A DNA stretch of 64,000 nucleotides from a virus. The notes beneath the pieces were generated by a model. That model worked only from the letters and a program-made list of their open reading frames with translations. It had not been told where the DNA came from and ran no database searches. Of the stretch, positions 1 through 64,000 are shown piece by piece (position 1 is the first letter of the stretch; every line of letters starts with the position of its first letter). The position numbers were made by a program, and so were the translations under genes. The stretch lies in IMG/VR virus record IMGVR_UViG_3300050166_000039, positions 18,059 to 82,058 of that record. One strand, given 5' to 3'.

Positions 1-86
1 ACACTCGACCAATTTAAAAAATAAGCCTTTAAATAAACATAATACATATACCGAGTATAATAAACCATAAACATATAGTTCTAATA

Positions 87-1214
87 ATGAAGAATCACCA
101 ACCATGGTACGAGACTAATGATGCGGGTTTTTTCCTTCCGGGTCAATATTTTATTGAGAAGTACGATCAACCAATTAAGTATAATGCTAGCATTTCAGGC
201 TGGGATTTCGACCCCGAGAAATTAAAGCAGTGGCTGATTGAAAACGACTTTGAGCTGCTTCATCACCAGGATTTCTATCATAGCAATTCAAAGTGTTCAG
301 AGGAAGCATACATTAAAGAGTTCAAGGTAGAAACCCCTAGCAATGGTATTGGCTGGGGTGTAGTAGTAGTTAAGTTGGATCCTTTAAATCTTGTGAAATT
401 CAAGAAGATGTTGGATGAGGATGATGATTATTTTACAAAGCCAAATGTTTCAATATACGGCGTCGGCGACAAGATTCACTACGACAAAATTTTCAACTAC
501 ATTGAATCTATTTTAAAGAAGCGCAATCATAGAGAGAACAATATTTCACTTGTGGTCAAAAACGCACACGGTTATGACACAGAATACTTTAAGATGCCAA
601 AGCAGCAACTTGACCTGTCGCTTAATTATGGTGAAGGGTTTATGCCAATTCACGATAAGATCTTAAAGAATCTGAATCAGCAAAATGGAAAGGGCCTAGT
701 ACTGCTTCATGGAGAACCAGGCACTGGAAAGACTCACTACTTAAAATACTTAGCCTCTAAGATTAAGGACAAGAAGGTAATGTTCGTAGCGCCTTATATG
801 GTTGATTTTATTACATCACCGGAGATGACACCCTTCTTAATTGAGAACGCAAACAGTGTCCTATTCATTGAGGACGCAGAACGAGTAATAACAGACAGGA
901 ATTTAGACGGTAACGCAGGTGTCTCAAACATCCTAAACTTAACCGACGGAATTTTAGGAGACATCCTGAATATACAGATTGTGGCAACCTTTAACATGGA
1001 CCACAAGAAACTAGACGAGGCCCTGTTACGCAAAGGTAGACTAATCGCCGAGCACCACTTTGATAAATTATCAGTCAAAGATGCAAACACGTTGATTAAG
1101 AAACTAGGTTATAAGGTGATTGTCGATCAGCCAATGACGCTAACAGAAATCTATAACTTAACAGAGGTTGAGTATAAAACACAGAGAAAAGGTAAATCAA
1201 TAGGCTTTAATTAG
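87..1214 (+). CDS. AAA+ family ATPase
   Basis: 375 residues. The C-terminal half is an AAA+ module: Walker A GEPGTGKT at 209-216, Walker B VLFIED at about 258-263, a sensor-1-like VATFNMD near 299-305, then an LLRKGR stretch that in this family often carries the arginine finger. The N-terminal 190 residues are not recognised and probably select the substrate. Family knowledge says ATP-driven protein remodelling; the target is unknown. The stop lies one base before the SerRS start, so the two are probably co-transcribed. The upstream 86 bases are AT-rich and contain no copy of the promoter seen elsewhere in the window. Confidence 0.9.
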   Translation: MKNHQPWYETNDAGFFLPGQYFIEKYDQPIKYNASISGWDFDPEKLKQWLIENDFELLHHQDFYHSNSKCSEEAYIKEFKVETPSNGIGWGVVVVKLDPLNLVKFKKMLDEDDDYFTKPNVSIYGVGDKIHYDKIFNYIESILKKRNHRENNISLVVKNAHGYDTEYFKMPKQQLDLSLNYGEGFMPIHDKILKNLNQQNGKGLVLLHGEPGTGKTHYLKYLASKIKDKKVMFVAPYMVDFITSPEMTPFLIENANSVLFIEDAERVITDRNLDGNAGVSNILNLTDGILGDILNIQIVATFNMDHKKLDEALLRKGRLIAEHHFDKLSVKDANTLIKKLGYKVIVDQPMTLTEIYNLTEVEYKTQRKGKSIGFN

Positions 1215-1215
1215 A

Positions 1216-2493
1216 ATGTTACAGATACACACACTCAGAGATAATCCAGTATGGGTTAAAGATAAATTATTGTTTAGAAATTTCAAGGACGTTCATTTAG
1301 TTGATCAGATTCTCGAGGCTGACGATCGTAGAAGAATAATTCAGATAGATGTTGAGAGAATGCAAGCCAACATCAATGAGGCCTCAAAGCAGATTGGCGT
1401 GCTGGTGGGCTCTAAGAGACTGGTTGAAGCTGAAGTGCTTAAGACGGTGGTTACTTCTACAAAGGAGGACTTGTCTCACGCGATTGATGAAATTAGAGGC
1501 CTGAACTCTGAGATCCATAGATGGATGGTGTTACTACCAAATCTACCCGATATTACAGTAAACTATGGCACTGGTGCAGAGGAGAATGATGTGATCGAGT
1601 ATTCTTCATTGAATCCATTGGGCATCCAGCCGGGTTTAAGACCTCACTGGGAACTGATTGAAGACTATGAGTTGGTGAGTTTTGAACTGGGTTCTAAGAT
1701 TACAGGCAGAGGTTTTCCAGTGTATATTGGGCAAGGCGCCAGACTGCAAAGAGCCTTAACTCAATACTTCTTAGACTTTAACGTAGATGCGGGCTACACT
1801 GAGTACATTCCACCCTTTATGGTAAATGAGGCCTCTGCCTTTGCAACCGGGCAATTACCAGACAAAGATGGGCAAATGTACCACGCCACCGAAGATAACC
1901 TGTTCTTGATTCCAACTGCCGAGGTGCCAGTTACAAACCTATATAGAGATACCTTATTAAAGGAATGGGAACTGCCAATTAAAATGACAGCCCACTCACC
2001 CTGTTTTCGTAGAGAAGCCGGCTCTTTCGGTAAGGAGGTTAGAGGCTTAAACCGGGTGCATCAATTTGAAAAGGTTGAAATCATTCAGATCGTACACTTT
2101 GAAAAGAGCGAAGCTGCATTGAATGAAATGGTTCAGCATGTTAAAAACCTGTTAGAATCATTGGAGTTACCGTATAGAATTCTACGATTATGTAGCGGTG
2201 ATATGGGTTTCACTTCAGCTATTACATATGACTTTGAAGTCTGGAGCGCAGGCCAAGAGAGATGGTTAGAAGTCAGCTCGGTCTCAAACTTTAAGACCTT
2301 TCAAACAAATAGAATGAAATGTAGATTCAAGGACAAGGACGGCAAGAGTCAGTTACCTCACAGCTTAAATGGTAGCTCCTTAGCCTTACCGAGAATCTTC
2401 GCGGCCTTAATAGAGTTAAATCAAACTGAGGTCGGAATCCGGATTCCAGAGAAGTTAAGACCCTATTTTGGAAAAGACCTGATCGTAAAATAA
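1216..2493 (+). CDS. serS: Seryl-tRNA synthetase (phage-encoded, full length)
   Basis: 425 residues, the normal bacterial length. The N-terminal region (about 1-110) matches the helical arm that grips the long variable arm of tRNA-Ser. The class II core follows: PTAEVPVTN (serine/ATP site), motif 2 FRREAGSFGKEVRG from residue 264, HQFEKVE, and motif 3 NGSSLALPR at 385-393. Motif 3 usually reads NGSGLA, so one Gly is Ser here. The enzyme charges tRNA-Ser with serine in the cytoplasm. It sits directly after the ATPase gene and ends at a composite terminator-promoter. A whole synthetase in a phage, beside a full tRNA set, suggests takeover or protection of serine decoding. Confidence 0.96.
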   Translation: MLQIHTLRDNPVWVKDKLLFRNFKDVHLVDQILEADDRRRIIQIDVERMQANINEASKQIGVLVGSKRLVEAEVLKTVVTSTKEDLSHAIDEIRGLNSEIHRWMVLLPNLPDITVNYGTGAEENDVIEYSSLNPLGIQPGLRPHWELIEDYELVSFELGSKITGRGFPVYIGQGARLQRALTQYFLDFNVDAGYTEYIPPFMVNEASAFATGQLPDKDGQMYHATEDNLFLIPTAEVPVTNLYRDTLLKEWELPIKMTAHSPCFRREAGSFGKEVRGLNRVHQFEKVEIIQIVHFEKSEAALNEMVQHVKNLLESLELPYRILRLCSGDMGFTSAITYDFEVWSAGQERWLEVSSVSNFKTFQTNRMKCRFKDKDGKSQLPHSLNGSSLALPRIFAALIELNQTEVGIRIPEKLRPYFGKDLIVK

Positions 2494-2518
2494 ATTAATT
2501 TTTTTTGAAAATAATTAG

Positions 2519-2547
2519 CCCGAGATTTTTTAGTCTCGGGTTTTTTG
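2519..2547 (+). terminator. Intrinsic terminator after serS (first of five alike)
   Basis: Perfect 7-bp stem CCCGAGA/TCTCGGG with the loop TTTTTTAG, followed by TTTTTTG. The same hairpin recurs at 7886, 8437, 43036 and 49068, always fused to a promoter. Confidence 0.88.
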
Positions 2548-2558
2548 TTTATATTTAC
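2526..2558 (+). promoter_or_regulatory. Promoter overlapping the serS terminator
   Basis: The terminator loop T-run begins 33 nt before the end of TATATTTAC, exactly the layout of the seven stand-alone promoters in the window. The next ATG is 21 nt downstream. Confidence 0.75.
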
Positions 2559-2578
2559 CTATCTTAAATAATCAAGCA

Positions 2579-3235
2579 ATGAAAATAGTTTTAGAGAAAG
2601 ATCAGAGGTTATTTTTTACCAGTGACACCCACTACAACCACACTAATATCTGTTCAGCGACCACTAATTGGGAAAATGAATCAGGTCGAAATGTTAGAGA
2701 TTTCAGCTCCTTAGCGATAATGAACGCTAACCTGATCGATAATATCAATGGGCTGGTTAGAGAGCAGGACATCTTGATTCACTTAGGTGACTGGAGCTTT
2801 GGAGGCTTTGAGTCCATCGCCGCTTTTAGAAATCAAATTGCGTGTAAGACTATTCACTTGGTCTTAGGCAATCACGACCACCACATCAAGAACAACAAGG
2901 AAGGTATTAAAGACTTGTTTGCTAGCGTTAGCGAGTACAGATACTTAACAGTGGTTGAGCAAGCGAAATCTAAACAGGCTCCAGCAACAAAGCACAGATT
3001 TATCTTGAGTCACTACCCAATTGCAAGCTGGCAAGATATGGGTCAAGGTGTAATGCACTTACACGGTCACGTTCACTTGCCAAATCATTTAAGAGTTGGG
3101 CCGGGTAAAATGATGGATGTTGGAGTTGATGGCAATGGGTTAGTGCCTATCAACTTAGAAGAGGTTCTATCAATCTTAGAACCCAGACCTATCAAAGGCT
3201 TATTAAATTTTGACCATCACTTATTAGAAAACTAA
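2579..3235 (+). CDS. Calcineurin-like metallophosphoesterase
   Basis: 218 residues with the metal-binding motifs in order: DTHYNH near the N-terminus, GDWSFGG, GNHDHH, SHYP and HGHVH. This is the compact phosphoesterase type seen in many phages and bacteria. The fold hydrolyses phosphodiesters or phosphomonoesters with two metal ions; the substrate cannot be read from sequence. It is the first gene after the terminator-promoter, 21 nt from the -7 element. The next gene starts one base after its stop. A second, unrelated enzyme of this superfamily lies at 47961. Confidence 0.88.
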   Translation: MKIVLEKDQRLFFTSDTHYNHTNICSATTNWENESGRNVRDFSSLAIMNANLIDNINGLVREQDILIHLGDWSFGGFESIAAFRNQIACKTIHLVLGNHDHHIKNNKEGIKDLFASVSEYRYLTVVEQAKSKQAPATKHRFILSHYPIASWQDMGQGVMHLHGHVHLPNHLRVGPGKMMDVGVDGNGLVPINLEEVLSILEPRPIKGLLNFDHHLLEN

Positions 3236-3236
3236 G

Positions 3237-3584
3237 ATGAAAATGAAAAAATTAGAAGCATACAAGCGATTGCTAGCGGATACTTTCCAACTACAATTAA
3301 ACGCAGGAGATTTCTTCTACTATGCATGTGCTCAAGCGCTGAACGTAGTTTCAGAGGACGTTTACTGGGTAGTAGAACATATTAGACAATTTGGCGATGA
3401 AGGCTTATACTCAGCAATGGCGTACATTCAAAATCAAGTGCCTATCCTACCATATCAGACCCAGGATTTCGAAGCCGCGATGAAAGTGTTGGTGGATAGA
3501 AAACAAGAGGTTGAAGGGGACATTGATTGGGATTATCACGGGTATAAAAATGATGGACCCTATCGTACCGTGAATGAAGATTAA
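3237..3584 (+). CDS. Hypothetical protein
   Basis: 115 residues, not recognised. Starts MKMKK one base after the phosphoesterase stop. Predicted mostly helical and soluble, with an acidic middle part and no Cys pairs or membrane segment. The tight spacing supports co-expression with the phosphoesterase. Confidence 0.75.
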   Translation: MKMKKLEAYKRLLADTFQLQLNAGDFFYYACAQALNVVSEDVYWVVEHIRQFGDEGLYSAMAYIQNQVPILPYQTQDFEAAMKVLVDRKQEVEGDIDWDYHGYKNDGPYRTVNED

Positions 3585-3614
3585 ACTAAATTGATTAAAC
3601 GTTTATAAGATATA

Positions 3615-3998
3615 ATGAAAGAATTAATATTAGTTAGAGGATTACCTGGCAGTGGCAAGTCAACCTTCGCCTCAATCTTAAGCGGTTGGGTGTTAGAGGC
3701 AGACATGTATTTTATGCAAGATGGAGAGTATCAGTTTGATGCTGATAAACTATCAAAGGCACATGAATGGTGTCAAGCAGAATGCAAGAGATACATGATA
3801 TCTGAAAAGCCTAAAATCATCGTCTCAAACACTTTTACTCGTGAATGGGAAATGAAAGCCTATAAGGAGATGGCATTTCAGTATGGATATAGAGTTCACA
3901 CTGTCATAGTAGAGAACAGACATGGTGGTGTTAACACTCATAACGTGCCTGACGCTACGTTAGGAAACATGTTAAACCGCTTTGAAATCAAATTATGA
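3615..3998 (+). CDS. P-loop nucleotide kinase-like protein (polynucleotide-kinase type)
   Basis: 127 residues. Walker A GLPGSGKST starts at residue 9. The middle has VSNTFTREWEMKAY and the end has HNVPDATLGNMLNRFE, the layout of the N4BP2L1/polynucleotide-kinase-like ATP-binding proteins common in phages. In that family the P-loop domain can phosphorylate nucleic-acid 5' ends, but activity is not shown by sequence. There is no attached 3'-phosphatase domain as in T4 Pnkp. The stop overlaps the next start (ATGA). It could supply 5'-phosphates for the RNA ligases encoded in this window. Confidence 0.8.
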   Translation: MKELILVRGLPGSGKSTFASILSGWVLEADMYFMQDGEYQFDADKLSKAHEWCQAECKRYMISEKPKIIVSNTFTREWEMKAYKEMAFQYGYRVHTVIVENRHGGVNTHNVPDATLGNMLNRFEIKL

Positions 3999-4165
3999 TA
4001 GAACTTATAAAGCAGTTATTATCAAAGTGGGGTTGCATGCATCAATGGCATCCATATCATAGAACAAAGGTTTATGATTGGGCACGAAACGATGAAATGC
4101 CTAATAAGATAGAAGAAACTTGGGTATGTATTAAATGTGGTAAAATTAAAAAAGTAGAACTATGA
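3995..4165 (+). CDS. Small putative zinc-binding protein
   Basis: 56 residues, below the usual calling limit. It begins in an ATGA overlap with the kinase-like gene and ends in a TGATG overlap with the next gene, so translation is coupled on both sides. A C-terminal WVCIKCGKIKK offers one CxxC pair; GCMHQWHPYH near the N-terminus offers further Cys/His ligands. This Cys/His layout is frequent in small phage proteins. Function unknown. Confidence 0.75.
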   Translation: MIELIKQLLSKWGCMHQWHPYHRTKVYDWARNDEMPNKIEETWVCIKCGKIKKVEL

Positions 4166-4734
4166 TGACCTACTCGGACGACAATATTGGTAATGTAGTG
4201 TATGACTATATAGAACAAGTGATTGTTGACATAATCAAGAATGATGGTCAAACTCACAGAAAGGTGTTTGATGACACGCTTCAGCTATTCATAGCTAATA
4301 GGGTCGACCATCTACAATTTGTGTTTAGAGATTTAAGAGTGAGTAATTATAATCCAATTAATTATTTGCACGTTAAACCTATGCTATTTACTTTTAGTGA
4401 GAACCCGGTGCTACAAACTCTCGAAACAGAAGTTATTAGTACAGTTTACGAAAATCCGCAATTATATCTAGACACTGATATTGAACGAACTAGAGTGAAA
4501 CGCGTAAAGAAAATGGTTGCCACTGGATGGCGAGGCTTTGGATGGGGCGTCAACGTGGATGAATTTACCGAAGTAGAAACAGTAGAAGGAGGTAATGTAT
4601 TAGATCCCGAAGGGCGTTCAAAAATAAAAGCGCTTCTAGGAATAAAGAAGCACATTGTGCCGGAGTTAGGAGCATACCTAAACAGAACGACAATTTTTAT
4701 TAACTCAACTGACTTTAGGCCAAAGAATTTATAA
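4162..4734 (+). CDS. Hypothetical protein
   Basis: 190 residues, not recognised. Two ATG codons in a row (MMTYSDD) overlap the stop of the preceding small gene. Mixed alpha/beta composition, soluble, with a Gly/Trp-rich stretch GWRGFGWGVN near residue 125. Part of the same tightly packed early-type operon. Confidence 0.8.
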   Translation: MMTYSDDNIGNVVYDYIEQVIVDIIKNDGQTHRKVFDDTLQLFIANRVDHLQFVFRDLRVSNYNPINYLHVKPMLFTFSENPVLQTLETEVISTVYENPQLYLDTDIERTRVKRVKKMVATGWRGFGWGVNVDEFTEVETVEGGNVLDPEGRSKIKALLGIKKHIVPELGAYLNRTTIFINSTDFRPKNL

Positions 4735-4737
4735 ATA

Positions 4738-5133
4738 ATGGAAAATGATTTTGGAACATACGAGCAAGCATTAGCTTTGAAGGAGTTAGATTACGATGAA
4801 ATGTGTTTTGGGTTCTACCGAAATCCAAGCGTTGAGTTAATGCGTTGTAGAAATAGAGAGGGTTGGATGGGCAATCAGGTTGTTGCTGCTCCGCTAAAAC
4901 AACAAGTATTTAGATGGTTTAGGGAGAAGTATAACCTAGCTGGTCTTATTCATATAGGTAGTCAAGACTTTTCTTTTAGTATAAACAAAGATGGACATAG
5001 AATTAGTCCTCTGAAAGAATATCTTAACTATAATGGAACCTACGAAGAAGCAGAGAATGCTTGTATTGATAAGTTAATTGAATTAGTTAAACAACAAGAA
5101 AATGATTGCATACGGAACATTAAGGATAACTAA
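4738..5133 (+). CDS. Conserved phage hypothetical protein
   Basis: 131 residues. The segment APLKQQVFRWFREKYNL resembles a small phage protein type with an amphipathic helix followed by a short beta region (I have seen the pattern in Bacteroidetes phages; recollection only). No catalytic motif. Starts 3 bases after the previous stop. Its last 32 bases overlap the next reading frame. Confidence 0.8.
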   Translation: MENDFGTYEQALALKELDYDEMCFGFYRNPSVELMRCRNREGWMGNQVVAAPLKQQVFRWFREKYNLAGLIHIGSQDFSFSINKDGHRISPLKEYLNYNGTYEEAENACIDKLIELVKQQENDCIRNIKDN

Positions 5134-5302
5134 CTCAGACACTCTAAATAAGTGGAAGTTATCAGGTAAGTATCAGAATCTTATATCAGAGGGTTACATT
5201 TATGCAGAAGGATGTGGAAGATTTAGGTTAGATATATGCGAATGCCATAAATGCAGATACTATAAACGCAAACAACAAGACAATGATACCAATCCTAAAT
5301 AA
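5102..5302 (+). CDS. Small hypothetical protein with CxC/CxxC motif
   Basis: 66 residues, ATG inside the 3' end of the preceding gene and stop inside the next one. The sequence ICECHKCRYYKRK gives two or three closely spaced Cys plus a His, suggesting a metal site or a nucleic-acid-binding basic tail. The double overlap fits this compact operon but leaves some doubt about the start. Confidence 0.6.
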   Translation: MIAYGTLRITNSDTLNKWKLSGKYQNLISEGYIYAEGCGRFRLDICECHKCRYYKRKQQDNDTNPK

Positions 5303-5636
5303 AACATATTACTCCTTTGATGATGGTAAGATTAGACCCAATCGAAGAAGTAGAGTTGTAATAAAAGAAATCATCCCATTTAACGAAATTGACCAGGAAA
5401 CCTTATCCAAATGGGAACAGGAAGTAAGTGAGTGCGATTGGCTATATAGAGAAACAACCGACTACTTCATTAAAGCCGAAGCAAATCAAGAAGATATTGG
5501 AATTGATGAAACATTAATCTTTGTTAGATGTAAAAAAGATGGTTGGTTCAGCCTTGGTTTTTGGGCAGGAAGATTAGACATTGATGGGTCACTTAACTAT
5601 TTTTGTGAAGAAAATTTTAAGGAAACACTTAAATAA
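5283..5636 (+). CDS. Conserved phage hypothetical protein
   Basis: 117 residues. Opens with YYSFDDGKI and contains EIIPFNEID and TDYFIKAE, a pattern I associate with a small family in Bacteroidetes phages (recollection, not a search). Soluble, acidic, no catalytic motif. Overlaps the preceding small gene by 20 bases. Confidence 0.8.
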   Translation: MIPILNKTYYSFDDGKIRPNRRSRVVIKEIIPFNEIDQETLSKWEQEVSECDWLYRETTDYFIKAEANQEDIGIDETLIFVRCKKDGWFSLGFWAGRLDIDGSLNYFCEENFKETLK

Positions 5637-5650
5637 TAAAGAACATATAA

Positions 5651-5920
5651 ATGATGGAATCACCCATATCAATCTTAATCCTTATTATATTATTAGCAGG
5701 ATGGTTTTTACCAGTACCGCCAGGAATCTTTGGCGCTTTGCTAGATTATTATATTTTTGGTGGTAAAGAAGAAGAGCAAAGAAAAGAAAGACTATTTGAG
5801 CTATTGCAAAAACTTGAAGATGATGGTACTGACATCCATACCGAGATTAAAAAAGCTAGAAAAGGTGAGAGTAAATACATCACAGTGTGTAATGTCCCAC
5901 GTAAAAAAACAATAAAATGA
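5651..5920 (+). CDS. Small membrane protein
   Basis: 89 residues: one hydrophobic segment (about 5-35, ILILIILLAGW then GIFGALLDYY) followed by a charged, coiled-coil-like cytoplasmic tail rich in Lys/Glu. Probably an inner-membrane protein with the tail in the cytoplasm. ATG overlap with the next gene. Function unknown. Confidence 0.75.
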   Translation: MMESPISILILIILLAGWFLPVPPGIFGALLDYYIFGGKEEEQRKERLFELLQKLEDDGTDIHTEIKKARKGESKYITVCNVPRKKTIK

Positions 5921-6195
5921 AAGTAAAATCCGGAATAAAAAACCTAAACTTTTTTAAGCAAAACGCTAAAGAAAATTATATTACAACACCAATCAGTGTA
6001 CTGCGATATATTTCAGAATTAGAAAAGCAATTAAAGTTAGCTTATACAGAAGAAAGGGTTAAAGACCTTTTATTAGCACAAAGAGGCAATTCTTACGTTG
6101 CAGTTTTAACTAAATGTAGAGATGAAGAGATTGCGACAGCAGCCTCATTAGCACCAGAACCTTGGAATTGGAATAATACAGAAAATAAGATATGA
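5917..6195 (+). CDS. Hypothetical protein
   Basis: 92 residues, start overlaps the previous stop and the stop overlaps the exonuclease start. A Lys-rich N-terminus is followed by a helical stretch around SELEKQLKLAYTEERVKDLL. Not recognised. Confidence 0.75.
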   Translation: MKVKSGIKNLNFFKQNAKENYITTPISVLRYISELEKQLKLAYTEERVKDLLLAQRGNSYVAVLTKCRDEEIATAASLAPEPWNWNNTENKI

Positions 6196-6866
6196 TTTAC
6201 GCGAGTATTGACATCGAAACCACGGGTATCGATAATGAAAACACACAGACTCTCTCAATCGGTATTGTAGTAGAGGACACTGTAAATGTTAAGCCTCTAG
6301 AAGAACTGCCAACGCTAGAGATTGCGATTATTAGAGAACGCATTGAAGGAGAAATCTTCGCCATCAACATGAATCGGCAACTAATCGCCGACATCTTAGA
6401 ATACAGGTTGGCCAGAACCGATGAGGAGCGCAAGGAGATAGAGACTAGAACTGGTCGTGAATATCTTTATGAAGAGGATGTTACTAAGAGAATCTTTAGG
6501 TTCTTGTTTGATGCAGGCGCTTTAGATGGTAAAATGGACCTGACTGGACATGTAGAAGTTGTAAATGGAAAAACATATCCAGCACTAACTTCAAAAATGA
6601 AGCCTTTCTATTTCAATGCAGCCGGTAAGAACTTCGCCAACTTCGATAACAAATTCTTAGAGCGTTTACCAAGATGGAAGCAGTGTCTTAAAGCTAGGGG
6701 TAGAACCCTGGACCCTTCGGTTTTATACGTTGATTGGCAGAGAGATGACTCAGCGCCGGGTCTGGCTAAATGTAAAGAGCGAGCAGGCTTGGGAGATGTG
6801 GTAACGCACAACGCGATCGATGACGCAATGGATATTGTAATGCTGTTTCGTAAATTTTATAATTAA
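6192..6866 (+). CDS. DnaQ-like 3'-5' exonuclease
   Basis: 224 residues. Exo I motif DIETTG at residues 7-12, Exo II NFANFDNKF near 148, and Exo III HNAIDDAMD near 205 (HxxxxD), so the DEDDh carboxylate set is present. It removes nucleotides from 3' ends of DNA or RNA using two metal ions. No polymerase domain is fused. An unusually long insert of about 100 residues lies between Exo I and Exo II. It could proofread, degrade host DNA or trim RNA ends; which cannot be told here. Confidence 0.88.
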   Translation: MIYASIDIETTGIDNENTQTLSIGIVVEDTVNVKPLEELPTLEIAIIRERIEGEIFAINMNRQLIADILEYRLARTDEERKEIETRTGREYLYEEDVTKRIFRFLFDAGALDGKMDLTGHVEVVNGKTYPALTSKMKPFYFNAAGKNFANFDNKFLERLPRWKQCLKARGRTLDPSVLYVDWQRDDSAPGLAKCKERAGLGDVVTHNAIDDAMDIVMLFRKFYN

Positions 6867-6869
6867 GAG

Positions 6870-7094
6870 ATGAAAAAGATAGTTTTAATCAGTGCTGTGC
6901 TGCTATCACTCGTAACCATTTCAGTTTCACAGGTCAAAGAGAAGGGAGCAGTGGTCCAGAAATTCGTAGATGAGCAGGACCGGCTTCATGTGGTAGTGAA
7001 GTTCGCAGACGGCACAGTACAGGATAATATAGTGAGCCGACAAGAGTATACATCAACCAAAGAACTTGAGTTCTATTCAACTACTAGAAGATGA
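6870..7094 (+). CDS. Small secreted protein with signal peptide
   Basis: 74 residues. MKKIVLISAVLLSLVTISVS is a typical signal peptide, probably cut just before QVKEK. The mature part is about 54 residues with a beta-strand pattern. Likely exported to the periplasm of the infected cell. Overlaps the next start. Function unknown. Confidence 0.75.
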   Translation: MKKIVLISAVLLSLVTISVSQVKEKGAVVQKFVDEQDRLHVVVKFADGTVQDNIVSRQEYTSTKELEFYSTTRR

Positions 7095-7516
7095 GAAAAG
7101 AGAATCAAAATTACATGACTGACCAGGAGTTCGAACAGTTTTTACAGAGTATCGGAGGCTTAAAGAATGGCTATTTCGTAGATAGACCGGCAATTTTAAC
7201 CCCAAGATGCGGAGTTGGCAATGGCTGGTATGGAATTGTAAAGCGCTTGATAGAGGACCTGATTGAATTAGGCTGGAACCGAGAGATTTGCCAGATTAAA
7301 GAGAAGTTCGGTGGATTAAGGTTCTACATTAACGAAGGCTCCGAGGACATTTTTAACCGAATACGATTAGCAGAGGACGCTTCATACTTGACATGTGAAG
7401 AATGTGGAGAGCCAGGCACACCAAGAGCCAGTGGCTGGATTACAACCCTTTGTGACGAGCATGCTGAGGGCAGATTACCGCTTGATCACGCTGTATACCG
7501 CTTGAAAATTGATTAA
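7091..7516 (+). CDS. Conserved phage protein with Cys/His zinc motif
   Basis: 141 residues. Features: GNGWYGIVKRLIEDL, QIKEKFGGLRFYI, then TCEECGEPG and WITTLCDEH, a CxxC...CxxH set likely to bind zinc. I recognise this as a widespread phage protein type without a known function. Overlaps the preceding gene by 4 bases. Confidence 0.82.
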   Translation: MRKENQNYMTDQEFEQFLQSIGGLKNGYFVDRPAILTPRCGVGNGWYGIVKRLIEDLIELGWNREICQIKEKFGGLRFYINEGSEDIFNRIRLAEDASYLTCEECGEPGTPRASGWITTLCDEHAEGRLPLDHAVYRLKID

Positions 7517-7534
7517 CACTTAAATAAAAGTAAT

Positions 7535-7867
7535 ATGAAAGTTGGAGTTGTTGGTACTAGATATTTTGAAAATTATGAAACCCTTAAAAATACGCTAGAT
7601 AAGCTGGAAATAACTTGTATTATCAGTGGCGGAGCAAAGGGTGCAGATACTTTAGCGGAGCTGTACGCAAAAAATAATGGCATTAACACTATCATCCACA
7701 AGCCAGACTGGTCCGTCGGTAAAAAAGGAGCCGCGATTAGAAACGCAAAGATAGTAGAAGACAGCGATATTATAGTTGCATTCTGGGACGGAGACTCGAG
7801 AGGCACTAAAATGACAATGGAGATGGCGAAAAAAGCCGGCAAAGGAGTTGTCTGTATTTTATATTAA
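7535..7867 (+). CDS. SLOG-family (YspA/DUF2493-like) nucleotide-binding protein
   Basis: 110 residues, a single small Rossmann-like domain: VVGTRYF at the start, ISGGAKGADTLAE at about 30-43, KPDWSVGKKGAAIRN, and AFWDGDSRGT near 90. These are the signature blocks of the SLOG superfamily (DprA/YspA branch), thought to bind or sense nucleotides or ligands. Biochemical role in phages is not established. Last gene of the operon, followed by a terminator-promoter. Confidence 0.85.
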   Translation: MKVGVVGTRYFENYETLKNTLDKLEITCIISGGAKGADTLAELYAKNNGINTIIHKPDWSVGKKGAAIRNAKIVEDSDIIVAFWDGDSRGTKMTMEMAKKAGKGVVCILY

Positions 7868-7885
7868 ACTGTTGAAAATAAATGA

Positions 7886-7914
7886 CCCGAGATTTTTTAA
7901 TCTCGGGCTTTTTG
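7886..7914 (+). terminator. Intrinsic terminator after SLOG gene
   Basis: CCCGAGA/TCTCGGG stem, loop TTTTTTAA, tail CTTTTTG. Fused to the promoter ending at 7925. Confidence 0.85.
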
Positions 7915-7925
7915 CTTATATTTAC
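7893..7925 (+). promoter_or_regulatory. Promoter overlapping terminator
   Basis: T-run at 7893 and TATATTTAC at 7917-7925, 33 nt in all; ATG 25 nt downstream at 7950. Confidence 0.72.
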
Positions 7926-7949
7926 AATGTAATTAAATAAACAAACATT

Positions 7950-8117
7950 ATGAGCACATTTTCAAAAAGAATAGAAGATTTAAAATCACGAGGATTTAAA
8001 GAAACTAAAGTAGGAATGACAAATGATAAATACGCTTTCCTATGGTATCAAATAGATACAGATGAAATATCTGATAGCGATTGGGAGGATTACCTCTTGA
8101 AATTAATTAACACTTAA
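7950..8117 (+). CDS. Small hypothetical protein
   Basis: 55 residues (MSTFSKRIEDLKSRG...), placed 25 nt after the promoter -7 element. Charged and soluble, aromatic-rich in the middle (YAFLWYQ). Followed after 12 bases by a lipoprotein gene. Not recognised. Confidence 0.72.
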   Translation: MSTFSKRIEDLKSRGFKETKVGMTNDKYAFLWYQIDTDEISDSDWEDYLLKLINT

Positions 8118-8129
8118 ACAAAAAACAAT

Positions 8130-8411
8130 ATGAAAAAATTATTAGCAGTATGGATTGTAACGTTAACAATCATGGCGCTTGAGTATAGCTGCACTGAAAA
8201 TCAGAGCGCTAGAAATTATGGTGGAACAGAAACAGTTCAGTTAGAAGAAGGAGTCCGAGTTGTAAATGTAACCTGGAAAGGAGATGAGCAACTTGGTTCT
8301 TTATGGATTCTCACTAAAAAGGACACTACTACTAAGCCTACAACATATTCATTCAAAGAGAAATCAAATTTTGGTGTAATGGAAGGCACTGTAATTATTA
8401 TAGAAAAATAA
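8130..8411 (+). CDS. Putative lipoprotein
   Basis: 93 residues. Signal peptide MKKLLAVWIVTLTIMALEYS followed by Cys, a plausible lipobox although Glu-Tyr-Ser before the Cys is not classic. The mature part has NVTWKGD, SLWILTKK and SFKEKSNFG, a beta-rich pattern. Probably a membrane-anchored envelope protein made during infection, possibly for superinfection exclusion (inference). Confidence 0.75.
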   Translation: MKKLLAVWIVTLTIMALEYSCTENQSARNYGGTETVQLEEGVRVVNVTWKGDEQLGSLWILTKKDTTTKPTTYSFKEKSNFGVMEGTVIIIEK

Positions 8412-8436
8412 ATCTAAATTTATTGAAAATAAATAG

Positions 8437-8465
8437 CCCGAGATTTTTTAGTCTCGGGTTTTTTG
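8437..8465 (+). terminator. Intrinsic terminator after lipoprotein gene
   Basis: CCCGAGA/TCTCGGG stem with loop TTTTTTAG and TTTTTTG tail. Confidence 0.86.
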
Positions 8466-8476
8466 CTTATATTTAC
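8444..8476 (+). promoter_or_regulatory. Promoter overlapping terminator (upstream of RNA ligase)
   Basis: T-run to end of TATATTTAC is 33 nt; ATG of the RNA ligase 20 nt downstream. Confidence 0.74.
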
Positions 8477-8495
8477 ATATCAGAATTATAGATAG

Positions 8496-9707
8496 ATGGA
8501 ATTAAACAAAGAAATCTTAGACAAGTACGTAGCCGAGGGTTGGTTAAGCCGACAAGTGCACCCAACCCTGCCTCTCAGCATCTACAATTACACACAAGAG
8601 ACCCAATATGAAAAGTATTGGGATTCAATTACTCTTGCTTGTAGAGGCGTGGTGGTCGACCATGAAACCGGAGAAGTGCTTGTTAGACCGTTTCCTAAGT
8701 TCTTTAACTGGGAAGAGGTAGCAGACCGAGTACCAGTGACAGGAGATTATGTCTACGTACAAGAGAAGATGGATGGCTCCTTAGGAATTCTTTTCTATTA
8801 TGATAGGCGCTTAACTCTCGAAGAGAGGTACAATATCTGGTTCAATAACAACGTTGTCTCAGGCATGGAGCGAAACTTTGACCCGACTAAGTTACCTGAC
8901 TTCAACGACCCTTATTACGAGCCAACACCTGTTACAAGAGGTGAGTGGGTAATGGCAACTCGTGGTAGTTTTACCTCAGAGCAAGCTGTAAAGGGTTTAG
9001 CCATCGCCAAGAGACTATTTAATCTTGACGCCTTTAAGAAGTCAGTGACCTATCTATGTGAAATAATCTACCCCGAGAACAGGATAGTAGTTGATTACAG
9101 TGAGGAGAAACTAGTGTTCTTAGGAGCTTCAATTCCGAGGACAGAGTTAAACTGGACCGTAGCCACAACCATTTTTATTGAATCTGAAATTAAGCCCGAG
9201 TATATTGTAAAGACAGAGCAATACTTTCTGTTTGGTGAGGGCATGTACAACGCCTTGAAAGAGAAGAACCTGGAGAACAAGGAGGGTTATGTGTTACGCT
9301 TTCATCCCAGCAATTTCAGGATGAAGATTAAGTTTGAAGACTATATAAAACTTCACAGAGTGTTGACACAGTGCTCATCCTATGATATCTGGGAAAACTT
9401 AAAACAGTTTGATAAACTACCCAACGAGCTATTAGATAACATCCCCGATGAATTCTATAAGTGGGTAGAAGGGTTAGAAATCTCAATTCGTCTTAACTTT
9501 AATAAGATTAAGATAGAGCATGAAGAGATGGTAAAGAAGGCCAGGGAAGAGTTCACTGAGAAGAGAGACTTTGCCCTATGGGTCAACTCACTGAACAAGG
9601 CCGGAATAAATCACAGTCTCTTATTTGCAATCTGGGACGGAAAGGATGCGGCTCCCTATATCTGGCCGATGGTGAAACCAAGATATGAGAAACCATTTCA
9701 GAAATAA
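8496..9707 (+). CDS. RNA ligase, T4 Rnl1-like
   Basis: 403 residues. Nucleotidyltransferase motif I EKMDGS with the AMP-accepting Lys91, preceded by LACRGVVVD as in T4 RnlA. Motif III/IIIa region YLCEIIYPENRIVVDY, motif IV EGYVLR, motif V MKIKFEDY. Family members seal 5'-phosphate and 3'-OH RNA ends with ATP; T4 RnlA repairs tRNA cut in the anticodon loop by host nucleases. It is the first gene behind its own promoter. A second ligase of another class follows at 10657. Confidence 0.9.
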   Translation: MELNKEILDKYVAEGWLSRQVHPTLPLSIYNYTQETQYEKYWDSITLACRGVVVDHETGEVLVRPFPKFFNWEEVADRVPVTGDYVYVQEKMDGSLGILFYYDRRLTLEERYNIWFNNNVVSGMERNFDPTKLPDFNDPYYEPTPVTRGEWVMATRGSFTSEQAVKGLAIAKRLFNLDAFKKSVTYLCEIIYPENRIVVDYSEEKLVFLGASIPRTELNWTVATTIFIESEIKPEYIVKTEQYFLFGEGMYNALKEKNLENKEGYVLRFHPSNFRMKIKFEDYIKLHRVLTQCSSYDIWENLKQFDKLPNELLDNIPDEFYKWVEGLEISIRLNFNKIKIEHEEMVKKAREEFTEKRDFALWVNSLNKAGINHSLLFAIWDGKDAAPYIWPMVKPRYEKPFQK

Positions 9708-9736
9708 GCATATAATAAAGAAAAATAGAGGTTACT

Positions 9737-10282
9737 ATGGCAACATTACAGCAAATGCAGACAGCAATCAATAAACTGGTAGAAGGAGAAGACTTACCGG
9801 GCTTAGATTTCGATACTGTCGTTGAGAAGATAGTGGGTGAAAAGTATAAGAAGACCTTGGAGGAGATAAAGGACCCCGTAGAGAGAAAGCAGCAATTCAA
9901 TAATATGATTGACTACTATAAGACTGAGGCTCGAACTGAGATTGAGAATAAAATCAATGACGTAAAGATGTGCTATAAGACAGCAAAGGCCCAGATTAAG
10001 AGTATTCAGGCCTCTATTAAAACAGCGACGGCCTCGAACGCAATCCCGGCAGTGATCGTGGCTGGTGCTGGAGCTGCGGCCCCAAATCCATTATATGCTA
10101 TCACTGAAAACTCGAATAAGGTGAATCAACTACTCGGAGCCCTGGAAGCAATCGGTAAGATGCTATACGACCTGTTAAAGTCTGCGTTGGACATTATGTT
10201 TCCAGTGCCTGACGCGGTTATAGACCTAATTAATCTGATTGCAGACATCAAGAACACCATTAAAGCTATTCCGACAGTATAA
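9737..10282 (+). CDS. Hypothetical helical protein
   Basis: 181 residues, starting 29 bases after the ligase. Largely alpha-helical with a coiled-coil-like Lys/Glu part (about 45-100), an Ala/Gly-rich stretch AVIVAGAGAAAPNP near 110, and a hydrophobic end. Resembles small virion or baseplate-associated proteins, but there is no firm match. Confidence 0.72.
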   Translation: MATLQQMQTAINKLVEGEDLPGLDFDTVVEKIVGEKYKKTLEEIKDPVERKQQFNNMIDYYKTEARTEIENKINDVKMCYKTAKAQIKSIQASIKTATASNAIPAVIVAGAGAAAPNPLYAITENSNKVNQLLGALEAIGKMLYDLLKSALDIMFPVPDAVIDLINLIADIKNTIKAIPTV

Positions 10283-10599
10283 TGAAGAAAGAAGCACAAA
10301 TAGTCTCCTACAACATGGGTTATATTAGCCCGCTTGGCAGTTCAGGCATCTTAACATGGTATCCTGAGGTATTAGAGATGTCACTAGCCGACTTTTGTAA
10401 ATTGCTAAGAGATAAAGAGAGCATTGAAACTATATGGGAGCGGGCGATTGACAGTCACATTACGCCATCATCAGCGTGCATCATGTTTAGATACGATGAA
10501 GGTGCATTTTATTGGGAATGGACCGTTAAGATGATTAATGTTAGAGAATATAGAGAGTATTGGGAACTTAAACGCAATAAAAAGTGGAAAGAAAGTTAG
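10282..10599 (+). CDS. Hypothetical protein
   Basis: 105 residues, TAATG overlap with the preceding gene. Trp/Tyr/Arg-rich C-terminus (FYWEWTVKM). Not recognised. Confidence 0.75.
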   Translation: MKKEAQIVSYNMGYISPLGSSGILTWYPEVLEMSLADFCKLLRDKESIETIWERAIDSHITPSSACIMFRYDEGAFYWEWTVKMINVREYREYWELKRNKKWKES

Positions 10600-10605
10600 C
10601 AAATA

Positions 10606-10638
10606 TTTTTTTATCTCAGAAATTATAGTTATATTTAC
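10606..10638 (+). promoter_or_regulatory. Stand-alone promoter upstream of second RNA ligase
   Basis: T-run then TATATTTAC at 10630-10638; total 33 nt. No hairpin here. ATG 19 nt downstream. Confidence 0.78.
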
Positions 10639-10656
10639 CTAACAAACAATAATAAC

Positions 10657-11742
10657 ATGAAAAGAAAATTAGCAAGCATTCAAAAAGTAGCCAGTATTAG
10701 ACCGATTGAAGGTGCTGATGCCATCGAGGTGGCTCGTATCAATAACTGGGATGTTGTAGTGAAAAAGGGAGAGTACAAACCTGGCTATCTATGCGTTTAC
10801 TGTGAGATTGACTCCTTCTTACCAATTAAAGAGGAGTTCGAGTTCTTGCGTAAGAGTTCTTATAAGAAGATGGTAGACCGTGAAGGTTTCTGTTTAAGAA
10901 CAATTAAGTTAAGAGGTCAAATAAGTCAGGGTCTTTTATTGCCGCTGTCAGTTTTAGAAGGAGAAGATGAGATGAAGATTGGCACTTGCACCCAGGAAAA
11001 TGGGATATTGCAGTTAGGACCCTATGATGACGCTCTAGTCATTGAAGAAGGTGTAGATGTGACAGACTTATTAGGTATTGTTAAGTATGAAGCACCAATT
11101 CCGGCCGAGTTAAGCGGATTGGTTAAAGGCTCATTTCCTTCCTTCTTGAGAAAAACCGACGAGGAGCGGGTTCAAAACCTGAGCAAGGAGTACGATGAAT
11201 GGGTAAGAGAGGGTTTGGATTTCTATGTGACCGAGAAATTAGATGGTAGCTCAATTACTTTCTACTTAAAGGATGGAGAGTTTGGTGTCTGCTCTAGAAA
11301 CTTAGACCTATTAGAGACCAAAGAGAACACACTATGGAGAGTGGCCAGAGAAATGAAGATTGAGGAGAAGTTACGGGCCAATGATAACCACAACATGGCT
11401 CTACAAGGAGAGTTGATTGGTGAAGGCATTCAAGGCAACCCTTATAAAATCAAAGGACAGACTGTTAAATTCTTTAACGCTTTCGATATTGATAGACAAG
11501 AGTATTATGGCTTACCGATGTTCCTGGCTCTTTTCCGTCACCAGTTCCAATTAGATACGGTGCCAATCTTGACTAATTTAACAATGAAGTTGCCGGCCAC
11601 CATCGATGAGTGCTTAGCCTTCGCAGACTCTAAATCAGTGCTGAATCCCGGTTTTGACAGAAAAGGAGTTGTATTTAGAACAATGAATCGCAAGATTAGC
11701 TTTAAGGCTATCTCAAATAAATTTTTAATGAACGAAAAATAA
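10657..11742 (+). CDS. RNA ligase, DRB0094 (Deinococcus Rnl) type
   Basis: 361 residues. N-terminal OB-like domain (about 1-110; IQKVASIRPIEGAD, CVYCEIDSFLP) as in Deinococcus radiodurans Rnl, then the catalytic core with motif I EKLDGSS (Lys194), SRNLDL, LQGELIGEGIQGN (motif IIIa region), KGVVFR (motif IV) and ISFKAISNKFL (motif V). This class is known for sealing breaks where the 3'-OH strand is RNA. Its own promoter and immediate vicinity to the Rnl1-like gene point to a dedicated RNA repair or joining role. Confidence 0.9.
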   Translation: MKRKLASIQKVASIRPIEGADAIEVARINNWDVVVKKGEYKPGYLCVYCEIDSFLPIKEEFEFLRKSSYKKMVDREGFCLRTIKLRGQISQGLLLPLSVLEGEDEMKIGTCTQENGILQLGPYDDALVIEEGVDVTDLLGIVKYEAPIPAELSGLVKGSFPSFLRKTDEERVQNLSKEYDEWVREGLDFYVTEKLDGSSITFYLKDGEFGVCSRNLDLLETKENTLWRVAREMKIEEKLRANDNHNMALQGELIGEGIQGNPYKIKGQTVKFFNAFDIDRQEYYGLPMFLALFRHQFQLDTVPILTNLTMKLPATIDECLAFADSKSVLNPGFDRKGVVFRTMNRKISFKAISNKFLMNEK

Positions 11743-12011
11743 TGAATCTACTATCCCGATTTAAGAGCTCAGAGAATCCTCGCTACAAAATAGTTGAGTA
11801 TAAGAAAATAAATCATTTTGGTGAAATCACTGACCGCATATACCTTATCTTAGAGAGAAAATGGCGCCTTATCTATGTCTATTTTGAAATAAGAGATAAT
11901 TATAGTTACAGAATGAGATTTGACACCTTAAAGCTGGCAGAGGAATACTTAGCAAAAAAATTGACACCTGAACCAAACGTAGTTGAAACTGTCGTTAAAG
12001 AAATTTTATAG
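11742..12011 (+). CDS. Hypothetical protein
   Basis: 89 residues, TAATG overlap with the RNA ligase. Basic, beta-rich start (YKIVEYKKINHFG) that looks like a small DUF-type phage protein. Not recognised. Confidence 0.75.
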   Translation: MNLLSRFKSSENPRYKIVEYKKINHFGEITDRIYLILERKWRLIYVYFEIRDNYSYRMRFDTLKLAEEYLAKKLTPEPNVVETVVKEIL

Positions 12012-12014
12012 AAG

Positions 12015-12737
12015 ATGAAACTAGGAGAATTTATCAAGAGCTTTAGTCACAATAATATGATTAGGTTACACTATGATATGGAAAGTGGAACCAAATGCGT
12101 ATTAGGAGATTGGAATAATGTATCAATGGACCATGAGATTCTAAAAGGTAAAGGTAAAAATAGACATTACATCAATAATGAGGTCTTGAGATTGGTCGGC
12201 ATCAATTTCCAAGCAGCCCACACAAGTTACCCTGAAGCACTTAATATTGTTATTGAATATTTAGAGAATCAACCAATCGTCGATGAAGTAGTTGATGGAA
12301 TTGATGTGATGTTTAATGAGATTGAAATTTCGACAAACAAACAATTAGAACGGTTAAAGGCTCATCTTGACAGTCCAGAGGGCAAGGCTTCAATGAGCGC
12401 ATGGGTTAAGAAGTATGCGAACGGCATAGAAGTTAAAGATAGATGGGTTGAGAAGATTAAACTGTATTATGGACAAAACATAGATGTACTAACTGAAAAG
12501 TTAATGGATAAGTATTATTCAGATGAATACAGAGACAGAGAATACTTCAAATGTAAATGTGAACCGAGAGAAACTTTATTGTGGCTATTATTGGATTACG
12601 CTGAATCATACGGTACATCATGTGAAGACGAAAAATATTTTAATGATTTCACAGCTGATGCTTATCAGATAGGGTCTTATGTTATTCAATTAATGATAGG
12701 TCAAGGCTCATGTGTTAGAATTGATAAAGTAGAATAA
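12015..12737 (+). CDS. Hypothetical protein
   Basis: 240 residues, 3 bases after the previous stop. N-terminal part (to about 90) opens with LGEFIKSFSHNNMIRL, a phrase common in small phage regulatory-type proteins; the rest is helical, with a Cys-containing KCKCEPRETLLWLLLDYA stretch. No catalytic motif seen. Confidence 0.78.
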   Translation: MKLGEFIKSFSHNNMIRLHYDMESGTKCVLGDWNNVSMDHEILKGKGKNRHYINNEVLRLVGINFQAAHTSYPEALNIVIEYLENQPIVDEVVDGIDVMFNEIEISTNKQLERLKAHLDSPEGKASMSAWVKKYANGIEVKDRWVEKIKLYYGQNIDVLTEKLMDKYYSDEYRDREYFKCKCEPRETLLWLLLDYAESYGTSCEDEKYFNDFTADAYQIGSYVIQLMIGQGSCVRIDKVE

Positions 12738-12862
12738 AATTATTATTAAAATAATACAATTTAACTCTAACCACTACTACTAATTTTAATACGCATAAAT
12801 ATTAACCTGTAAACAACTTATTGTATTTTTTGTATTTTATTAAACAAATTGGTATTTTTTTA

Positions 12863-12880
12863 ATATAACTATAGTTATAT
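12863..12880. promoter_or_regulatory. 18-bp perfect palindrome in promoter region
   Basis: ATATAACTATAGTTATAT reads the same on both strands. It lies after a T-run (12854-12861) in the 170-nt AT-rich gap before the signal-peptide gene at 12908, where a weak form of the promoter (TATAGTTATATAAC) can be seen. Could be an operator or simply a promoter variant. Confidence 0.4.
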
Positions 12881-12907
12881 AACATATATCATTAAACTTT
12901 ATCAAAG

Positions 12908-13255
12908 ATGAAAAATTACAGTAAGTTTTTAGCAGTTAAAATTATTATCCTAGCGCTCTTTTCATTCAGCGCCTCAGCACATACCGTTAAGGCAGAAGCT
13001 ACATCTACACAAGCAACCGAGACATTGGACTCTTGTATTAAGAAAAAATCTACAAGCGCGAAAGTTGCAGATTCTATCAAGTTTCAACAAGCTATCTCAA
13101 GCGTACCGACCTTATTTGAATTGGCTACAATGTTAGATGTGAATATTGGCGGAGACACAAAACCAGATCAGAGCCCTGAAGTTCTAGAAGCTCAACACAC
13201 ATCAGTAATGAGTCTACGAGAAATGATTACTCTTTATGGCGTTAAAGTGTTGTAA
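12908..13255 (+). CDS. Secreted protein with signal peptide
   Basis: 115 residues. Signal peptide to about residue 24 (IIILALFSFSASA, cleavage after ASA). The mature part is Ser/Thr-rich with a Cys and helical segments. Probably periplasmic. Function unknown. Confidence 0.75.
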   Translation: MKNYSKFLAVKIIILALFSFSASAHTVKAEATSTQATETLDSCIKKKSTSAKVADSIKFQQAISSVPTLFELATMLDVNIGGDTKPDQSPEVLEAQHTSVMSLREMITLYGVKVL

Positions 13256-13261
13256 ACCAGC

Positions 13262-13276
13262 GATATATAAGTTATA
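13262..13276 (+). promoter_or_regulatory. Candidate second-class (late-like) promoter
   Basis: GATATATAAGTTATA about 17 nt before the ATG at 13293. The same core recurs at 29674, 30873 and 51316 ahead of other genes. Confidence 0.35.
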
Positions 13277-13292
13277 AAAATAACTTAAGATC

Positions 13293-13961
13293 ATGAAGCT
13301 TCACCGTAAAATTGGCATCATCAAAACAATCATAATTGTCATCCTGATTGCGATGATTGAAATTGTATTCCTGATGAAAAATGAGACATCTACTAAACAT
13401 CCCGCTATTTCATCAGTTGATTCTATTAGAATAGCACAATCTGCGGTTAAAGGTATTAAGCCACAAATCGTAAAGATTCAAATGATTAAATGGTTAAAGC
13501 CTAAGTCTATCACTAAGGACTCTCTAATTCCAGTTTACACTAAGGTTGATTCTTCATTACTATTAGAAAAATATTACGCGACTAAAGTTTCATACGGTGT
13601 CATTCAAGTTGACCCAGGCTATACTAACGTAATTACGGTCGATAGCATCTCCAGAAACAGAATTTTCAGTAGACGTTCATTCGTACACACTATTAAACCT
13701 AGAAACAATAGAATCAATGTTTTAATAGTTGAAGAGGCCACTAAGGCCCCTATCGTAGAACCAACACCAAAAACCAGAGAGTGGTATGCTGGGTTAGGCA
13801 CCTCAGTTAACGGCTCGGGTTTCAATTCTCTGTATGGTAGTGCCCTGCTTAAAAATAAGAGAAATGAAATCTTTCAGTTAAACCTGGGTATTTCAAATAT
13901 GTCACCACTTGGAGATTATAGACCTTTTATTGGAGCCTCAGCCCACTTTAAGATAAAATAA
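13293..13961 (+). CDS. Membrane-anchored envelope protein
   Basis: 222 residues. One hydrophobic helix at about 9-28 (IIIVILIAMIEIVFLM) is followed by a linker and a C-terminal region (about 165-222, WYAGLGTSVNG..., FIGASAHFKIK) with the alternating pattern of outer-membrane beta strands. Likely acts in the host envelope. No enzyme motif. Confidence 0.72.
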   Translation: MKLHRKIGIIKTIIIVILIAMIEIVFLMKNETSTKHPAISSVDSIRIAQSAVKGIKPQIVKIQMIKWLKPKSITKDSLIPVYTKVDSSLLLEKYYATKVSYGVIQVDPGYTNVITVDSISRNRIFSRRSFVHTIKPRNNRINVLIVEEATKAPIVEPTPKTREWYAGLGTSVNGSGFNSLYGSALLKNKRNEIFQLNLGISNMSPLGDYRPFIGASAHFKIK

Positions 13962-13972
13962 TCTGCCAAAAA

Positions 13973-14005
13973 TTTTTTATTGTCACTAGAATTGCTTATA
14001 TTTAC
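13973..14005 (+). promoter_or_regulatory. Stand-alone promoter
   Basis: T-run 13973-13978 and TATATTTAC at 13997-14005, 33 nt; ATG 21 nt downstream. Confidence 0.76.
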
Positions 14006-14025
14006 CTAACTTAAATATAATAAAG

Positions 14026-14274
14026 ATGCCATTTCCTTCAAATTACCCATTGATTAAACCCAGCGCCTTAAAAAAGACTCTCGAGAAATTAGGCCGTGTA
14101 AATGACGCGCAGAACAAGCAGTATAAGCGCTTAAACAGCTTAGGCAAACTAGATGATATTCACTCTGTTCGTGAAGCAAAGGAGAGCATTAATCTAATCC
14201 TAGAACTAGAGGTCAAGAAAGAGGTGTTACTGGACATGGCAACGATATTGGCTTTAGACACTGATAATGATTAA
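14026..14274 (+). CDS. Hypothetical protein
   Basis: 82 residues, helical and highly charged (KKTLEKLGRVNDAQNKQYKR). First gene of a short operon that ends in tRNA genes. Not recognised. Confidence 0.75.
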   Translation: MPFPSNYPLIKPSALKKTLEKLGRVNDAQNKQYKRLNSLGKLDDIHSVREAKESINLILELEVKKEVLLDMATILALDTDND

Positions 14275-14303
14275 AATCTGCACAAGAGCAAGATAAATAG
14301 TTA

Positions 14304-14600
14304 ATGAATCTAGAAAAGCAGATTGAGGCCTATAACAAAACAGCCTTAAAGTATACCGAAGAGAACCTAAGTTTCACTATTCCAGGGGTTCATTTTTCAC
14401 CCGAGGAGGTGCTGCACATCTCAAGTATAGTAACTTCTATCTTAATGACAAGAGATGGCGTGGGTTACCCAGGAGGTGAGGTGGTGAAGGCTATCTTAGA
14501 GGATGACTTACAGAATCCAGCTCTAGAAGATGACACCCTGAGTAAGACGGTGCTTAAATTTTTAGTTCAGGCAAAACAATGGTGTGCAGTTTCATACTAA
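14304..14600 (+). CDS. Hypothetical protein
   Basis: 98 residues, mostly helical, with a Gly-rich GVGYPGGEVVKA turn. Lies 29 bases after the preceding gene. Not recognised. Confidence 0.72.
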   Translation: MNLEKQIEAYNKTALKYTEENLSFTIPGVHFSPEEVLHISSIVTSILMTRDGVGYPGGEVVKAILEDDLQNPALEDDTLSKTVLKFLVQAKQWCAVSY

Positions 14601-14654
14601 AAGTGAAACAAAGCCCAAGTAACGAGTATAAATATAGTAACAAGAGAGTTACTG

Positions 14655-14671
14655 AGTTCTTTAAAATAATG
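14655..14671 (+). promoter_or_regulatory. boxA-like leader before tRNA-Leu
   Basis: AGTTCTTTAAAATAATG just upstream of tRNA-Leu resembles the boxA antitermination signal of rRNA leaders (TGCTCTTTAACA in E. coli). Related copies precede the large tRNA clusters. Confidence 0.5.
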
Positions 14672-14675
14672 AAAT

Positions 14676-14760
14676 GCTTCGGTGGTGGAATAGGTAGACA
14701 CGCCAGACTTAAAATCTTGTGGGACTTGCGCCCGTGCTGGTTCGATTCCAGTCCGAAGTA
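14676..14760 (+). tRNA. tRNA-Leu(UAA)
   Basis: 85 nt class II tRNA. Acceptor GCTTCGG/CCGAAGT, anticodon loop CTTAAAA, variable arm with GGG/CCC stem, T-loop TTCGATT. CCA is not encoded. Confidence 0.93.
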
Positions 14761-14762
14761 CA

Positions 14763-14870
14763 GTGTAACGACTTAGTGATAAGTGGCGGAACAGACGCTA
14801 AGCATGAAATGGAAACTTGTTGAAGCTCGATAAAGGAGTGGATAAGACACAAACCGCACAGACGTTACAT
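14763..14870 (+). ncRNA. Structured spacer RNA between two tRNAs
   Basis: Closing helix GTGTAACG/CGTTACAT of 8 bp encloses hairpins ACTTA-GTGA-TAAGT and GCG-GAACAGA-CGC and the motif GGATAAGAC. No T-arm, so it is not a normal tRNA. Could be a processing element or a separate small RNA. Confidence 0.45.
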
Positions 14871-14885
14871 CAATTTTTAAAATAT

Positions 14886-14957
14886 GGTTCCATGGTGAAA
14901 GGGATATCACGAGAAGCTTCTACCTTCTAATTTTACGTTCGAATCGTAATGGGACTA
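14886..14957 (+). tRNA. tRNA-Arg(UCU)
   Basis: 72 nt. Acceptor GGTTCCA/TGGGACT, D-stem GTGA/TCAC, anticodon loop CTTCTAC, T arm TTACG/CGTAA. Reads AGA, the dominant Arg codon of this phage. Confidence 0.92.
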
Positions 14958-14958
14958 C

Positions 14959-14989
14959 AAAGCTCTATCAGAAATGGTAGAGCTTTTTT
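14959..14989 (+). terminator. Intrinsic terminator after first tRNA group
   Basis: AAGCTCTA/TAGAGCTT hairpin followed by a run of six T. Confidence 0.85.
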
Positions 14990-15001
14990 AATTTAAACAG
15001 T

Positions 15002-15376
15002 ATGCAACTATTAGCTACAAAGATTGTTAAAAGAATGGACCTGGGCTCCAACGGAAACCTGTTTGGAGGCCAGTTACTGGCCTGGGTCGATGAGGCAGTG
15101 GCAGCATACGCTATGTTAATTCTTCAAAACCGAGAAATGGTGACCTTGAGTATTGACTCTCTTAAATTCGAGAGAGAAGTAAAAGAGGGAGCTTTACTAC
15201 AAATCAATGCTGGTATAATCAAGACTGGCAACACCTCAGCAACCTTTGCCGTAGTTGTAAATATTTACGACCCAGTGAACGCCTCCATCGAGAGAGTCTT
15301 TAAGACCAACATGACTTTTGTTAGAGTTATTAACGGCAAATCTACGCCAATTAGTAAACAATCAATAGACTCATGA
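15002..15376 (+). CDS. Acyl-CoA thioesterase (hotdog fold, YciA-like)
   Basis: 124 residues, the size of one hotdog domain. The motif NGNLFGGQLLAWVDEA (about 17-32) is the signature of the YciA/BFIT acyl-CoA thioesterases, with the catalytic Asp in WVDEA. These enzymes hydrolyse acyl-CoA to free acid and CoA as multimers. Unusual for a phage; possible roles are fatty-acid supply or membrane change before lysis (inference). Confidence 0.88.
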   Translation: MQLLATKIVKRMDLGSNGNLFGGQLLAWVDEAVAAYAMLILQNREMVTLSIDSLKFEREVKEGALLQINAGIIKTGNTSATFAVVVNIYDPVNASIERVFKTNMTFVRVINGKSTPISKQSIDS

Positions 15377-15386
15377 TATAATAAAT

Positions 15387-15578
15387 ATGAAATTAAAACT
15401 ATTAATTTGTAAAATACTCGACCACAAGTACGTCTATAATTTTGGCTGGAGACCAAATCGCTGTAAATGTAGTCGATGTGGCATGAAGTGGAAGACAGCA
15501 CCAAACCCCAATTATATTCCAGGAGAGACTAGCCCCTTATCAGAGGACATAGAAATCTGGGTAGAAGACAACTCATAG
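15387..15578 (+). CDS. Small zinc-ribbon-like protein
   Basis: 63 residues. CKILDHKYVYNF then RCKCSRCGMKW gives one Cys/His pair and one CxxC, the layout of small zinc-ribbon phage proteins. Acidic tail. Start 11 bases after the thioesterase stop. Confidence 0.75.
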   Translation: MKLKLLICKILDHKYVYNFGWRPNRCKCSRCGMKWKTAPNPNYIPGETSPLSEDIEIWVEDNS

Positions 15579-15581
15579 AAG

Positions 15582-15944
15582 ATGAAAAACTTTTTAAACT
15601 TTTTTATAACATTCGCACCGCATCGGATAATTGGTGCATGTATTGGGGTACTGGTCTTCTTCTTAGTGTATGTGTATTTCATTTCAGTAATTTCTACGAC
15701 TATACCGGATAAAGAATTTGTCTTCTATCCTCGCACTTCCACTCCAGTAAATAAGTATAGTAATAAGCAGTATGAGTCTATCTTAGATTCATTAAAGCAC
15801 GAGAATGACTCTCTTCGTAATGAACTTAGAATCTATATAGATGGTTGCGACCACAAGGAGCAGATATACGAAGAAATCATATACGAGTTGCAACACAACC
15901 GAACAAAAAAATCAAACATCATAGGCACTAAAGATTCACTCTAA
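15582..15944 (+). CDS. Membrane protein with periplasmic coiled coil
   Basis: 120 residues: one transmembrane helix at about 17-38 (IGACIGVLVFFLVYVYFI) and a coiled-coil-like tail (SILDSLKHENDSLRNELR). Architecture resembles spanin or Rz-like proteins, but there is no clear partner, so this remains a guess. Confidence 0.72.
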   Translation: MKNFLNFFITFAPHRIIGACIGVLVFFLVYVYFISVISTTIPDKEFVFYPRTSTPVNKYSNKQYESILDSLKHENDSLRNELRIYIDGCDHKEQIYEEIIYELQHNRTKKSNIIGTKDSL

Positions 15945-15945
15945 T

Positions 15946-17121
15946 ATGAATAACATTGATAAACAGTATCAGGCTTTATTAAAAGATATTCTGGAAAACG
16001 GAGTAAAGAAGGAGGACAGAACAGGAACCGGTACAGTTTCAGTTTTTGGTCGTCAAATTCGTCACAAGATGAGTGAAGGCTTTCCACTGTTAACAACCAA
16101 GAAGATGCCGTTCAAACTGGTTGCGGCCGAGCTGCTATGGTTTCTACGCGGTGACACTAACATTAAGTTCTTATTAGACTATAACTGTCATATTTGGGAT
16201 GGAGATGCGTATAAGAACTTCACTAAACAGGTAAGCGATATTATTGATGGATATAAATGTGGTGATATTATGGGCATGCAATCTCATATTGAAGCCATGT
16301 TTAGTGATTCAGACAAACTTATTCCTTTAACACAAGAAGAATTCATCAACAAAATCAAAACCGATGATAAGTTTGCAACACAATGGGGTGATTTAGGACC
16401 AATCTATGGTAAGCAATGGAGAAAATGGGAAACCGATGACATTGATGCTCCTAGATATGAACACTATAAAAAAGATATAGACCAAATTCAAAACCTAATC
16501 AATGACCTTAAAACAAATCCAGATAGTAGAAGATTAATGGTAAGCGCGTGGAACGTATCAGAGTTAGACCAAATGGTGCTTCCACCCTGTCACTACGGAT
16601 TTCAGGTTTACACGAGAAAGTTAAGTTTTGATGAAAGGTATGCAATCTACTCTAAGAGCTCTAAAACATGGGAAGAAGGAGGTGGTAATGCCTACGGTAA
16701 AATCAGCGGCTTAGACATGATGGATGAAGATAACGTTCCGACAAGAGCTGTCTCTTTAATGTGGAATCAACGAAGTGTTGATACATTCTTGGGTCTTCCT
16801 TTCAATATAGCATCCTATGGTTTACTGTTAGAGATTATAGCCAGAGAAGTCAACATGGTTCCCGAAGAGTTGATTGGTAACTTAGGTGATGTGCACTTAT
16901 ACTCGAATCATCTAGAGCAGGCTAAGATGCAAGCACTTCGCAAGCCTTATAAGTTGCCTACGTTAGAGATTACTGAACGTAATTGGTATCCTCATGAAAA
17001 GGTAAAAGAACACGTAGGAGAGAAAGATTTCAATGATAAAATCATGTCATATAGACCAGACTCTTTTAGTTTAATAGGTTATGATTCACACTCAGGAATC
17101 AAAGCTCCTTTAAGCAATTAA
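15946..17121 (+). CDS. thyA: Thymidylate synthase
   Basis: 391 residues. N-terminal EDRTGTGTVSVFG, folate/dUMP blocks PIYGKQWRKW, DSRRLMVSAWN, catalytic Cys215 in LPPCHYGFQ, SVDTFLGLPFNIASY and GDVHLYSNH are all present, so it should make dTMP from dUMP. It is about 110 residues longer than the usual 264-286 because of two insertions, one near residues 90-145 and one near 225-270. No frameshift. Supplies thymidine for phage DNA. Confidence 0.95.
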   Translation: MNNIDKQYQALLKDILENGVKKEDRTGTGTVSVFGRQIRHKMSEGFPLLTTKKMPFKLVAAELLWFLRGDTNIKFLLDYNCHIWDGDAYKNFTKQVSDIIDGYKCGDIMGMQSHIEAMFSDSDKLIPLTQEEFINKIKTDDKFATQWGDLGPIYGKQWRKWETDDIDAPRYEHYKKDIDQIQNLINDLKTNPDSRRLMVSAWNVSELDQMVLPPCHYGFQVYTRKLSFDERYAIYSKSSKTWEEGGGNAYGKISGLDMMDEDNVPTRAVSLMWNQRSVDTFLGLPFNIASYGLLLEIIAREVNMVPEELIGNLGDVHLYSNHLEQAKMQALRKPYKLPTLEITERNWYPHEKVKEHVGEKDFNDKIMSYRPDSFSLIGYDSHSGIKAPLSN

Positions 17122-17141
17122 CAATTAAAAATAAATCTAGT

Positions 17142-17234
17142 ATGAACTATAAGATCGCGGTTGTCATTGGCATTTTAATCATCATCTCGGTGATGATACA
17201 GTTAACTGATAGAAATCAACATAGAAGATACTGA
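17142..17234 (+). CDS. Tiny single-pass membrane protein
   Basis: 30 residues: MNYKIAVVIGILIIISVMIQ is one hydrophobic helix, with a short basic tail. Fits neatly between thymidylate synthase and the next gene, 5 bases before its ATG. Confidence 0.55.
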   Translation: MNYKIAVVIGILIIISVMIQLTDRNQHRRY

Positions 17235-17239
17235 TTGAC

Positions 17240-17899
17240 ATGACAAGCTTAGAAAAATTTAAGGAGGCTGGTTGGGTTCATCTAAAAGGTGCGTTGCCGA
17301 TAACAGAGGTTGAAAAGGCCCAGAGAATCACAATTCAGTTAAAGCAGCGTCTTATTGACCTGGGCTTAATAGGTACTGAAAAAGAATTTGGCACGAAAAT
17401 GTACTGGTCTGGGCTAGACATGGCCGGCATGGAGAGCAGAGAGCTGTATGATATGTATACCTCTAGTGCAATGTATGAGATTGCAAGTCTATTTCTAGAG
17501 GCTCAACCCTATCTCTTCAACGATCAGATAGTGGTTAAATTACCGAACGAGAACTTTGAGTTCTCTCCACGCTATGACAATCAGTATGGCCCAGACCCCG
17601 AAGCAGCACTTAAAGGAGATTTTAAGACTATTACGTGCGCTTGGATTCTAGATGACTTTAAGATGTGCAATGGGCCAATTCACTTACAGCATAAACAGAG
17701 TGGAGTATGGAGCACTCCATTACCCAGGGTCGGAGACATGCTGATTTGGGATGGAAATACTGTCCATAAATCTGGGATAAATAAAGATATAAATCCAAGA
17801 AGAATCTGGTTAAACGTTTACTCGACAATAAACATGTCAACGTTAGCTCCAGGCTTCAATAACCTTTATACTGACAAATTCAATGGAAATCTTAGGTAA
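17240..17899 (+). CDS. Phytanoyl-CoA dioxygenase-like (2OG-Fe(II)) protein
   Basis: 219 residues. The end LPRVGDMLIWDGNTVHKSGIN followed by RRIWLNVY is the distal His/Arg block of PhyH-type 2-oxoglutarate oxygenases. The usual HxD iron motif is not clear: the matching place reads SPRYDNQYG, with Arg where His is expected. It may be inactive or use another ligand. First gene of the decoration cluster; overlaps the next gene by 17 bases. Confidence 0.65.
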   Translation: MTSLEKFKEAGWVHLKGALPITEVEKAQRITIQLKQRLIDLGLIGTEKEFGTKMYWSGLDMAGMESRELYDMYTSSAMYEIASLFLEAQPYLFNDQIVVKLPNENFEFSPRYDNQYGPDPEAALKGDFKTITCAWILDDFKMCNGPIHLQHKQSGVWSTPLPRVGDMLIWDGNTVHKSGINKDINPRRIWLNVYSTINMSTLAPGFNNLYTDKFNGNLR

Positions 17900-18470
17900 C
17901 GATATTTTTGTATTCAAAAACGCGGTAACTGGTCAGCTCTTCACTAAGTTAAGAGAGCTGTTTAATACGGCTCCGATTAATAGAGATCAGTTTAAGAAAG
18001 AGCTAGAAGAGAGTCATGTTATTGAGCTGAATCAGGTACTCAAAGAGAAGATAGAAGAGCCTATTTACAAGTACCTATTAGACTTAAAACTGGACTCCAG
18101 ACCCGATCTATTAGATTATAGTGGATGCTTTAACACTGATCTTGAATATTATGAGAAGTATAAAGAGTTTAGAAACTCTTTAAGAGACTCGAATCCAATT
18201 CAGGTTGAAACAGCAATGGCCAGAGAGTTACATAGAGGAAATTTAGTATACTATAGTAATTTCGTAGAATGGAAAGGCCATCTCAATAAATTCGGTATCT
18301 TCGTTAATGTCTCAGAGGGCGGCGAGAACACAACAACCCTAAAGTTTCCTATACAACAACAAGAGTGCACTCTATTACAAGGAGATATTGTAGTTTCACC
18401 CGGAGGTATCACACATCCATACTTAATAGATGTTATTAACGGCAAATTAAAATTCATCCAGGCACTATGA
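17883..18470 (+). CDS. 2OG-oxygenase (prolyl-4-hydroxylase)-like protein, copy A
   Basis: 195 residues. C-terminal EGGENTTTLKFP, LLQGDIVVSPGG and THPYLIDVINGKLKF follow the double-stranded beta-helix layout of P4H-type oxygenases, with His and Lys at the iron/2OG positions. The proximal HxD is not obvious. A paralogue is at 20104 with the same length and ending. The next gene, an SGNH-like protein, starts 4 bases inside. Confidence 0.5.
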   Translation: MEILGNDIFVFKNAVTGQLFTKLRELFNTAPINRDQFKKELEESHVIELNQVLKEKIEEPIYKYLLDLKLDSRPDLLDYSGCFNTDLEYYEKYKEFRNSLRDSNPIQVETAMARELHRGNLVYYSNFVEWKGHLNKFGIFVNVSEGGENTTTLKFPIQQQECTLLQGDIVVSPGGITHPYLIDVINGKLKFIQAL

Positions 18471-19177
18471 TTTATTCTTACGGCTGTTCTTTTAGCACAG
18501 AGTATGAGGTAGGGAAAGAGGCTTTCTGGCTTAAAAAGCTAGCAGATCACTTAGGTGATCAGTTTGAGGCGTGGGGCACTGGAGGAGGAGAGCATCATGA
18601 AGCATATCATAGACTTCTCTTCTCAATGAGAGACTTTAAAAAAGGAGACTTGGTGATCTTTCAGTTCTCAGATCACCATAGAATAGGCCTGAGACACAAG
18701 AACTATTATATAACAACGGCCGGTGTTAAAAGAGACACACCCGAAGAAACATTGGATAATATAGAGTTTTTAAGAAAGGTGGTGAATATTGATAAGACCG
18801 ATGAGGAATATTTGTCACTCTTTGAGTTTAGTCAGAAATGGGCAAAGCATCAAATATTTCACAGTTACTGGAATGTATGGAACCTTCTTAAATATTTAGA
18901 GAAGACGATCGGAATTAAATTTGTGATAATGGCCCTAGATCAAACATGGGCTAACGTAATTCCAGAGGATCACTACACTAACATACCCTTCTTTCCAATC
19001 GGAAGGGCTATTAAGAATGAAAACTTTACACTATTAGACGGTGCCAAGAACATAGGACTGGACTCTTTTTGTATAGAAAACGGGCTAACCATTTCTGAGA
19101 TAGATGGGCATCCTAACAAAATGGGACATCATGCAATTACAAACATTCTAATTAAACACTTAAAGGAGAATGGATAA
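18467..19177 (+). CDS. SGNH-hydrolase-like protein, copy A
   Basis: 236 residues. MIYSYGCSFS places a Ser in a GxS block-I setting, GTGGGEHHEAYHRL supplies block II, and IDGHPNKMGHH gives the DxxHP-type block V. SGNH enzymes remove or transfer acyl groups on sugars and lipids. Paralogous to 20694; the two genes share phrases such as LDQTWANVIPEDHY. Coupled to the upstream oxygenase-like gene. Confidence 0.65.
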   Translation: MIYSYGCSFSTEYEVGKEAFWLKKLADHLGDQFEAWGTGGGEHHEAYHRLLFSMRDFKKGDLVIFQFSDHHRIGLRHKNYYITTAGVKRDTPEETLDNIEFLRKVVNIDKTDEEYLSLFEFSQKWAKHQIFHSYWNVWNLLKYLEKTIGIKFVIMALDQTWANVIPEDHYTNIPFFPIGRAIKNENFTLLDGAKNIGLDSFCIENGLTISEIDGHPNKMGHHAITNILIKHLKENG

Positions 19178-19985
19178 CATTAAATGTATTGTAACGGTGG
19201 GAACTTCTTTCACGGCCGGCGGTGGCTTTGAAGAAAACAATGCGTTGAGACCTATCATGAATAGATGGGAACCCGAGCCATTGCCGACTTCTATGTTTGA
19301 GTGCTCCTGGCCTGGTCAACTTAAGAAACTGATTAAGCCCGAGATTAAAGTTATAAACTTAGGCATGCCTGGAGCCGGCCATGAGTACTTGATAAGAATT
19401 ACAGAGGAATGGATCGCTAATAATCCTGATAAGTATGAGCTAGAGAGAACTCTTTTTTTATTGGAGACCTCAGCTCTAGGAAGAAGTGAGTTTTGGGACG
19501 CGGAGTTAGGGCAACATATTGTATGTAACTGGGAACAGAAAGGAGATAGAATGCACGCATCTCTACACAGCGGTCAATACTGGAAAGATTCACCTGAAAA
19601 AATACAAGCTATTAATAAAAATGAAGACTTAATGTCTGAGTGGCTAACTAAGTTTATTGGCTTTGAACAATTCTTAGAGAAGGCAGAGTCAAGTCAATTT
19701 AATTTCTTTTGCAAGTTAAACTATCTAGGTTACAAATTTGCACATTACGGTACACCTTTCACTAATCCTGTAATAGAAGAGGATCCACTGATTAAATCAA
19801 AGGCTCTATATTTAGAGCATAAAGGTAGAAAATATACTTCTATTCACGAATATCTTGACGCTTCAAAGTTAACGATAACCGATTTTACACATGGTGAGGC
19901 AGTGGACTTTCATGCTAGCTTGAAGGGAAATCTTCACATAGCTCATTTCTATTACGCGCAACTAAAACAGTTATATAATATATGA
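19170..19985 (+). CDS. SGNH-hydrolase-like protein, third type
   Basis: 271 residues. VTVGTSFTAGGGFEENN (block I), SWPGQL, NLGMPGAGHEY (block II/III) and DFHASLKGNLH (block V) are visible. More distant from the other two SGNH-like proteins. Overlaps its upstream neighbour by 8 bases, so it is part of the same operon. Probable substrate is a phage or host glycan, not proven. Confidence 0.6.
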   Translation: MDNIKCIVTVGTSFTAGGGFEENNALRPIMNRWEPEPLPTSMFECSWPGQLKKLIKPEIKVINLGMPGAGHEYLIRITEEWIANNPDKYELERTLFLLETSALGRSEFWDAELGQHIVCNWEQKGDRMHASLHSGQYWKDSPEKIQAINKNEDLMSEWLTKFIGFEQFLEKAESSQFNFFCKLNYLGYKFAHYGTPFTNPVIEEDPLIKSKALYLEHKGRKYTSIHEYLDASKLTITDFTHGEAVDFHASLKGNLHIAHFYYAQLKQLYNI

Positions 19986-20104
19986 TAAAGAAACTAATTA
20001 ACATGATCAAAACAAAGTGGATCATATACAAAAAGAAACAGGCTTTTAAGAAAGCGATCGGTAAATATAAAAAGCAAGATCCCTTTAATTATAAAAATTT
20101 TTAA
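19982..20104 (+). CDS. Small very basic protein
   Basis: 40 residues with about 14 Lys/Arg (TKWIIYKKKQAFKKAIGKYK). Both ends are coupled (ATGA and TAATG), which supports a real gene. Could bind nucleic acid or membrane. Confidence 0.6.
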   Translation: MIKKLINMIKTKWIIYKKKQAFKKAIGKYKKQDPFNYKNF

Positions 20105-20697
20105 TGGAAATTTTAGATTCTAACATTTTACTATTTAGGAAGGCTGCCACCTCTTCAATAATGAAAATTATTGATAATCACATATCTACTCTACAAGTAA
20201 ATGATAGTTATGCGCAATCACACTTAAACGAGGTTGAAAAGGAAAAGCTAACAAAGTTCTTTAACGAGAAGACAGATCCTGAAATGTTAGATTATTTTCT
20301 AAATTTCAAGGCTGCTAGCAGACCAGATTTGAATTCTTCGATGTGGAAACACTATATTGATGCAGAATGGTTTGACAAAACCAGTGAATTCAGAAACAAA
20401 TTAAGAGAAAATTTTGCAACTAGAATAGGATACGCTGCCGCAAAAATGTTTCATAGATCAAATATTGGGTATGAAGGTGCTAATAATGTAAATATAATAG
20501 GAGAACTAAATAGATTTGCATATCATATTGGGGCAAGCGAAGACGCTTCACATGATTCTGTCATCGTATTTCCTTTACAAAAGATTAGTGTCAAGCTAAA
20601 CAAGGGAGATGTACTTGTTTCACCAGGTTCAATATCACATCCATACGTAATTACGAACGTAATTAACGGCAAATTCAAATTCTTAGAAGCGATATGA
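20104..20697 (+). CDS. 2OG-oxygenase-like protein, copy B
   Basis: 197 residues, paralogue of the gene at 17883: same start MEIL.., same end (KGDVLVSPGSISHPYVI, then VINGKFKFLEAI). Divergence is large, so the duplication is old or the copies came separately. As in copy A, an SGNH-like gene follows with a 4-base overlap. Confidence 0.5.
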   Translation: MEILDSNILLFRKAATSSIMKIIDNHISTLQVNDSYAQSHLNEVEKEKLTKFFNEKTDPEMLDYFLNFKAASRPDLNSSMWKHYIDAEWFDKTSEFRNKLRENFATRIGYAAAKMFHRSNIGYEGANNVNIIGELNRFAYHIGASEDASHDSVIVFPLQKISVKLNKGDVLVSPGSISHPYVITNVINGKFKFLEAI

Positions 20698-21479
20698 TCT
20701 ATTCATACGGATGTTCATTCAGTACTAGACAGTTAGTTGAAGTTGAAGACTTTTGGGTTCATCTACTAGCAAAGCACTATAAGACTCCTTATGAGGCATG
20801 GGGCACAGGAGGAAATGAGTATCATGAAGCATTTCATAGACTTTTAGGTTGTATGCACGAATTCAAGAAGGATGACTTAATCGTCTTTGAATTCACAGAT
20901 CACACTAGAATCGGGGTTACGGTAAACGGAAAGTACATAACGACTGCTATTATAACCAGAGCTACGCCTGATGAAACAATGCAGCATATCAATCATCAGA
21001 GAATCTATAATGGAATAGATAAAGACGATGAGGATTACGCTAGCTTGTATGATTTCTCTAATATATGGGCAGATTCACAGATGTTCTATCATTACTGGAG
21101 AGTCTGGAATCTTTTAACCTATTTACAGGACACGGTCGGAATTCATTTTATACTATTATTCTTAGATCAAACATGGGCTAACGTAATTCCAGAGGACCAT
21201 TATAAGAATATTCCAATGTTTGAACTCAAAAAACCTTACATTGGTTATGAGAATCCAAAATCTAAAATAAGAGATCCGGAGAAAAACATATCCCTGGCTA
21301 AATTCTGTTTTGATAGAGCAGCCACTATTGGAGGCAGTGATAAATATAAAGAAGATGTAAGATGGCATCCAGAAGACGGCCACCCAGATGACATAGGAAA
21401 TAGGCTGTTCACCGAACAGATCATAAATCACATTAACACAAAGTGGGACGAGACTAATCCATATCGTCAATTAAAATAG
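20694..21479 (+). CDS. SGNH-hydrolase-like protein, copy B
   Basis: 261 residues. MIYSYGCSFSTRQL, WGTGGNEYHEAFHRL and EDGHPDDIGNRL correspond block by block to the copy at 18467. About 25 residues longer, with an insertion before the last block. Completes the second oxygenase-SGNH pair; the carbamoyltransferase begins 8 bases later. Confidence 0.65.
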   Translation: MIYSYGCSFSTRQLVEVEDFWVHLLAKHYKTPYEAWGTGGNEYHEAFHRLLGCMHEFKKDDLIVFEFTDHTRIGVTVNGKYITTAIITRATPDETMQHINHQRIYNGIDKDDEDYASLYDFSNIWADSQMFYHYWRVWNLLTYLQDTVGIHFILLFLDQTWANVIPEDHYKNIPMFELKKPYIGYENPKSKIRDPEKNISLAKFCFDRAATIGGSDKYKEDVRWHPEDGHPDDIGNRLFTEQIINHINTKWDETNPYRQLK

Positions 21480-21487
21480 AATAGAAA

Positions 21488-23173
21488 ATGATTCAGTTAG
21501 GCATTTCAGCTTTTTATCATGATGCAGCGGCCTGTATTGTTAAAAACGGTAAAGTTCTAAGAGCTGTCGAAGAAGAAAGATTCACAGGAGTAAAGCACGA
21601 TCAATCTTTTCCAATTAATTCAATTAATTGGATGCTAGCCGATTTAAACTTAACGATTGAAGACATAGATCAAGTTTGTTGGTACGAGGATCCAGCCCTT
21701 AAAAAAGATAGGGTGATTTCAATCTTTAATCAATTCTTCTTTAAGTCACTATGGAACAGATTTAAGTTTTTAAAGAGACACTCGATAGAAGGAAACATTC
21801 CACAATTATTAAAGCATGAATTAGGATACAATGGAGAAATTAAGTATACTAATCATCATGAAAGTCACGCAGCCTTTTCATATTTTACATCTTCATACAA
21901 TCACGCAGCGGTAGTGTCAATTGATGGCGTTGGAGAATGGGCAACCACCACTATTTATAGAGGCGATGGAGCACAGTTGACAAAGATACTACAGGTTAAT
22001 TTTCCACACTCAATTGGAATGTTATATTCTACAATCACTGCCTTTTTAGGATTTCAACCAAATGAAGGAGAATATAAAGTGATGGGCTTGGCCCCATACG
22101 GAGATCCTACAAAGTATCAGCATCTCCTATTAAACCTAATTAATTTTAGACCAAACGGTAAGTTTGAGATTGATCAAACTCATTTTACATGGGGCTATTC
22201 AGACACCATCATGTTTAAGGAGTCTTTATGTGAATATTTACAACTTCCAGTAAGACTTAAAGGCGAAGAAATAACACAAGACCACAAGGATCTGGCAGTG
22301 GCGCTACAAAAAACTTACGAGACAGTATTCTTACATATCCTGAAAGCAGCGAAGCAGATCACCGGATACGATAACGTATGCTTAAGTGGAGGCTGTGCAT
22401 ATAATGGTGTTGCAAATAATAGAGCGTATGAGGTCTTTAATTCGGTATGGGTTCCCTTTGCTCCTTCGGATTCTGGCTCTTGTATTGGAGCTTGCTTAGC
22501 AAACTATCATGGCCCAAGATGCAACAATACAACACCATACCTGGGTCCTGTATTCGATGACGATGACGCCAAGTCTGCGTTAAAAGCATGGGAAGATCAG
22601 ATTGAATGGACAGAACACGAAGAGGCAGAGCTGATAAGTAAAACTGCTAAAGCAATCAATGCAGGTCATGTGATAGGCTGGTTTCAGGGCCGAATGGAGT
22701 TTGGCGCCAGGGCCTTAGGTAATAGATCTATTCTTGCATCTCCACTAGGAGAAACTACAAAGGCCAGATTGAATCAAGTGATTAAGAAGAGAGAAGGATT
22801 TAGACCCTTTGCGCCTTCATGTGTAGAGAGCGAAGCCGATAAGTTCTTTGAAATCAAGGACACAGTGCCCTACATGAATCAAGTGATGCAGGTTAGATCG
22901 AAATGGAAGATGCCGGCAATTACACACGCTGACGGCTCGGCCAGAGTGCAAACTGTCAATAAGAAGCAGAATGAAAAGTATCATGCGTTGTTAACCGAGT
23001 TAGGCAAGATCTCAGGTTATCCTATCAGCCTAAACACTTCTTTTAATTTTAAGGATCAGACTATTACAATGACACCGTTTCAGGCCATAGAGCGTTTCTT
23101 AGACTGTGACATGGACGTGTTGGTGATTAATAATTTTTACATAGTAAAAAGATCTGAAACTTATTCACTGTAA
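21488..23173 (+). CDS. Carbamoyltransferase (NodU/TobZ family)
   Basis: 561 residues, full length. N-terminal Kae1-like ATPase domain: GISAFYHDAAACIV, EEERFTGVKHD, HHESHAAFSYF (metal-binding His), SIDGVGEW, LSGGCAYNGVANN, APSDSGSCIGA. C-terminal YrdC-like part: GRMEFGARALGNRSILA, GFRPFAPS and LNTSFNF. The family transfers carbamoyl from carbamoyl phosphate to hydroxyls of sugars or antibiotics. In this cluster a glycan or modified nucleoside is the likely acceptor (inference). Confidence 0.92.
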   Translation: MIQLGISAFYHDAAACIVKNGKVLRAVEEERFTGVKHDQSFPINSINWMLADLNLTIEDIDQVCWYEDPALKKDRVISIFNQFFFKSLWNRFKFLKRHSIEGNIPQLLKHELGYNGEIKYTNHHESHAAFSYFTSSYNHAAVVSIDGVGEWATTTIYRGDGAQLTKILQVNFPHSIGMLYSTITAFLGFQPNEGEYKVMGLAPYGDPTKYQHLLLNLINFRPNGKFEIDQTHFTWGYSDTIMFKESLCEYLQLPVRLKGEEITQDHKDLAVALQKTYETVFLHILKAAKQITGYDNVCLSGGCAYNGVANNRAYEVFNSVWVPFAPSDSGSCIGACLANYHGPRCNNTTPYLGPVFDDDDAKSALKAWEDQIEWTEHEEAELISKTAKAINAGHVIGWFQGRMEFGARALGNRSILASPLGETTKARLNQVIKKREGFRPFAPSCVESEADKFFEIKDTVPYMNQVMQVRSKWKMPAITHADGSARVQTVNKKQNEKYHALLTELGKISGYPISLNTSFNFKDQTITMTPFQAIERFLDCDMDVLVINNFYIVKRSETYSL

Positions 23174-23187
23174 AACGTATAAACTAC

Positions 23188-23622
23188 ATGAAGCACGCAA
23201 TTACATCAATGTATGCTAATCCCATACATCCCGGACACATAGAGTGTCTAAAATTATCAAAGGAACTGGCAGATCATCTTTGGGTCATAGTCAATAATGA
23301 CCATCAGGCACGGTTAAAGAGAGGAGTTGAGTCTTTTCAGGATGAGGATTTCAGAGTCACAGTAGTCAAGTCTATTAGATATGTAGACAATGCAATTATC
23401 TCAATTGATCAGGACGCAACAGTTTGCACTTCTATTGAGCAGGTTCATAATTACATTAAGATTATGGATCCTGAGGCAGAGATCATCTTTACTAAAGGTG
23501 GTGACCGATTCGCTGATGAAATTCCAGAGAAGAAGGTATGTGATAAATTAGGAATTAAGATTGTGGATGGACTGGGCCTTAAAACACATCACTCGAGTCA
23601 AATAGTTAAAATTCAATCATAA
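23188..23622 (+). CDS. Cytidylyltransferase-like nucleotidyltransferase
   Basis: 144 residues with HPGH at about 11-14 (SMYANPIHPGHIE), the HxGH signature, and a C-terminal LKTHHSSQIV that stands where ISSSxIR-type motifs occur. Activates a phosphorylated sugar or alcohol as its NDP form. Next to the carbamoyltransferase, so it may prepare a carrier-bound sugar. Confidence 0.85.
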   Translation: MKHAITSMYANPIHPGHIECLKLSKELADHLWVIVNNDHQARLKRGVESFQDEDFRVTVVKSIRYVDNAIISIDQDATVCTSIEQVHNYIKIMDPEAEIIFTKGGDRFADEIPEKKVCDKLGIKIVDGLGLKTHHSSQIVKIQS

Positions 23623-23822
23623 TGAAAAAGTTATTAGCACTTGCGTTAACACTACTCGCCTTAGAAGGTTGTGTAGTTAGACCAATGAGAATGTATCCAG
23701 TAGGAGGCATCTATATTGGCCGTAGCTCTTATAGAAGAGTGCCAAACTATCATAGATCAAGAACCTATTGGAGCCCGGTTCCAGTAAAGCCAGTTAAACC
23801 CCTTAAACCCAGAAACAGATGA
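23622..23822 (+). CDS. Small lipoprotein
   Basis: 66 residues. MKKLLALALTLLALEGC is a good lipoprotein signal with the Cys at 17. The mature part is Arg/Pro/Tyr-rich and ends PVKPVKPLKPRNR. Coupled to both neighbours by overlaps. Confidence 0.78.
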   Translation: MKKLLALALTLLALEGCVVRPMRMYPVGGIYIGRSSYRRVPNYHRSRTYWSPVPVKPVKPLKPRNR

Positions 23823-24274
23823 GAAAATGGTTAGCCAAAAAATTATTAGGTAAAGACTATACGGTTGTTGAAACCAATGTAGCACCCAGAAAAATAGTTA
23901 AGCCTATTCATATAATGATCGACGAGATCTTACAGGAGTTTGATTTCAATAAGGTTCATTATGTAATGCAAGAATTAAACTGGACCTGGGTAAAACAACC
24001 TGTAAACGGATTTAAGTCATTTGAAGACATTGAACATGCAGAGATGGGAGTTCCAAGTCTTGATAGAATTAAGATGGCAGCTGTTGAGAGAATCTGGTCA
24101 GCGATTGACGAGGCACAAAACCCTATAAACTCTGAAAACAGCGAGGATTGTCCATACACATGTTCTTCGGGTGGATTTCAAGCAACTGTTTATAAGGATA
24201 AAGAGGGTCTTATCTCACTTATCGCACTAGAGTTCGTATTGACAGAATGGGACTCAACTTACGAAGAAGATTAA
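23819..24274 (+). CDS. Conserved phage hypothetical protein
   Basis: 151 residues. Contains FDFNKVHYVMQELNWTW and TCSSGGFQATV with LEFVLTEWD at the end, a combination I recognise from several Bacteroidetes phages. Soluble, no catalytic residues evident. Confidence 0.78.
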   Translation: MRKWLAKKLLGKDYTVVETNVAPRKIVKPIHIMIDEILQEFDFNKVHYVMQELNWTWVKQPVNGFKSFEDIEHAEMGVPSLDRIKMAAVERIWSAIDEAQNPINSENSEDCPYTCSSGGFQATVYKDKEGLISLIALEFVLTEWDSTYEED

Positions 24275-24292
24275 TAATAATATTTATATAAA

Positions 24293-24547
24293 ATGGAAAA
24301 CACGACTTCACCACAAATTGCCTGCATGAAGCTGAAAGATTTAAAAGTCTGGATGAATATGCTACCGAATGAATTTTTAGAATATGATTTAGTAGTAGCT
24401 GCAAATGGAATACAGCCTAGCGGAGTATTCATATATGAAAAAGAATATACTGTTAGAGGATTTGATGTCGACGATGTCGGCAAACAAGTTTTATTTTTGC
24501 ATGCAGCGGACGACAGTAAGGTTAAAAGAAACAAAATTATAATCTAG
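24293..24547 (+). CDS. Hypothetical protein
   Basis: 84 residues, beta-rich, with no motif. The stop is immediately followed by the ATG of the glycosyltransferase, so the two are probably co-translated. Confidence 0.72.
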   Translation: MENTTSPQIACMKLKDLKVWMNMLPNEFLEYDLVVAANGIQPSGVFIYEKEYTVRGFDVDDVGKQVLFLHAADDSKVKRNKIII

Positions 24548-25699
24548 ATGGAAAATAATAGAAGACCAACTCTTGCATTTGCAACTATGTGCAAAAACGA
24601 AGAGCATATCATAGGTGCGGTGTTAGATGCGGTATCTCCATACATAGATTACTTGGTGGTGGCGGATAATGGTTCTACTGATAGAACTCTTGAAATCGTG
24701 CAAGAGTTTATGGATAGAACTGGAATCCCAGGAGAAATTTACAGAGACGAATGGCATGGTTTTGATAAGAATAAAACCATGATGATGGAATATGTATACG
24801 ATAAAACAGATTACGTATTACACCTAGATGCAGATGACGTACTAGCAGGAGACTTTAGCTTCGCTAATCAGGATACAGGATATGACACGTACTTGATGAC
24901 AATGAAACGTGGTAGTTTTAATTGGAAAGCAACTGTCATTTATAACAATAGACTGAGATGGAAATTCTGTGGAGTAGCTCACACTATCATTAAGTGCCTG
25001 GATAAACCATTCGGTTATAGCATGGGAGATCTTTCTAGTAGAGGTTGGGTTATAGCAGATGGTGTTGGTTCAAGAGCGTTTGATCCAAAAAAATATCTGT
25101 ATGATGCCGAAAGATTACAAAAGCAGTTCTTCGATACTCTTTACAATGATCCAGATGGACTAAACACTCGTTCTGTATTCTATACTGCTCAAAGTTTTAT
25201 GGATTACGGGATGATACAGGAGGCTCTACAGTGGCACTGTCTTTATTTAAAGCTAAAGAATACTTGGATTGAAGAAGAATTTGAGGCTAGAATGAGAATC
25301 TCCAAATGTTTAATGTCTCTTGGCCATGGAAAGGATGAAGTGATTCGACAGATGGATGAAGCAATTAAAATATTCTCAGATAGAGCCGAACCATATTATG
25401 CATTAGGTTATTATCTAAATCAAGTTGGAGATCATGAATTAGCGTATCAATACTTATCTAAAGGAATTAAGTGTTCTCTAGAAAATGCTAAATCAAAGTA
25501 CGTTCTATTCATTGAAGATTATTGTTACGGTATAGGAATGAATGATCAGCTTTCAATCGCTTGTATAGGAACTGGTAGAGTTGAACAAGGCATTGCGTTA
25601 ATCAATGAAATCATAGATGATCCTGTATTTATTGATGATAAGCCTAGATTAACTGAAAATCTTAAAAGACTAAAAGAACTACAAGCAGTAAATGCATAA
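24548..25699 (+). CDS. Family 2 glycosyltransferase with TPR-like tail
   Basis: 383 residues. GT-A fold start LAFATMCKNEEHIIGAVL, nucleotide-sugar site ADNGSTDRT, and the metal-binding LDADD near residue 97. After about residue 220 the protein is helical in repeats resembling TPRs (YYALGYYLNQVGDHELAYQY). Same architecture as SPBc2/SunS-like glycosyltransferases. Overlaps the Glf-like gene by 8 bases. Confidence 0.88.
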   Translation: MENNRRPTLAFATMCKNEEHIIGAVLDAVSPYIDYLVVADNGSTDRTLEIVQEFMDRTGIPGEIYRDEWHGFDKNKTMMMEYVYDKTDYVLHLDADDVLAGDFSFANQDTGYDTYLMTMKRGSFNWKATVIYNNRLRWKFCGVAHTIIKCLDKPFGYSMGDLSSRGWVIADGVGSRAFDPKKYLYDAERLQKQFFDTLYNDPDGLNTRSVFYTAQSFMDYGMIQEALQWHCLYLKLKNTWIEEEFEARMRISKCLMSLGHGKDEVIRQMDEAIKIFSDRAEPYYALGYYLNQVGDHELAYQYLSKGIKCSLENAKSKYVLFIEDYCYGIGMNDQLSIACIGTGRVEQGIALINEIIDDPVFIDDKPRLTENLKRLKELQAVNA

Positions 25700-26936
25700 T
25701 GTAAATACGTTGATTATCGGCGGCGGCATAACGGGTTTATCCGCCGCTGCTTTTTTGAAAGGAGACTATCTAATCTTGGAAGCCTCTTCTGAATTAGGAG
25801 GATATTGTAAGACTACTATGTCAGGTGATTTCGTGTGGGATCACTCAGGCCACTTTTTTCATTTTAAAGACCATTCTATCAAAGAATGGATGATGGAAAA
25901 TATAGAAACTGAAATAGTGGAAGTTGAAAAGATAACAGACATTAAATATAAAGATTCTATTATAGATTTTCCATTTCAATATAACGTATATCAATTGCCC
26001 GAAGAAGAATTCTTAGATTGTGTTAAAGACGCGTATTTAGCCTCTGCACAAGAAACCAACTACTCGTCATTTAAGGCGATGATTCAAACAACAGTTGGAA
26101 AAGCAATCTGCAACAAATTTTTAATACCGTATAATGAAAAATTATATGCATGCGATCTAAATGAATTGGATGCGAATGCGATGGGAAGATTCTTTCCTAC
26201 CAATATTAATCCTAGTGAACTATTAGAAAGAAATCATGACACTGCACGAACTTCTTCTTACAATAACACTTTTATTTATCCTGTAAATGGAAGTCAAGAA
26301 TTCGTCAATTCAGTTATAAAGAGATTAGATCCTACTAAAATTAAAACCAATGCTAAAGTTATTTCTATTGACGTGGTCAAGAAAACAGTTCAAACCACAA
26401 TTGGAGAATTTAGCTTTAAGAATTTAATCAGCACTTTGCCATATCCGATTCTTCAAGATATGATGGGATTAGATTCATCTAATTTAAGTTTCAATAAGGT
26501 TGCAGTCTTTAACCTGGGCTTTGATAAAGGAACAGATATTAAAACACACTGGAGATATTTTCCAGGCAGTGAAATATTTTATAGAGTTGGATTCTATAAC
26601 AATATCCTGGGAACCGATAAGATGAGTCTTTATGTTGAAATAGGTGCTAAATCAAATCAGGTTCTATCATCAAAGGATGAGCTATTAGAGATTGTGATTA
26701 AGGATCTAAAATCATCAGGCATAATTACTGATCAAACCCTAGTAGATCATCAATATCTAGAGATGAGCCCGGCTTATGTTCATATTACAGAACAGAGTAC
26801 TAAATCGTATTCAGACTGGTGCGAAACTCATAATCAAATGGGAATCTATTCCATAGGCAGATATGGAGCTTGGACGTATTGTTCAATTGAAGACAACATC
26901 ATAGAGGCTAAGAATACTGCTGAAAAAATAGTGTAA
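25692..26936 (+). CDS. FAD-dependent oxidoreductase (UDP-galactopyranose mutase/amine-oxidase-like)
   Basis: 414 residues. FAD-binding LIIGGGITGLSAAAFL at 7-22, then EASSELGG and SGHFFHF. Middle phrases PYNEKLYACDLNELDANAMGRFFP and a C-terminal GIYSIGRYGAW (second FAD contact) match the Glf/protoporphyrinogen-oxidase-like proteins of LPS gene clusters. Probable role: rearrangement or oxidation of an activated sugar. Confidence 0.8.
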   Translation: MHNVNTLIIGGGITGLSAAAFLKGDYLILEASSELGGYCKTTMSGDFVWDHSGHFFHFKDHSIKEWMMENIETEIVEVEKITDIKYKDSIIDFPFQYNVYQLPEEEFLDCVKDAYLASAQETNYSSFKAMIQTTVGKAICNKFLIPYNEKLYACDLNELDANAMGRFFPTNINPSELLERNHDTARTSSYNNTFIYPVNGSQEFVNSVIKRLDPTKIKTNAKVISIDVVKKTVQTTIGEFSFKNLISTLPYPILQDMMGLDSSNLSFNKVAVFNLGFDKGTDIKTHWRYFPGSEIFYRVGFYNNILGTDKMSLYVEIGAKSNQVLSSKDELLEIVIKDLKSSGIITDQTLVDHQYLEMSPAYVHITEQSTKSYSDWCETHNQMGIYSIGRYGAWTYCSIEDNIIEAKNTAEKIV

Positions 26937-26940
26937 AACA

Positions 26941-26973
26941 TTTTTATTTGTCAGAAATTTTAGTTAAATTTAC
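26941..26973 (+). promoter_or_regulatory. Stand-alone promoter (variant)
   Basis: T-run and TAAATTTAC at 26965-26973, same 33-nt layout; ATG 23 nt downstream. Confidence 0.7.
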
Positions 26974-26995
26974 TCTATAACCAAACAAAATAAGT

Positions 26996-27373
26996 ATGAA
27001 AGTAAATTTAGATTTAATTACAGGACTTTTTAAGCGCGCTGAAAAAGAAATGGACGCCGAACAAACTCTAATCTACGGTATTGTGGAGAAGATGTGTAGC
27101 AATCAGGATTCAATTTTAGTTGCGGCTCCAGGTCAAGACACAGGACAGTTCTATATTAAGAACGATAATAACGGTTACTTCATCGTCTTATCTGGAAACT
27201 GTGTTAAGATCACAAATAAGGAGTTGTATCTTGTGCGTTATTTCGAGATGAACATGATTAAACCTTTAATCGAGTTAGTAAATCAGCGAATCAGTGAGGA
27301 CTGCAACAAGATTCAAAACAACGTCTTTGTAAGCGAGTTAGATGTCTTACAGAATATTTCAGATTCATTATAG
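26996..27373 (+). CDS. Hypothetical protein
   Basis: 125 residues, single gene behind its own promoter. Mixed alpha/beta, no recognised motif, no membrane segment. Confidence 0.78.
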   Translation: MKVNLDLITGLFKRAEKEMDAEQTLIYGIVEKMCSNQDSILVAAPGQDTGQFYIKNDNNGYFIVLSGNCVKITNKELYLVRYFEMNMIKPLIELVNQRISEDCNKIQNNVFVSELDVLQNISDSL

Positions 27374-27410
27374 CACTGAAACAAAACACATATATAAAGT
27401 ATAACAAAAG

Positions 27411-27430
27411 GAGTTGAGAGACTCTTTTTT
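27411..27430 (+). terminator. Weak hairpin with T-run
   Basis: GAGT/ACTC four-base stem followed by six T, just before the next ATG. Short stem, so only tentative. Confidence 0.35.
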
Positions 27431-27444
27431 AACTTTATCTCTAT

Positions 27445-28317
27445 ATGAACAAAAACATCGGTATTATTGGGCAGGGTTTTGTAGGTAACGCTGTTAATCA
27501 AGGATTAAAGTCTCACTTTAATATTTTAACCTACGACAAATATCAAGCAGATAAGTCTAATTCAACACTCTTAGAAATTGTGAAAGAGTGTCACGTTATT
27601 TTTGTTTGTGTTCCAACGCCAATGAACTCTGAAACAGGAGAGGCTTATACTGGTATAGTTGAATCAGTGATTAAAGATTTAGACTATTTTGCTACTTCGA
27701 TGAATAAACCCACGATTGCAGTCATCAAATCTACCATTCCACCCGGAACAACTCTACGCCTAGATAATTCAACTACCACATTAAGAGTAGCTTTCAACCC
27801 AGAGTTCTTGACAGAGGCCAATGCAGTTAACGATTTCTTAACACAGGATAGAATCATCGTTGGTGCCAATCATGCATCCACAAGTGAATATGTTGCGGAA
27901 TTATATCAGTATGCATTTCCTAATGCTAATATCATCGAACAAGATTCAACCTCAGCCGAGATGGTAAAATATGTCAGCAATTGTTTTCTAGCTGTTAAAG
28001 TTAGCTTTGCAAATGAAATGTATGACCTATGTAAAGCTGAAGGAGCTAACTGGCAAGAAGTAGTTGAAGCAGTTAAGTTGGACAAGAGAATGGGTACCTC
28101 ACACTGGCAGGTTCCAGGACCAGATGGTGATAGAGGATTTGGAGGACATTGTTTCCCTAAAGACATGCAGGCTATTAAATACGTAGCACAGATTAATGGC
28201 TTACAAGTTAGCACTATCGATGGAGCAATCGAAACTAACGAGAGAGTTAGACAAGATAGAGATTGGGAGCAGCAAGAAGGCAGAGCAGTGATAAACTTAC
28301 AGAAAGAATCAATATAA
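27445..28317 (+). CDS. Nucleotide-sugar (UDP-Glc/GDP-Man type) dehydrogenase, short form
   Basis: 290 residues. NAD-binding GIIGQGFVGNAV at the start, CVPTPM, STIPPGTT, and FNPEFLTEANA, then GFGGHCFPKD with the catalytic Cys236. It lacks the C-terminal UDP-binding domain of the 430-residue enzymes, so it is either a compact phage version or a partial activity. Start-stop overlap with the epimerase gene. Confidence 0.85.
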   Translation: MNKNIGIIGQGFVGNAVNQGLKSHFNILTYDKYQADKSNSTLLEIVKECHVIFVCVPTPMNSETGEAYTGIVESVIKDLDYFATSMNKPTIAVIKSTIPPGTTLRLDNSTTTLRVAFNPEFLTEANAVNDFLTQDRIIVGANHASTSEYVAELYQYAFPNANIIEQDSTSAEMVKYVSNCFLAVKVSFANEMYDLCKAEGANWQEVVEAVKLDKRMGTSHWQVPGPDGDRGFGGHCFPKDMQAIKYVAQINGLQVSTIDGAIETNERVRQDRDWEQQEGRAVINLQKESI

Positions 28318-29174
28318 TGAAAAAGGTATTAGTAACCGGAGGAGCAGGATTCGTAGGCTCTAACTTAATTAAACGTCTAAAACAGTTAGACGATAACATC
28401 GAAATCACCAGCTTAGATAACTACTTTACTGGAAAGCAGGAGAATCACATTGAAGGAGTCAAGTATGTAGTCGGTGCAACATGGGATATAGATGAGCTGT
28501 TAGGAGAAGAAACTTTCGACACTGTCTTTCACTTTGGTGAGTATTCGAGAATCGTAAAGTCTTTTGATGACATTAAGTATGTTGAAAAGACCATTCTATA
28601 CGGTACACCAAAGGTGTTAGAGATGTGTAGAAAGTGGCAGGCTAAATTAATCTATTCTGCTTCTTCTTCGAAGTTTGGGAACGGTGGCAAGGACGAGAAC
28701 CTATCCCCTTACTCTTGGATGAAGTCAAAGATGATTGAATTAATCAAGAACTATTCAGAATGGTATGACTTGAAATACGAGATCTGTTACTTCTTTAATG
28801 TGTATGGCCCTGGTCAAATTATGGCAGGAGATTACGCAACAGTGATAGGTATATTCGAGAGACAGAAAAATGCAGGAGAAGACTTAACGGTTGTTACACC
28901 TGGAACACAAAGCAGAGATTTTACGCACGTATCAGATGTAGTGAATGGTGTTGTTAAAGCAGCGACAAAGGGTTTGCAAGGGGAATGGCACCTAAGAAGC
29001 GGTATAAATGTAACTATCATTGATGTGGCTGAGATGTTTGGCGCCGAATGGAAATTGATTCCAGAGAGAAGAGGCGAGAGATTTACAAGCGAAGAATTTC
29101 CATCAGATACACAAGAGAAGTTAGAATGGAAACCTGAAATGAATTTAATAGATTGGATAAACTCAAGAAAATGA
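28317..29174 (+). CDS. NAD-dependent sugar epimerase/dehydratase
   Basis: 285 residues using the ATG in the TAATG overlap; an in-frame upstream ATG at 28263 would run through the preceding gene. VTGGAGFVGSNL gives the GxxGxxG NAD site; SASSSKFGNGG and a YSWMKSK block hold the Ser/Tyr/Lys catalytic set (YxxxK). SDR extended family, acting on an NDP-sugar, probably the product of the dehydrogenase next door. Confidence 0.88.
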   Translation: MKKVLVTGGAGFVGSNLIKRLKQLDDNIEITSLDNYFTGKQENHIEGVKYVVGATWDIDELLGEETFDTVFHFGEYSRIVKSFDDIKYVEKTILYGTPKVLEMCRKWQAKLIYSASSSKFGNGGKDENLSPYSWMKSKMIELIKNYSEWYDLKYEICYFFNVYGPGQIMAGDYATVIGIFERQKNAGEDLTVVTPGTQSRDFTHVSDVVNGVVKAATKGLQGEWHLRSGINVTIIDVAEMFGAEWKLIPERRGERFTSEEFPSDTQEKLEWKPEMNLIDWINSRK

Positions 29175-29650
29175 AAATAGTAATTGTAGGAAAAGCAGCA
29201 TCAGGCAAGGATTACTTACGCAAGAGAATGATGCAACAAGGAGCGAAGTATGGTGTAAGTTATACCACAAGGCCTCCTAGAGTTAAAGACGGGGAAGTCC
29301 ATGGCGTAGACTACTTATTTACAACTGAAGAGGACTTCTTAGCGATGGTTGAACGTGACGAAATGATAGAGTATCAGCAATTCAATGGCTGGTACTATGG
29401 TATGACAAAAGAAGTGTTTGATCAGTGTGAAGTAATGATTTTAAACGTCGAAGGCCTAGCAATGTTATCTGATGAAATTAGAAAACAATGCTTCGTTATT
29501 TATGTTGACATTGACCAAGAGACCAGAATTGAAAGATTAGGAGCTAGAAAGGATGTAGATGACTTAAAATGGAGAAGGCTTCAGGCTGATGAAGAACAGT
29601 TTAAAAATTTTACAGATTATGATATTAGAATAACAAATCCTGACTTTTAG
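29171..29650 (+). CDS. gmk: Guanylate kinase-like protein
   Basis: 159 residues from the ATGA-coupled start at 29171. P-loop GKAASGKD near the N-terminus, GMP-binding SYTTRPPRVKDGEVHGVDYLF and EYQQFNGWYYGM, and a later ERLGARKD lid. Phosphorylates (d)GMP to (d)GDP for nucleotide supply. The P-loop reads GxxxSGKD in place of GKS/T, an odd last residue, so activity should not be taken for granted. Confidence 0.82.
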   Translation: MKIVIVGKAASGKDYLRKRMMQQGAKYGVSYTTRPPRVKDGEVHGVDYLFTTEEDFLAMVERDEMIEYQQFNGWYYGMTKEVFDQCEVMILNVEGLAMLSDEIRKQCFVIYVDIDQETRIERLGARKDVDDLKWRRLQADEEQFKNFTDYDIRITNPDF

Positions 29651-29673
29651 AGCCCGTTTTCATTACATATACA

Positions 29674-29689
29674 GATATATAAGTAAATA
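29674..29689 (+). promoter_or_regulatory. Candidate second-class (late-like) promoter
   Basis: GATATATAAGTAAATA 18 nt before the structural-type gene at 29707. Confidence 0.4.
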
Positions 29690-29706
29690 AAAAAAATATA
29701 TTTAAT

Positions 29707-30219
29707 ATGGCATCAGGATTAAGTGTAAGCGGTACAGTGTACTCTGTAGGCGCAACAAGTATATCAACTAATGTGTTAACAGACTCTAATGGTAGAGGCA
29801 TGTACACTAATGCAACACAATACAGATACCCTAGAGTTGGATCTAACATCAGTATGGGTTCACACTACAGAAGTAAAACATTTTATAGATTAACTACAGT
29901 TGGAATGGGAAGTACTAGATTAACAGGTACTGCACAGATCACGGTTAACTGGGGTGTTATCTCGTGGACTACGGGAGCTACTGTAATTACACAAACAAAC
30001 GTTTTAAGAACATGGACTCCAGTTGCAGCCGATGGTTTTCAAGTGTTCATGGATACTGCAACTTCAGGAACAGCAACAGTTAACGTAGATACTCAGCTTT
30101 ATGCAGGTACATGGTCAGGCTGGATGACAGGTATGAACTCCGGTCTTGTTTCAGGAGCTACCAACTACTCATGGGCTGGTTACACTGGAAATAACCAACT
30201 TTACGCAATCTGGACTTAG
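29707..30219 (+). CDS. Putative beta-rich structural protein
   Basis: 170 residues, rich in Gly/Ser/Thr/Asn, almost no Lys/Glu and no Cys. The regular alternation (SGTVYSVGATSIS, TGTAQITVNWGVISW) suggests a beta-sandwich or fibre protein such as a capsid decoration or tail-fibre tip. Preceded by a late-like promoter motif. No sequence family recognised. Confidence 0.7.
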   Translation: MASGLSVSGTVYSVGATSISTNVLTDSNGRGMYTNATQYRYPRVGSNISMGSHYRSKTFYRLTTVGMGSTRLTGTAQITVNWGVISWTTGATVITQTNVLRTWTPVAADGFQVFMDTATSGTATVNVDTQLYAGTWSGWMTGMNSGLVSGATNYSWAGYTGNNQLYAIWT

Positions 30220-30241
30220 TATTTTTTAACTAAAATTTTAT

Positions 30242-30844
30242 ATGGGATTTATTATTAAAAAGAGTTATTCTAGAGATAACAAAGAGATTACGGAGTTCTA
30301 CGCAAGAATTCAACAATATACAGTTGAAAGATTTCCTGGAACTGCGTACGCAATGGTACAATACTTTATAGATAAAGAAGCAGCTGAAGGCTACACGATG
30401 AAATATGCTAGAAATACGTTTCAGCATGAGATGGAACCCTTAAAGCATGAGAACTTTCCAATCGATATCAGTGAAGACTGTATTATTGGAGGAGAACCCT
30501 TTAAGATGCCTGATCCTATTCACGATGATTTTAGAATCTCTTGCTTTGGATTTTGGTTTCCTTTAGGAGAACCCGCTAAAGTAACCGAAGAACAATATGA
30601 AATGCAGGATTCTACAGTAGAGATGCCGTACGTTGATTTTGACGAGGATGGAAATCCAGTACAAGCAACAAAGACGATACCTTGCAAGAACAGAGTCTTA
30701 GTTAAATCTGAAATAGTTGATCGTCACATTACTAATCACATGCTACCTGAATTTATGGAGAATCCATACGCATTCTTGTACAAGAGATTAAAACCTGAAC
30801 TTGAAAAAATCTTCGGTGAAGGTAGTGTAGTTGACGATTTATAA
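30242..30844 (+). CDS. Hypothetical protein
   Basis: 200 residues, acidic C-terminal half, with a YAMVQYFIDKEAAEG helix near residue 40. Follows the structural-type gene by 22 bases and may be co-expressed with it, for example as a virion accessory. Not recognised. Confidence 0.78.
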   Translation: MGFIIKKSYSRDNKEITEFYARIQQYTVERFPGTAYAMVQYFIDKEAAEGYTMKYARNTFQHEMEPLKHENFPIDISEDCIIGGEPFKMPDPIHDDFRISCFGFWFPLGEPAKVTEEQYEMQDSTVEMPYVDFDEDGNPVQATKTIPCKNRVLVKSEIVDRHITNHMLPEFMENPYAFLYKRLKPELEKIFGEGSVVDDL

Positions 30845-30872
30845 AAAAGTTAAAATATTTTTGAAACAAACA

Positions 30873-30890
30873 GATATATAAGAGTATAAC
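30873..30890 (+). promoter_or_regulatory. Candidate second-class (late-like) promoter
   Basis: GATATATAAGAGTATAAC, 20 nt before a 30-codon frame and upstream of the large tRNA region. Confidence 0.38.
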
Positions 30891-30909
30891 AGTTAAATAA
30901 AAACTAACA

Positions 30910-31002
30910 ATGCAACAAATTTGCCTACATATTACGAAAAACAATTATTGGTTTAGCAATGAACCGATGACGGTCGATCGTATGCCCGGGCTCCAGAGTT
31001 GA
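30910..31002 (+). CDS. Possible 30-residue peptide
   Basis: MQQICLHITKNNYWFSNEPM is the start of a short open frame with an A-rich leader and late-like promoter. It may be a real micropeptide or a leader peptide ahead of the terminator at 31044. Nothing else supports it. Confidence 0.35.
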   Translation: MQQICLHITKNNYWFSNEPMTVDRMPGLQS

Positions 31003-31043
31003 TAAGTTTTTTTGTGATTGATTTCACACCGAACATAACTAAG

Positions 31044-31070
31044 AGCCCGATTTTTAATCGGGCTTTTTTT
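31044..31070 (+). terminator. Intrinsic terminator before the tRNA region
   Basis: AGCCCGAT/ATCGGGCT, 8 bp, loop TTTTA, then seven T. The boxA-like leader begins 14 nt later. Confidence 0.85.
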
Positions 31071-31083
31071 GTTTCAAAAGTTT

Positions 31084-31108
31084 AGAGTTCTTTGACATAT
31101 TGGTAAAA
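31084..31108 (+). promoter_or_regulatory. boxA-like antitermination leader, copy 1
   Basis: AGAGTTCTTTGACATATTGG directly ahead of tRNA-Cys. Nearly identical copies at 31577 and 34476 also precede tRNAs. Confidence 0.55.
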
Positions 31109-31110
31109 AA

Positions 31111-31180
31111 GTACGAGATGGTCTTGGAGGCCAATGGGACTGCAAATCCCATGGAGTTGGTTCGATTCCAACCTTGTACT
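31111..31180 (+). tRNA. tRNA-Cys(GCA)
   Basis: Acceptor GTACGAG/CTTGTAC, anticodon loop CTGCAAA, T arm GTTGG/CCAAC, discriminator U as in bacterial tRNA-Cys. Confidence 0.92.
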
Positions 31181-31184
31181 CTAC

Positions 31185-31258
31185 ATCCTGTCTCTACAGA
31201 CACACACATCCGGGAGATGAGCAGGATTACGTCGAATAAAGGAGAAGAATAAGACGAT
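31185..31258 (+). ncRNA. Structured spacer between tRNA-Cys and tRNA-Phe
   Basis: ATCCTG/CAGGAT closing helix with hairpins CTGT-CTCT-ACAG and CATC/GATG inside, then CGTC/GACG loop holding AATAAAGGAG and GAATAAGACGAT. No tRNA arms. Confidence 0.35.
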
Positions 31259-31261
31259 TCT

Positions 31262-31337
31262 GGACTGGTAGCTCAGTTGGTAGAGCACTAGACTGAAGAT
31301 CTAGGTGTCGCAGGTTCAAGCCCTGCTCGGTCCACCA
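31262..31337 (+). tRNA. tRNA-Phe(GAA), CCA encoded
   Basis: Acceptor GGACTGG/TCGGTCC, D-stem GCTC/GAGC, anticodon loop CTGAAGA, T arm GCAGG/CCTGC, discriminator A, then CCA at 31335-31337. Confidence 0.94.
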
Positions 31338-31340
31338 CAT

Positions 31341-31415
31341 TGCGGGATGCGTAGAAAATGGTTATCTCATCGGTCTCATAAGCCGAGGTTCCGGGTTCGA
31401 GTCCCGGTCCCGCAA
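31341..31415 (+). tRNA. tRNA-Met(CAU), possibly initiator-like
   Basis: Acceptor TGCGGGA/TCCCGCA, anticodon loop CTCATAA, T arm CCGGG/CCCGG. The acceptor resembles bacterial tRNA-fMet except for a U1-A72 pair, but the GGG/CCC anticodon stem of initiators is absent (TCGGT/GCCGA). The D-stem is weak. Confidence 0.85.
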
Positions 31416-31420
31416 CAATA

Positions 31421-31495
31421 TAGAGTAGTATATCAATGGCTAGATTACACGTTTTGGGTGCGTGAGGTTGCAGGTTCGAGTCCTGCCTACTCTAC
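31421..31495 (+). tRNA. tRNA-Pro(UGG)
   Basis: Acceptor TAGAGTA/TACTCTA, anticodon loop TTTGGGT in stem CACGT/GCGTG, T arm GCAGG/CCTGC. Confidence 0.92.
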
Positions 31496-31527
31496 TTAAA
31501 AATATTTTAAAAATAATTCAACAAATA

Positions 31528-31560
31528 TTTTTTTTATTCGGGAATTATTGTTATATTTAC
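31528..31560 (+). promoter_or_regulatory. Stand-alone promoter for tRNA cluster 2
   Basis: T-run at 31528 and TATATTTAC at 31552-31560. boxA-like leader 21 nt downstream. Confidence 0.8.
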
Positions 31561-31576
31561 CTATCTTAACAAATAA

Positions 31577-31603
31577 GATAGTTCTTTGACATATTGATAA
31601 AAA
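31577..31603 (+). promoter_or_regulatory. boxA-like antitermination leader, copy 2
   Basis: GTTCTTTGACATATTG at 31581-31596, between promoter and tRNA-Gly. Confidence 0.6.
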
Positions 31604-31606
31604 CAA

Positions 31607-31679
31607 GCAGGTATCGTATAATGGCTTATTACTCTAGCCTTCCAAGCTGGAGATGAGAGTTCGATTCTCTCTACCTGCT
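31607..31679 (+). tRNA. tRNA-Gly(UCC)
   Basis: Acceptor GCAGGTA/TACCTGC, anticodon loop CTTCCAA, T arm GAGAG/CTCTC. Confidence 0.93.
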
Positions 31680-31684
31680 CAACG

Positions 31685-31751
31685 TATTTAGCGCTCCAAC
31701 TTAGGTTGGTAAGCATCCGATAGTAACCTCGGACGGGCAACGTGTTAAATA
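31685..31751 (+). ncRNA. Structured spacer (three-way-junction-like)
   Basis: TATTTA/TAAATA closing helix around hairpins CCAAC-TTAG-GTTGG and TCCGA/TCGGA. GGAAAAGACGA follows at 31760. No tRNA signature. Confidence 0.35.
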
Positions 31752-31776
31752 AGCGGTAAGGAAAAGACGAAAAAAT

Positions 31777-31878
31777 AGTCAGGTGGCGGAATGGTAGACG
31801 CAGCCCTGCACACAGGAACTGAATCGAATATGAGTGCAGCATTTAAGATTTGTACAGGTTCGAATCCTGTCCTGGCTA
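31777..31878 (+). tRNA. Interrupted tRNA-like gene 1 (Leu-type ends)
   Basis: 102 nt. Acceptor AGTCAGG/CCTGGCT, class II D-arm GCG...CGC, T arm ACAGG/CCTGT with TTCGAAT are all intact. The anticodon region is a CTGCAC/GTGCAG stem with a 22-nt loop in place of a 7-nt loop; no normal anticodon can be assigned. Not simple decay, since the stems pair fully. Confidence 0.6.
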
Positions 31879-31882
31879 CGAA

Positions 31883-31978
31883 GATATACACAAAAGTGTT
31901 GTGAGCAACTCAAATTAGTACGGCATTGACCGAGCGAAGTTTTTAGGTTGTAGAGGCAGTGGAGCGACACCACATATC
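31883..31978 (+). ncRNA. Structured spacer
   Basis: GATAT/ATATC closing pair enclosing hairpins ACAC-AAAA-GTGT, GTTG-TGAG-CAAC and GTGG/CCAC. Confidence 0.32.
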
Positions 31979-31999
31979 AACTTATTTAGATTGAATAAT

Positions 32000-32133
32000 A
32001 GTCAGGTGGCGGAATGGTAGACGCAAAAAGCCAACTCGTATGTGGAAGCGAGTCTAAATAATACTATCCCTGGTTCGTGGCTCGCATTAGCGGCTGGCAC
32101 CAAGGCTTACAGGTTCGAATCCTGTCCTGACTA
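32000..32133 (+). tRNA. Interrupted tRNA-like gene 2 (Leu-type ends)
   Basis: 134 nt. Acceptor AGTCAGG/CCTGACT is perfect; D and T arms are identical to gene 1. Between them AAGCC/GGCTT encloses about 70 nt containing ACTCG/CGAGT and CGC-ATTA-GCG hairpins. Roughly 50 nt longer than any normal class II tRNA. Confidence 0.6.
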
Positions 32134-32134
32134 C

Positions 32135-32196
32135 GGTGATGTTTGGCAACTACGCTGATTAGATGAAAGTTGTTGACAGTTTGGAAAGACAAACAA
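32135..32196 (+). ncRNA. Structured spacer
   Basis: Hairpins CAACT/AGTTG and GTTTG-GAAAGA-CAAAC between two interrupted tRNA-like genes. Confidence 0.3.
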
Positions 32197-32198
32197 AT

Positions 32199-32323
32199 AG
32201 TCAGGTGGCGAAACGGTTAGACGCTAATTGAAGGAATAAAGTTCACGACCTACCATACAGGCTAATGGGACTTCAATTAATAAGGTTGCAAACTTAATAC
32301 CCGTTCGAATCGGGTCCTGACAC
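32199..32323 (+). tRNA. Interrupted tRNA-like gene 3
   Basis: 125 nt. Acceptor AGTCAGG/CCTGACA (A1-A72 mismatch), T arm ACCCG/CGGGT, variable arm TAAG/CTTA. The anticodon stem is extended to a perfect 9 bp, TAATTGAAG/CTTCAATTA, around a 37-nt loop that contains GGAATAAAG. No U33 at the expected place, so it cannot decode as written. Confidence 0.6.
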
Positions 32324-32369
32324 TATGGTTTGGTTAGTACTATACAACGAATAGAGGAAGTACAAATAT

Positions 32370-32496
32370 TGTCAAGAGGCGAGAGGAACACGTCCCGAAA
32401 CATTGATACAAAACTTTCTGACAGAAGAGCAACGGAGTCTCTGCTTTATCAATGTACTGATGGAGACTATCACTGGTTCGAATCCAGTATTGACAA
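32370..32496 (+). tRNA. Interrupted tRNA-like gene 4
   Basis: 127 nt. Acceptor TGTCAAG/ATTGACA (one mismatch), T arm ACTGG/CCAGT with TTCGAAT, short variable arm GAT/ATC. Anticodon stem is a perfect 9 bp, ACATTGATA/TATCAATGT, enclosing 38 nt with an AGCA/TGCT hairpin. Confidence 0.55.
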
Positions 32497-32569
32497 CAAG
32501 GAGTTCCCAATCTCAAGTGCTGGTTAACCCTAAAAAGTTATCCGTATGAGCCCATCAAAATTGGAATTT

Positions 32570-32651
32570 GCCTGTATCGCATAGCGGCAATTGCAAGGCA
32601 CTGTAAATGCCTTCTCGTTTGAGTTCGGAGGTTCGAGTCCTTCTGCAGGCA
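32570..32651 (+). tRNA. tRNA-Tyr(GUA), copy 1
   Basis: Acceptor GCCTGTA/TGCAGGC, anticodon loop CTGTAAA in stem AGGCA/TGCCT, long variable arm, T-loop TTCGAGT. Confidence 0.92.
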
Positions 32652-32708
32652 CGATTAAACAAAAATATTTACGTGAGTATAATTAGTACAACTATTAAAA
32701 TTAAAATT

Positions 32709-32921
32709 ATGACATCTAACGAATTCACTTATTGGTTACAAGGTTTTTTTGAAATTTCAAAAGACGCTAATGTAAAAGAACTTGATGAAGTGCAAACTCA
32801 AATTATCAAAGACCATTTGAAATTAGTTTTTAAAAAAGAAACACCTAATAGAACATGGTCCGATACCGGTAACCATGGAACATGTGGAAGAGCTGGAACA
32901 GTGGACACGTTTGGATTATAA
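32709..32921 (+). CDS. Small conserved phage protein embedded in the tRNA array
   Basis: 70 residues starting MTSNEFTYWLQGFFEISKDA, a recognisable small phage family. A longer frame from 32607 would begin inside tRNA-Tyr and is rejected. The stop lies 3 bases before the second tRNA-Tyr. Function unknown. Confidence 0.78.
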   Translation: MTSNEFTYWLQGFFEISKDANVKELDEVQTQIIKDHLKLVFKKETPNRTWSDTGNHGTCGRAGTVDTFGL

Positions 32922-32924
32922 TTT

Positions 32925-33005
32925 GGGAGTGTTGAGCAACGGTTGCTTAGCAGACTGTAAATCTGTGGTCTTCGGACATTGGCGGTTCGAATCCGTCCAC
33001 TCCCA
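32925..33005 (+). tRNA. tRNA-Tyr(GUA), copy 2
   Basis: Acceptor GGGAGTG/CACTCCC, anticodon loop CTGTAAA in stem GCAGA/TCTGT, class II variable arm, T-loop TTCGAAT. Clearly different from copy 1. Confidence 0.92.
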
Positions 33006-33157
33006 CAAACAAGGTGACGCTACGGTCGTAAGATTCCGGAATCGAGAAGACAAAAAGCCTAAGTGTACAGATGAGCTCCTACAGCCTTGGACTACTATTA
33101 TTGAATGATACGAGCCCTCAAAGTTCGAAAGGAGTCAGATAGTAGTCAAACTTAAAA
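33006..33157 (+). other. Structured spacer
   Basis: Holds the palindrome GATTCCGGAATC (33032-33043) and a 9-bp helix GACTACTAT/ATAGTAGTC closing 33090-33147. No open frame or tRNA arm. Confidence 0.35.
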
Positions 33158-33257
33158 GTATTAGTAATTCAGTGGTAAGACTGGCGTCCCCTCATGGTTA
33201 AGGGCCTAAAAGCTGGGAATAAGACGATCGCCGTTGGTTCGAGTCCAACCTAATACT
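33158..33257 (+). tRNA. Interrupted tRNA-like gene 5 (class I ends)
   Basis: 100 nt. Acceptor GTATTAG/CTAATAC perfect, T arm GTTGG/CCAAC with TTCGAGT. The anticodon arm CGTC/GACG holds 34 nt including CCCT/AGGG and GGGAATAAGACGATCG. Confidence 0.58.
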
Positions 33258-33263
33258 TTAAAT

Positions 33264-33334
33264 ACGTCTATGGTGCAATGGTAGCATGCAACTCTCCAAA
33301 AGTTTTGATGTGGGTTCGAATCCTACTAGACGTG
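33264..33334 (+). tRNA. tRNA-Trp(CCA)
   Basis: Acceptor ACGTCTA/TAGACGT, anticodon loop CTCCAAA, T arm GTGGG/CCTAC, discriminator G as in tRNA-Trp. One mismatch in the anticodon stem. Confidence 0.88.
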
Positions 33335-33397
33335 CAAATAGTTTTATAGGTCGTTCTGTCCTTGGGTTCTATGAATCAAAAACCCTAAAAAAGGCCA

Positions 33398-33471
33398 GGA
33401 CTCGTAGCGAAGAAGGTTATCGCAGCTCGCTCATAACGAGAAGATCGTAGGTTCGAGCCCTACCGGGTCCA
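33398..33471 (+). tRNA. tRNA-Met(CAU) or Ile2(CAU)
   Basis: Acceptor GGACTCG/CGGGTCC, D-stem GCGA/TCGC, anticodon loop CTCATAA, T arm GTAGG/CCTAC. CAU can mean elongator Met or lysidine-modified Ile; not decided by sequence alone. Confidence 0.88.
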
Positions 33472-33476
33472 CATTT

Positions 33477-33548
33477 GATTCTTTAGGCTAACGGATAAAC
33501 CTCTCGGCTACGAACCGAGCATTGAATGTTCGAATCATTCAGGAATCA
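33477..33548 (+). tRNA. tRNA-Arg(ACG)
   Basis: Acceptor GATTCTT/AGGAATC, anticodon loop CTACGAA in stem CTCGG/CCGAG, T arm GAATG/CATTC. A34 would need deamination to inosine. Confidence 0.9.
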
Positions 33549-33556
33549 CAATACAT

Positions 33557-33679
33557 GATTGTGTAAGTGTACGGCAGCACTGCCCACCGGTAAATTGGGT
33601 GCCTTTTAAGGCTAGGTTAATTTAAAGATGATGAAGTATCGATCAAGTAGTCATCGTGGTTCGATTCCCCTCACAGTCA
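33557..33679 (+). tRNA. Interrupted tRNA-like gene 6
   Basis: 123 nt. Acceptor GATTGTG/CACAGTC, D-stem AGTG/CACT and a T-loop TTCGATT with imperfect stem. Interior carries CCCA/TGGG, GCCT/AGGC and GATGA/TCATC helices. The weakest of the set. Confidence 0.45.
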
Positions 33680-33709
33680 CTGAGAGAAAAGCGGAAAGTA
33701 ATAATTGCG

Positions 33710-33781
33710 CGGCGATTAGTGGATTGGTCACCACACTGGCCACACGGGCCGGGGAAGCAGGTTCGATTCCTGCATTGTCGT
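33710..33781 (+). tRNA. tRNA-Val(CAC)-like with unusual A33
   Basis: 72 nt, acceptor CGGCGAT/ATTGTCG, D-stem GTGG/CCAC, anticodon stem CTGGC/GCCGG, loop CACACGG, T arm GCAGG/CCTGC. Position 33 is A in place of the near-invariant U, so decoding is doubtful. Confidence 0.6.
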
Positions 33782-33799
33782 TATAAAGTGCTGGACGCA

Positions 33800-33911
33800 G
33801 TAAAAGAAACCGATGAGTAGTAACGTGACAAACATTTAAGTTGCAACTAAAGTGTTTGGTGTAGTTAAGTCTTACATGGATTCGCGGTCTTAGGTAAGAT
33901 GTTTCTTTTAC
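33800..33911 (+). ncRNA. Structured RNA closed by an 11-bp helix
   Basis: GTAAAAGAAAC pairs perfectly with GTTTCTTTTAC 90 nt later; inside are CAAACA/TGTTTG and TCTTAC/GTAAGA hairpins. GCTCTTTTT follows. Not a tRNA. One of the clearest structured spacers. Confidence 0.5.
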
Positions 33912-33971
33912 GCTCTTTTTAAAAGTTTTTACGGTGGTTCTGGTTCTTCAAAAACGCTATCACCTCCATCA

Positions 33972-34045
33972 GACTCCGTAGCTCAGTTGGTAGATGCACC
34001 TCACTTTTAATGAGGGGGTCAATGGTTCGAGTCCATTCGGGGTCA
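33972..34045 (+). tRNA. tRNA-Lys(UUU)
   Basis: Acceptor GACTCCG/CGGGGTC, anticodon loop CTTTTAA in stem CCTCA/TGAGG, T arm AATGG/CCATT. Confidence 0.93.
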
Positions 34046-34051
34046 CAATAT

Positions 34052-34145
34052 GCTTCATGCACAATCTTACGATCTCTCAGTTAAAAGCTGTCGTAAGCGT
34101 AAATCGGCACTCCAATACGTTTGTCAGTTGTGAATTACATGAAGC
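34052..34145 (+). ncRNA. Structured RNA closed by an 8-bp helix
   Basis: GCTTCATG/CATGAAGC perfect closing helix, with CACAA/TTGTG, CTTACGA/TCGTAAG and CGTA/TACG inside. No tRNA arms. Confidence 0.48.
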
Positions 34146-34150
34146 GCCAT

Positions 34151-34225
34151 GCACCTTTAGCTCAGTTGGTTTAGAGCACTGCTTTTACACAGCAGGGGTC
34201 GGAGGTTCGAATCCTTCAAGGTGCA
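34151..34225 (+). tRNA. tRNA-Val(UAC)
   Basis: Acceptor GCACCTT/AAGGTGC, D-stem GCTC/GAGC, anticodon loop TTTACAC in stem CTGCT/AGCAG. Confidence 0.94.
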
Positions 34226-34234
34226 CTGTGAAAT

Positions 34235-34308
34235 GGTGAGTGTAGCTCAATCGGTAGAGCGCTGGTTTGTGGTGCCAGAGGTAGTGGGATCGTAACCCAT
34301 CATTTACC
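34235..34308 (+). tRNA. tRNA-His(GUG)
   Basis: Acceptor GTGAGTG/CATTTAC with an encoded G at -1 opposite C73, the His identity pair. Anticodon loop TTGTGGT. The T-loop ATCGTAA is unusual. Confidence 0.9.
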
Positions 34309-34313
34309 CCAAT

Positions 34314-34398
34314 GGAAGTTTGTCCGAGTGGCTTATGGTGACACTTTGCTAAAGTGTTGGATGTAACAGTCCCACAGGTTCGAATCCTGTAACTTCCT
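34314..34398 (+). tRNA. tRNA-Ser(GCU)
   Basis: 85 nt class II. Acceptor GGAAGTT/AACTTCC, anticodon loop TTGCTAA in stem ACACT/AGTGT, long variable arm, T arm ACAGG/CCTGT. A natural substrate for the phage SerRS. Confidence 0.92.
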
Positions 34399-34425
34399 CA
34401 ATGACAAAAAATAATCGGTAAAAGA

Positions 34426-34458
34426 TTTTTATTTGTCGAAACTTTTAGTTATATTTAC
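34426..34458 (+). promoter_or_regulatory. Stand-alone promoter for tRNA cluster 3
   Basis: T-run at 34426 and TATATTTAC at 34450-34458; boxA-like leader 21 nt downstream, same spacing as at 31560. Confidence 0.8.
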
Positions 34459-34475
34459 ATATAATTAAAAGATTT

Positions 34476-34500
34476 AGAGTTCTTTGATGTATTGGTAGAT
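34476..34500 (+). promoter_or_regulatory. boxA-like antitermination leader, copy 3
   Basis: AGAGTTCTTTGATGTATTGG between promoter and tRNA-Leu(UAG). Confidence 0.58.
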
Positions 34501-34508
34501 TAAAAAAT

Positions 34509-34582
34509 GCTCGTATGGTGGAACTGGAAGACACACCAGATTTAGGCTCTGGGTTTTGTAGGTTCGACTCCTACTATGAGTA
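34509..34582 (+). tRNA. tRNA-Leu(UAG) with short variable loop
   Basis: Acceptor GCTCGTA/TATGAGT, anticodon loop TTTAGGC in stem CCAGA/TCTGG, T arm GTAGG/CCTAC. The variable loop is only GTTTT, whereas bacterial tRNA-Leu normally has a long arm. Confidence 0.87.
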
Positions 34583-34583
34583 C

Positions 34584-34704
34584 AAGAGAGATTAGTGAAG
34601 CTGTAGTGATGAGCTTACGAGGTATAGGTTGGAAAAAAGGTTAGTAGTACGACTTTAAGCCTGCACTCATCATCAGTAACCTTGAAAGACCCGAAGTCTC
34701 TCTT
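34584..34704 (+). ncRNA. Structured RNA closed by an 8-bp helix
   Basis: AAGAGAGA/TCTCTCTT closing helix followed by T-rich sequence, and TGATGAG/CTCATCA nested inside. May act as a terminator-like or processing element. Confidence 0.45.
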
Positions 34705-34709
34705 TTTAT

Positions 34710-34780
34710 TACCCTATGGTGTAACGGTAACACAACTGTTTTTGGTGCAGTTATTGGTGGTTCGAATCCATCTAGGGTAA
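34710..34780 (+). tRNA. tRNA-Gln(UUG)
   Basis: Acceptor TACCCTA/TAGGGTA, D-stem GTGT/ACAC, anticodon loop TTTTGGT in stem ACTGT/GCAGT. Confidence 0.93.
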
Positions 34781-34795
34781 CCATCGTCTATATAC

Positions 34796-34867
34796 TGCGA
34801 CGTAGCTCAGAGGCAGAGCAGGGAGCTGTTAACTCCAAGGTCGGGATTTCGATATTCCCCGTTGCAG
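34796..34867 (+). tRNA. tRNA-Asn(GUU)
   Basis: Acceptor TGCGACG/CGTTGCA, D-stem GCTC/GAGC, anticodon loop CTGTTAA, discriminator G. One mismatch in each of the anticodon and T stems. Confidence 0.88.
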
Positions 34868-34878
34868 CAATTAAATAT

Positions 34879-34954
34879 GCTCCGTTAGGCAAATGGTTAA
34901 GCCGCCTCTCTTTCTAAGAGGAAATTAAGGGTTCGATCCCCTTACGGAGTACCA
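34879..34954 (+). tRNA. tRNA-Glu(UUC), CCA encoded
   Basis: Acceptor GCTCCGT/ACGGAGT, anticodon loop CTTTCTA in stem CCTCT/AGAGG, T arm AAGGG/CCCTT, discriminator A then CCA at 34952-34954. Confidence 0.94.
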
Positions 34955-35218
34955 TGAGTAAGAGATACTCAGCAGTCTTTTATCCAAGACTCATTTAACA
35001 ATGGATAGGGCATGGACTTTTCGCCCTGGATACTAGTCTCATGGGAACAAAGGAACGGGGACACGGTTCCTTCCCAGTAAGTGTTGACTTTTTAAGCGGT
35101 AAGACGCGTTGGGTTTTTGAAAGCAAAAACTGTGAATATCTACTTACTATAATCTCAGGTGAGGAAAGAAGTTCTGAGGTTGGCGAGCTCTTCTATAAAA
35201 AAGCAATCCATCCACCAT
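34955..35218 (+). other. 264-nt structured spacer without a credible gene
   Basis: Contains hairpins GAGTA/TACTC, AGTCTT/AAGACT, GGGC/GCCC, AAGGAAC/GTTCCTT and CTCAG/CTGAG. An open frame crosses it but runs into a tRNA and has no homology I recognise. Confidence 0.4.
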
Positions 35219-35303
35219 GGTTAGGTGGCGGAATGGTAGACGCAACGTGGGACCTTCTGTTGGTGCAGCACGATAGATACAGGTTCGAATCCTGTCCTGA
35301 CTA
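35219..35303 (+). tRNA. Leu-type tRNA-like gene 7, normal length, anticodon unclear
   Basis: 85 nt. Acceptor GGTTAGG/CCTGACT, the same D arm and T arm as interrupted genes 1 and 2. The anticodon region pairs best as CAACG/TGTTG with a 10-nt loop, so no standard anticodon is assigned. Confidence 0.6.
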
Positions 35304-35317
35304 CAAAATAAATTATT

Positions 35318-35515
35318 ATGTTTAAAATAGGAGAAAAGGTAAAATTAACGGGAAATCCATTGGATGAACAATTGGGTGAATTTATCATACCAGGTATTAA
35401 AACAATAACCGATATAAAAGACATTATAAACATTGAATATACTTCTAGACAATGGGTAAAAATATCAGAATATAATGATTGGATAGATTCTAATTGGTTT
35501 AAAAAAATAATATAG
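35318..35515 (+). CDS. Small SH3-like hypothetical protein
   Basis: 65 residues, MFKIGEKVKLTGNPLDE..., beta-rich start typical of small SH3-like phage proteins. Good A-rich leader. Its TAG stop overlaps the first two bases of the following tRNA-like gene. Confidence 0.7.
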   Translation: MFKIGEKVKLTGNPLDEQLGEFIIPGIKTITDIKDIINIEYTSRQWVKISEYNDWIDSNWFKKII

Positions 35516-35682
35516 TCAGGTGGCGGAATGGTTTAGGTTCACAATATGTGGTAAAACGATGAAAGTTTCCAACCAATGGTAGACGCAACAGTTGCTATCG
35601 GAGAAATTAGGTGGGAAAAGTAATCTAACGACTTTAATGTGAGCTTACCACCCTCGTACAGGTTCGAATCCTGTTCTGACTG
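35514..35682 (+). tRNA. Interrupted tRNA-like gene 8, insertion in D-loop
   Basis: 169 nt. Acceptor AGTCAGG/TCTGACT and T arm ACAGG/CCTGT. The D-loop is broken after GGCGGAATGG by 48 nt ending in a second AATGG, after which TAGACGC completes a normal Leu-type D arm. The insert folds as GGTT/AACC around two hairpins. A second expansion, with GGTGG/CCACC, fills the anticodon region. Confidence 0.6.
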
Positions 35683-35691
35683 CAAAATAAT

Positions 35692-35777
35692 TAGAGAGAA
35701 TGTGGGTTCGAGTCCCACCTGGTCTATCCGGTGAGGATGGGCCGGTAGTGGAAAGGGATAAAGCACTCTATTTATTA
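35692..35777 (+). tRNA. Candidate circularly permuted tRNA-Ile(UAU)
   Basis: The 3' half comes first: TAGAG (anticodon stem), AGAAT, T arm GTGGG/CCCAC with TTCGAGT, acceptor CTGGTCT and A73 (35692-35726). A 12-nt linker follows, then the 5' half: acceptor GGGCCGG (pairs fully, three G-U), TA, D region, CTCTA and TTTATTA (35739-35777). Rejoined it gives a 74-nt tRNA with anticodon stem CTCTA/TAGAG and loop TTTATTA (UAU). The D-stem is weak. Confidence 0.55.
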
Positions 35778-35789
35778 AAGTATTGTATC

Positions 35790-36110
35790 AAATGTGCAGT
35801 GAAAATTGATGTAGGCATACATTAGTGAGGTGGGTCCGATTCCCGTTTTAATTCCTAACTATGGAGGAAGCCAAGTAACTGAGAACACATTATAGCCGGA
35901 TGGGTTGTGCACCTTGTCTAAGAGACCCTAATAGTTCCTAATAGGTCGGTATGGAACTGATACATAAATTATAGGTTGATTGGGGAATGATTATGTCGAT
36001 AGTTCGAGAGTGAATGCTGACTGACATAATCGGAGTTTAGAAGTATTCACCAGAGTAAAGCCAATCATAAAAGTAGATGTCCACTGAACCATCTTCTACT
36101 TTCCTAAATT
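35790..36110 (+). other. 320-nt structured stretch without a credible gene
   Basis: Contains a T-arm-like GTGGG-TCCGATT-CCCGT (35830-35846) without a matching acceptor, hairpins TTCCT/AGGAA and AGTTCC/GGAACT, a 9-bp helix GATTATGTC/GACATAATC (35989-36031), and AAAGTAGATG/CATC..CTACTTT just before tRNA-Thr. Confidence 0.4.
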
Positions 36111-36183
36111 GCTTCCATAGCTCAATTGGTAGAGCCCTCGATTTGTAATCGAGAGGTTGTTGGTTCGAGTCCAACTGGAAGCT
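36111..36183 (+). tRNA. tRNA-Thr(UGU)
   Basis: Acceptor GCTTCCA/TGGAAGC, D-stem GCTC/GAGC, anticodon loop TTTGTAA in stem CTCGA/TCGAG, T arm GTTGG/CCAAC. Confidence 0.94.
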
Positions 36184-36184
36184 C

Positions 36185-36312
36185 AATGTAATTAACATAA
36201 TGTCCTTAGCGGGAGAGCCTAATATGTTACGGATAATCCTTCGGTGATATGTGATGTGGTAACGTGGAAACAAGAGTAAGAGGATTTGAGTTCCACCTAT
36301 GTTAGTTACATT
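36185..36312 (+). ncRNA. Structured RNA closed by a 15-bp helix
   Basis: AATGTAATTAACATA pairs with TATGTTAGTTACATT (one G-U) across 98 nt; inside are GGAT-A-ATCC and GTGGAA/TTCCAC. Longest closing helix in the tRNA region. Confidence 0.5.
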
Positions 36313-36317
36313 ATTTT

Positions 36318-36463
36318 GGTTCTATAGTTGTTTAGGTCGCCTCCTAAAACAATGAGTGGGCTAACGTGACGGTCAACCGTAAAGGCTCTAAGGTGTACAC
36401 GATAAGGAGTAGTTGGTTGAAGTAAGTGACTTAGCGAGATGGGTTCGATTCCCATTAGAACTG
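36318..36463 (+). tRNA. Interrupted tRNA-like gene 9, expanded D-loop and anticodon arm
   Basis: 146 nt. Acceptor GGTTCTA/TAGAACT and T arm ATGGG/CCCAT are perfect. D-stem GTTG/CAAT carries a 19-nt loop extended by a TTTAGG/CCTAAA helix. Anticodon stem GCTAA/TTAGC encloses about 65 nt with ACGGT/ACCGT. Confidence 0.55.
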
Positions 36464-36512
36464 CAAAACATAGGTTTAATTACCCTATGTATGTCAGGTT
36501 CGAAACTGACGA
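36464..36512 (+). other. Hairpin plus T-arm-like hairpin, unassigned
   Basis: ACATAGG/CCTATGT hairpin followed by GTCAG-GTTCGAAA-CTGAC. Looks like a loose tRNA 3' portion; no matching 5' half found nearby. Confidence 0.3.
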
Positions 36513-36586
36513 TTGATTATGGTGTAAAGGTGCACAGAGACCGTAATTGGAGCTCAGGTTTAAGGTTCGATTCCTTTTTAATCAGC
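36513..36586 (+). tRNA. tRNA-like gene of normal length, anticodon unclear
   Basis: 74 nt. Acceptor TTGATTA/TAATCAG, D-stem GTGT/GCAC, T-loop TTCGATT with an irregular stem. The anticodon arm (GAG..CC/GG..CTC) is irregular and lacks U33. Confidence 0.5.
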
Positions 36587-36596
36587 AAACTCAATT

Positions 36597-36669
36597 GGGA
36601 TTGAGGTCAAACGGTTAAGATATCGCACTGTCACTGCGTATGGAGCGGGTTCAACTCCCGTCAGTCCCG
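36597..36669 (+). tRNA. tRNA-Asp(GUC)
   Basis: Acceptor GGGATTG/CAGTCCC, anticodon loop CTGTCAC in stem CGCA/TGCG, T arm GCGGG/CCCGT, discriminator G as expected for Asp. Confidence 0.9.
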
Positions 36670-36684
36670 CATTAATGTAAAGTT

Positions 36685-37185
36685 ATGAGCACTGAAATGC
36701 ACTTATTTATGAATCCAGCAGAAAACCTAGACCTATTACACCCGGACTATCAGTTAGGGTTCTTTGTGGCTTATCAGATTAAGACTCCGACATTAAGTAT
36801 TGATGCATGTCAAACAGAAAACGTGCACTCAATTTTGTGGGGAGAGAGAAAGGAGTATGATAGGTTGAGCGCAGAAGCAACGGAAAGTTGGTTGTGTAGT
36901 AAATGGAAAAGAAATCAGGAGCCAACTACATGGAAAGCTTTAGAAGAGTATAGAGAACACTTATATGATAAGTACTTACCTGTTAACTTTACAGTTCATC
37001 TACCACTGATTAAGATCACTGACCTGCAACAATTTAAAGAGGGCATCATCTGCTACTTATGGAATCAAGATAATTGCCATTACTCTTTACAGCCAGAAGA
37101 CATTGAATTCAATTTAGATATAGAAGACGGCAGTTCAACTATTAAATTGATTAGAAAGAAACTTAAAACCGAATCGGGTTCGTGA
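36685..37185 (+). CDS. Hypothetical protein
   Basis: 166 residues, acidic and soluble, Trp-rich (SWLCSKWKRNQEPTTWKALEEY). Sits between tRNA-Asp and the odd tRNA-Ile. Not recognised. Confidence 0.78.
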   Translation: MSTEMHLFMNPAENLDLLHPDYQLGFFVAYQIKTPTLSIDACQTENVHSILWGERKEYDRLSAEATESWLCSKWKRNQEPTTWKALEEYREHLYDKYLPVNFTVHLPLIKITDLQQFKEGIICYLWNQDNCHYSLQPEDIEFNLDIEDGSSTIKLIRKKLKTESGS

Positions 37186-37266
37186 ATAAGAGAGGCCTGC
37201 AACTTGAAATAAAGACAAATCACGTTAAATCTCTCCATTGAAGGTGTCATCGGTGACCTTCTACTC

Positions 37267-37344
37267 AGGCAAGTATCCACCCGATCTGATACGTCGGAGC
37301 AAGGTAACTGGTTGAAAATGTGGGTTCGAATCCCATCTTGCCTA
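37267..37344 (+). tRNA. Unusual tRNA-Ile(GAU)-like gene
   Basis: 78 nt. Acceptor AGGCAAG/CTTGCCT and T arm GTGGG/CCCAT are perfect. CCGAT-CTGATAC-GTCGG is a proper Ile(GAU) anticodon arm. Only 7 nt (TATCCAC) stand where the D arm should be, while 22 nt with a D-loop-like AACTGGTTGA lie between anticodon and T arms. Either rearranged or D-armless. Confidence 0.6.
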
Positions 37345-37359
37345 CTAAATTTTATCAAT

Positions 37360-38448
37360 ATGAAAAGTAATGAGTTCTTGAAGGCATACTTAAATGCCTA
37401 TTCACCGGTTGCACAAGAGACCGAAGGTCAACAAATTTGGGTTGACTACGTAAAACAATTCACCAATGAAGTTAAGGTAGATGCTTATGGCACTGCAGTT
37501 GCCAGAGTTCAAGGTTTTCAACCTATTTTACAACATAGAATGGGTATACCATATAAAGTTGTGATTGAAGCCCATTGTGATGAGATTGCATGGATTGTAA
37601 CTCAAATCGAGAAAGAAGGCTTTATTAGAGTTGCAAGACACGGCGGCTCAGATAACATGATTGCTGCCTCTAAAACTGTCCTAATTCACACCCATAAAGG
37701 GCAGAAAGTACCAGGAGTTTTTGGGCACCCAGCTATTCATACTCGAGATTCACGTGTGGAATTAGGACCTGAGTACCATGAGTTATGGATTGACTTGGGT
37801 GTTGACTCCGATGAGAAGGTATTAGAGCTTGGAGTTGAGGTTGGCAATGTAGTTACTTTCGACGATCAATTTAGTGAACTTGGAGACTACTATGTTGGCA
37901 GGTCATTGGATAATAAGATTGGCGGTTTCATTATCGCAGAGACATTGAGAAGACTCACAGAGCTAAAAATAACCCTACCCTATGATTTATATGTAGTTAA
38001 TTCAGTACAGGAAGAGGTTGGCTTATACGGTGCAAAGATGATTGCCAAATCTTTAAAGGCTGACCTAGCACTGGTGCATGATGTTTGTCATGACACTAAC
38101 ACACCAAAGATGAACAAGGCGAAGGACTCCGATGTGAAAGGCGGTAAAGGCCCAACTCTAGAGTTCACAGCTCAGAACCATAGAATGATCATCTCTAAGT
38201 TAAGAGAGATTGCCGAAGCGTCAGCGATGGACTTACAGTTACAGGTTGGTAGTTATGGTAATGACACTATGGCATTCTTCTTAGAGAATACTCCAACGGC
38301 AATTGTTGCAACACCATTAAAATACATGCACTCAACGTGTGAAATGGCTCACAAGCGAGACGTAGAAAATTGTATTAAATTATTTGTAAAATTTTTATGC
38401 AATATTAAACCAGAATGGATAGATACTGTAAAAGGTGAAACATTCTAA
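37360..38448 (+). CDS. M42-family aminopeptidase (glutamyl aminopeptidase-like)
   Basis: 362 residues from the ATG at 37360; upstream in-frame ATGs fall inside the tRNA. Co-catalytic metal motifs: EAHCDEIAWIV, GRSLDNKIGG, NSVQEEVGLYG (Glu-Glu), ALVHDVCHDT and a late MHSTCEMAHK. The family forms large tetrahedral aminopeptidases that clip N-terminal residues from peptides. Unusual in phages; may recycle amino acids during infection. Confidence 0.9.
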   Translation: MKSNEFLKAYLNAYSPVAQETEGQQIWVDYVKQFTNEVKVDAYGTAVARVQGFQPILQHRMGIPYKVVIEAHCDEIAWIVTQIEKEGFIRVARHGGSDNMIAASKTVLIHTHKGQKVPGVFGHPAIHTRDSRVELGPEYHELWIDLGVDSDEKVLELGVEVGNVVTFDDQFSELGDYYVGRSLDNKIGGFIIAETLRRLTELKITLPYDLYVVNSVQEEVGLYGAKMIAKSLKADLALVHDVCHDTNTPKMNKAKDSDVKGGKGPTLEFTAQNHRMIISKLREIAEASAMDLQLQVGSYGNDTMAFFLENTPTAIVATPLKYMHSTCEMAHKRDVENCIKLFVKFLCNIKPEWIDTVKGETF

Positions 38449-39150
38449 GTGAAATTTCTTATAGCATTTTTATTACTATCATTTAGCATATTAGGGCAGG
38501 ACACTACTAGACACAAGGCCTCAATTATGTTAAATGGTAGTTTTTCCGATATAAACGGGCAGTCTCAGATTGCAGCCAACGTTAATAACTCGTACTCCAT
38601 TACTAGAAAGCATGTAGAAAACTTAACACTGCTTAAGTATCTGTATGTTCTTGAGAACGGCACTGTAATTATCAACGACCTGACCCTTAGAGTTCAGCCC
38701 AGATACTTAAAAAAGAACTGGAGTATCTTTGCATATCATCAATTCTCTAGCATCTTATCCAGAAAAATAGACACCAGATATGAGTTTGCTCTCGGCGGAG
38801 GCCGCTATCTTATCAAGAAGAAAGATTTCTACTCAACCCTGTCCTACGCTACAATCTACGTTAATACTCGTTACAAGTCCAATTTAGATATTGCAAGTCT
38901 TAGACACTCTGGCAGGGTTCAAGTTGGTGGAAATATAGGCCGGATAACTTACGCCTTAGAAGCATTCTATCAGCCTACTTTCCAAGACTTTGATAACTAT
39001 AACTATATGTATGACTTGAAGGTGTCGGTGCCGATTGTAAAGAGACTCTCATTCAATGTCAACTCCTACGGTAACTATGAGTCATTTAACTTAAAAGGGG
39101 TCAGCAACTCGAACGATATTCTGAGCCTAGGCTTCATCTACAATTATTGA
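38449..39150 (+). CDS. Outer-membrane beta-barrel-like protein (DUF481-like)
   Basis: 233 residues from a GTG start directly after the previous stop. Signal peptide MKFLIAFLLLSFSILG, then alternating strands throughout and a terminal aromatic (LGFIYNY), the sign of an outer-membrane barrel. Tyr/Asn/Ser-rich. A phage-made outer-membrane protein could block re-infection or alter permeability (inference). Confidence 0.8.
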   Translation: MKFLIAFLLLSFSILGQDTTRHKASIMLNGSFSDINGQSQIAANVNNSYSITRKHVENLTLLKYLYVLENGTVIINDLTLRVQPRYLKKNWSIFAYHQFSSILSRKIDTRYEFALGGGRYLIKKKDFYSTLSYATIYVNTRYKSNLDIASLRHSGRVQVGGNIGRITYALEAFYQPTFQDFDNYNYMYDLKVSVPIVKRLSFNVNSYGNYESFNLKGVSNSNDILSLGFIYNY

Positions 39151-39160
39151 TATATAAACC

Positions 39161-39322
39161 ATGAAGAAAATGCTTAGCCTATTCTTTCTTGGCTTACTCT
39201 CATTCTTTACAGGGGCTCAAACCGTGCAACATGGCACGGGAAATTGTTGTGCTGAATGTCAGTTAATGAAGGAAGAGACCCAAATCGAACTAGTTGAAGA
39301 AAAGAAAGAAGATGAAAGGTAG
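39161..39322 (+). CDS. Small secreted Cys-containing peptide
   Basis: 53 residues. Signal peptide MKKMLSLFFLGLLSFFTGA, mature part starts QTVQHG and holds CCAEC, then an acidic/Lys tail. Ten bases after the barrel gene; overlaps the methyltransferase start by 11 bases. Confidence 0.68.
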   Translation: MKKMLSLFFLGLLSFFTGAQTVQHGTGNCCAECQLMKEETQIELVEEKKEDER

Positions 39323-39917
39323 AGAAACATTACCCTATTTATTAGACAGAACGGGCTTAATCGGTGCTGAGATTGGCGTTGAGACCGCTGCATTCAGTAA
39401 GTATCTATTAGACACAGGCTTATTCGAGAGACTGTACTCCATTGATCCATGGGCTGCATTAATTCCAGGAGTTACCCAGGATGGCGAGCAGTACTACTCA
39501 GAGAATGCAATGAAGACCTATCTATTAGCAAAGGACACTCTTAGAATGTACGGAGATCAATCCAGGATCCTAAGAACAGAGTCAGGTAAAGCAGTTAAGT
39601 ATTTTGAAGGTGCTGCCTTCGATTTCATCTTCTTAGATGGAGATCATACTACACAAGGAGTTAAGCTGGATCTTGAGACCTGGTGGCCGAAAATTAAAGT
39701 AGGAGGCATGCTAGCCGGTCATGATTATTTTGATGTTGAAATGGACTGTGGTAGTGGAATCATCTCTAACTTTGGAGTGAAGACGGCCGTTGATCGTTTT
39801 GTAGCCGAGAATGGCTTACAGCTCCATATAGTAGAAGAGCCTAATGATGCATTACAATGGCTACCTGAGCAAGAGCTGCCACAATGGGCAAGCTGGTACA
39901 TCTTGAAACAAAAGTAA
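39312..39917 (+). CDS. SAM-dependent methyltransferase (Methyltransf_24 type)
   Basis: 201 residues from the ATG at 39312. GAEIGVETAAFSKYLL is the SAM-binding glycine motif, YSIDPW the acidic loop, and FIFLDGDHTTQGVKLDLE the catalytic-side strand with DxDH. Family members methylate sugars or small molecules. A paralogue lies at 53636. Confidence 0.85.
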   Translation: MKGRETLPYLLDRTGLIGAEIGVETAAFSKYLLDTGLFERLYSIDPWAALIPGVTQDGEQYYSENAMKTYLLAKDTLRMYGDQSRILRTESGKAVKYFEGAAFDFIFLDGDHTTQGVKLDLETWWPKIKVGGMLAGHDYFDVEMDCGSGIISNFGVKTAVDRFVAENGLQLHIVEEPNDALQWLPEQELPQWASWYILKQK

Positions 39918-39940
39918 ACAGATCAATATAAGTTAAACAG

Positions 39941-40264
39941 ATGGCTAAATGTGATATACATATCTGGAACACAACCGACACTCAACCATGCTGGAAGTGT
40001 GAAGAGCTTAAATACAGTGAACGAAAAAAAGTTATTGATATGGCAAAGGAAACTTGTGTAATGTGTGGCAAAGAAACACCCTATGACATCAACGATCATG
40101 TAGATATGAGATTTGGTTACGTAGATGGTCTGGGTCAAACATGTAAAGATTGTAATAGACTGCATAACATCAATGAAGTTATCATTGAAGTGCCAGGAAA
40201 ATTAATCAGAGATACACCGAACGATCAGGAGTTAGGTGGAAAGATTAGAAGCTTATTAAGCTAA
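39941..40264 (+). CDS. Zinc-finger protein (HNH-like Cys layout)
   Basis: 107 residues with three CxxC pairs: CWKC, CVMC and CKDC, and two His nearby (NDHVD, RLHN). The second and third pairs bracket about 35 residues as in HNH-type or treble-clef zinc folds. Catalytic HNH residues are not evident. Confidence 0.75.
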   Translation: MAKCDIHIWNTTDTQPCWKCEELKYSERKKVIDMAKETCVMCGKETPYDINDHVDMRFGYVDGLGQTCKDCNRLHNINEVIIEVPGKLIRDTPNDQELGGKIRSLLS

Positions 40265-40271
40265 ATTAAAT

Positions 40272-40422
40272 TGTAGAGTGGCGAAATTGGCAGACGCGCA
40301 CTTCCTGTCTCGAAGGTGGGGATAACGAAATAAAGTAAGGATATCGGGGTAGACCACCAGCTTGCAAGCGCTATTGTCCTTAACCTAATTGCCCCTTGGT
40401 GGTTCGACTCCACCCTCTACAG
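40272..40422 (+). tRNA. tRNA-like gene with giant variable arm
   Basis: 151 nt. Acceptor TGTAGAG/CTCTACA and class II D arm GCG..CGC, T arm GGTGG/CCACC are perfect. A CACTTC-CTGTCTC-GAAGGTG arm follows the D arm; then about 75 nt form an oversized variable arm with GGGG/CCCC and TAAGGA/TCCTTA helices and a GCTTGCAAGC tip. Loop would read GUC if used, odd for a class II tRNA. Confidence 0.6.
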
Positions 40423-40427
40423 CACTG

Positions 40428-40455
40428 AAAGCTAACTCCAAAGGTTAGCTTTCTT
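40428..40455 (+). terminator. Intrinsic terminator after tRNA-like gene
   Basis: AAAGCTAAC/GTTAGCTTT, 9 bp, followed by a weak T-rich tail. Confidence 0.7.
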
Positions 40456-40475
40456 CAATTAAAAAAAGCCTAACA

Positions 40476-40991
40476 ATGAATACATTTAAGATGAGCCCAA
40501 AGGGTCTCGCAATGACGAAGGAGTTTGAACAGTTAATGCTTAAACCATATTTGTGTCCGGCCGGAGTTCCCACCATTGGATATGGTTGTACCCGATACGA
40601 GAATGGCAAAGCAGTAACCTTAAAGGATTCACCTGTTACAGAAAAGAGAGCCACTGAGCTCTTATTAAATTCGTTAAAGGAGTACGAGAAGACAGTGAAT
40701 ACTTTTGTTCAAACTAAAATTACGCAGAATCAATTCGATGCTCTGGTTGATTTCTGTTTTAACGTAGGTGTTTCAGCCTTGAAAGCCTCAACCCTGTTAA
40801 AGAAAGTGAATCTATACCCGAATGACCCAACCATTGAGCTTGAATTTTTAAAGTGGTGCAAGGCTGACGGAGCTCACAACGGTAAAGACGATGACGGCGA
40901 TGGAGAAGTAGATGAGAAAGGTGAAAAGCAAGTGCTAAAAGGCCTGTTAAGAAGAAGACAAGCCGAGGCAAAGTTATATTTTTCTAGATAA
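40476..40991 (+). CDS. Endolysin, GH24 lysozyme with Ca-binding-like insert
   Basis: 171 residues. KEFEQLMLKPYLCPAGVPTIGYG holds the catalytic Glu and the GYGCT block of T4/P22-type muramidases. Near residue 130 a DDDGDGEVDEKG segment looks like an EF-hand or dockerin loop inserted before the final RRRQAE helix. Cuts peptidoglycan for host lysis. Its last 8 bases overlap the convergent gene on the other strand. Confidence 0.9.
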   Translation: MNTFKMSPKGLAMTKEFEQLMLKPYLCPAGVPTIGYGCTRYENGKAVTLKDSPVTEKRATELLLNSLKEYEKTVNTFVQTKITQNQFDALVDFCFNVGVSALKASTLLKKVNLYPNDPTIELEFLKWCKADGAHNGKDDDGDGEVDEKGEKQVLKGLLRRRQAEAKLYFSR

Positions 40992-41574
40992 CATCATCGC
41001 TTTCCAGTAAAGTATATGTGAAGGAGTTTCCATGAATTTTGGAAGCTCTTTTACAGATAGACATAAATTCAGCAAAATCTTTTGCTCTTTTAAAAACTTG
41101 ACAGCCTTCACTCCAGTTTTCAACCCAAGTAGATTCAGTTTTAGAATTAGATTTATGGATGTTGATGCCAAATAAACCTGTTTGTGGTTTAACCTCATCA
41201 AATTTAGTATCCTTGTTAGCATCTCTAAAAACGGTTAAGGGCTTAGATTGACAAAGAGCCTCATATTTACCTTTATGCGTTCCTATATAATAGGCACTTC
41301 TATATTGTCCAGGTTTTAGAATAGCAACTCCGATTGGATTAGTTACCATCATCATTGCCTTTGTGCCTGGGTCAGTTGTAATAGCCCATTCAAAATACTT
41401 CCACTCTCCGCCCTCTTTAAAACTAATAGTGATTAGGTCATCGAATAGGTTAGTAACCTTATCGTTAGTCTTTTTATTTCTAATGCCAACTATATTAACG
41501 TCAAGGTCTCCGTTTGTAAACCATTTATAATTCTTCTTAAGCATTGACGCTTCAATCTGTTCTCTAGTGTACAT
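40984..41574 (-). CDS. L,D-transpeptidase-like (YkuD-like) protein, the only clear minus-strand gene
   Basis: 196 residues on the minus strand. FGINIHKSNSKTES followed by WSEGCQVFKR matches the HxxN...SxGC layout of YkuD-type cell-wall enzymes, with Cys as nucleophile; DANKDTKFDE earlier resembles a Ca-binding loop. Convergent with the lysozyme, so the two cell-wall enzymes can be regulated against each other. Phage proteins of this type are poorly studied. Confidence 0.78.
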   Translation of the reverse strand: MYTREQIEASMLKKNYKWFTNGDLDVNIVGIRNKKTNDKVTNLFDDLITISFKEGGEWKYFEWAITTDPGTKAMMMVTNPIGVAILKPGQYRSAYYIGTHKGKYEALCQSKPLTVFRDANKDTKFDEVKPQTGLFGINIHKSNSKTESTWVENWSEGCQVFKRAKDFAEFMSICKRASKIHGNSFTYTLLESDDVI

Positions 41575-41620
41575 TGTAAACTTTTTTCATTTTATCTATA
41601 TAACCACTAAAGCGATCAAA
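41575..41620. promoter_or_regulatory. Divergent 46-nt promoter gap
   Basis: Separates the minus-strand gene from the plus-strand gene at 41621. Contains TCTATATAACC, which reads TATATAG on both strands, similar to the late-like motif. Confidence 0.4.
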
Positions 41621-42217
41621 ATGGAGGTAAATTTCTCAGATACATTCAAACAAAGCCTTAAACGGGTTTATTGGGAACAGAGTTGGCTGTATAAAGTCTA
41701 TTCTTTTTTTAGAAGAGACCTATGGCAATTCTTCTCGAACATATACCGATTTAGAAAGGTACTATGGTCTCATAGATGGTGGGATTATCATTACACTCTA
41801 GAAGCATTGAAGACCTCTCTTGAGATTATGCAACTCGGCCTGATTGAGAAGGGAATAGAAGAGGACCAGAGCCTAAATAAGAAGATTGAGAAGATAGGCA
41901 GAGCGATTCAGATTATTAATGGTAAGAACGAATTAGATTTCATTGAGCGAGCAGAGGCTGAGTTAGGGCAGATCTTTCACCGGGATTGGCAGTTCGAAGA
42001 CCTGGGTAATGGTACAAGTAGACTAATAGATACGTTTACACCCGAGGAGAAGGAGCACAACCGTAGAGTGTATGATAGAGCAAGTGAAATAGAAAGAGAA
42101 GAGTGGGAAGAGTTATGGCAAATCTTCAAAGGAAAGAATCACAAGCAATGGAACCCCGATGAGATGTCATGGCATGAATGGTTCGATGGTGCAGGCATGG
42201 AGAGCTGGTGGGACTAA
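41621..42217 (+). CDS. Conserved phage hypothetical protein
   Basis: 198 residues from the ATG at 41621 (the ATG at 41567 lies in the opposite gene's start). WDYHYTLEALKTSLEIMQ is a recognisable phage-protein phrase; helical, Trp-rich, acidic end MSWHEWFDGAGMESWWD. Function unknown. Confidence 0.82.
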   Translation: MEVNFSDTFKQSLKRVYWEQSWLYKVYSFFRRDLWQFFSNIYRFRKVLWSHRWWDYHYTLEALKTSLEIMQLGLIEKGIEEDQSLNKKIEKIGRAIQIINGKNELDFIERAEAELGQIFHRDWQFEDLGNGTSRLIDTFTPEEKEHNRRVYDRASEIEREEWEELWQIFKGKNHKQWNPDEMSWHEWFDGAGMESWWD

Positions 42218-42244
42218 GATACATATAAAAAATATAGAATAAAG

Positions 42245-42811
42245 ATGAAACTAATTAAAGACTATGTGACCTGGTTATTTGAGTCTCAACAAGAAGAGGT
42301 CAATGAAGAGAAGCAGGGCTATGATTATGGCTGTGCGATGCTATACTTTGATTTTCCAGAGATGGCAGAACTGCACGATAAGATCGATCCTGAGCACGTG
42401 TTTGTGGACCCGAAAGACCCTAGCTTTGGTCTCGAGACCGAGCCACATTGCACTCTATTATATGGTCTACACGATGATGTAACGACGGAAGTGGTAGAGA
42501 ACGTAATGAAGAACTACGCCTTTGGTAACTGCACGATTCAGAACGCTTCTCTATTTGAGAATGAGAAGTTTGATGTGCTTAAATTTGATGTAGCCGGTGA
42601 TAATTTACATGACTGTAACAAGGAGCTGTGTAAGCTGCCTCACACTACGAATTTTCCAGACTATCACCCACACATGACGGTCGCATACCTGAAACCGGGA
42701 ATGGGAAAAGAGTATGCTGACATGTTTAGAGATAGAATGCACGAGTTGAAGCCTAAATATATCGTCTACTCAAAACCCGATGGCAGTAAAGATAGAATTG
42801 AATTAAGATAA
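42245..42811 (+). CDS. 2H phosphoesterase (LigT/2'-5' RNA ligase-like)
   Basis: 188 residues with the two HxT motifs of the family: EPHCTLL (His68, Thr70) and HPHMTVAYL (His143, Thr145). 2H enzymes open 2',3'-cyclic phosphates or make/break 2'-5' bonds on RNA, a step needed before some ligation reactions. Together with the kinase-like protein and two RNA ligases it completes a plausible RNA end-healing set. Confidence 0.88.
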   Translation: MKLIKDYVTWLFESQQEEVNEEKQGYDYGCAMLYFDFPEMAELHDKIDPEHVFVDPKDPSFGLETEPHCTLLYGLHDDVTTEVVENVMKNYAFGNCTIQNASLFENEKFDVLKFDVAGDNLHDCNKELCKLPHTTNFPDYHPHMTVAYLKPGMGKEYADMFRDRMHELKPKYIVYSKPDGSKDRIELR

Positions 42812-42812
42812 G

Positions 42813-43010
42813 ATGAGAGTAGGAGACCAATTTAGAACAAATCCTCTAGCGGCTACACCCGGTGGCTCAACGATTCAGATAATTTATAAAGATGGCAGAG
42901 ATATGATCTATGATAAGATTAAGTCTCCGGCGGCTTACATTGCAAAATTAAGTTTAAGCGAGATTAAGCAGCTTTTTATAAATGGTAGAGAGATAAAGAT
43001 TGTAAATTAA
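42813..43010 (+). CDS. Small hypothetical protein
   Basis: 65 residues, basic, beta-rich start (MRVGDQFRTNPLAATPGG). One base after the 2H gene. Ends just before a terminator-promoter. Confidence 0.72.
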   Translation: MRVGDQFRTNPLAATPGGSTIQIIYKDGRDMIYDKIKSPAAYIAKLSLSEIKQLFINGREIKIVN

Positions 43011-43035
43011 TTGAAACTTTTTTGAAAATAAATGA

Positions 43036-43064
43036 CCCGAGATTTTTTAGTCTCGGGTTTTTTA
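43036..43064 (+). terminator. Intrinsic terminator (fourth of five alike)
   Basis: CCCGAGA/TCTCGGG, loop TTTTTTAG, tail TTTTTTA. Confidence 0.86.
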
Positions 43065-43075
43065 GTTATATTTAC
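43043..43075 (+). promoter_or_regulatory. Promoter overlapping terminator
   Basis: Loop T-run at 43043 and TATATTTAC at 43067-43075; ATG 25 nt downstream. Confidence 0.74.
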
Positions 43076-43099
43076 CTATAACAATTAAACAAGCACATT

Positions 43100-43534
43100 A
43101 TGAAAAACTCAAACATCATCTTAGCTAACAAAAAAGACATTCATGTAACGAACGTATTAGAAGGATATAACTCTGGTAAGTTTCGCTTTGTGGTTAAATG
43201 TCGCGCAGGTTTCTTAACCGTTTATGATGCTCGTGATTTTGAGAATGAGCGTTACTTTAAGTATCCAGAGACCTTGGTAGCTGACTATAAGAAAAACTCA
43301 TTGATGACAGTTCAATTTCAACCCGAAGGAACTGAATTTTGGTTGACAGTTTTTGCTCGTCAAGGCAAGAAGATTCCAGTGATCGATGAGACTATCTTAG
43401 CTAATCTTACCGTTGGCACTATCAATTCATGCTGGTTAAATACAGCCTTATACAGCCAATCACAGTATCAATTAGTTGAAGCTAAAACCTGGGCAGATAA
43501 AGCCTTTGTACTGAATGAAAAAATAATTGCCTAA
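43100..43534 (+). CDS. Hypothetical protein
   Basis: 144 residues, monocistronic between two promoters. Mixed alpha/beta, no motif recognised. Shares the tail wording KIIA with the next small protein, probably by chance. Confidence 0.78.
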   Translation: MKNSNIILANKKDIHVTNVLEGYNSGKFRFVVKCRAGFLTVYDARDFENERYFKYPETLVADYKKNSLMTVQFQPEGTEFWLTVFARQGKKIPVIDETILANLTVGTINSCWLNTALYSQSQYQLVEAKTWADKAFVLNEKIIA

Positions 43535-43537
43535 ATA

Positions 43538-43570
43538 TTTTTTTATTTCGGGAATTATAGTTATATTTAC
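43538..43570 (+). promoter_or_regulatory. Stand-alone promoter
   Basis: T-run at 43538, CGGG box, TATATTTAC at 43562-43570; ATG 25 nt downstream. Confidence 0.8.
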
Positions 43571-43594
43571 CTATAACAATTAAACAAGACGACG

Positions 43595-43879
43595 ATGTTT
43601 CCAATTTTAATTCCAAAAAGTCTCAAACTTAGTAGCACCGGGCCTTCAATCATCACCTTAAATAACTATACGTCATTAAGTGATGATCAGTTCTTTGCGA
43701 AATTAACAGAGACTTGTAACGAAGCCGGCGTCAATACAGCCCTGGGCTATATTGAAAAGTGGAACAACTTTGATTCTTTAAAAGAAGGAGAAAAGGTTAG
43801 ATTTGTAAAAGAAATAGAAGAACCTGAGTATTTTACCTTCAAAGCCCGTTTTAAAAGAGCCTTAAAAATAATTGCCTAA
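43595..43879 (+). CDS. Hypothetical protein
   Basis: 94 residues, monocistronic. Helical middle (FFAKLTETCNEAGVNTALGYIEKW) and basic tail. Not recognised. Confidence 0.75.
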   Translation: MFPILIPKSLKLSSTGPSIITLNNYTSLSDDQFFAKLTETCNEAGVNTALGYIEKWNNFDSLKEGEKVRFVKEIEEPEYFTFKARFKRALKIIA

Positions 43880-43882
43880 ATA

Positions 43883-43915
43883 TTTTTTTATTTCGGCAAT
43901 TATAGTTATATTTAC
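43883..43915 (+). promoter_or_regulatory. Stand-alone promoter
   Basis: T-run at 43883 and TATATTTAC at 43907-43915; ATG 21 nt downstream. Upstream 20 bases are nearly identical to the promoter at 43538. Confidence 0.8.
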
Positions 43916-43935
43916 CTATCTTAAATAATAACAAC

Positions 43936-44166
43936 ATGAGCGAAGAGCAAATCTATAACGAGCAACAAGAGTACAAAGAGTATCAACGTCTAATCAATAC
44001 CGTTGAGAGATTGACTCAAGCCGAATATGAGTTGTGTAAGAGATGGAATCCTGAGGAGGCTTGGAAGTACTTAAACGATATCGGTGACGGTCGTTGGTTA
44101 AACATCAACGTTTACTCCGAGGTAGACAAAGAAGAGTATGATTTACGCAGAGAACATGGCTTTTAA
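43936..44166 (+). CDS. Small acidic hypothetical protein
   Basis: 76 residues, highly charged and helical (EEQIYNEQQEYKEYQRLIN). First gene of a short operon of membrane-type small proteins. Confidence 0.75.
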   Translation: MSEEQIYNEQQEYKEYQRLINTVERLTQAEYELCKRWNPEEAWKYLNDIGDGRWLNINVYSEVDKEEYDLRREHGF

Positions 44167-44177
44167 ACCAATCTAAA

Positions 44178-44342
44178 ATGAACAAGTTCAAACCTTTTAT
44201 TTTCACAGCGACCGGAGCATTAATGTTGGTTTGCTACACTGTCTTAGATCGCATCTATGGCGTAGAAGTCAGCTTTTCTAAGTATGCTCTATGCGTCATG
44301 GTAATCATTTTCGGGGTCTACTTAAATTCTAATCAAAAATAG
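44178..44342 (+). CDS. Small membrane protein with two hydrophobic segments
   Basis: 54 residues, MNKFKPFIFTATGALMLVCY..., second helix near the end (LCVMVIIFGVYL). Short basic ends. Stop is 2 bases before the next ATG. Confidence 0.68.
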   Translation: MNKFKPFIFTATGALMLVCYTVLDRIYGVEVSFSKYALCVMVIIFGVYLNSNQK

Positions 44343-44344
44343 TT

Positions 44345-44599
44345 ATGTTAAGCGCAGCAAAATATGTAATCGTCGATGGATTTGCCATCGTCTTCTCCGC
44401 CGGAATCAAACATAGTGATATGGTCAGCTCTAATAAAAAAGCTGAAGGTGCAGGATTTGTAAGATTTTCAACAGAAGTTGATGAATATGGAGAGACCATT
44501 ATCAAGGCAGATGCTTATGGTAAATCTATCTCATTAGGCGTAGAATCACGAGAAAGAGATTCGAGAATTTTAACAATGCAAATTACTAATACGTATTAA
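44345..44599 (+). CDS. Conserved phage hypothetical protein
   Basis: 84 residues. FAIVFSAGIKHSDM followed by GAGFVRFS is a phrase shared by small phage proteins of unknown role. Soluble. Confidence 0.75.
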   Translation: MLSAAKYVIVDGFAIVFSAGIKHSDMVSSNKKAEGAGFVRFSTEVDEYGETIIKADAYGKSISLGVESRERDSRILTMQITNTY

Positions 44600-44600
44600 T

Positions 44601-44816
44601 ATGTCAAAGAAAACAACTTATACTTTCAGGCCTATTTCATTTCCAAGTATCTTTTTTACCCTACCAACGGCAATGATCGGCTATCAAATTCATGGCAGTG
44701 TATTCTGGTCTATCATCGACTTTCTTTTCTGGCCGCTTGTATGGATAAAATGGTTTATCTATCATGAAGTGACTCTTTCTATCATCAAGGCTGCTTTTAG
44801 CTGGTTCTTAGTGTAA
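44601..44816 (+). CDS. Small membrane protein
   Basis: 71 residues, with hydrophobic segments PSIFFTLPTAMIG and WSIIDFLFWPLVWIKWFI; a common membrane-protein type in phages of Bacteroidetes. TAATG overlap with the aminotransferase. Confidence 0.75.
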   Translation: MSKKTTYTFRPISFPSIFFTLPTAMIGYQIHGSVFWSIIDFLFWPLVWIKWFIYHEVTLSIIKAAFSWFLV

Positions 44817-45961
44817 TGAATATGAAAATACCTTTATTCAAAGTTAATGTGTCTGAGGAGGCTATTAGTAGAGTCAGCGAGGTTCTACGAAGTGGCTTTA
44901 TTGGGCAGGGTCAGGTTGTAAATGAATTTGAATCAGAGCTATGCAACTACCTTGGCACCCAGAATGTTTTGACTCTGAATTCTGCGACGGCGGCGGAGCA
45001 TTTAGCCCTACATCTTCTAAAAAAGAAGAGTGCTTGGTGGACGGGAATGGAAGAAGGAGATGAGGTTCTCACAACACCCTTAACGTGCACTGCCACAAAC
45101 TGGCCTATTCTCGCAAACGGATTCAATATTAAATGGGTAGACATTGATCCAGCTACGCTAAACATGGATCTCGATGATTTGGCAAGAAAAATAACAGCAA
45201 AAACCAAGGTGATTGTTGTAGTACATTGGGGTGGCTACCCGATCGACCTAGATCGCTTAAAGCAGATTCAATTAAAGTGCTTTGATCTATACGGGTTTGA
45301 ACCTATTATAATCGAAGACTGTGCACACGCAATGGGAGCTAAATACGATGGCAAGTTAATAGGTTCACATGGAAATATTTGTACTTTTAGTTTACAGGCA
45401 ATCAAGCACGTCACTTCGGGAGATGGCGGAATCTTAACCCTGCCTTATAAGCAGTGGTATGATAGAGCAAAGAAGTTAAGATGGTACGGTATTGACAGAG
45501 ACAGTCCTCGTAGAGATTTTAGATGTGAACCAGACATTGAAGAATGGGGCTTTAAGTTTCACATGAACGATATTAATGCTGCCATTGGAGTTGAAAACTT
45601 TAAACAGAAAGATCAGATCATCGAGAGACACAAACAGAACGCAGCTTACTATGACAAGGAATTACATGAAGTTGCGGGTATCACGCTCTTAGAAAGAAAT
45701 CATAGGGCAGAGGGTTCATTCTGGATTTATAGTCTACTAGTTGAAAACAGAGAAGCATTTCAATTACACATGGAAAAGAAAGGAATCTCAACCTCGCAGG
45801 TTCACCAACGAAATGATCAACACACATGTGTAAAAGAGTTTAGAACCATCTTGCCTAATCTCGACTCGGTTATAGATAAGATAATTTCGATCCCGGTAGG
45901 TTGGTGGGTTACGGATGAAGACAGGAAATATATCGTAAACTCAATAAAAGAAGGTTGGTAA
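44816..45961 (+). CDS. Sugar aminotransferase (DegT/DnrJ/EryC1/StrS family)
   Basis: 381 residues. GFIGQGQVVNEFESEL at the start, EDCAHAMGAKYDGKLIG with the cofactor-binding Asp, and FSLQAIKHVTSGDGG with the PLP Lys near residue 195. Transfers an amino group to a keto-sugar nucleotide. Followed with overlaps by a methyltransferase and a glycosyltransferase, so the amino sugar is probably methylated and attached. Confidence 0.93.
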   Translation: MNMKIPLFKVNVSEEAISRVSEVLRSGFIGQGQVVNEFESELCNYLGTQNVLTLNSATAAEHLALHLLKKKSAWWTGMEEGDEVLTTPLTCTATNWPILANGFNIKWVDIDPATLNMDLDDLARKITAKTKVIVVVHWGGYPIDLDRLKQIQLKCFDLYGFEPIIIEDCAHAMGAKYDGKLIGSHGNICTFSLQAIKHVTSGDGGILTLPYKQWYDRAKKLRWYGIDRDSPRRDFRCEPDIEEWGFKFHMNDINAAIGVENFKQKDQIIERHKQNAAYYDKELHEVAGITLLERNHRAEGSFWIYSLLVENREAFQLHMEKKGISTSQVHQRNDQHTCVKEFRTILPNLDSVIDKIISIPVGWWVTDEDRKYIVNSIKEGW

Positions 45962-46518
45962 TGTATCAGAATCCAGAAATAGAGTCTTCTTACAGAGAGA
46001 ACGATTTAGGCAAGATTTTGTATGATCAGGTAATAGAACATAGACCCAAACTCATAGTTGAGTTTGGCTGCTTGTATGGTTACTCAACTGTTGCGATGGC
46101 TATGGCTCTTAGAGATTTAGGAGAAGGTAAGATTATAAGTTATGATCTTTGGGAGTCTTATCCTTTTAAACACTCAACTAGAGATGAAACTGTTAAAAAT
46201 ATTTCTAAGTATGAATTACAGGACTGGGTTGAATTTAAACAAATGAGCTACTATGAATGGTTAGAGAACCCTACTCAATTTGATCTTTTACACCTGGACA
46301 TTTCTAATGATGGAGATACAATACTAATCACCAAGAAAGCTTTACACAATAGATTAAACAATGGATCAAAAATACTATTTGAGGGTGGAAGTGTAGAACG
46401 TGATGAAATCGAGTGGATGAAGGAGTATAATAAAGTTCCATTCAACTCTATAAAGGAAAGAGCGGGTTACACTGTAATTGACAATAGATTTCCTTCAATT
46501 TCAATGCTAAACAATTAA
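45961..46518 (+). CDS. SAM-dependent methyltransferase
   Basis: 185 residues from the ATG in the TAATG overlap. LIVEFGCLYGYSTVAMAMAL is the glycine-rich SAM motif, SYDLWE the ribose-binding acid, DLLHLDISNDGD the later strand. Likely sugar O- or N-methylation within this cluster. Confidence 0.8.
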   Translation: MYQNPEIESSYRENDLGKILYDQVIEHRPKLIVEFGCLYGYSTVAMAMALRDLGEGKIISYDLWESYPFKHSTRDETVKNISKYELQDWVEFKQMSYYEWLENPTQFDLLHLDISNDGDTILITKKALHNRLNNGSKILFEGGSVERDEIEWMKEYNKVPFNSIKERAGYTVIDNRFPSISMLNN

Positions 46519-46519
46519 A

Positions 46520-47626
46520 ATGAAAAAGACTTTAATATTTCCTAAAACACACGGAAGATCTGATTGGAAGAACGTTTCCAAAGAAGGAATAGAAACTATC
46601 ATCTTTACCGGTAATTACTTCGACTCTTCTAGAATGTTGAACGAAAACTTGATTGATAACTTTTTAGAGATTGTAAAATTTGCCAGAGAAAATGACAATG
46701 TAATACTGTTACTAGGAGATCATGATCTACAATACTTAGAAAATCAACCCAAGACACTTGGATACAGGGAAGATGGAGCTCTTCTATTTAGAAATGCAAT
46801 TATTGAAAACACTGATTTGTTCTTAACGGAGTGGACTAAAGATGGAGTTACTTATAAACAACAATCTGCCGAATCACAGGATGGAATCATACCCTTGATA
46901 GAAGAAAAGTACTATATAGATGGTGTAGAATTTCCATTGATCTATAAGATCATAACACAGAACCCATGGATTGAAAAGCCCTATGAATACAATATAGTAG
47001 ATGGTTTTAAGGTTGGTATTTATGCACCTTATATGTTTAATATAGATCAGTCCGTAATAGATGCACAGAAGAGAGTGTTTGACCTATTTAACATTAAAAT
47101 AAATCAGATATTTTGGGAGAAGCAACACGCTGATTTCATGAATCATCTTACTCGTACTGAAAACGTTGATTTCTTTATCTTCTTTGACATTGACTCAATT
47201 CCGCTTAGACCTGATTTTTTAGAATACGTAATTAGAGAAACTGGAAAAGATAAAATCATGGGAGTTGAGCAAGTTTCAGCTCACGTCCCTGGATATGAGT
47301 TTGAACCCTTTGCAGCTCCCGCTTGTTTTATTATATCAAGGGATCTGTATCATAAAATGGGCATGCCTCCCTTTGATGTCACATATCGAGGAGACGATAC
47401 ACAGGAATTAACCTATATTGCCAATGAAACGGGAATTCCGGTTAGATTTATCAGATTTACCCACTGTGAAGAGCTACACTATCATTGGAAATTCAAAGAT
47501 GGTAGGCAGTATGGATTTGGAAATACGTATGAGGATTTAGTGTTCCATAATTTTGAATCCAGGTTCAATGAAAAGTTAAAATACTTCTTTGATAAGTGCG
47601 AAGAGGTGATCGCTAAATACTCATAA
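46520..47626 (+). CDS. Fused phosphatase-like and glycosyltransferase-like protein
   Basis: 368 residues. The N-terminal part (about 1-80) echoes calcineurin phosphatases: PKTHGRSDWKN, FTGNYFDSS and LLGDHDLQYL stand where DIHG, GDYxDRG and GNHD occur, but several metal ligands are changed. The C-terminal part (about 160-360) has FFIFFDIDSIPLRPD, a DxD glycosyltransferase site, and a late HYHWKFKDGR. An unusual pairing; the first part may be regulatory. Confidence 0.68.
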   Translation: MKKTLIFPKTHGRSDWKNVSKEGIETIIFTGNYFDSSRMLNENLIDNFLEIVKFARENDNVILLLGDHDLQYLENQPKTLGYREDGALLFRNAIIENTDLFLTEWTKDGVTYKQQSAESQDGIIPLIEEKYYIDGVEFPLIYKIITQNPWIEKPYEYNIVDGFKVGIYAPYMFNIDQSVIDAQKRVFDLFNIKINQIFWEKQHADFMNHLTRTENVDFFIFFDIDSIPLRPDFLEYVIRETGKDKIMGVEQVSAHVPGYEFEPFAAPACFIISRDLYHKMGMPPFDVTYRGDDTQELTYIANETGIPVRFIRFTHCEELHYHWKFKDGRQYGFGNTYEDLVFHNFESRFNEKLKYFFDKCEEVIAKYS

Positions 47627-47661
47627 AATTAAACTAAATCACATATTCTCATATAATCAAT

Positions 47662-47961
47662 ATGGAACAAGTACACGATAGAATTCATCATGGCAAGATT
47701 CTTCTTGAGGTAGAGAAGGACGGCAAAGTATTTAAGTTGGCTAAGTCAAACATCTCACTGGAGGAGAACCGCTTTCGTAGCGTTTACAGTGCTTTGTCAA
47801 CCAGAGCAAAATATTACGTGATCTGGGGTCAAGTAGGCTCTAAATCTCCAGGAATCACAAAGTTACAGACACCTTCGGGTAAAACACCATCATTTAAGTC
47901 TTGTATGAAGAAGTTCTACGCGATGATAGAATCTTCGGACAAAGTTAACTTTAAAGCATAA
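47662..47961 (+). CDS. Hypothetical protein
   Basis: 99 residues, basic, soluble (RSVYSALSTRAKYYVIWGQ). TAATG coupled to the phosphoesterase. Could be a nucleic-acid binder, not recognised. Confidence 0.75.
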   Translation: MEQVHDRIHHGKILLEVEKDGKVFKLAKSNISLEENRFRSVYSALSTRAKYYVIWGQVGSKSPGITKLQTPSGKTPSFKSCMKKFYAMIESSDKVNFKA

Positions 47962-48680
47962 TGAGAATTACTTGTATTTCAGATACCCACACTAAACAGC
48001 GATATATTGAGCCTGCATTTCTTCCAGGCGGAGACTTGTTGATTCACGCTGGTGATTTAATGAACTCAGGACGAGACCCGGTCGATATCGAGGACTTCAT
48101 GTCATGGTTTGACTCACAGACTCAGTATAGAACACAGGTCTTTATCGCTGGAAATCATGATAGACTTTTCGAGTTGCAACCCGATAAAGCACTAGAGATA
48201 GTAGAGGACTATAATAACCCGGTGTATTTACAGGACGAGTCAATGTTATTTATTAACAGTGATTGGGAGCCGGTAAGACTGTATGGTAGCCCATGGCAAC
48301 CCTGGTTTCATAACTGGGCCTTTAACTTGCCAAGAAAAGGCGTAGAGCTAATGTCGAAATGGGAACAGATACCATCAAACACAGATATTCTGATCACTCA
48401 CGGTCCACCGATGGGTTATGGTGACACGTCGGGAGCTCCTTATAATGAACCTAATCTGGGCTGTGAGTTATTGCGAGCCCGGGTTGATGTGATTAAGCCT
48501 AAGATTCACGTCTTTGGTCACATTCACGGAGGTTATGGTTACTACTTCAACGGTCACACTCATTTTATTAACGCTGCTATCTTAGATGAGCGATATAACT
48601 ATACAAATCAACCTATCACGTTTGACTGGAACCCAGAGACAAACGAGCTTAACTTCATAGAGAATGAGAACATTAAGTAG
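47961..48680 (+). CDS. Metallophosphoesterase (MPPED/UPF0046-like)
   Basis: 239 residues: CISDTHTKQ, IHAGDLMNSG, IAGNHDRLFE, ITHGPPMGYGD and VFGHIHGGYG are the complete metal-ligand set of the MPPED-type cyclic-phosphodiesterase branch. Substrate unknown; phosphodiesters are typical. Overlaps the next gene by 17 bases. Confidence 0.9.
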   Translation: MRITCISDTHTKQRYIEPAFLPGGDLLIHAGDLMNSGRDPVDIEDFMSWFDSQTQYRTQVFIAGNHDRLFELQPDKALEIVEDYNNPVYLQDESMLFINSDWEPVRLYGSPWQPWFHNWAFNLPRKGVELMSKWEQIPSNTDILITHGPPMGYGDTSGAPYNEPNLGCELLRARVDVIKPKIHVFGHIHGGYGYYFNGHTHFINAAILDERYNYTNQPITFDWNPETNELNFIENENIK

Positions 48681-49053
48681 AGAAGATGTTTTAGAGATGA
48701 AACATTTCTTAACGGTCGGAGACCTGTTAAAATTCATTGAAGAGAATCAGATTCCGGTCACAGCTCCGGTAATGATTCAAAGAGTAGAAGACGTTTACTA
48801 TGAAAATCATGACTGGGGAGTCTACTTAAAGAAAGGCGAGCATTATCGAAACTCAGAGAGAATGAATCAACTCATGAATGAGGAGATTGATAGGCGGTTA
48901 AGGGGAGAAGAGCCTAACTTTCCAAAGATTGAGAACCCTGCAAAGTATATTGTCGACAACGATGAAAGCTCGATGGAGCAGTATCATCCAGCCTGGTCGG
49001 GATGTAGATATGGAGATGATACTGATATGTTATTTATAGATCTACATTATTAA
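48664..49053 (+). CDS. Conserved phage hypothetical protein
   Basis: 129 residues from the overlapping ATG; the internal ATG at 48697 (MKHFLTVGDLLKF) is equally possible and would match the family's usual start. Acidic, soluble. Followed by a terminator-promoter. Confidence 0.72.
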   Translation: MRTLSREDVLEMKHFLTVGDLLKFIEENQIPVTAPVMIQRVEDVYYENHDWGVYLKKGEHYRNSERMNQLMNEEIDRRLRGEEPNFPKIENPAKYIVDNDESSMEQYHPAWSGCRYGDDTDMLFIDLHY

Positions 49054-49067
49054 CTAAAAATAATTAG

Positions 49068-49096
49068 CCCGAGATTTTTTAGTCTCGGGTTTTTTA
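49068..49096 (+). terminator. Intrinsic terminator (fifth of five alike)
   Basis: CCCGAGA/TCTCGGG, loop TTTTTTAG, tail TTTTTTA. Confidence 0.86.
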
Positions 49097-49107
49097 GTTA
49101 TATTTAC
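49075..49107 (+). promoter_or_regulatory. Promoter overlapping terminator (DNA ligase)
   Basis: Loop T-run at 49075 and TATATTTAC at 49099-49107; ATG 21 nt downstream. Confidence 0.74.
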
Positions 49108-49127
49108 CTATCTTAAACAATCAATCT

Positions 49128-50426
49128 ATGTTAAACCTTTTACGTCAATTCATCGATGAATCAAATCAAACCAATTCTAACACGGACAAGTTGGACATTA
49201 TTAGAAAATACGCAACTAATCTTGACATTGTTAGGCTATTAAACTACACATATAACCCATTCTTAAGATACAATGTTACGTCCAGCAATTGTAAGAAGCT
49301 TAAAAAAGAGCTTAGCAAGGGATCTAATAGTTACGGCACTTTACCTGAGTTATTGGATGCTCTTAATCTTCGTGCTATTACCGGCCATCGCGCTATATCG
49401 GCTGTTTTGGCCTTCATCGAGGCGAATCAAGAACACGAGGAGTTAATCTATAATGTGATTGATAGAAACTTAAAGACCAGATCAACGGTCTCTATGATTA
49501 ACAAGGTGATCCCTGGTGCGATTCCAACATTTGATGTTGCGTTAGCCAATACCTACGACGAGAAGTCAAAGAAGAAGGTTAAGTTACAAGATGGCTGGTA
49601 TGTTTCTCGTAAACTGGATGGCGTTCGTTGTATTGCAGTGTTGAAAGCCAATGGAGATGTGAACTTCTACTCCAGAGCTGGAAATGAGTTTGAGACCCTA
49701 GGTGTGATTGCCGATGAGCTGAAGCGAGTTCCACAAGACATTGTTCTGGATGGTGAGATCTGTATGATGGACGCTAACGGCAATGAAGATTTTCAGGGTA
49801 TTATCAAGGAGATTAAGCGCAAGGACCACACTATTAAAAGACCTAAATTTATGGTCTTTGATATGTTAACTCATGAGGAGTTCGGCACTCAAACTTCAAC
49901 CAGAACTTTTAAAGAACGTCAAGAGTGGCTACAAGGCTGGTTCGAGAATTACAGTGGTGAGTTTGACTCAATTACACGGCTCGAGCAGGTCTTAATCCAG
50001 GACGAGCAACAACTTCAAGACTCCATGGAGCTGGCAGCCAAGATGAAGTGGGAAGGCTTAATGATCAGAAAAGATGCTCCATATCAGGGTAAAAGATCCG
50101 ATGATATTTTAAAGATTAAGAAGATGCATGACGCTGAGTATGTGGTAGATGATGTAGAGTTTGGCTTTAACAGGGTTATCGTAGAGGGCAAAGAGGTTGA
50201 GGAGGAGATGTTAAGAAACGTATATATAACTCATAAAGGAAACAGGGTTCAAGTTGGTTCTGGTTTCTCACAAGAGGAGCGTAGACTCTACTATAAGAAT
50301 CCAGAGTTGATTGTCGGTAAGACTATTTGCGTTCAATACTTTGAAGAGACACTGAATGAAAAAGGTACGCATTCACTCAGGTTTCCAGTGATAAAAGCAG
50401 TATATGGAGAAAAGAGAACATTTTAG
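49128..50426 (+). CDS. ATP-dependent DNA ligase
   Basis: 432 residues. Motif I RKLDGVRC with Lys162, FYSRAGNEF (motif Ia), LDGEICM (motif III), FMVFDML (IIIa), WEGLMIRK (IV) and DDILKIKKMHD (V). N-terminal helical domain of about 150 residues and a C-terminal OB domain, as in T4-like ligases. Seals nicks in phage DNA. Confidence 0.95.
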   Translation: MLNLLRQFIDESNQTNSNTDKLDIIRKYATNLDIVRLLNYTYNPFLRYNVTSSNCKKLKKELSKGSNSYGTLPELLDALNLRAITGHRAISAVLAFIEANQEHEELIYNVIDRNLKTRSTVSMINKVIPGAIPTFDVALANTYDEKSKKKVKLQDGWYVSRKLDGVRCIAVLKANGDVNFYSRAGNEFETLGVIADELKRVPQDIVLDGEICMMDANGNEDFQGIIKEIKRKDHTIKRPKFMVFDMLTHEEFGTQTSTRTFKERQEWLQGWFENYSGEFDSITRLEQVLIQDEQQLQDSMELAAKMKWEGLMIRKDAPYQGKRSDDILKIKKMHDAEYVVDDVEFGFNRVIVEGKEVEEEMLRNVYITHKGNRVQVGSGFSQEERRLYYKNPELIVGKTICVQYFEETLNEKGTHSLRFPVIKAVYGEKRTF

Positions 50427-51087
50427 TGTAAGTATAGCACCTCCGGTAGGAAATGCAGAGATTGGCTATTACTTAAATTGGCTAGGAGAGGAAGGAGATC
50501 TAGGTGTTAAGTTCCTAACTGAAACCGATGACGAGATAGTAGGAGCCCTAGTGTTATGTGGTGGCGCAGATATTGGTGTTAACTTGAAGAGAGACCTGTT
50601 TGAGACCAATCTGATCAAGCAGGCCCTGGACAAGGGTCTACCTATTCTTGGAGTTTGTAGAGGCATGCAGCTCCTGAATCACTATTTCGGCGGCGAGGTC
50701 ACTAGTCTTCACCCCTTTGTGGCCGAGACTCACGCTTCAACACCAGACTATGAGTTTGATGAGGAGCATACTGAGCACCTTAGTCATCATCACCTAGTAG
50801 AGGACATAACTACAATGTATCAGTTTCCAGTTAACTCTAGACATCACCAATACTGCTCTAGGGTTGCAGAAAACTTTAAGGTGACTCACTACTCAATCAC
50901 AGATAACGCACCGATGGATGCTCCAATTCCGGAGGCAATGGTGGACCAGAGCAGAAATATTCTGGGAGTGCAGTGGCATCCTGAAAGACGGGAAGACTGG
51001 CATAACGGTGGACTGAACGAGGCAATCTGGTTTCCTCTATTCTGGTTACAATTCAAATTAAAGCACAATGGCAAAAAGAGCAATTAA
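50404..51087 (+). CDS. Class I glutamine amidotransferase-like (PuuD/GATase1-like)
   Basis: 227 residues. Nucleophile Cys85 in GVCRGMQ, and the His-Glu pair in QWHPE near residue 195, with an early ALVLCGGADIG oxyanion block. The triad is complete. Such enzymes hydrolyse gamma-glutamyl bonds or supply ammonia. Start overlaps the DNA ligase by 23 bases. Confidence 0.88.
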   Translation: MEKREHFSVSIAPPVGNAEIGYYLNWLGEEGDLGVKFLTETDDEIVGALVLCGGADIGVNLKRDLFETNLIKQALDKGLPILGVCRGMQLLNHYFGGEVTSLHPFVAETHASTPDYEFDEEHTEHLSHHHLVEDITTMYQFPVNSRHHQYCSRVAENFKVTHYSITDNAPMDAPIPEAMVDQSRNILGVQWHPERREDWHNGGLNEAIWFPLFWLQFKLKHNGKKSN

Positions 51088-51316
51088 TACGGCAAACTGT
51101 TCTCAGTGTCTAATAGAGTTAGACATAAAAGAGATGTACTTGATACAGCTTCACATGCACAGGAGCCACCCAGAGAAAGGCACCTATAATACTTATTATT
51201 GTAAAGCGTGCACGGAGAAGACGAAGGGCACAGAGTGGCAAATTTCAGTAATTAGAGAGCCTAAGTTACCGAAGCCAGCGAAAGAGAAAAAGAGCGTGAA
51301 ACAAAAAGAAAAGTAG
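51068..51316 (+). CDS. Small zinc-finger-like protein
   Basis: 82 residues with CSQC, HMHRSH and CKAC, a probable zinc site, and a Lys-rich tail. Overlaps the amidotransferase by 20 bases. Confidence 0.75.
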   Translation: MAKRAINTANCSQCLIELDIKEMYLIQLHMHRSHPEKGTYNTYYCKACTEKTKGTEWQISVIREPKLPKPAKEKKSVKQKEK

Positions 51317-51330
51317 ATATATAAGTTATA
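51316..51330 (+). promoter_or_regulatory. Candidate second-class (late-like) promoter
   Basis: GATATATAAGTTATA, identical to the copy at 13262; ATG at 51351. Confidence 0.4.
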
Positions 51331-51350
51331 TTAAAAATAAATAAATTGAT

Positions 51351-51572
51351 ATGTTAACATTAATCATCATTTTAACTGCATTCGTTGCTATCTCTGCGTT
51401 CTTTATCATTAAGAAGCCGGTTGCATCTGACGTAAAGACTACATCTGAAGATGTTAAAGCTGCAGGTTGGATGGACTTAGGTGGCGATCCAAACGCAAAC
51501 AAGTACACTAGCAAAGTAAACGAGTCTCTTCAAGAGAACGACGCTAAGGCTAAGAAAAGTAAAAAGAAGTAA
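51351..51572 (+). CDS. Small membrane-anchored protein
   Basis: 73 residues: N-terminal helix LTLIIILTAFVAISAFFII, then a charged soluble tail ending KKSKKK. Behind a late-like promoter. Confidence 0.75.
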   Translation: MLTLIIILTAFVAISAFFIIKKPVASDVKTTSEDVKAAGWMDLGGDPNANKYTSKVNESLQENDAKAKKSKKK

Positions 51573-51583
51573 TACTTCTTGGG

Positions 51584-51608
51584 CTGTTAGCTCTAGCCTA
51601 GCTAACAG
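51584..51608 (+). other. 9-bp hairpin upstream of tRNA-Ala
   Basis: CTGTTAGCT/AGCTAACAG with a 7-nt loop and no T-run; more likely a processing site than a terminator. Confidence 0.5.
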
Positions 51609-51617
51609 TTATTTAAT

Positions 51618-51922
51618 GGGGGTATAGCTCAGTTGGCTTAGAGCACCTGCCTTGCACGCAGGGGGTCGTGGGTTGATAAAGAGCCCATTTAAGTAGTGAT
51701 ACTTAAATAAAAACTGGATGAATTGCTGGAAATCTAAGTCAGAAATGATATGACAATCAGCAGCCAAGCTTAAGATACATCTTAAGAAGGTTCAGAGACT
51801 AGTGGAGAAGTAAAGTCTTCTTAATAACCACATTAGCGTCCAGCATCTCATTAGAGATGAAGATATAGTCCGACACTCTTTCGAAAGAAGAGATTAACCG
51901 TAGTCGAATCCCTCTACCTCCA
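51618..51922 (+). tRNA. tRNA-Ala(UGC) interrupted by a group I intron in the T-loop
   Basis: Exon 1 51618-51673: acceptor GGGGGTA, D arm, anticodon loop CTTGCAC, 5' T-stem and first T of the T-loop. Exon 2 51904-51922: TCGAAT, T-stem, acceptor TACCTCC and A. Joined they give a normal T-loop TTCGAAT and fully paired acceptor; one T-T mismatch in the T-stem. Confidence 0.88.
51674..51903 (+). ncRNA. Group I intron in tRNA-Ala
   Basis: 230 nt. The last six exon bases GTGGGT pair with GCCCAT in the intron, placing the expected U-G pair at the 5' splice site. The conserved AAGATATAGTCC (51860-51871) is the core signature, and the intron ends in G. No open frame inside; an HNH endonuclease lies 110 nt downstream. 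Confidence 0.85.
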
Positions 51923-51924
51923 CT

Positions 51925-51955
51925 AAGGCCTGTGAAATTTCACAGGCCTTTTTTA
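51925..51955 (+). terminator. Intrinsic terminator after tRNA-Ala
   Basis: AAGGCCTGTGAAA/TTTCACAGGCCTT, a 13-bp perfect stem, then TTTT. Confidence 0.9.
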
Positions 51956-52013
51956 TTTTACAATGTATTTAGTTCGATTGCTATATTCTCCACATTTCTT
52001 AGATATATAGAAT

Positions 52014-52784
52014 ATGAAAGAAATTATAAAATGTGATGAGTGTGGTGAAATATTCGACAATAAGAAGATAAAAGCTAACCATGTTAGGTGGAAACACAGA
52101 GATCAATCTGCATATATAATTAAAGCATCTTCTATACTTAAAGATTCTTATAAAAAGAAACATGGGATTATTTTAAAAGAATCTGTGGAATGTTCATGTG
52201 AAACATGCTCTAATATAATTGAGATAGAATATAGAGAAAATAAAAAGAAAAAACATTACTTTTGTTCTAGATCTTGCTCCAATTACAGAGGAAAAAGATC
52301 AATCGAAACTAAACAAAAAATTTCAGAATCTTTAAAACAAAAAAGTACACTAAAAAAATGTAAATGCGAACATTGTTTAAAAGAATTTGAACACAATAGA
52401 CCTAAAAAGTTTTGTTCAACCAATTGCCATACACGATTTAAAAGAAAGGATAAATCAGGACTATCTAATTATAGAGTGGATGCATCATTTAAATTTAATT
52501 TGTCAGATTATCCAGGTGAGTTCGATTTCAGTTTAGTTGAAAAGTACGGATGGTACAGTGCAGCAAATAGAGGCAATAATTTAAACGGTGTTAGTAGAGA
52601 TCACATGGTAAGCGTCAAATATGGATATGATAATAATATTGATCCAAAAATAATTTCTCATCCTGCTAATTGTAAATTAATGAGACATAATAATAACGTT
52701 TCAAAATTATCGAATTGCTCGATTACAATAGAAGAACTTCTAGAAAAAATTAAAGCCTGGGATGAAAAATATGAAACCTTCTAA
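52014..52784 (+). CDS. HNH homing endonuclease with zinc fingers
   Basis: 256 residues. Starts with a CDEC...HVRWKH finger, then two further Cys clusters (CETC/FCSRSC and CEHC/FCSTNC), then the HNH module VSRDHMVSVKYGYDN, HPANCKLMRHNNNVSK. This is the layout of intron-associated or free-standing phage homing enzymes. It probably mobilises the neighbouring intron although it is outside it. Lys/Asn-rich, more AT-rich than neighbours, a sign of transfer. Confidence 0.9.
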   Translation: MKEIIKCDECGEIFDNKKIKANHVRWKHRDQSAYIIKASSILKDSYKKKHGIILKESVECSCETCSNIIEIEYRENKKKKHYFCSRSCSNYRGKRSIETKQKISESLKQKSTLKKCKCEHCLKEFEHNRPKKFCSTNCHTRFKRKDKSGLSNYRVDASFKFNLSDYPGEFDFSLVEKYGWYSAANRGNNLNGVSRDHMVSVKYGYDNNIDPKIISHPANCKLMRHNNNVSKLSNCSITIEELLEKIKAWDEKYETF

Positions 52785-52816
52785 TCTATTCTAGTATAAT
52801 TAATATAAATAATATC

Positions 52817-52942
52817 ATGGAAGACTTAAATAGAACACAAGGCCGAGACCCTAAACGGGTTAAACAACAAGAAGATTACATGGAGGTTATCATGTTAGCC
52901 GCTGTTATTTTTTGCGCAATGTATGCTATTTTTTCAGCATAA
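52817..52942 (+). CDS. Small single-pass membrane protein
   Basis: 41 residues: charged start MEDLNRTQGRDPKRV and one helix MLAAVIFCAMYAIFS. Function unknown. Confidence 0.6.
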   Translation: MEDLNRTQGRDPKRVKQQEDYMEVIMLAAVIFCAMYAIFSA

Positions 52943-53009
52943 TCTTGAAACTTTTTTAATTAACCAAGTATAACTATTATAAATTTATTATTCATTTAAC
53001 AAAACAATC

Positions 53010-53174
53010 ATGAAAAAAGTATTAGCATTAGTATCATTAGTAACTTTTATCTCATTAGCTACAGTTTCTTGTGGTTCTAATTCACAAACAGAAACAGCTG
53101 ATTCAACTCAAGTAGACTCAACTCAAACAGATTCTTTAGCGACTGACTCAGTAGCTGTAGACACTACAAAATAG
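53010..53174 (+). CDS. Small acidic lipoprotein
   Basis: 54 residues. Lipoprotein signal MKKVLALVSLVTFISLATVS then Cys21. The mature part is Asp/Ser/Thr repeats (DSTQVDSTQTDS), suited to a flexible surface layer. Likely acts at the host outer membrane. Confidence 0.75.
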   Translation: MKKVLALVSLVTFISLATVSCGSNSQTETADSTQVDSTQTDSLATDSVAVDTTK

Positions 53175-53191
53175 TTAACCCCATTTTAAAG

Positions 53192-53275
53192 GATACATTC
53201 AGCAATTTACTCTTCTATAAGGCAAAAAGACGTATCCTGTAAATTATTAAAGAGGTCGTAAGGCTTCTTTAAAAA
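53192..53275 (+). other. Structured leader of tRNA-Gly
   Basis: AGGATAC/GTATCCT (7 bp) and TTAAAGA/TCTTTAA hairpins in the 100 nt before the tRNA. No gene. Confidence 0.4.
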
Positions 53276-53351
53276 GCGAAAGTAGCTCAGCTGATAGAGC
53301 GACGCCTTGCCAAGGCGTAGGTCGCGAGTTTGATCCTCGTCTTTCGCTCCA
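53276..53351 (+). tRNA. tRNA-Gly(GCC), CCA encoded
   Basis: Acceptor GCGAAAG/CTTTCGC, D-stem GCTC/GAGC, anticodon loop TTGCCAA in stem ACGCC/GGCGT, T arm GCGAG/CTCGT, then T and CCA. Confidence 0.94.
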
Positions 53352-53549
53352 GTAGATGGTTTATAGTAGCGTGGATTCAGCGCCTTTGTTACATCTTAAA
53401 AATCAACAAAGTAGGGAATAAGAATCAAGTTTGACAGTGATTATCTTTGAACAACTGTACCACTTTGGCGACCGATCGCCGTTTCCTGGCTAGTGAATAA
53501 AAACTCGTAAAGGCAATGTGCAAAACTGTAACGCACGGCTTAAGTTAGA
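53352..53549 (+). ncRNA. Structured RNA downstream of tRNA-Gly
   Basis: About 200 nt with no open frame. Hairpins CTTTGTT/AACAAAG, GGCGA-CCGA-TCGCC and GTGC/GCAC are spread along it, it contains GGGAATAAGAATC, and a strong terminator ends it. Probably a stable small RNA; family not recognised. Confidence 0.5.
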
Positions 53550-53583
53550 GGGAACCTGTGCACAGGGTTCCCTTTTCTTTTTT
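53550..53583 (+). terminator. Strong intrinsic terminator
   Basis: GGGAACC/GGTTCCC with inner TGTG/CACA, then TTTTCTTTTTT. Confidence 0.9.
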
Positions 53584-53635
53584 AGATGAAACAAAGATGT
53601 AATGATACATATAATCTACATAAACTAAATTAATA

Positions 53636-54286
53636 ATGGTAGCAATTAAAACAGCAACACTACAAGACGTTAATCGTTTAGAGCTGATTCCTCAACTCTT
53701 ACAGGCCTATCCTAACGGTAAAGGTGTTGAGATTGGAGTCTTCAAAGGAGAGTTCACTAAACATTTATTAGAGAACTGGCAAGGCACAATGTACCTGGTA
53801 GACCCTTGGAGAGAACTGGATGAGGCAGAGTACGCTGACTCCTCTAACCACAAGAATCATAGTACTGCATATTTAGAAACTATGTCGAGAATCGCAGGTA
53901 ATGAAGACAGGGCATTCATGATCAGAGCCCTGTCAACACAAGCAGCTTCACTGTTCGAGGACAATTCACTGGACTTTGTGTACATTGACGGCAATCATGC
54001 TTACGAGTGGGTTAAAGAAGACCTGGAGACCTGGTGGCCTAAGTTAAAGAAAGGTGGCCTGTTTGCTGGTCACGATTATATTGGAATGGACTGGTATGGT
54101 GACCCTAATTTCTTAGATAACGGTAAGGACAAGCATATTTGGCACTTCAATCATGCAACGCCAGATCAGTTAGAGTACTCAGGAGTTTTTGGAGTTAACC
54201 CGGCCGTCGATGAGTTTGCGGAGCAGAATCGCGTCGAGTTCAAGGTCACCAATGAGTTCTATGGTACTTTCTGGACCATCAAATAA
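53636..54286 (+). CDS. SAM-dependent methyltransferase (Methyltransf_24 type), paralogue
   Basis: 216 residues. GVEIGVFKGEFTKHLL (SAM motif), YLVDPWREL, FVYIDGNHAYEWVKEDLE and GGLFAGHDYIG parallel the protein at 39312. Followed by a membrane-type gene. Probably methylates a sugar. Confidence 0.85.
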   Translation: MVAIKTATLQDVNRLELIPQLLQAYPNGKGVEIGVFKGEFTKHLLENWQGTMYLVDPWRELDEAEYADSSNHKNHSTAYLETMSRIAGNEDRAFMIRALSTQAASLFEDNSLDFVYIDGNHAYEWVKEDLETWWPKLKKGGLFAGHDYIGMDWYGDPNFLDNGKDKHIWHFNHATPDQLEYSGVFGVNPAVDEFAEQNRVEFKVTNEFYGTFWTIK

Positions 54287-54315
54287 ACCTTCTTAAAGAA
54301 TTAAGTATAAAGACT

Positions 54316-54786
54316 ATGATCAGAATTATTACATATTGGTATAACTTTATTAAAGAATCGATCCTACTTTATAAGTATCGCAAGGCTTCTCTCTCCATTG
54401 AAACAGAATTGGAGGCAGAGGGCCTGCGTGTTGATTACTTAGGTAGAGTCTATACTGTAATTAACCTACCCGAAGAAGTGTTAGGACAGCAAGAGCTATT
54501 ACAACAATCCTATGTCCTGTCTCAATTATCGCCCATCACCAACATCTTGTTAAAGTATGGGTTAGCCGACTCCTCTTTTCCAGAGATCGTTAAAGTCGAG
54601 GGTACCGCTTCATACCTAATCATTCTATATCCTGAGAGGGATTATGTTGATGGTGAAGTCTTCTTAGTCAACACATTGGTTACTGCCGTTGTGGGTACTG
54701 TGATCTGGGCCGCTGTGAAATGGGTTCCCTGGTTATGGATCTCAAACTCAATTCAAGCCATGTACGCACTCTTACCGAAAGAGTAA
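54316..54786 (+). CDS. Hypothetical protein with C-terminal membrane segment
   Basis: 156 residues. Helical start with Tyr/Lys, a middle alpha/beta part, and a hydrophobic TLVTAVVGTVIWAAVKWVPWLW near the end. TAATG overlap with the nuclease gene. Not recognised. Confidence 0.75.
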   Translation: MIRIITYWYNFIKESILLYKYRKASLSIETELEAEGLRVDYLGRVYTVINLPEEVLGQQELLQQSYVLSQLSPITNILLKYGLADSSFPEIVKVEGTASYLIILYPERDYVDGEVFLVNTLVTAVVGTVIWAAVKWVPWLWISNSIQAMYALLPKE

Positions 54787-55529
54787 TGGAGATAGAAGAG
54801 CAGATCAAGAGAATCGAGATCAAGGGCAAGAGACACTACCAGGTCACTAAAGGTGGCATTATCTTGGGTACCTTTCCGTCAGTGACCTCAGTTCTTGGAG
54901 AAACCTCTGACAAATCAGGCTTAGATAAGTGGAGACAGAAAGTCGGTGAGGCCGAGGCAGACAGAATCTCTAAGCTATCAATGAACCGTGGCACCGTCAT
55001 GCACCGCCTAATCGAGCTATATAAGCCTTTAACTGGCTCGAAAGAGGAGAGACTCGAGTCAATTAAGTGGCACCTGAGAAATGATAGGGAGATTAAAAGC
55101 TTTGATGAGGAATACATCTTACAAGGCTTTGAGTTCTTTATGAAGTTCTACACCAATTCAAGTCAATTCTTTGACCGAGTAGAGCAGGTGCTCGCAGCCG
55201 AGAAGTTCCTATGGTCAGTAAAAGGCGGAGGTTACGCTGGTACCGTCGATAACGTGTCTTTACTAACAGATCGTGGAGTTACTGTCATTGACTATAAGAA
55301 CTCAAGAAAGCCGAAGACCGAGGCCTGGATTCAAGACTACTTTATACAGGCCTCAGCCTACACCATTGCATTCTGGGAGAGAACGGGTACGCGGCCCAAA
55401 GGCGTAGAGATTTGGATTGCAAACGAGCAAGAGGCAATACCACAGGTATTCAGCCTAACAGAATCTGATATTAAATTTTACTTTAAGGAGTTTCAAACCA
55501 GATTAGTGCAATATAAGCTACTTCACTGA
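54786..55529 (+). CDS. PD-(D/E)XK superfamily nuclease
   Basis: 247 residues from the coupled ATG at 54786. Early FPSVTSVLGETSDKSGL with RGTVMHRLIE, then the catalytic core AGTVDNV (Asp) and VIDYKNSRKP (DxK-like), and a helical QDYFIQASAYTIAF. This is the RecB/Cas4-like exonuclease layout of many phages, used in recombination or degradation of host DNA. Confidence 0.85.
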   Translation: MEIEEQIKRIEIKGKRHYQVTKGGIILGTFPSVTSVLGETSDKSGLDKWRQKVGEAEADRISKLSMNRGTVMHRLIELYKPLTGSKEERLESIKWHLRNDREIKSFDEEYILQGFEFFMKFYTNSSQFFDRVEQVLAAEKFLWSVKGGGYAGTVDNVSLLTDRGVTVIDYKNSRKPKTEAWIQDYFIQASAYTIAFWERTGTRPKGVEIWIANEQEAIPQVFSLTESDIKFYFKEFQTRLVQYKLLH

Positions 55530-55562
55530 AATATATAGATACAACAATAAAAATGTAATATT

Positions 55563-55835
55563 ATGCAAAAGTTAAACGAATTTTTAGCACAACACGCATC
55601 AAAGATAATCATCGTCTTATTAGTTTTAACCTGGTCTAAATCATGCTCAGTTGATTCTGAGTTAACAAAGGTTAAGAAGCACTTAGCTGTGATTGATTCT
55701 CTACCAACTCAAAAGGACCTTAAGATTGAAGGTCTTAAAGCTGAGAAGCGGATGATTCAAGCCACTGACAGAAAAATGTTAGATGTGCAACGTCAATCTC
55801 AAATCGATGAGGAATTAAAGCAGTTAGGAAAGTAA
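55563..55835 (+). CDS. Small membrane protein with coiled coil
   Basis: 90 residues: helix IIIVLLVLTWSKSC near residue 15-28, then a helical charged tail. Could be a spanin- or holin-like accessory; no proof. Confidence 0.72.
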   Translation: MQKLNEFLAQHASKIIIVLLVLTWSKSCSVDSELTKVKKHLAVIDSLPTQKDLKIEGLKAEKRMIQATDRKMLDVQRQSQIDEELKQLGK

Positions 55836-56011
55836 TGCCGATTGAAAAGAAATCAGAGGGCTTCGGTGACACCGTTCAGAAGTTCACTGATGCAACTGGA
55901 ATCTCTAGGGTAGTGAAGGCAATTGCAAAGGTCGCCGGCATTAACGATTGTGGATGCGGAGCCAGACAACAGTCAATGAACAAGGCTTTTCCCTATAAAA
56001 AAAGTAAATAG
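55835..56011 (+). CDS. Small conserved phage protein with CGCG motif
   Basis: 58 residues, coupled by TAATG. FGDTVQKFTDATGISRVVKAI followed by DCGCGARQQSMNKAFPY is a well-known small protein type in T4-like and flavobacterial phages. Function unknown; probably metal-binding. Confidence 0.82.
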   Translation: MPIEKKSEGFGDTVQKFTDATGISRVVKAIAKVAGINDCGCGARQQSMNKAFPYKKSK

Positions 56012-56013
56012 AA

Positions 56014-56790
56014 ATGAATAAAGTTATAATAGACAGATTCGTAATAGGCACCTTTGTTGCCCTATATTTAGCCGTATCTGTCATCTCAACCATACACGTA
56101 GTGGAATTTTTTAGCATGTCTAATCCATATTGGTTAGCAGTGTCTCTTGCAGTTGCCTTTGAGCTAGGAGCAGCCGCTTCTCTAGCATCACTAATCACAC
56201 TGGATAAAATGAACAAGGGACTTGTGTGGGCCCTGTTTATTACAATCACCTTAATGCAAATGCAAGGTAACATGTATTATGCGTTTAAGAACATTACCGA
56301 TTACAAAGAGTGGTCTGAGTTATTTAATCTAATAGAGGAGGACGTTCTATACCAAAAAAGAATCTTAGCCTTTGTATCTGGTGCTATTTTACCTCTAGTG
56401 GCTTTAGGTTTCATTAAGTCTTTAGTAGACTACATCAAACCAGATAAGACTCAACCTCAGAGCATTGAACAGCCTGAGTCAGAGTTAAAGGTTGATCAGG
56501 TTGAAAAAAAAACTAAAGTCGACAGTTTAGAAGGACCTGTTGGGAATAATGGACCCAATGATTCTACGTTACAACCGGTTCTTATTGACGAGCCTATTGA
56601 AGAGGAGTTAGAGATTGATTCAGTTGAGCCTAAAGAAATCATCGAGAACGCAAGAGATCTAAATCAATTTCTAAATGAAACCAATCCATACGTCGGAGGT
56701 CTAATTAATAGACAGCCGTCTAAAAGAACGATTGGAGACGATAATAGACCCACTGGATTTATTCACCCTGACAAGCTAAACAATGCTTAA
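56014..56790 (+). CDS. Multi-pass membrane protein
   Basis: 258 residues: about four transmembrane helices in the first 150 residues (FVIGTFVALYLAVSVIS; WLAVSLAVAFELGAAAS; WALFITITLMQM; ILAFVSGAILPLVALGF) and a long acidic, disordered tail. Known as an unassigned membrane protein in Bacteroidetes phages. Confidence 0.82.
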   Translation: MNKVIIDRFVIGTFVALYLAVSVISTIHVVEFFSMSNPYWLAVSLAVAFELGAAASLASLITLDKMNKGLVWALFITITLMQMQGNMYYAFKNITDYKEWSELFNLIEEDVLYQKRILAFVSGAILPLVALGFIKSLVDYIKPDKTQPQSIEQPESELKVDQVEKKTKVDSLEGPVGNNGPNDSTLQPVLIDEPIEEELEIDSVEPKEIIENARDLNQFLNETNPYVGGLINRQPSKRTIGDDNRPTGFIHPDKLNNA

Positions 56791-57208
56791 AAGACTTAAA
56801 TTAAACATTCCGAGCCCATATATCAGTAAGCCGATGGATGTTGACACTATGAAAAGGGCTATGGAATACGACTTAGGTGTAGTTCATAGCCTGTATTGTA
56901 TTAAGAATGATGCGAAGGATAAGTTACCTTTCGCTGAGATTGATAGTAAACGCTTTGAGTTGATGGCTCATGTCAGAGTCAGGTTTGCTCTGGTTGGAGA
57001 CGCTAAAGCCCAAGCATGGCAAGTTAAACCCTTCTCTAAACTGTTAAAGATTCAACCCGAATATACATTTATCTGCATTCTAACCTCTAGAAAGCAGAAC
57101 ACTAACATCTACTTTAAAAAGCACGTCACCCGAAATCAAGACCTTGTGTACGACTTAATAGAGGATTCATATCAAGATTTGCAGATTTTACTAGGCTCCT
57201 ACGAGTAA
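56783..57208 (+). CDS. Hypothetical protein
   Basis: 141 residues, basic, mixed alpha/beta, overlapping the membrane protein by 8 bases. Not recognised. Confidence 0.75.
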   Translation: MLKRLKLNIPSPYISKPMDVDTMKRAMEYDLGVVHSLYCIKNDAKDKLPFAEIDSKRFELMAHVRVRFALVGDAKAQAWQVKPFSKLLKIQPEYTFICILTSRKQNTNIYFKKHVTRNQDLVYDLIEDSYQDLQILLGSYE

Positions 57209-57227
57209 ACAAAGCCCTATTAAAGTG

Positions 57228-57235
57228 TATAAATA
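57228..57235 (+). promoter_or_regulatory. T4-late-type TATAAATA box
   Basis: Exact T4 late -10 sequence, 22 nt ahead of the glycosyltransferase ATG. A single match to 8 bases in AT-rich DNA is weak evidence. Confidence 0.35.
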
Positions 57236-57256
57236 CTAAAGTTAACTTATACATCT

Positions 57257-59158
57257 ATGATTGGAATTTGGATTGACACAGCTGCTTTGGGTGATACTAT
57301 CGCAGCAATCCCAGCCTGTAAGAAAATTGCGGCTGCATACAGACCCAACGAGCACAAGATTTTATTTACAACCCGACCTGAACTGTTCGAGGGCCATCAA
57401 TGGTTCTCACAGGTCTTTGAATATAATGAGGGCGTGGCAGCTCAATGTAACTCGGTTCATCGTCTATTTTCACCGATTGTTGGTAAATCATATCAATTAG
57501 CAGGCGGCGAGACCATAGAATGGCGCTACTCAAACATGGACATTCGTCAATTTCATGCAGTTTCACAAGGCTTTATGTTACAAGCCGATGAGATGGAGAC
57601 AGACCTATTTGTAGAAAGACAACGCGAGTTAGAAGTTCACGATTATGTTATCATTCATCCAACTTTTACCTGGGCTTCAAGAACCTGGGATGTTGCAAAA
57701 TGGCAAGAGTTAGTGGATAGATTAAACGCTAACGGAATCCCGGTTGTAGCGGTGGGCCGAAGTGGCAAGGAGCAGGGATTCTTTAACGTTGATAAGCCGG
57801 TGATGGACATCAACATTAAGTATGGAGTTAACCTGTTAGATGACCCGGATAATGACGTGGCAGAATTAAGGTGGATGATGAATCATAGAGCGAGAGCAGT
57901 GGTTACAATGGACTCTGGAATTTTACATGTAGCCGGCACCACAGATGTGAATATCATTCAATTAGGCTCCTCAATCGCACCAAAGTTGCGGGCTCCTTGG
58001 AGACAAGGCTCACAGGATTATAAATATGAGTATGTTGGTGGACCCTGCTCATTATTCTGTTCCAGTAACATGCAGTATAACGTACAAGTGCACGGTAGTA
58101 TCCACGGAGTGCCACCACAGGTCCACTGTTTAGAAAATAAGCCCACTTTCGAGTGTCATCCAGTGGTAGACCAAGTGTTTCAGTCAGTGTTAAAGTTGTA
58201 TGAGGATGCGGAGCTGGTGCAAGTTGAGCCGAGTAGAATATGTGTCACTACAATCTACAATGAAGCTTATAGAGAAATGGCTGATATCACAACGCTTAAC
58301 TTTAAGAAGTATTGCCAGATTCACGGCTACTCCTTTGAGCCAGTTCTAATTGAAGATGGCTTAGAGAAGACTCCACATTGGCAAAAAATTAGAGTGGTTA
58401 AAGAGCTATTACAGTCAGGTAAATATGACTGGGTTTTCTTTATAGACCTAGACTGCTTGATTATGAACACTACTATTAAGTTGGAACGTTTCCTGTCCAA
58501 TGAGCACTTTATGATTATCTCAGGTCATGAAGACCAGCCAGACACACCAATCTTAAACTCCGGCGGAACTCATAGCTTAATGACAGCTCAGTTTCTGGTT
58601 AAAAACTGCCCGGAAGCCATTCAATTCTTAGATGATGTTTGGGCTGCGAAAGAGACCGAGGACAAGATTGAGGTCTTTGACTATGAGATGAGACAAGTTA
58701 GATACAGCGCCGATAAGGCTCACTTTAAAGCGGGCATTAAGGTCTTAGCTCCTGATAAATTTAACCGGTTCTGGTATACTACAAGCCCGTTCATGCTGCA
58801 CCACTTTCCAAAAACAAACAACGATGCCTGGAAACCAGGAGACTTTATTGTTCATGTACCGGCCGGCTATGGCAAGAGTCGTATTGAAATGTTAAGTGAC
58901 CTGAACTTTTTTAGTGGTGGTGAATTGGTAGGACACGAGTTTATGGAGGACATGCTACTCCTAGAACCTTACACCGATATGGAGAACATTAAGATTGTAA
59001 CGAAACAGTTAGACGGCGCTCCAATCATGAATTATAACCTACATGAATTAAAGGTTAGGACCAAAATCAAACTATTCTTAAACGAGATTAGAAACAATAT
59101 TAGAGTAGAAGCATATAATGAAAAAGGTGAGCTGATTTCAGTTCAAATTGTATATTAA
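57257..59158 (+). CDS. Bifunctional glycosyltransferase (GT9-like plus GT34-like)
   Basis: 633 residues. N-terminal heptosyltransferase (GT9) half: IWIDTAALGDTIAAIPAC, then VTMDSGILHVAGTTDVN. C-terminal half from about 330: VTTIYNEAYREMADITTLNF and FFIDLDCLIMN (DxD-type) with HVPAGYGKSRIEM, as in GMA12/MNN10 galactosyltransferases. Two sugar-transfer steps on one chain. Overlaps the next, larger enzyme by one base. Confidence 0.88.
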   Translation: MIGIWIDTAALGDTIAAIPACKKIAAAYRPNEHKILFTTRPELFEGHQWFSQVFEYNEGVAAQCNSVHRLFSPIVGKSYQLAGGETIEWRYSNMDIRQFHAVSQGFMLQADEMETDLFVERQRELEVHDYVIIHPTFTWASRTWDVAKWQELVDRLNANGIPVVAVGRSGKEQGFFNVDKPVMDINIKYGVNLLDDPDNDVAELRWMMNHRARAVVTMDSGILHVAGTTDVNIIQLGSSIAPKLRAPWRQGSQDYKYEYVGGPCSLFCSSNMQYNVQVHGSIHGVPPQVHCLENKPTFECHPVVDQVFQSVLKLYEDAELVQVEPSRICVTTIYNEAYREMADITTLNFKKYCQIHGYSFEPVLIEDGLEKTPHWQKIRVVKELLQSGKYDWVFFIDLDCLIMNTTIKLERFLSNEHFMIISGHEDQPDTPILNSGGTHSLMTAQFLVKNCPEAIQFLDDVWAAKETEDKIEVFDYEMRQVRYSADKAHFKAGIKVLAPDKFNRFWYTTSPFMLHHFPKTNNDAWKPGDFIVHVPAGYGKSRIEMLSDLNFFSGGELVGHEFMEDMLLLEPYTDMENIKIVTKQLDGAPIMNYNLHELKVRTKIKLFLNEIRNNIRVEAYNEKGELISVQIVY

Positions 59159-62100
59159 TGAGAGCATTTATTACACATACCACCGAGAACTACGAGCAAG
59201 TGGTTCTGAACCTAGCAAAGAGTATTCAACGATACTCTAACTATCCATTGGTAGTCTATACCATAGATTACGATGGCGGCGCAGAATTACAGGAGCTTGC
59301 AATCTGTAAAAGAATGGACCTGGGCTTACCGATTAGTGCTGAATCAGATTTTGTAGAGAAGAACGGCAATCAGTATGTTAATCGCAGCACTTATAGAACC
59401 TATATGACTCTAGCTGCAAAAATCGATGTGATGATTGACTCCATCGATTCAAAGATAGAGGAGTGGTGTTATGTCGATGCGGACTGTGTTGCAAACACAA
59501 ACATCGATGAGCTGTTCGATTATATGGAGCAGATTAGTGACTATCCTTTGGCAACACTGGGGCCACAGGAGTATGCGATGATGTATCAAGGAGAACAGCT
59601 TATTGGTAACCCATTCTGGAAAGAGGACGGCACCACTGACACTACAGCAACCCTTGAATGGCCTTTAATGGAATTCTTTGGCATGAAGCCAGAGCAGAGA
59701 ACCCCTAATTATAGAACCACTAACATCTTAATTGGTAACGCTGAGTGTAAAGAGTTCTTACAGACTTGGAGAGAGGCTAAGAATACGTTTGCAAAACTAT
59801 TCGATACTTACAGGGTTCTACCTTTTCACGAAGAGACCCTGTTTAATGTCTTAGTGTGGCAGAGAGATGACAAACACTTGCCAATGGTGTATATTAACAT
59901 TGAAGGCTCGAAGACCGTAGAACACTTCTTAGGAGTTGAGAACACCGCATTAAATCGCCTAAGTGACTTCTATACTCTACCTGCGGATAAGAGCCAGATT
60001 AAAGTTTTTCATGGAGAAAAGAGAACTGAAGAGATTGAAAAGGTTTTTGCCCTATTAGGAGTGACTAAGAAGCCTCTAAAGATTTTATTTCTTGCGCCGC
60101 ACTTATCGACAGGTGGCATGCCAGCCTTTCTTCTTCGCAGAATTCAGATGATGAAGAAGTGGACCAATCATGAAATCTTTGTTGTCGAATGGAGCATGTA
60201 TGCTGATTGTTATGTTGTGCAACGTAATGAAATACTTAAGTTGATTCCAGAGGACCACTTTATGTCAATGGGTGGTTTAGGTGAATCAGACGAAACTTTC
60301 TTTGAGAAGAGAGCCAAGATCGTAGATTTATGCTATGAATGGGGCATCGATATTATTCACTTGGATGAGATTCCAGAAGGATTTGATGGCTTCTCACCAT
60401 TTCCTATTGAAATACAGAAGGCCCTATACGCACCAATAAGACCCTGGAAGATTGTTGAAACCTGTCATAACGTTTGGTTCAAGCCAGATGAAATGAAGAA
60501 GATTGAGCCCGATGCGTATGCTACGATCGTTGCTCTACATCAAGAAAAGACTTTCAGAAAGAAGCAGGTCATGACAGAGATGATTCAATTTCCTGCAGAT
60601 TTACACTTTGGTAAACCGACAGAAACCAGAGAAGAGATTCTAACTGAATGGGGCTATAGAACTACTGGCGAATTTCATATCTGCAATATAGGCCTATGGA
60701 CTCGCGGTAAAAATCAAGCTTATGCTCTTGAAATTGCGAGAAGACTATATGAGCTCTATGGTAACACTTATCAATTTCACTTTATTGGAAATCAAGCCTC
60801 TAATTTTGAACACTACTGGAGGCCTCTGATGGAGTCAGTGCCACCTAATTGCCATATCCATGGAGAAAGAGCAGACGGTTATAAGTGGTTGATTGCCAGT
60901 GATGTGATGCTATTTACTTCAACCTGGGAATGTAACCCGATTGTCTTGGCTGAAGCTGCTGCCTATGGCACCAAAACGATGGCCTTTAATATGCCTCAAT
61001 ATGGTGAGCACTGGAAGCATAGAATTACACATTTAAGAGGCGATCTTTTCACAGATGTCGATAATTTAATTAAGCTCGTTGCAACTGAAAGAAACAAGAG
61101 TTTACCTAACGGCCTAGATGGTCATAGATTTGCAACCGAATATGAAAAACTATATATGAAATTAAATCAACTATCTCAATTTAGACATTTTACAGAAGAG
61201 GCCCCTAGCACAAGATACGAGGTTAGGTTTGATAACGGTTGCAAGTTTACTAATTTACATACAGAAGCATGTGACGTTCAATTCTTTAATAATGAAACGG
61301 GTCAACTTGTTTATACTTGTAAAGATTTACAACAAGGTCACTGGGCTAAACCATCTATTAAGTTCTATACGGACTGGAAAGTAGTTGCAACCTGGTCAGA
61401 TCGTGCCATTGAATGGAGACCAGACTTGAGAGAGACTACTTGCATAGTGGACTTTGACTCCTCTAGTTTAGGAGATACACTGGCTTTTATGGAAGTGGTT
61501 AGAGCCTGGAAAGAACAGAAAGAAATTGACAAGGTTTATGTGAAGACGTTTAAGAACTTCTTATTTAACTGGGATGACTATAACATGGATGACATTTATA
61601 GCCTAGAGCCTGGCGCAGCTTTGCCAGAACACGATCACTTATTTCAGTTAGGAGTTCACATGGGAGACCCAGCTAAAGGTGAACCAGCTTGGTATCCTCA
61701 CCTAAACAAGAGAGACTGGAGAGCTCAGTATCTTGGAGACATTGCAGCTGACGCTCTAGGTTTTACTGGTAACGCGGAGTTAAGACCTAGCTTATCTTTT
61801 GTTGATACCAGTAGACCGGTTGAAGAAAAATATGTGGTGATAGGCCTTCACTCTACTGCTCAAGCTAAATACTGGAACAATCCAACGGGTTGGCAAGAGA
61901 TTGTAGATTGGCATAAGCAGAATGGATATAGAGTCTTCATGGCTTCTCATGAAGGCGATGGTTATATGGGCAATCATTATCCAAGTGGAGTAGAGGAGAT
62001 GCCAAAGGATTTACAGAGCGTTGAAAACTGGATTCATCATGCAGAATACTTTATTGGCTTATCAAGTGGTTTAAGCTGGTTGGCATGGGCAGTTGGCGCT

Positions 62101-62334
62101 AAGATTGTCCTAATCAGTGGCTTTACACCCGAAGAGTGCGAGTTTAAGGATAAGACCCTAAGAATTATAGATAAGTCAGTATGCAATTCATGCTGGGAAT
62201 GGGGTCACTTTGATAGAGGTGACTGGAATTGGTGCCCTGCACACAAAGGCACTGAGAAACAATTTGAATGTACTAAAAAGATTACAGGTGCAAGCGTAAT
62301 TAAAGAAATAGAAGAATGGAAAAAATCACAGTAG
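59158..62334 (+). CDS. Giant three-domain glycosyltransferase
   Basis: 1058 residues, the longest gene in the window. Part 1 (about 1-290): GT8-like with CYVDADCVAN. Part 2 (300-690): GT4-like, LKILFLAPHLSTGGMPAF, NIGLWTRGKNQAYAL, and STWECNPIVLAEAAAYG (EX7E). Part 3 (755-1058): GT9-like, DFDSSSLGDTLAFMEVV and LSSGLSWLAWAVGAKIVL. Likely assembles a short glycan by itself with its neighbours. Stop overlaps the epimerase start. Confidence 0.9.
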   Translation: MRAFITHTTENYEQVVLNLAKSIQRYSNYPLVVYTIDYDGGAELQELAICKRMDLGLPISAESDFVEKNGNQYVNRSTYRTYMTLAAKIDVMIDSIDSKIEEWCYVDADCVANTNIDELFDYMEQISDYPLATLGPQEYAMMYQGEQLIGNPFWKEDGTTDTTATLEWPLMEFFGMKPEQRTPNYRTTNILIGNAECKEFLQTWREAKNTFAKLFDTYRVLPFHEETLFNVLVWQRDDKHLPMVYINIEGSKTVEHFLGVENTALNRLSDFYTLPADKSQIKVFHGEKRTEEIEKVFALLGVTKKPLKILFLAPHLSTGGMPAFLLRRIQMMKKWTNHEIFVVEWSMYADCYVVQRNEILKLIPEDHFMSMGGLGESDETFFEKRAKIVDLCYEWGIDIIHLDEIPEGFDGFSPFPIEIQKALYAPIRPWKIVETCHNVWFKPDEMKKIEPDAYATIVALHQEKTFRKKQVMTEMIQFPADLHFGKPTETREEILTEWGYRTTGEFHICNIGLWTRGKNQAYALEIARRLYELYGNTYQFHFIGNQASNFEHYWRPLMESVPPNCHIHGERADGYKWLIASDVMLFTSTWECNPIVLAEAAAYGTKTMAFNMPQYGEHWKHRITHLRGDLFTDVDNLIKLVATERNKSLPNGLDGHRFATEYEKLYMKLNQLSQFRHFTEEAPSTRYEVRFDNGCKFTNLHTEACDVQFFNNETGQLVYTCKDLQQGHWAKPSIKFYTDWKVVATWSDRAIEWRPDLRETTCIVDFDSSSLGDTLAFMEVVRAWKEQKEIDKVYVKTFKNFLFNWDDYNMDDIYSLEPGAALPEHDHLFQLGVHMGDPAKGEPAWYPHLNKRDWRAQYLGDIAADALGFTGNAELRPSLSFVDTSRPVEEKYVVIGLHSTAQAKYWNNPTGWQEIVDWHKQNGYRVFMASHEGDGYMGNHYPSGVEEMPKDLQSVENWIHHAEYFIGLSSGLSWLAWAVGAKIVLISGFTPEECEFKDKTLRIIDKSVCNSCWEWGHFDRGDWNWCPAHKGTEKQFECTKKITGASVIKEIEEWKKSQ

Positions 62335-63200
62335 TTACGGGTGGAGCCGGCTTTATTGGCCACCACTTGGTTCATGAATTAGTTGAGGCAGGAAAGAAGG
62401 TTGTAGTGTTAGACAATCTATCAACTGGCCTGATTTCTAGAATACCTGAAGGTGTAGAATTCTATAAGGTCGATGTATCTTCTACCGGCTTTTCTAAGCA
62501 CATAGATTTAAACGGTAGTGTGGATGAAATCTACCATCTAGCAGCTGCAACTTCGGTCGAGGAATCACTAAGAGACCCTGAGAAATATAAGAGAAGCATC
62601 TTAACAGCAACACAAAACATTCTGCAATGGGCTAGAGTGATTGGAGCTAGAAAAGTTGTGATGGCATCAACGGCTGCAGTATATGGTGATCCTATCCTAG
62701 TGCCAACTCATGAAGGAACCAGCTTAAATCCAATGTCAGCATACGCTAAATATAAGTGGAAAGCCGAGGTTGAAATGGCTCTAGCGCATGATGAACAACT
62801 ATCCACTGCATGCCTAAGATTCTTTAATGTCTTTGGTGAAGGTCAGCCAATGGGAGGCAGTTACGCACCAGCGGTTGCCAGATTTCAGAATCAATTTAGA
62901 AAAGGAGAGCAGATTACCGTAACTGGTGACGGTTTGCAGACCAGAGATTACATCTATGTGAAAGATGTAGTGAATGGTTTGATGCTAGCAATGGCAAAGC
63001 AGAATCACTTTATCTTAAACCTGGGCTCTGGAGAAGAACTGTCTATCATAGAGATTGCAAGATCTGTCGATAGTAATATCATTCACATTGAAGCAAGACA
63101 AGAACCTAGAAGATCAAGAGCAGATATAAAAATGGCAGGTCTAGAATTAGGCTGGAGGCCAACTCTAAATGTAATAGAGTGGATTAAACAGAATAAATAA
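62316..63200 (+). CDS. NAD-dependent UDP-sugar epimerase (GalE/WbpP-like)
   Basis: 294 residues. VTGGAGFIGHHL (NAD site), LAAATSVEESLRDP, ASTAAVYGDP and SAYAKYKWKAE (YxxxK). Complete extended SDR. Supplies the sugar donor for the adjoining glycosyltransferases; second epimerase of the window after 28317. Confidence 0.9.
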   Translation: MEKITVVTGGAGFIGHHLVHELVEAGKKVVVLDNLSTGLISRIPEGVEFYKVDVSSTGFSKHIDLNGSVDEIYHLAAATSVEESLRDPEKYKRSILTATQNILQWARVIGARKVVMASTAAVYGDPILVPTHEGTSLNPMSAYAKYKWKAEVEMALAHDEQLSTACLRFFNVFGEGQPMGGSYAPAVARFQNQFRKGEQITVTGDGLQTRDYIYVKDVVNGLMLAMAKQNHFILNLGSGEELSIIEIARSVDSNIIHIEARQEPRRSRADIKMAGLELGWRPTLNVIEWIKQNK

Positions 63201-63220
63201 CATACATTAAATACAAAGAT

Positions 63221-63613
63221 ATGAAAATTGAAGTTTCAAACGGAGAGATCCTAGATAAGCACACCATCTTAAAGATCAAATTAGAGAATATCAGCGATGA
63301 AGCAAAAAGAGTTAACATTCAAAAAGAGTGGGACACTTTAACTCCATGTGTTGATAAGATTATGTCAGATTCAGAGAATGAAGCCCTGGTTGCCGAAGCA
63401 TATCAGGATCTATTAGAAGTAAATCGCAATCTATGGAAAATAGAGGACGATATTAGAGATTGTGAGAGAGCACAAGATTTTGGTAGTGAGTTTATTAGAT
63501 TGGCAAGAGCAGTTTATTACACTAACGATGACAGAAATTTAGTCAAGAAGCGAATAGATAGTTTAAGTGGTTCAACCTTAACTGAAGAAAAGGGTTACGC
63601 TGCATATAAATAA
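63221..63613 (+). CDS. DUF6165-type protein
   Basis: 130 residues. KIEVSNGEILDKHTILKIKLENI is the family start I associate with DUF6165, often found beside LPS or glycan genes. Helical, charged. Role unknown but the neighbourhood agrees. Confidence 0.78.
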   Translation: MKIEVSNGEILDKHTILKIKLENISDEAKRVNIQKEWDTLTPCVDKIMSDSENEALVAEAYQDLLEVNRNLWKIEDDIRDCERAQDFGSEFIRLARAVYYTNDDRNLVKKRIDSLSGSTLTEEKGYAAYK

Positions 63614-63642
63614 GTTAGTAGACTCAACATAAATAATGTAGT

Positions 63643-63969
63643 ATGGAAAGCAAACTTGAACAATTTGCATCCCTGTTTAAAGGAATTACGTTTGATATTA
63701 AAATCAAGGACTCGATTGAGGAATTGATAGATGCGCCTGAAGAAAAAGAGGAGCATGTTCAACAACCTGAAACCAGAGAGAAGGCTAAAGTTGAATTAAA
63801 CAGGGCTTTGCAAAGAGCGAAAGCAGATCTAGCCAACGCCAGAAAGTTGTTTAAGCAGGGAAAGATTAGTAACGATGATCTGCTCGAGAATGAGTGGAGA
63901 GTCTATGAATTAAAAGAACAGATAGACCGGATGTACGATGACGACTATCTGGATGAACTAGGAGAATGA
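63643..63969 (+). CDS. Coiled-coil hypothetical protein
   Basis: 108 residues. Acidic start, then a long Lys/Glu/Ala helix (ELNRALQRAKADLANARKLF), possibly a scaffold-like or dimeric protein. Overlaps the next start by 4 bases. Confidence 0.75.
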   Translation: MESKLEQFASLFKGITFDIKIKDSIEELIDAPEEKEEHVQQPETREKAKVELNRALQRAKADLANARKLFKQGKISNDDLLENEWRVYELKEQIDRMYDDDYLDELGE

Positions 63970-64000
63970 AACACATTAAACTATTTGAAGAATTTAAGGC
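63966..64000 (+). CDS. 5' end of a further gene (cut by window edge)
   Basis: MKHIKLFEEFKA..., an N-terminus very common among proteins of T4-like phages of marine bacteria. Coupled to the preceding gene by ATGA. Only 11 codons visible, so product unknown. Confidence 0.65.
   Translation, partial: MKHIKLFEEFK

Follow-up and report, generated by a model that had tools for sequence, protein, structure and literature searches.

Phage tRNA clusters are usually regarded as a means to supply codons or to replace tRNAs that have been cleaved. The window analyzed here (the whole 64,000-nt stretch of viral DNA) contains genes with tRNA ends and oversized interiors, which raises the question whether they are tRNAs interrupted by introns, tRNA genes in decay, or RNAs that use the tRNA form for a purpose other than decoding.

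tRNA-like genes in the window

The strict test for tRNA-like genes comprised U8, a fully paired acceptor stem (7/7), a fully paired T stem (5/5) and a TTCRA loop. The + strand of the window holds 27 matches and the - strand none, against a mean of 0.07 in 60 dinucleotide shuffles. Six matches exceed 90 nt (starting at 31777, 32000, 33158, 35514, 36318 and 40272), where 0.05 are expected; the oversized tRNA-like genes are confirmed as a real observation. The features are as follows, with acceptor and T-stem pairing as fractions:

31777..31878, + strand, AGTCAGG-family gene, 102 nt; acceptor 7/7, T stem 5/5, A73; tRNA model 38 bits
32000..32133, + strand, AGTCAGG-family gene, 134 nt; 7/7, 5/5, A73
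32199..32323, + strand, AGTCAGG-family gene, 125 nt; 6/7, 5/5; 37-nt loop on a 9-bp stem at the anticodon position
32369..32497, + strand, tRNA-like gene; 8-bp stem at the anticodon position with a 38-nt loop; 7/7 in this register, no U8
33158..33257, + strand, family X gene, 100 nt; 29-sequence alignment with strong covariation
33557..33679, + strand, weak member with an enlarged variable region; 7/7, 3/5
34955..35218, + strand, S RNA, conserved and non-coding, core of ~210 nt (alignment A6); directly 5' of the 35219 gene
35219..35303, + strand, AGTCAGG-type gene of normal size, 85 nt, no anticodon arm; 7/7, 5/5; tRNA model 43 bits
35514..35682, + strand, AGTCAGG-family gene, 169 nt, long interior; 7/7, 5/5
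36318..36463, + strand, tRNA-like gene, 146 nt; 7/7, 5/5; homolog in the relative L489
40272..40422, + strand, family C gene, 151 nt; homologs in other phages and in Pedobacter chromosomes

A preliminary description of these genes, from which the 85-nt gene at 35219 was absent, had acceptor and T arms pairing almost perfectly. This holds for six genes (7/7 and 5/5) but is wrong at 33557, because the T stem there has only three of five pairs; 32199 has 6/7 and 5/5, and the gene placed at 32370 reaches 7/7 from 32369, then without U8. The extra length was correctly located in the D loop (35514), the anticodon domain (31777, 32199, 32370) or the variable region (33557, 40272). Gene 32199 does have the reported 9-bp anticodon stem (TAATTGAAG/CTTCAATTA), whereas the stem of 32370 has 8 bp.

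At the anticodon position, the 31777 gene has a 22-nt loop closed by the stem CTGCAC/GTGCAG, and in the 32369 gene the loop sequence AGTCTC is able to pair with GAGACT of the variable arm. The D-loop insertion of 35514 has the direct repeat AATGGT on both sides, and D-loop hairpin insertions are also found in two other loci (L454 and L123). Three genes (31777, 33158 and 35219) exceed the threshold of the Rfam tRNA model; no other Rfam family matched the listed genes, and ARAGORN detected none of them.

Turnover in the nearest relative

In L489, the nearest relative, three of the window genes are missing, 33557 among them, and 35219 and 35514 carry replacement interiors between flanks that are about 88-95% identical; at the 35219 site the ends are kept around an unrelated interior. 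The 33158 gene is 99% identical, and the 32369 gene 95.5% identical with acceptor and T stem unchanged. Gain, loss and interior swapping between close relatives are rapid. Random mutation of acceptor and T stems in related phages had been named beforehand as evidence against a functional reading. In L489, the acceptor changes of the 36318 homolog (74.7% identity) are compensatory (G2-C71 to A2-U71, G1-U72 to G1-C72), and the T stems are intact.

Distribution and loss of the anticodon arm

Relatives sought by two flanking proteins were not found; DNA patterns succeeded. Three IMG/VR scans gave at least about 120 contigs each and a scan of GTDB genomes gave 108 among the matches listed, and the window genes belong to a large and apparently undescribed group of RNAs. 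No description of such RNAs was found in the open-access literature, and novelty is claimed for its searchable part. A full AGTCAGG match was absent from 50,697 phage records. The AGTCAGG 5' sequence was found in none of 395 Bacteroidota genomes, and a host origin for it was rejected on this basis. Uncultured phages contribute hundreds of such genes, cultured Bacteroides phages and prophages a few. Among the latter are phage BS-TP2, which infects Bacteroides salyersiae BG8 and in which the gene (19550-19657) stands alone within an operon, and Phocaeicola vulgatus ATCC 8482 (L149).

Among the matches listed, the 162 AGTCAGG genes have an acceptor of 7/7 in 142, a T stem of 5/5 in 161, A73 in 141 and U48 in 149, and a pattern that leaves the acceptor sequence unspecified gave at least 6/7 acceptor and at least 4/5 T-stem pairs in 104 of 121 matches listed. 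The canonical anticodon arm is missing from 273 of 332 Leu-frame genes among the matches listed, and AGTCAGG is present in 164 of these 273 as compared to 3 of the 59 arm-bearing genes. Within the class I frame, 78 of 87 genes listed have no 5-bp/7-nt anticodon arm, and D arms are variable in 71 of 224 genes among the matches listed. In AGTCAGG genes the anticodon arm is nearly always missing, the bottom half being a pseudoknot, extra hairpins or a tetraloop. A few members keep a 5-bp/7-nt arm (in L358 and L489, with the loop TTCTCTG, and in family C), and some of these might decode.

The genes occupy short gaps between co-directional genes. No common neighboring protein or defence gene was found, the commonest family occurring in 13 of 127 loci among the matches listed.

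It had been proposed that the interiors are short introns, spliced out by an enzyme of phage or host. In that case, the two phage RNA ligases (8496-9707 and 10657-11742) would reseal the halves. These ligases, the location of some interiors in the anticodon loop and a genuine group I intron within tRNA-Ala of the same phage (51618-51929) are in line with this proposal, but phage RNA ligases are accounted for by tRNA repair, and no splicing endonuclease was found among the ORFs scanned with Pfam. When one internal segment was deleted and a 5-bp/7-nt arm with U33 was sought, the arm was restored in 9 of 137 AGTCAGG genes, against 9.7 from shuffles and 27 of 27 in the positive control. Together with the normal-size members that are already armless, this exon-junction result leads us to reject introns, and we consider spliced tRNAs highly improbable. 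The genes resemble group I intron-containing tRNAs in having tRNA ends with extra internal sequence, but differ in having no intron model match and no arm-restoring exon junction; the sole Rfam intron match in the window is at 51664-51893, outside the listed genes.

Covariation of the bottom half

Loose geometry gave a pseudoknot scan that hardly distinguished the genes from shuffles, and tight geometry combined with a test in homologs was therefore used. The pseudoknot joins the anticodon-position loop to the strand immediately 5' of the T stem, with a mean energy of -14.6 compared to -10.6 in shuffles. Among double changes in homologs, pairing is kept in 15 and broken in 2, whereas a slid control gave 12 kept and 25 broken; for the second stem, 11 are kept and none broken. 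In the Bacteroides subfamily, 6 pseudoknot pairs show compensatory change and every slid version shows none. Where the interior measures 33 nt, the gene has the size of a tRNA as it stands, yet it folds as an H-type pseudoknot.

In family X, the alignment that includes 33158 (A1, 29 sequences) has 91.6% of cells paired, and a covariation of 0.568 versus 0.163 when shuffled. Its conserved core, CUCAUGGYNAAGGRCC-AAA-GC, sits where the anticodon arm would be and is probably ligand- or protein-binding.

Covariation in relatives supports two earlier views: that decaying genes would not keep both ends intact, and that the RNAs are tRNA-like and never decode. Simple decay of tRNA genes is unlikely, because the ends covary and an ordinary tRNA is absent from 52 of 124 AGTCAGG loci among the matches listed. 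The acceptor and interior helices show compensatory changes, not the unconstrained loss of pairing of a tRNA pseudogene. A more elaborate version, in which functionless genes decay while their ends are homogenized by recombination between repeated tRNA copies, would fit three observations: the ends are very similar at the DNA level, relatives differ by genes gained or lost and by replaced interiors, and 26 orphan 3' ends occur among the matches listed. Yet compensatory changes extend to the T stem, pseudoknot and core helices, many loci have no tRNA array at all, the same fold recurs across unrelated phages and the family X core is invariant, so that this version also seems improbable.

Likeness to known RNAs

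Like canonical class II tRNA-Leu, most members have the acceptor, T arm, D arm with A15-U48, and A73; unlike it, the phage genes have no 5-bp/7-nt arm and their variable region pseudoknots with the anticodon-position loop. The attachment of a pseudoknotted non-tRNA part to a tRNA top half recalls tmRNA, but the phage genes have a D arm, a mostly 33-100-nt interior and no tag reading frame; the tmRNA model matched none of them as a whole, its sole hit being a 17-nt fragment (13 bits). The tRNA-like module of the bacterial Y RNA YrlA is also a non-decoding tRNA mimic, but the phage genes keep the ordinary 5' to 3' order of a tRNA, and no YrlA model match lies on them. Phage-encoded tRNAs are reported to evade tRNA-cleaving defences and to counter host tRNA damage (PMC10264068, PMC11555353); the tRNAs described there decode, whereas the genes here have no anticodon.

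Probable non-decoding RNAs as candidate decoys

Our preferred reading, to which we give about an even chance, is that the genes encode functional non-decoding tRNA-like RNAs, probably decoys for factors binding the tRNA top half. Comparison of sequences shows constant ends, a lost anticodon arm, covarying pseudoknot and family X helices, and rapid turnover. Acceptor stem, T arm, discriminator and, in most cases, the D-arm elbow make up a top half that is constrained to the tRNA form; therefore trimming by RNase P and RNase Z or exonucleases, CCA addition and binding by proteins that read this half would be expected. The codon-reading bottom half has given way to structures incapable of decoding: an H-type pseudoknot, the family X core, D-loop hairpins or a 4-nt loop. 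We infer that the RNAs are expressed and matured and, less surely, that they are decoys (sponges) for host factors engaging acceptor, T arm and elbow. Candidate targets would be synthetases, EF-Tu or, among defence systems, nucleases acting on the tRNA tail and toxins that modify tRNA; anticodon nucleases would find no anticodon loop to cut. Conservation of the AGTCAGG sequence itself, beyond pairing, argues against a generic decoy, which needs only shape; the varying D arms, the few members with a canonical arm and the lack of a common neighboring gene likewise count against the preferred reading. Conservation of A73 and U48 may point to LeuRS. Of the ligands suggested earlier, a nuclease decoy is possible; SerRS is unsupported, since the phage encodes a SerRS but the common members have the Leu-type A73, A15 and U48.

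Constant ends with hypervariable interiors could also reflect processing punctuation, in which the ends are RNase P and RNase Z cut sites that free S RNA, tRNAs and mRNAs while the interior is free to vary. The S RNA, which has no Rfam match, occurs in 21 other loci among the matches listed, and in 8 of these a distance of 4-6 nt separates it from an AGTCAGG gene, which would suit this reading, as would the gaps between co-directional genes. Against it, the interiors are under a pairing constraint that cutting sites would not need, the genes retain a particular acceptor sequence along with A73/U48, and S RNA is missing from most loci; we judge it unlikely, albeit the likeliest of the rival readings. 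The diverse, structured bottom halves and the family X core could instead suggest a tRNA-shaped scaffold that stabilizes and presents a variable regulatory RNA, whose bottom half would act on varied targets through base pairing or protein binding. In the AGTCAGG family, however, it is the top half that stays invariant and not the payload, and no target was identified, which makes a scaffold quite unlikely.

Returning to non-decoding mimics, we propose only tentatively that they are a large and rapidly evolving class kept up by phages, with a constant top half, exchangeable pseudoknotted bottoms, maturation by host enzymes and a role in anti-defence or host takeover against factors that read the tRNA top half. 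Hundreds of phage genes retain this half and discard decoding, in folds that neither ARAGORN nor Rfam names as a family of its own, and phage tRNA surveys therefore miss or mislabel a sizeable share of tRNA-like genes. If tRNA enzymes indeed mature and bind the RNAs, these would form a new viral RNA class, the function of which is testable because of the members in phage BS-TP2 and P. vulgatus ATCC 8482.

Other features

Within the window, Rfam families were limited to tRNA and the one group I intron; GOLLD and RNase P RNA occur in other loci. The spacer adjoining the cluster (35679-35792) has a weak YrlA match (24.6 bits, gathering threshold 69). The 40272 gene combines a 7-nt loop (CUGUCUC) with G73 and a variable arm of ~85 nt, and a terminator-like hairpin lies 3' of it; its family C homologs are found in two phages (L118 and L394) and as tandem copies in Pedobacter chromosomes.

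tRNA-like genes of the window

The window, 64 kb of an IMG/VR virus record (G000) of 82,058 bases, contains 22 tRNAs according to ARAGORN and encodes a thymidylate synthase as well as the following proteins:

1216-2493, SerRS
8496-9707 and 10657-11742, two RNA ligases

A tRNA-Ala(UGC) at 51618-51929 has its T loop split by a ~230-nt group I intron (104 bits), and is recognised by ARAGORN once the intron is excised in silico. The small protein encoded at 42245-42811 resembles the anti-CBASS protein Acb1 and 2H phosphoesterases.

Under strict geometric criteria requiring U8, 7/7 pairing in the acceptor, 5/5 in the T stem and a TTCRA loop, 27 genes were found on the + strand and none on the - strand, and shuffled windows gave 0.07 each. 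Six of these genes exceed 90 nt, starting at 31777, 32000, 33158, 35514, 36318 and 40272. The near-perfect acceptor and T-arm pairing reported in the preliminary description thus holds for these six and, nearly so, for 32199 (6/7) and 32370 (7/7, lacking U8), but not for 33557, with its poor T stem (3/5). Gene 35219 (85 nt) is a member missing from that description.

The preliminary description offered small introns as one reading of the oversized interiors; this failed a direct exon-junction test. Canonical tRNA, tmRNA and YrlA RNA were likewise rejected as identities, and the closest working likeness is to tRNA mimics. Full-text searches of openly licensed papers found no published description of such RNAs. 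The stretch at 35679-35792, 94% conserved in L489 (the nearest relative), weakly matches YrlA, a bacterial Y RNA family (24.6 bits, E 0.005, under the gathering score).

Conservation and turnover

Within the cluster, L489, part of a 183-kb phage contig, matches the window at ~86-96% identity over long stretches. The ends are not randomly mutated in this relative: the stems of 33158 (99% identity) and 32370 (95.5%) are intact, and in 36318 (74.7%) two acceptor pairs have changed and still pair (G2-C71 to A2-U71, G1-U72 to G1-C72). Genes 31777, 32000 and 32199 are missing from L489, and 35219 and 35514 retain their ends around unrelated interiors. In this comparison, the tRNA-like family turns over faster than the surrounding DNA.

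Decay, already considered improbable in the preliminary description, is unlikely because pairing is maintained, because an ordinary tRNA is entirely missing from 52 of the 124 loci of the AGTCAGG family (tRNA-like genes with this acceptor 5' strand), and because the cultured Bacteroides phage BS-TP2 carries an unannotated tRNA-like gene of the same design, alone in its operon.

Oversized tRNA-like genes are widespread beyond this locality. A Leu-type D arm separated by 50-80 nt from a T arm, whatever the acceptor (pattern 1), occurs in at least 120 IMG/VR contigs and in 108 stretches of GTDB genomes; the latter are mixed, and among them are ordinary tRNAs whose variable arms are long as well as partial duplications. 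Among the viral pattern-1 matches listed, 104 of 121 pair at ≥6/7 acceptor and ≥4/5 T-stem positions; by our own arithmetic, ~1% of random 7-mers would reach ≥6/7 in the acceptor with GU allowed. With a class I D arm (pattern 2), the ends are paired in 96/122 of the matches listed, and only 9 of the 87 distinct genes among them have a canonical anticodon arm. A 25-mer from the window's own genes (pattern 3) also matched at least 120 IMG/VR contigs. A further class-I-framed group (L347, L306, L270, L284, L301, L286, L256) has the anticodon arm replaced by a hairpin with ACAGCAA after it. Leu-framed tRNAs bearing Ala anticodons (GGC, CGC) were seen in L171, L175, L203, L205, L213 and L214, mostly gammaproteobacterial MAGs.

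Constant ends and a variable middle

Among the matches listed, the anticodon arm (5-bp stem, 7-nt loop) is missing from 273 of 332 distinct Leu-frame genes, and AGTCAGG starts 164 of these 273 as against 3 of the 59 with the arm. In 162 AGTCAGG genes the acceptor is paired 7/7 in 142, the T stem 5/5 in 161, A73 is present in 141 and U48 in 149, with interiors of 33-229 nt. A search with both family ends only yielded 224 genes with the 5' end and 26 orphan 3' ends. The D arm is Leu-type in 153 of the 224; the other 71 include Gln-like and Ala-like arms, D-loop hairpins and 4-nt loops at the place of the anticodon loop. Acceptor and T arm are constant in this family and the D arm is mostly retained, with the anticodon and variable regions substituted. 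None of 395 Bacteroidota genomes carries the family's AGTCAGG 5' sequence, and INPHARED phages have no full match to it. Five AGTCAGG genes of 92-93 nt (L368:13264, L388:2809, L405:4030, L456:486 and 921) contain a second complete T-arm hairpin.

The bottom half often takes the form of an H-type pseudoknot, in which a stem at the anticodon position is joined by a second stem pairing its loop with the strand directly before the T stem. The simplest AGTCAGG members (L122, L357, L435; 33-nt interior) combine CTGG/CCAG with CGGG/CCCG, and CGGG/CCCG with ATGG/CCAT. With geometry tightly constrained, the mean energy of the best pseudoknot is -14.6 kcal/mol (shuffles, -10.6), and 47% of genes reach -16 or lower compared with 16% of shuffles. 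When the structure defined in one member was scored on its homologues, 15 double changes preserved pairing and 2 broke it (12 and 25 with partners slid); for the second stem alone the counts were 11 and 0. In the Bacteroides subfamily (L021, L022, L026, L149, L192), five sequences only, six pairs show compensation and slid versions none.

Possible function

A constant top half (acceptor and T arm) above a disabled bottom half fits an RNA matured as a tRNA and bound by a reader of the top half. Such RNAs would be expressed and matured like a tRNA, including CCA addition, and then bound, and possibly charged, by some factor reading the tRNA top half. The role that we favour is as a decoy that would bind a synthetase, EF-Tu or a tRNA-tail nuclease. 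The main rival is that these genes act as processing punctuation, since in 8 loci an AGTCAGG gene lies 4-6 nt from the S RNA:

34955-35218, S RNA, conserved non-coding RNA with a core of ~210 nt

The S RNA, for which there is no Rfam family, occurs in 21 other loci (e.g. L422, L443, L466, L440, L489), often at this spacing.

Other tRNA-like families

Gene 33158 belongs to family X, class-I-framed genes of ~100 nt with the invariant core UCA-GG-AAGG-CC-A-GC. In an alignment of 29 sequences 91.6% of cells are paired, double changes occur at 18 of the 26 pairs, and covariation reaches 0.568 compared with 0.163 shuffled and at most 0.11 slid; Rfam recognised nothing in it but the tRNA frame. Relatives of 40272 were found in phages (L118, L394) and, as tandem copies, in Pedobacter chromosomes. 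In this gene and all its relatives a long variable arm and G73 accompany a loop of 7 nt with the sequence CUGUCUC or UUGUCUC, and the family may consist of unusual tRNAs able to decode.

Two tRNA-His-like genes, L192:3322-3453 (-) and L026:6302-6421 (-), carry an extra T-arm hairpin within the anticodon loop, in the former along with a D-arm-like stretch, an arrangement resembling a permuted tRNA enclosed in another tRNA. Near their tRNAs, two phage contigs encode a bacterial RNase P RNA (L293:2375-2772) and a GOLLD RNA (L290:2958-3395), respectively.
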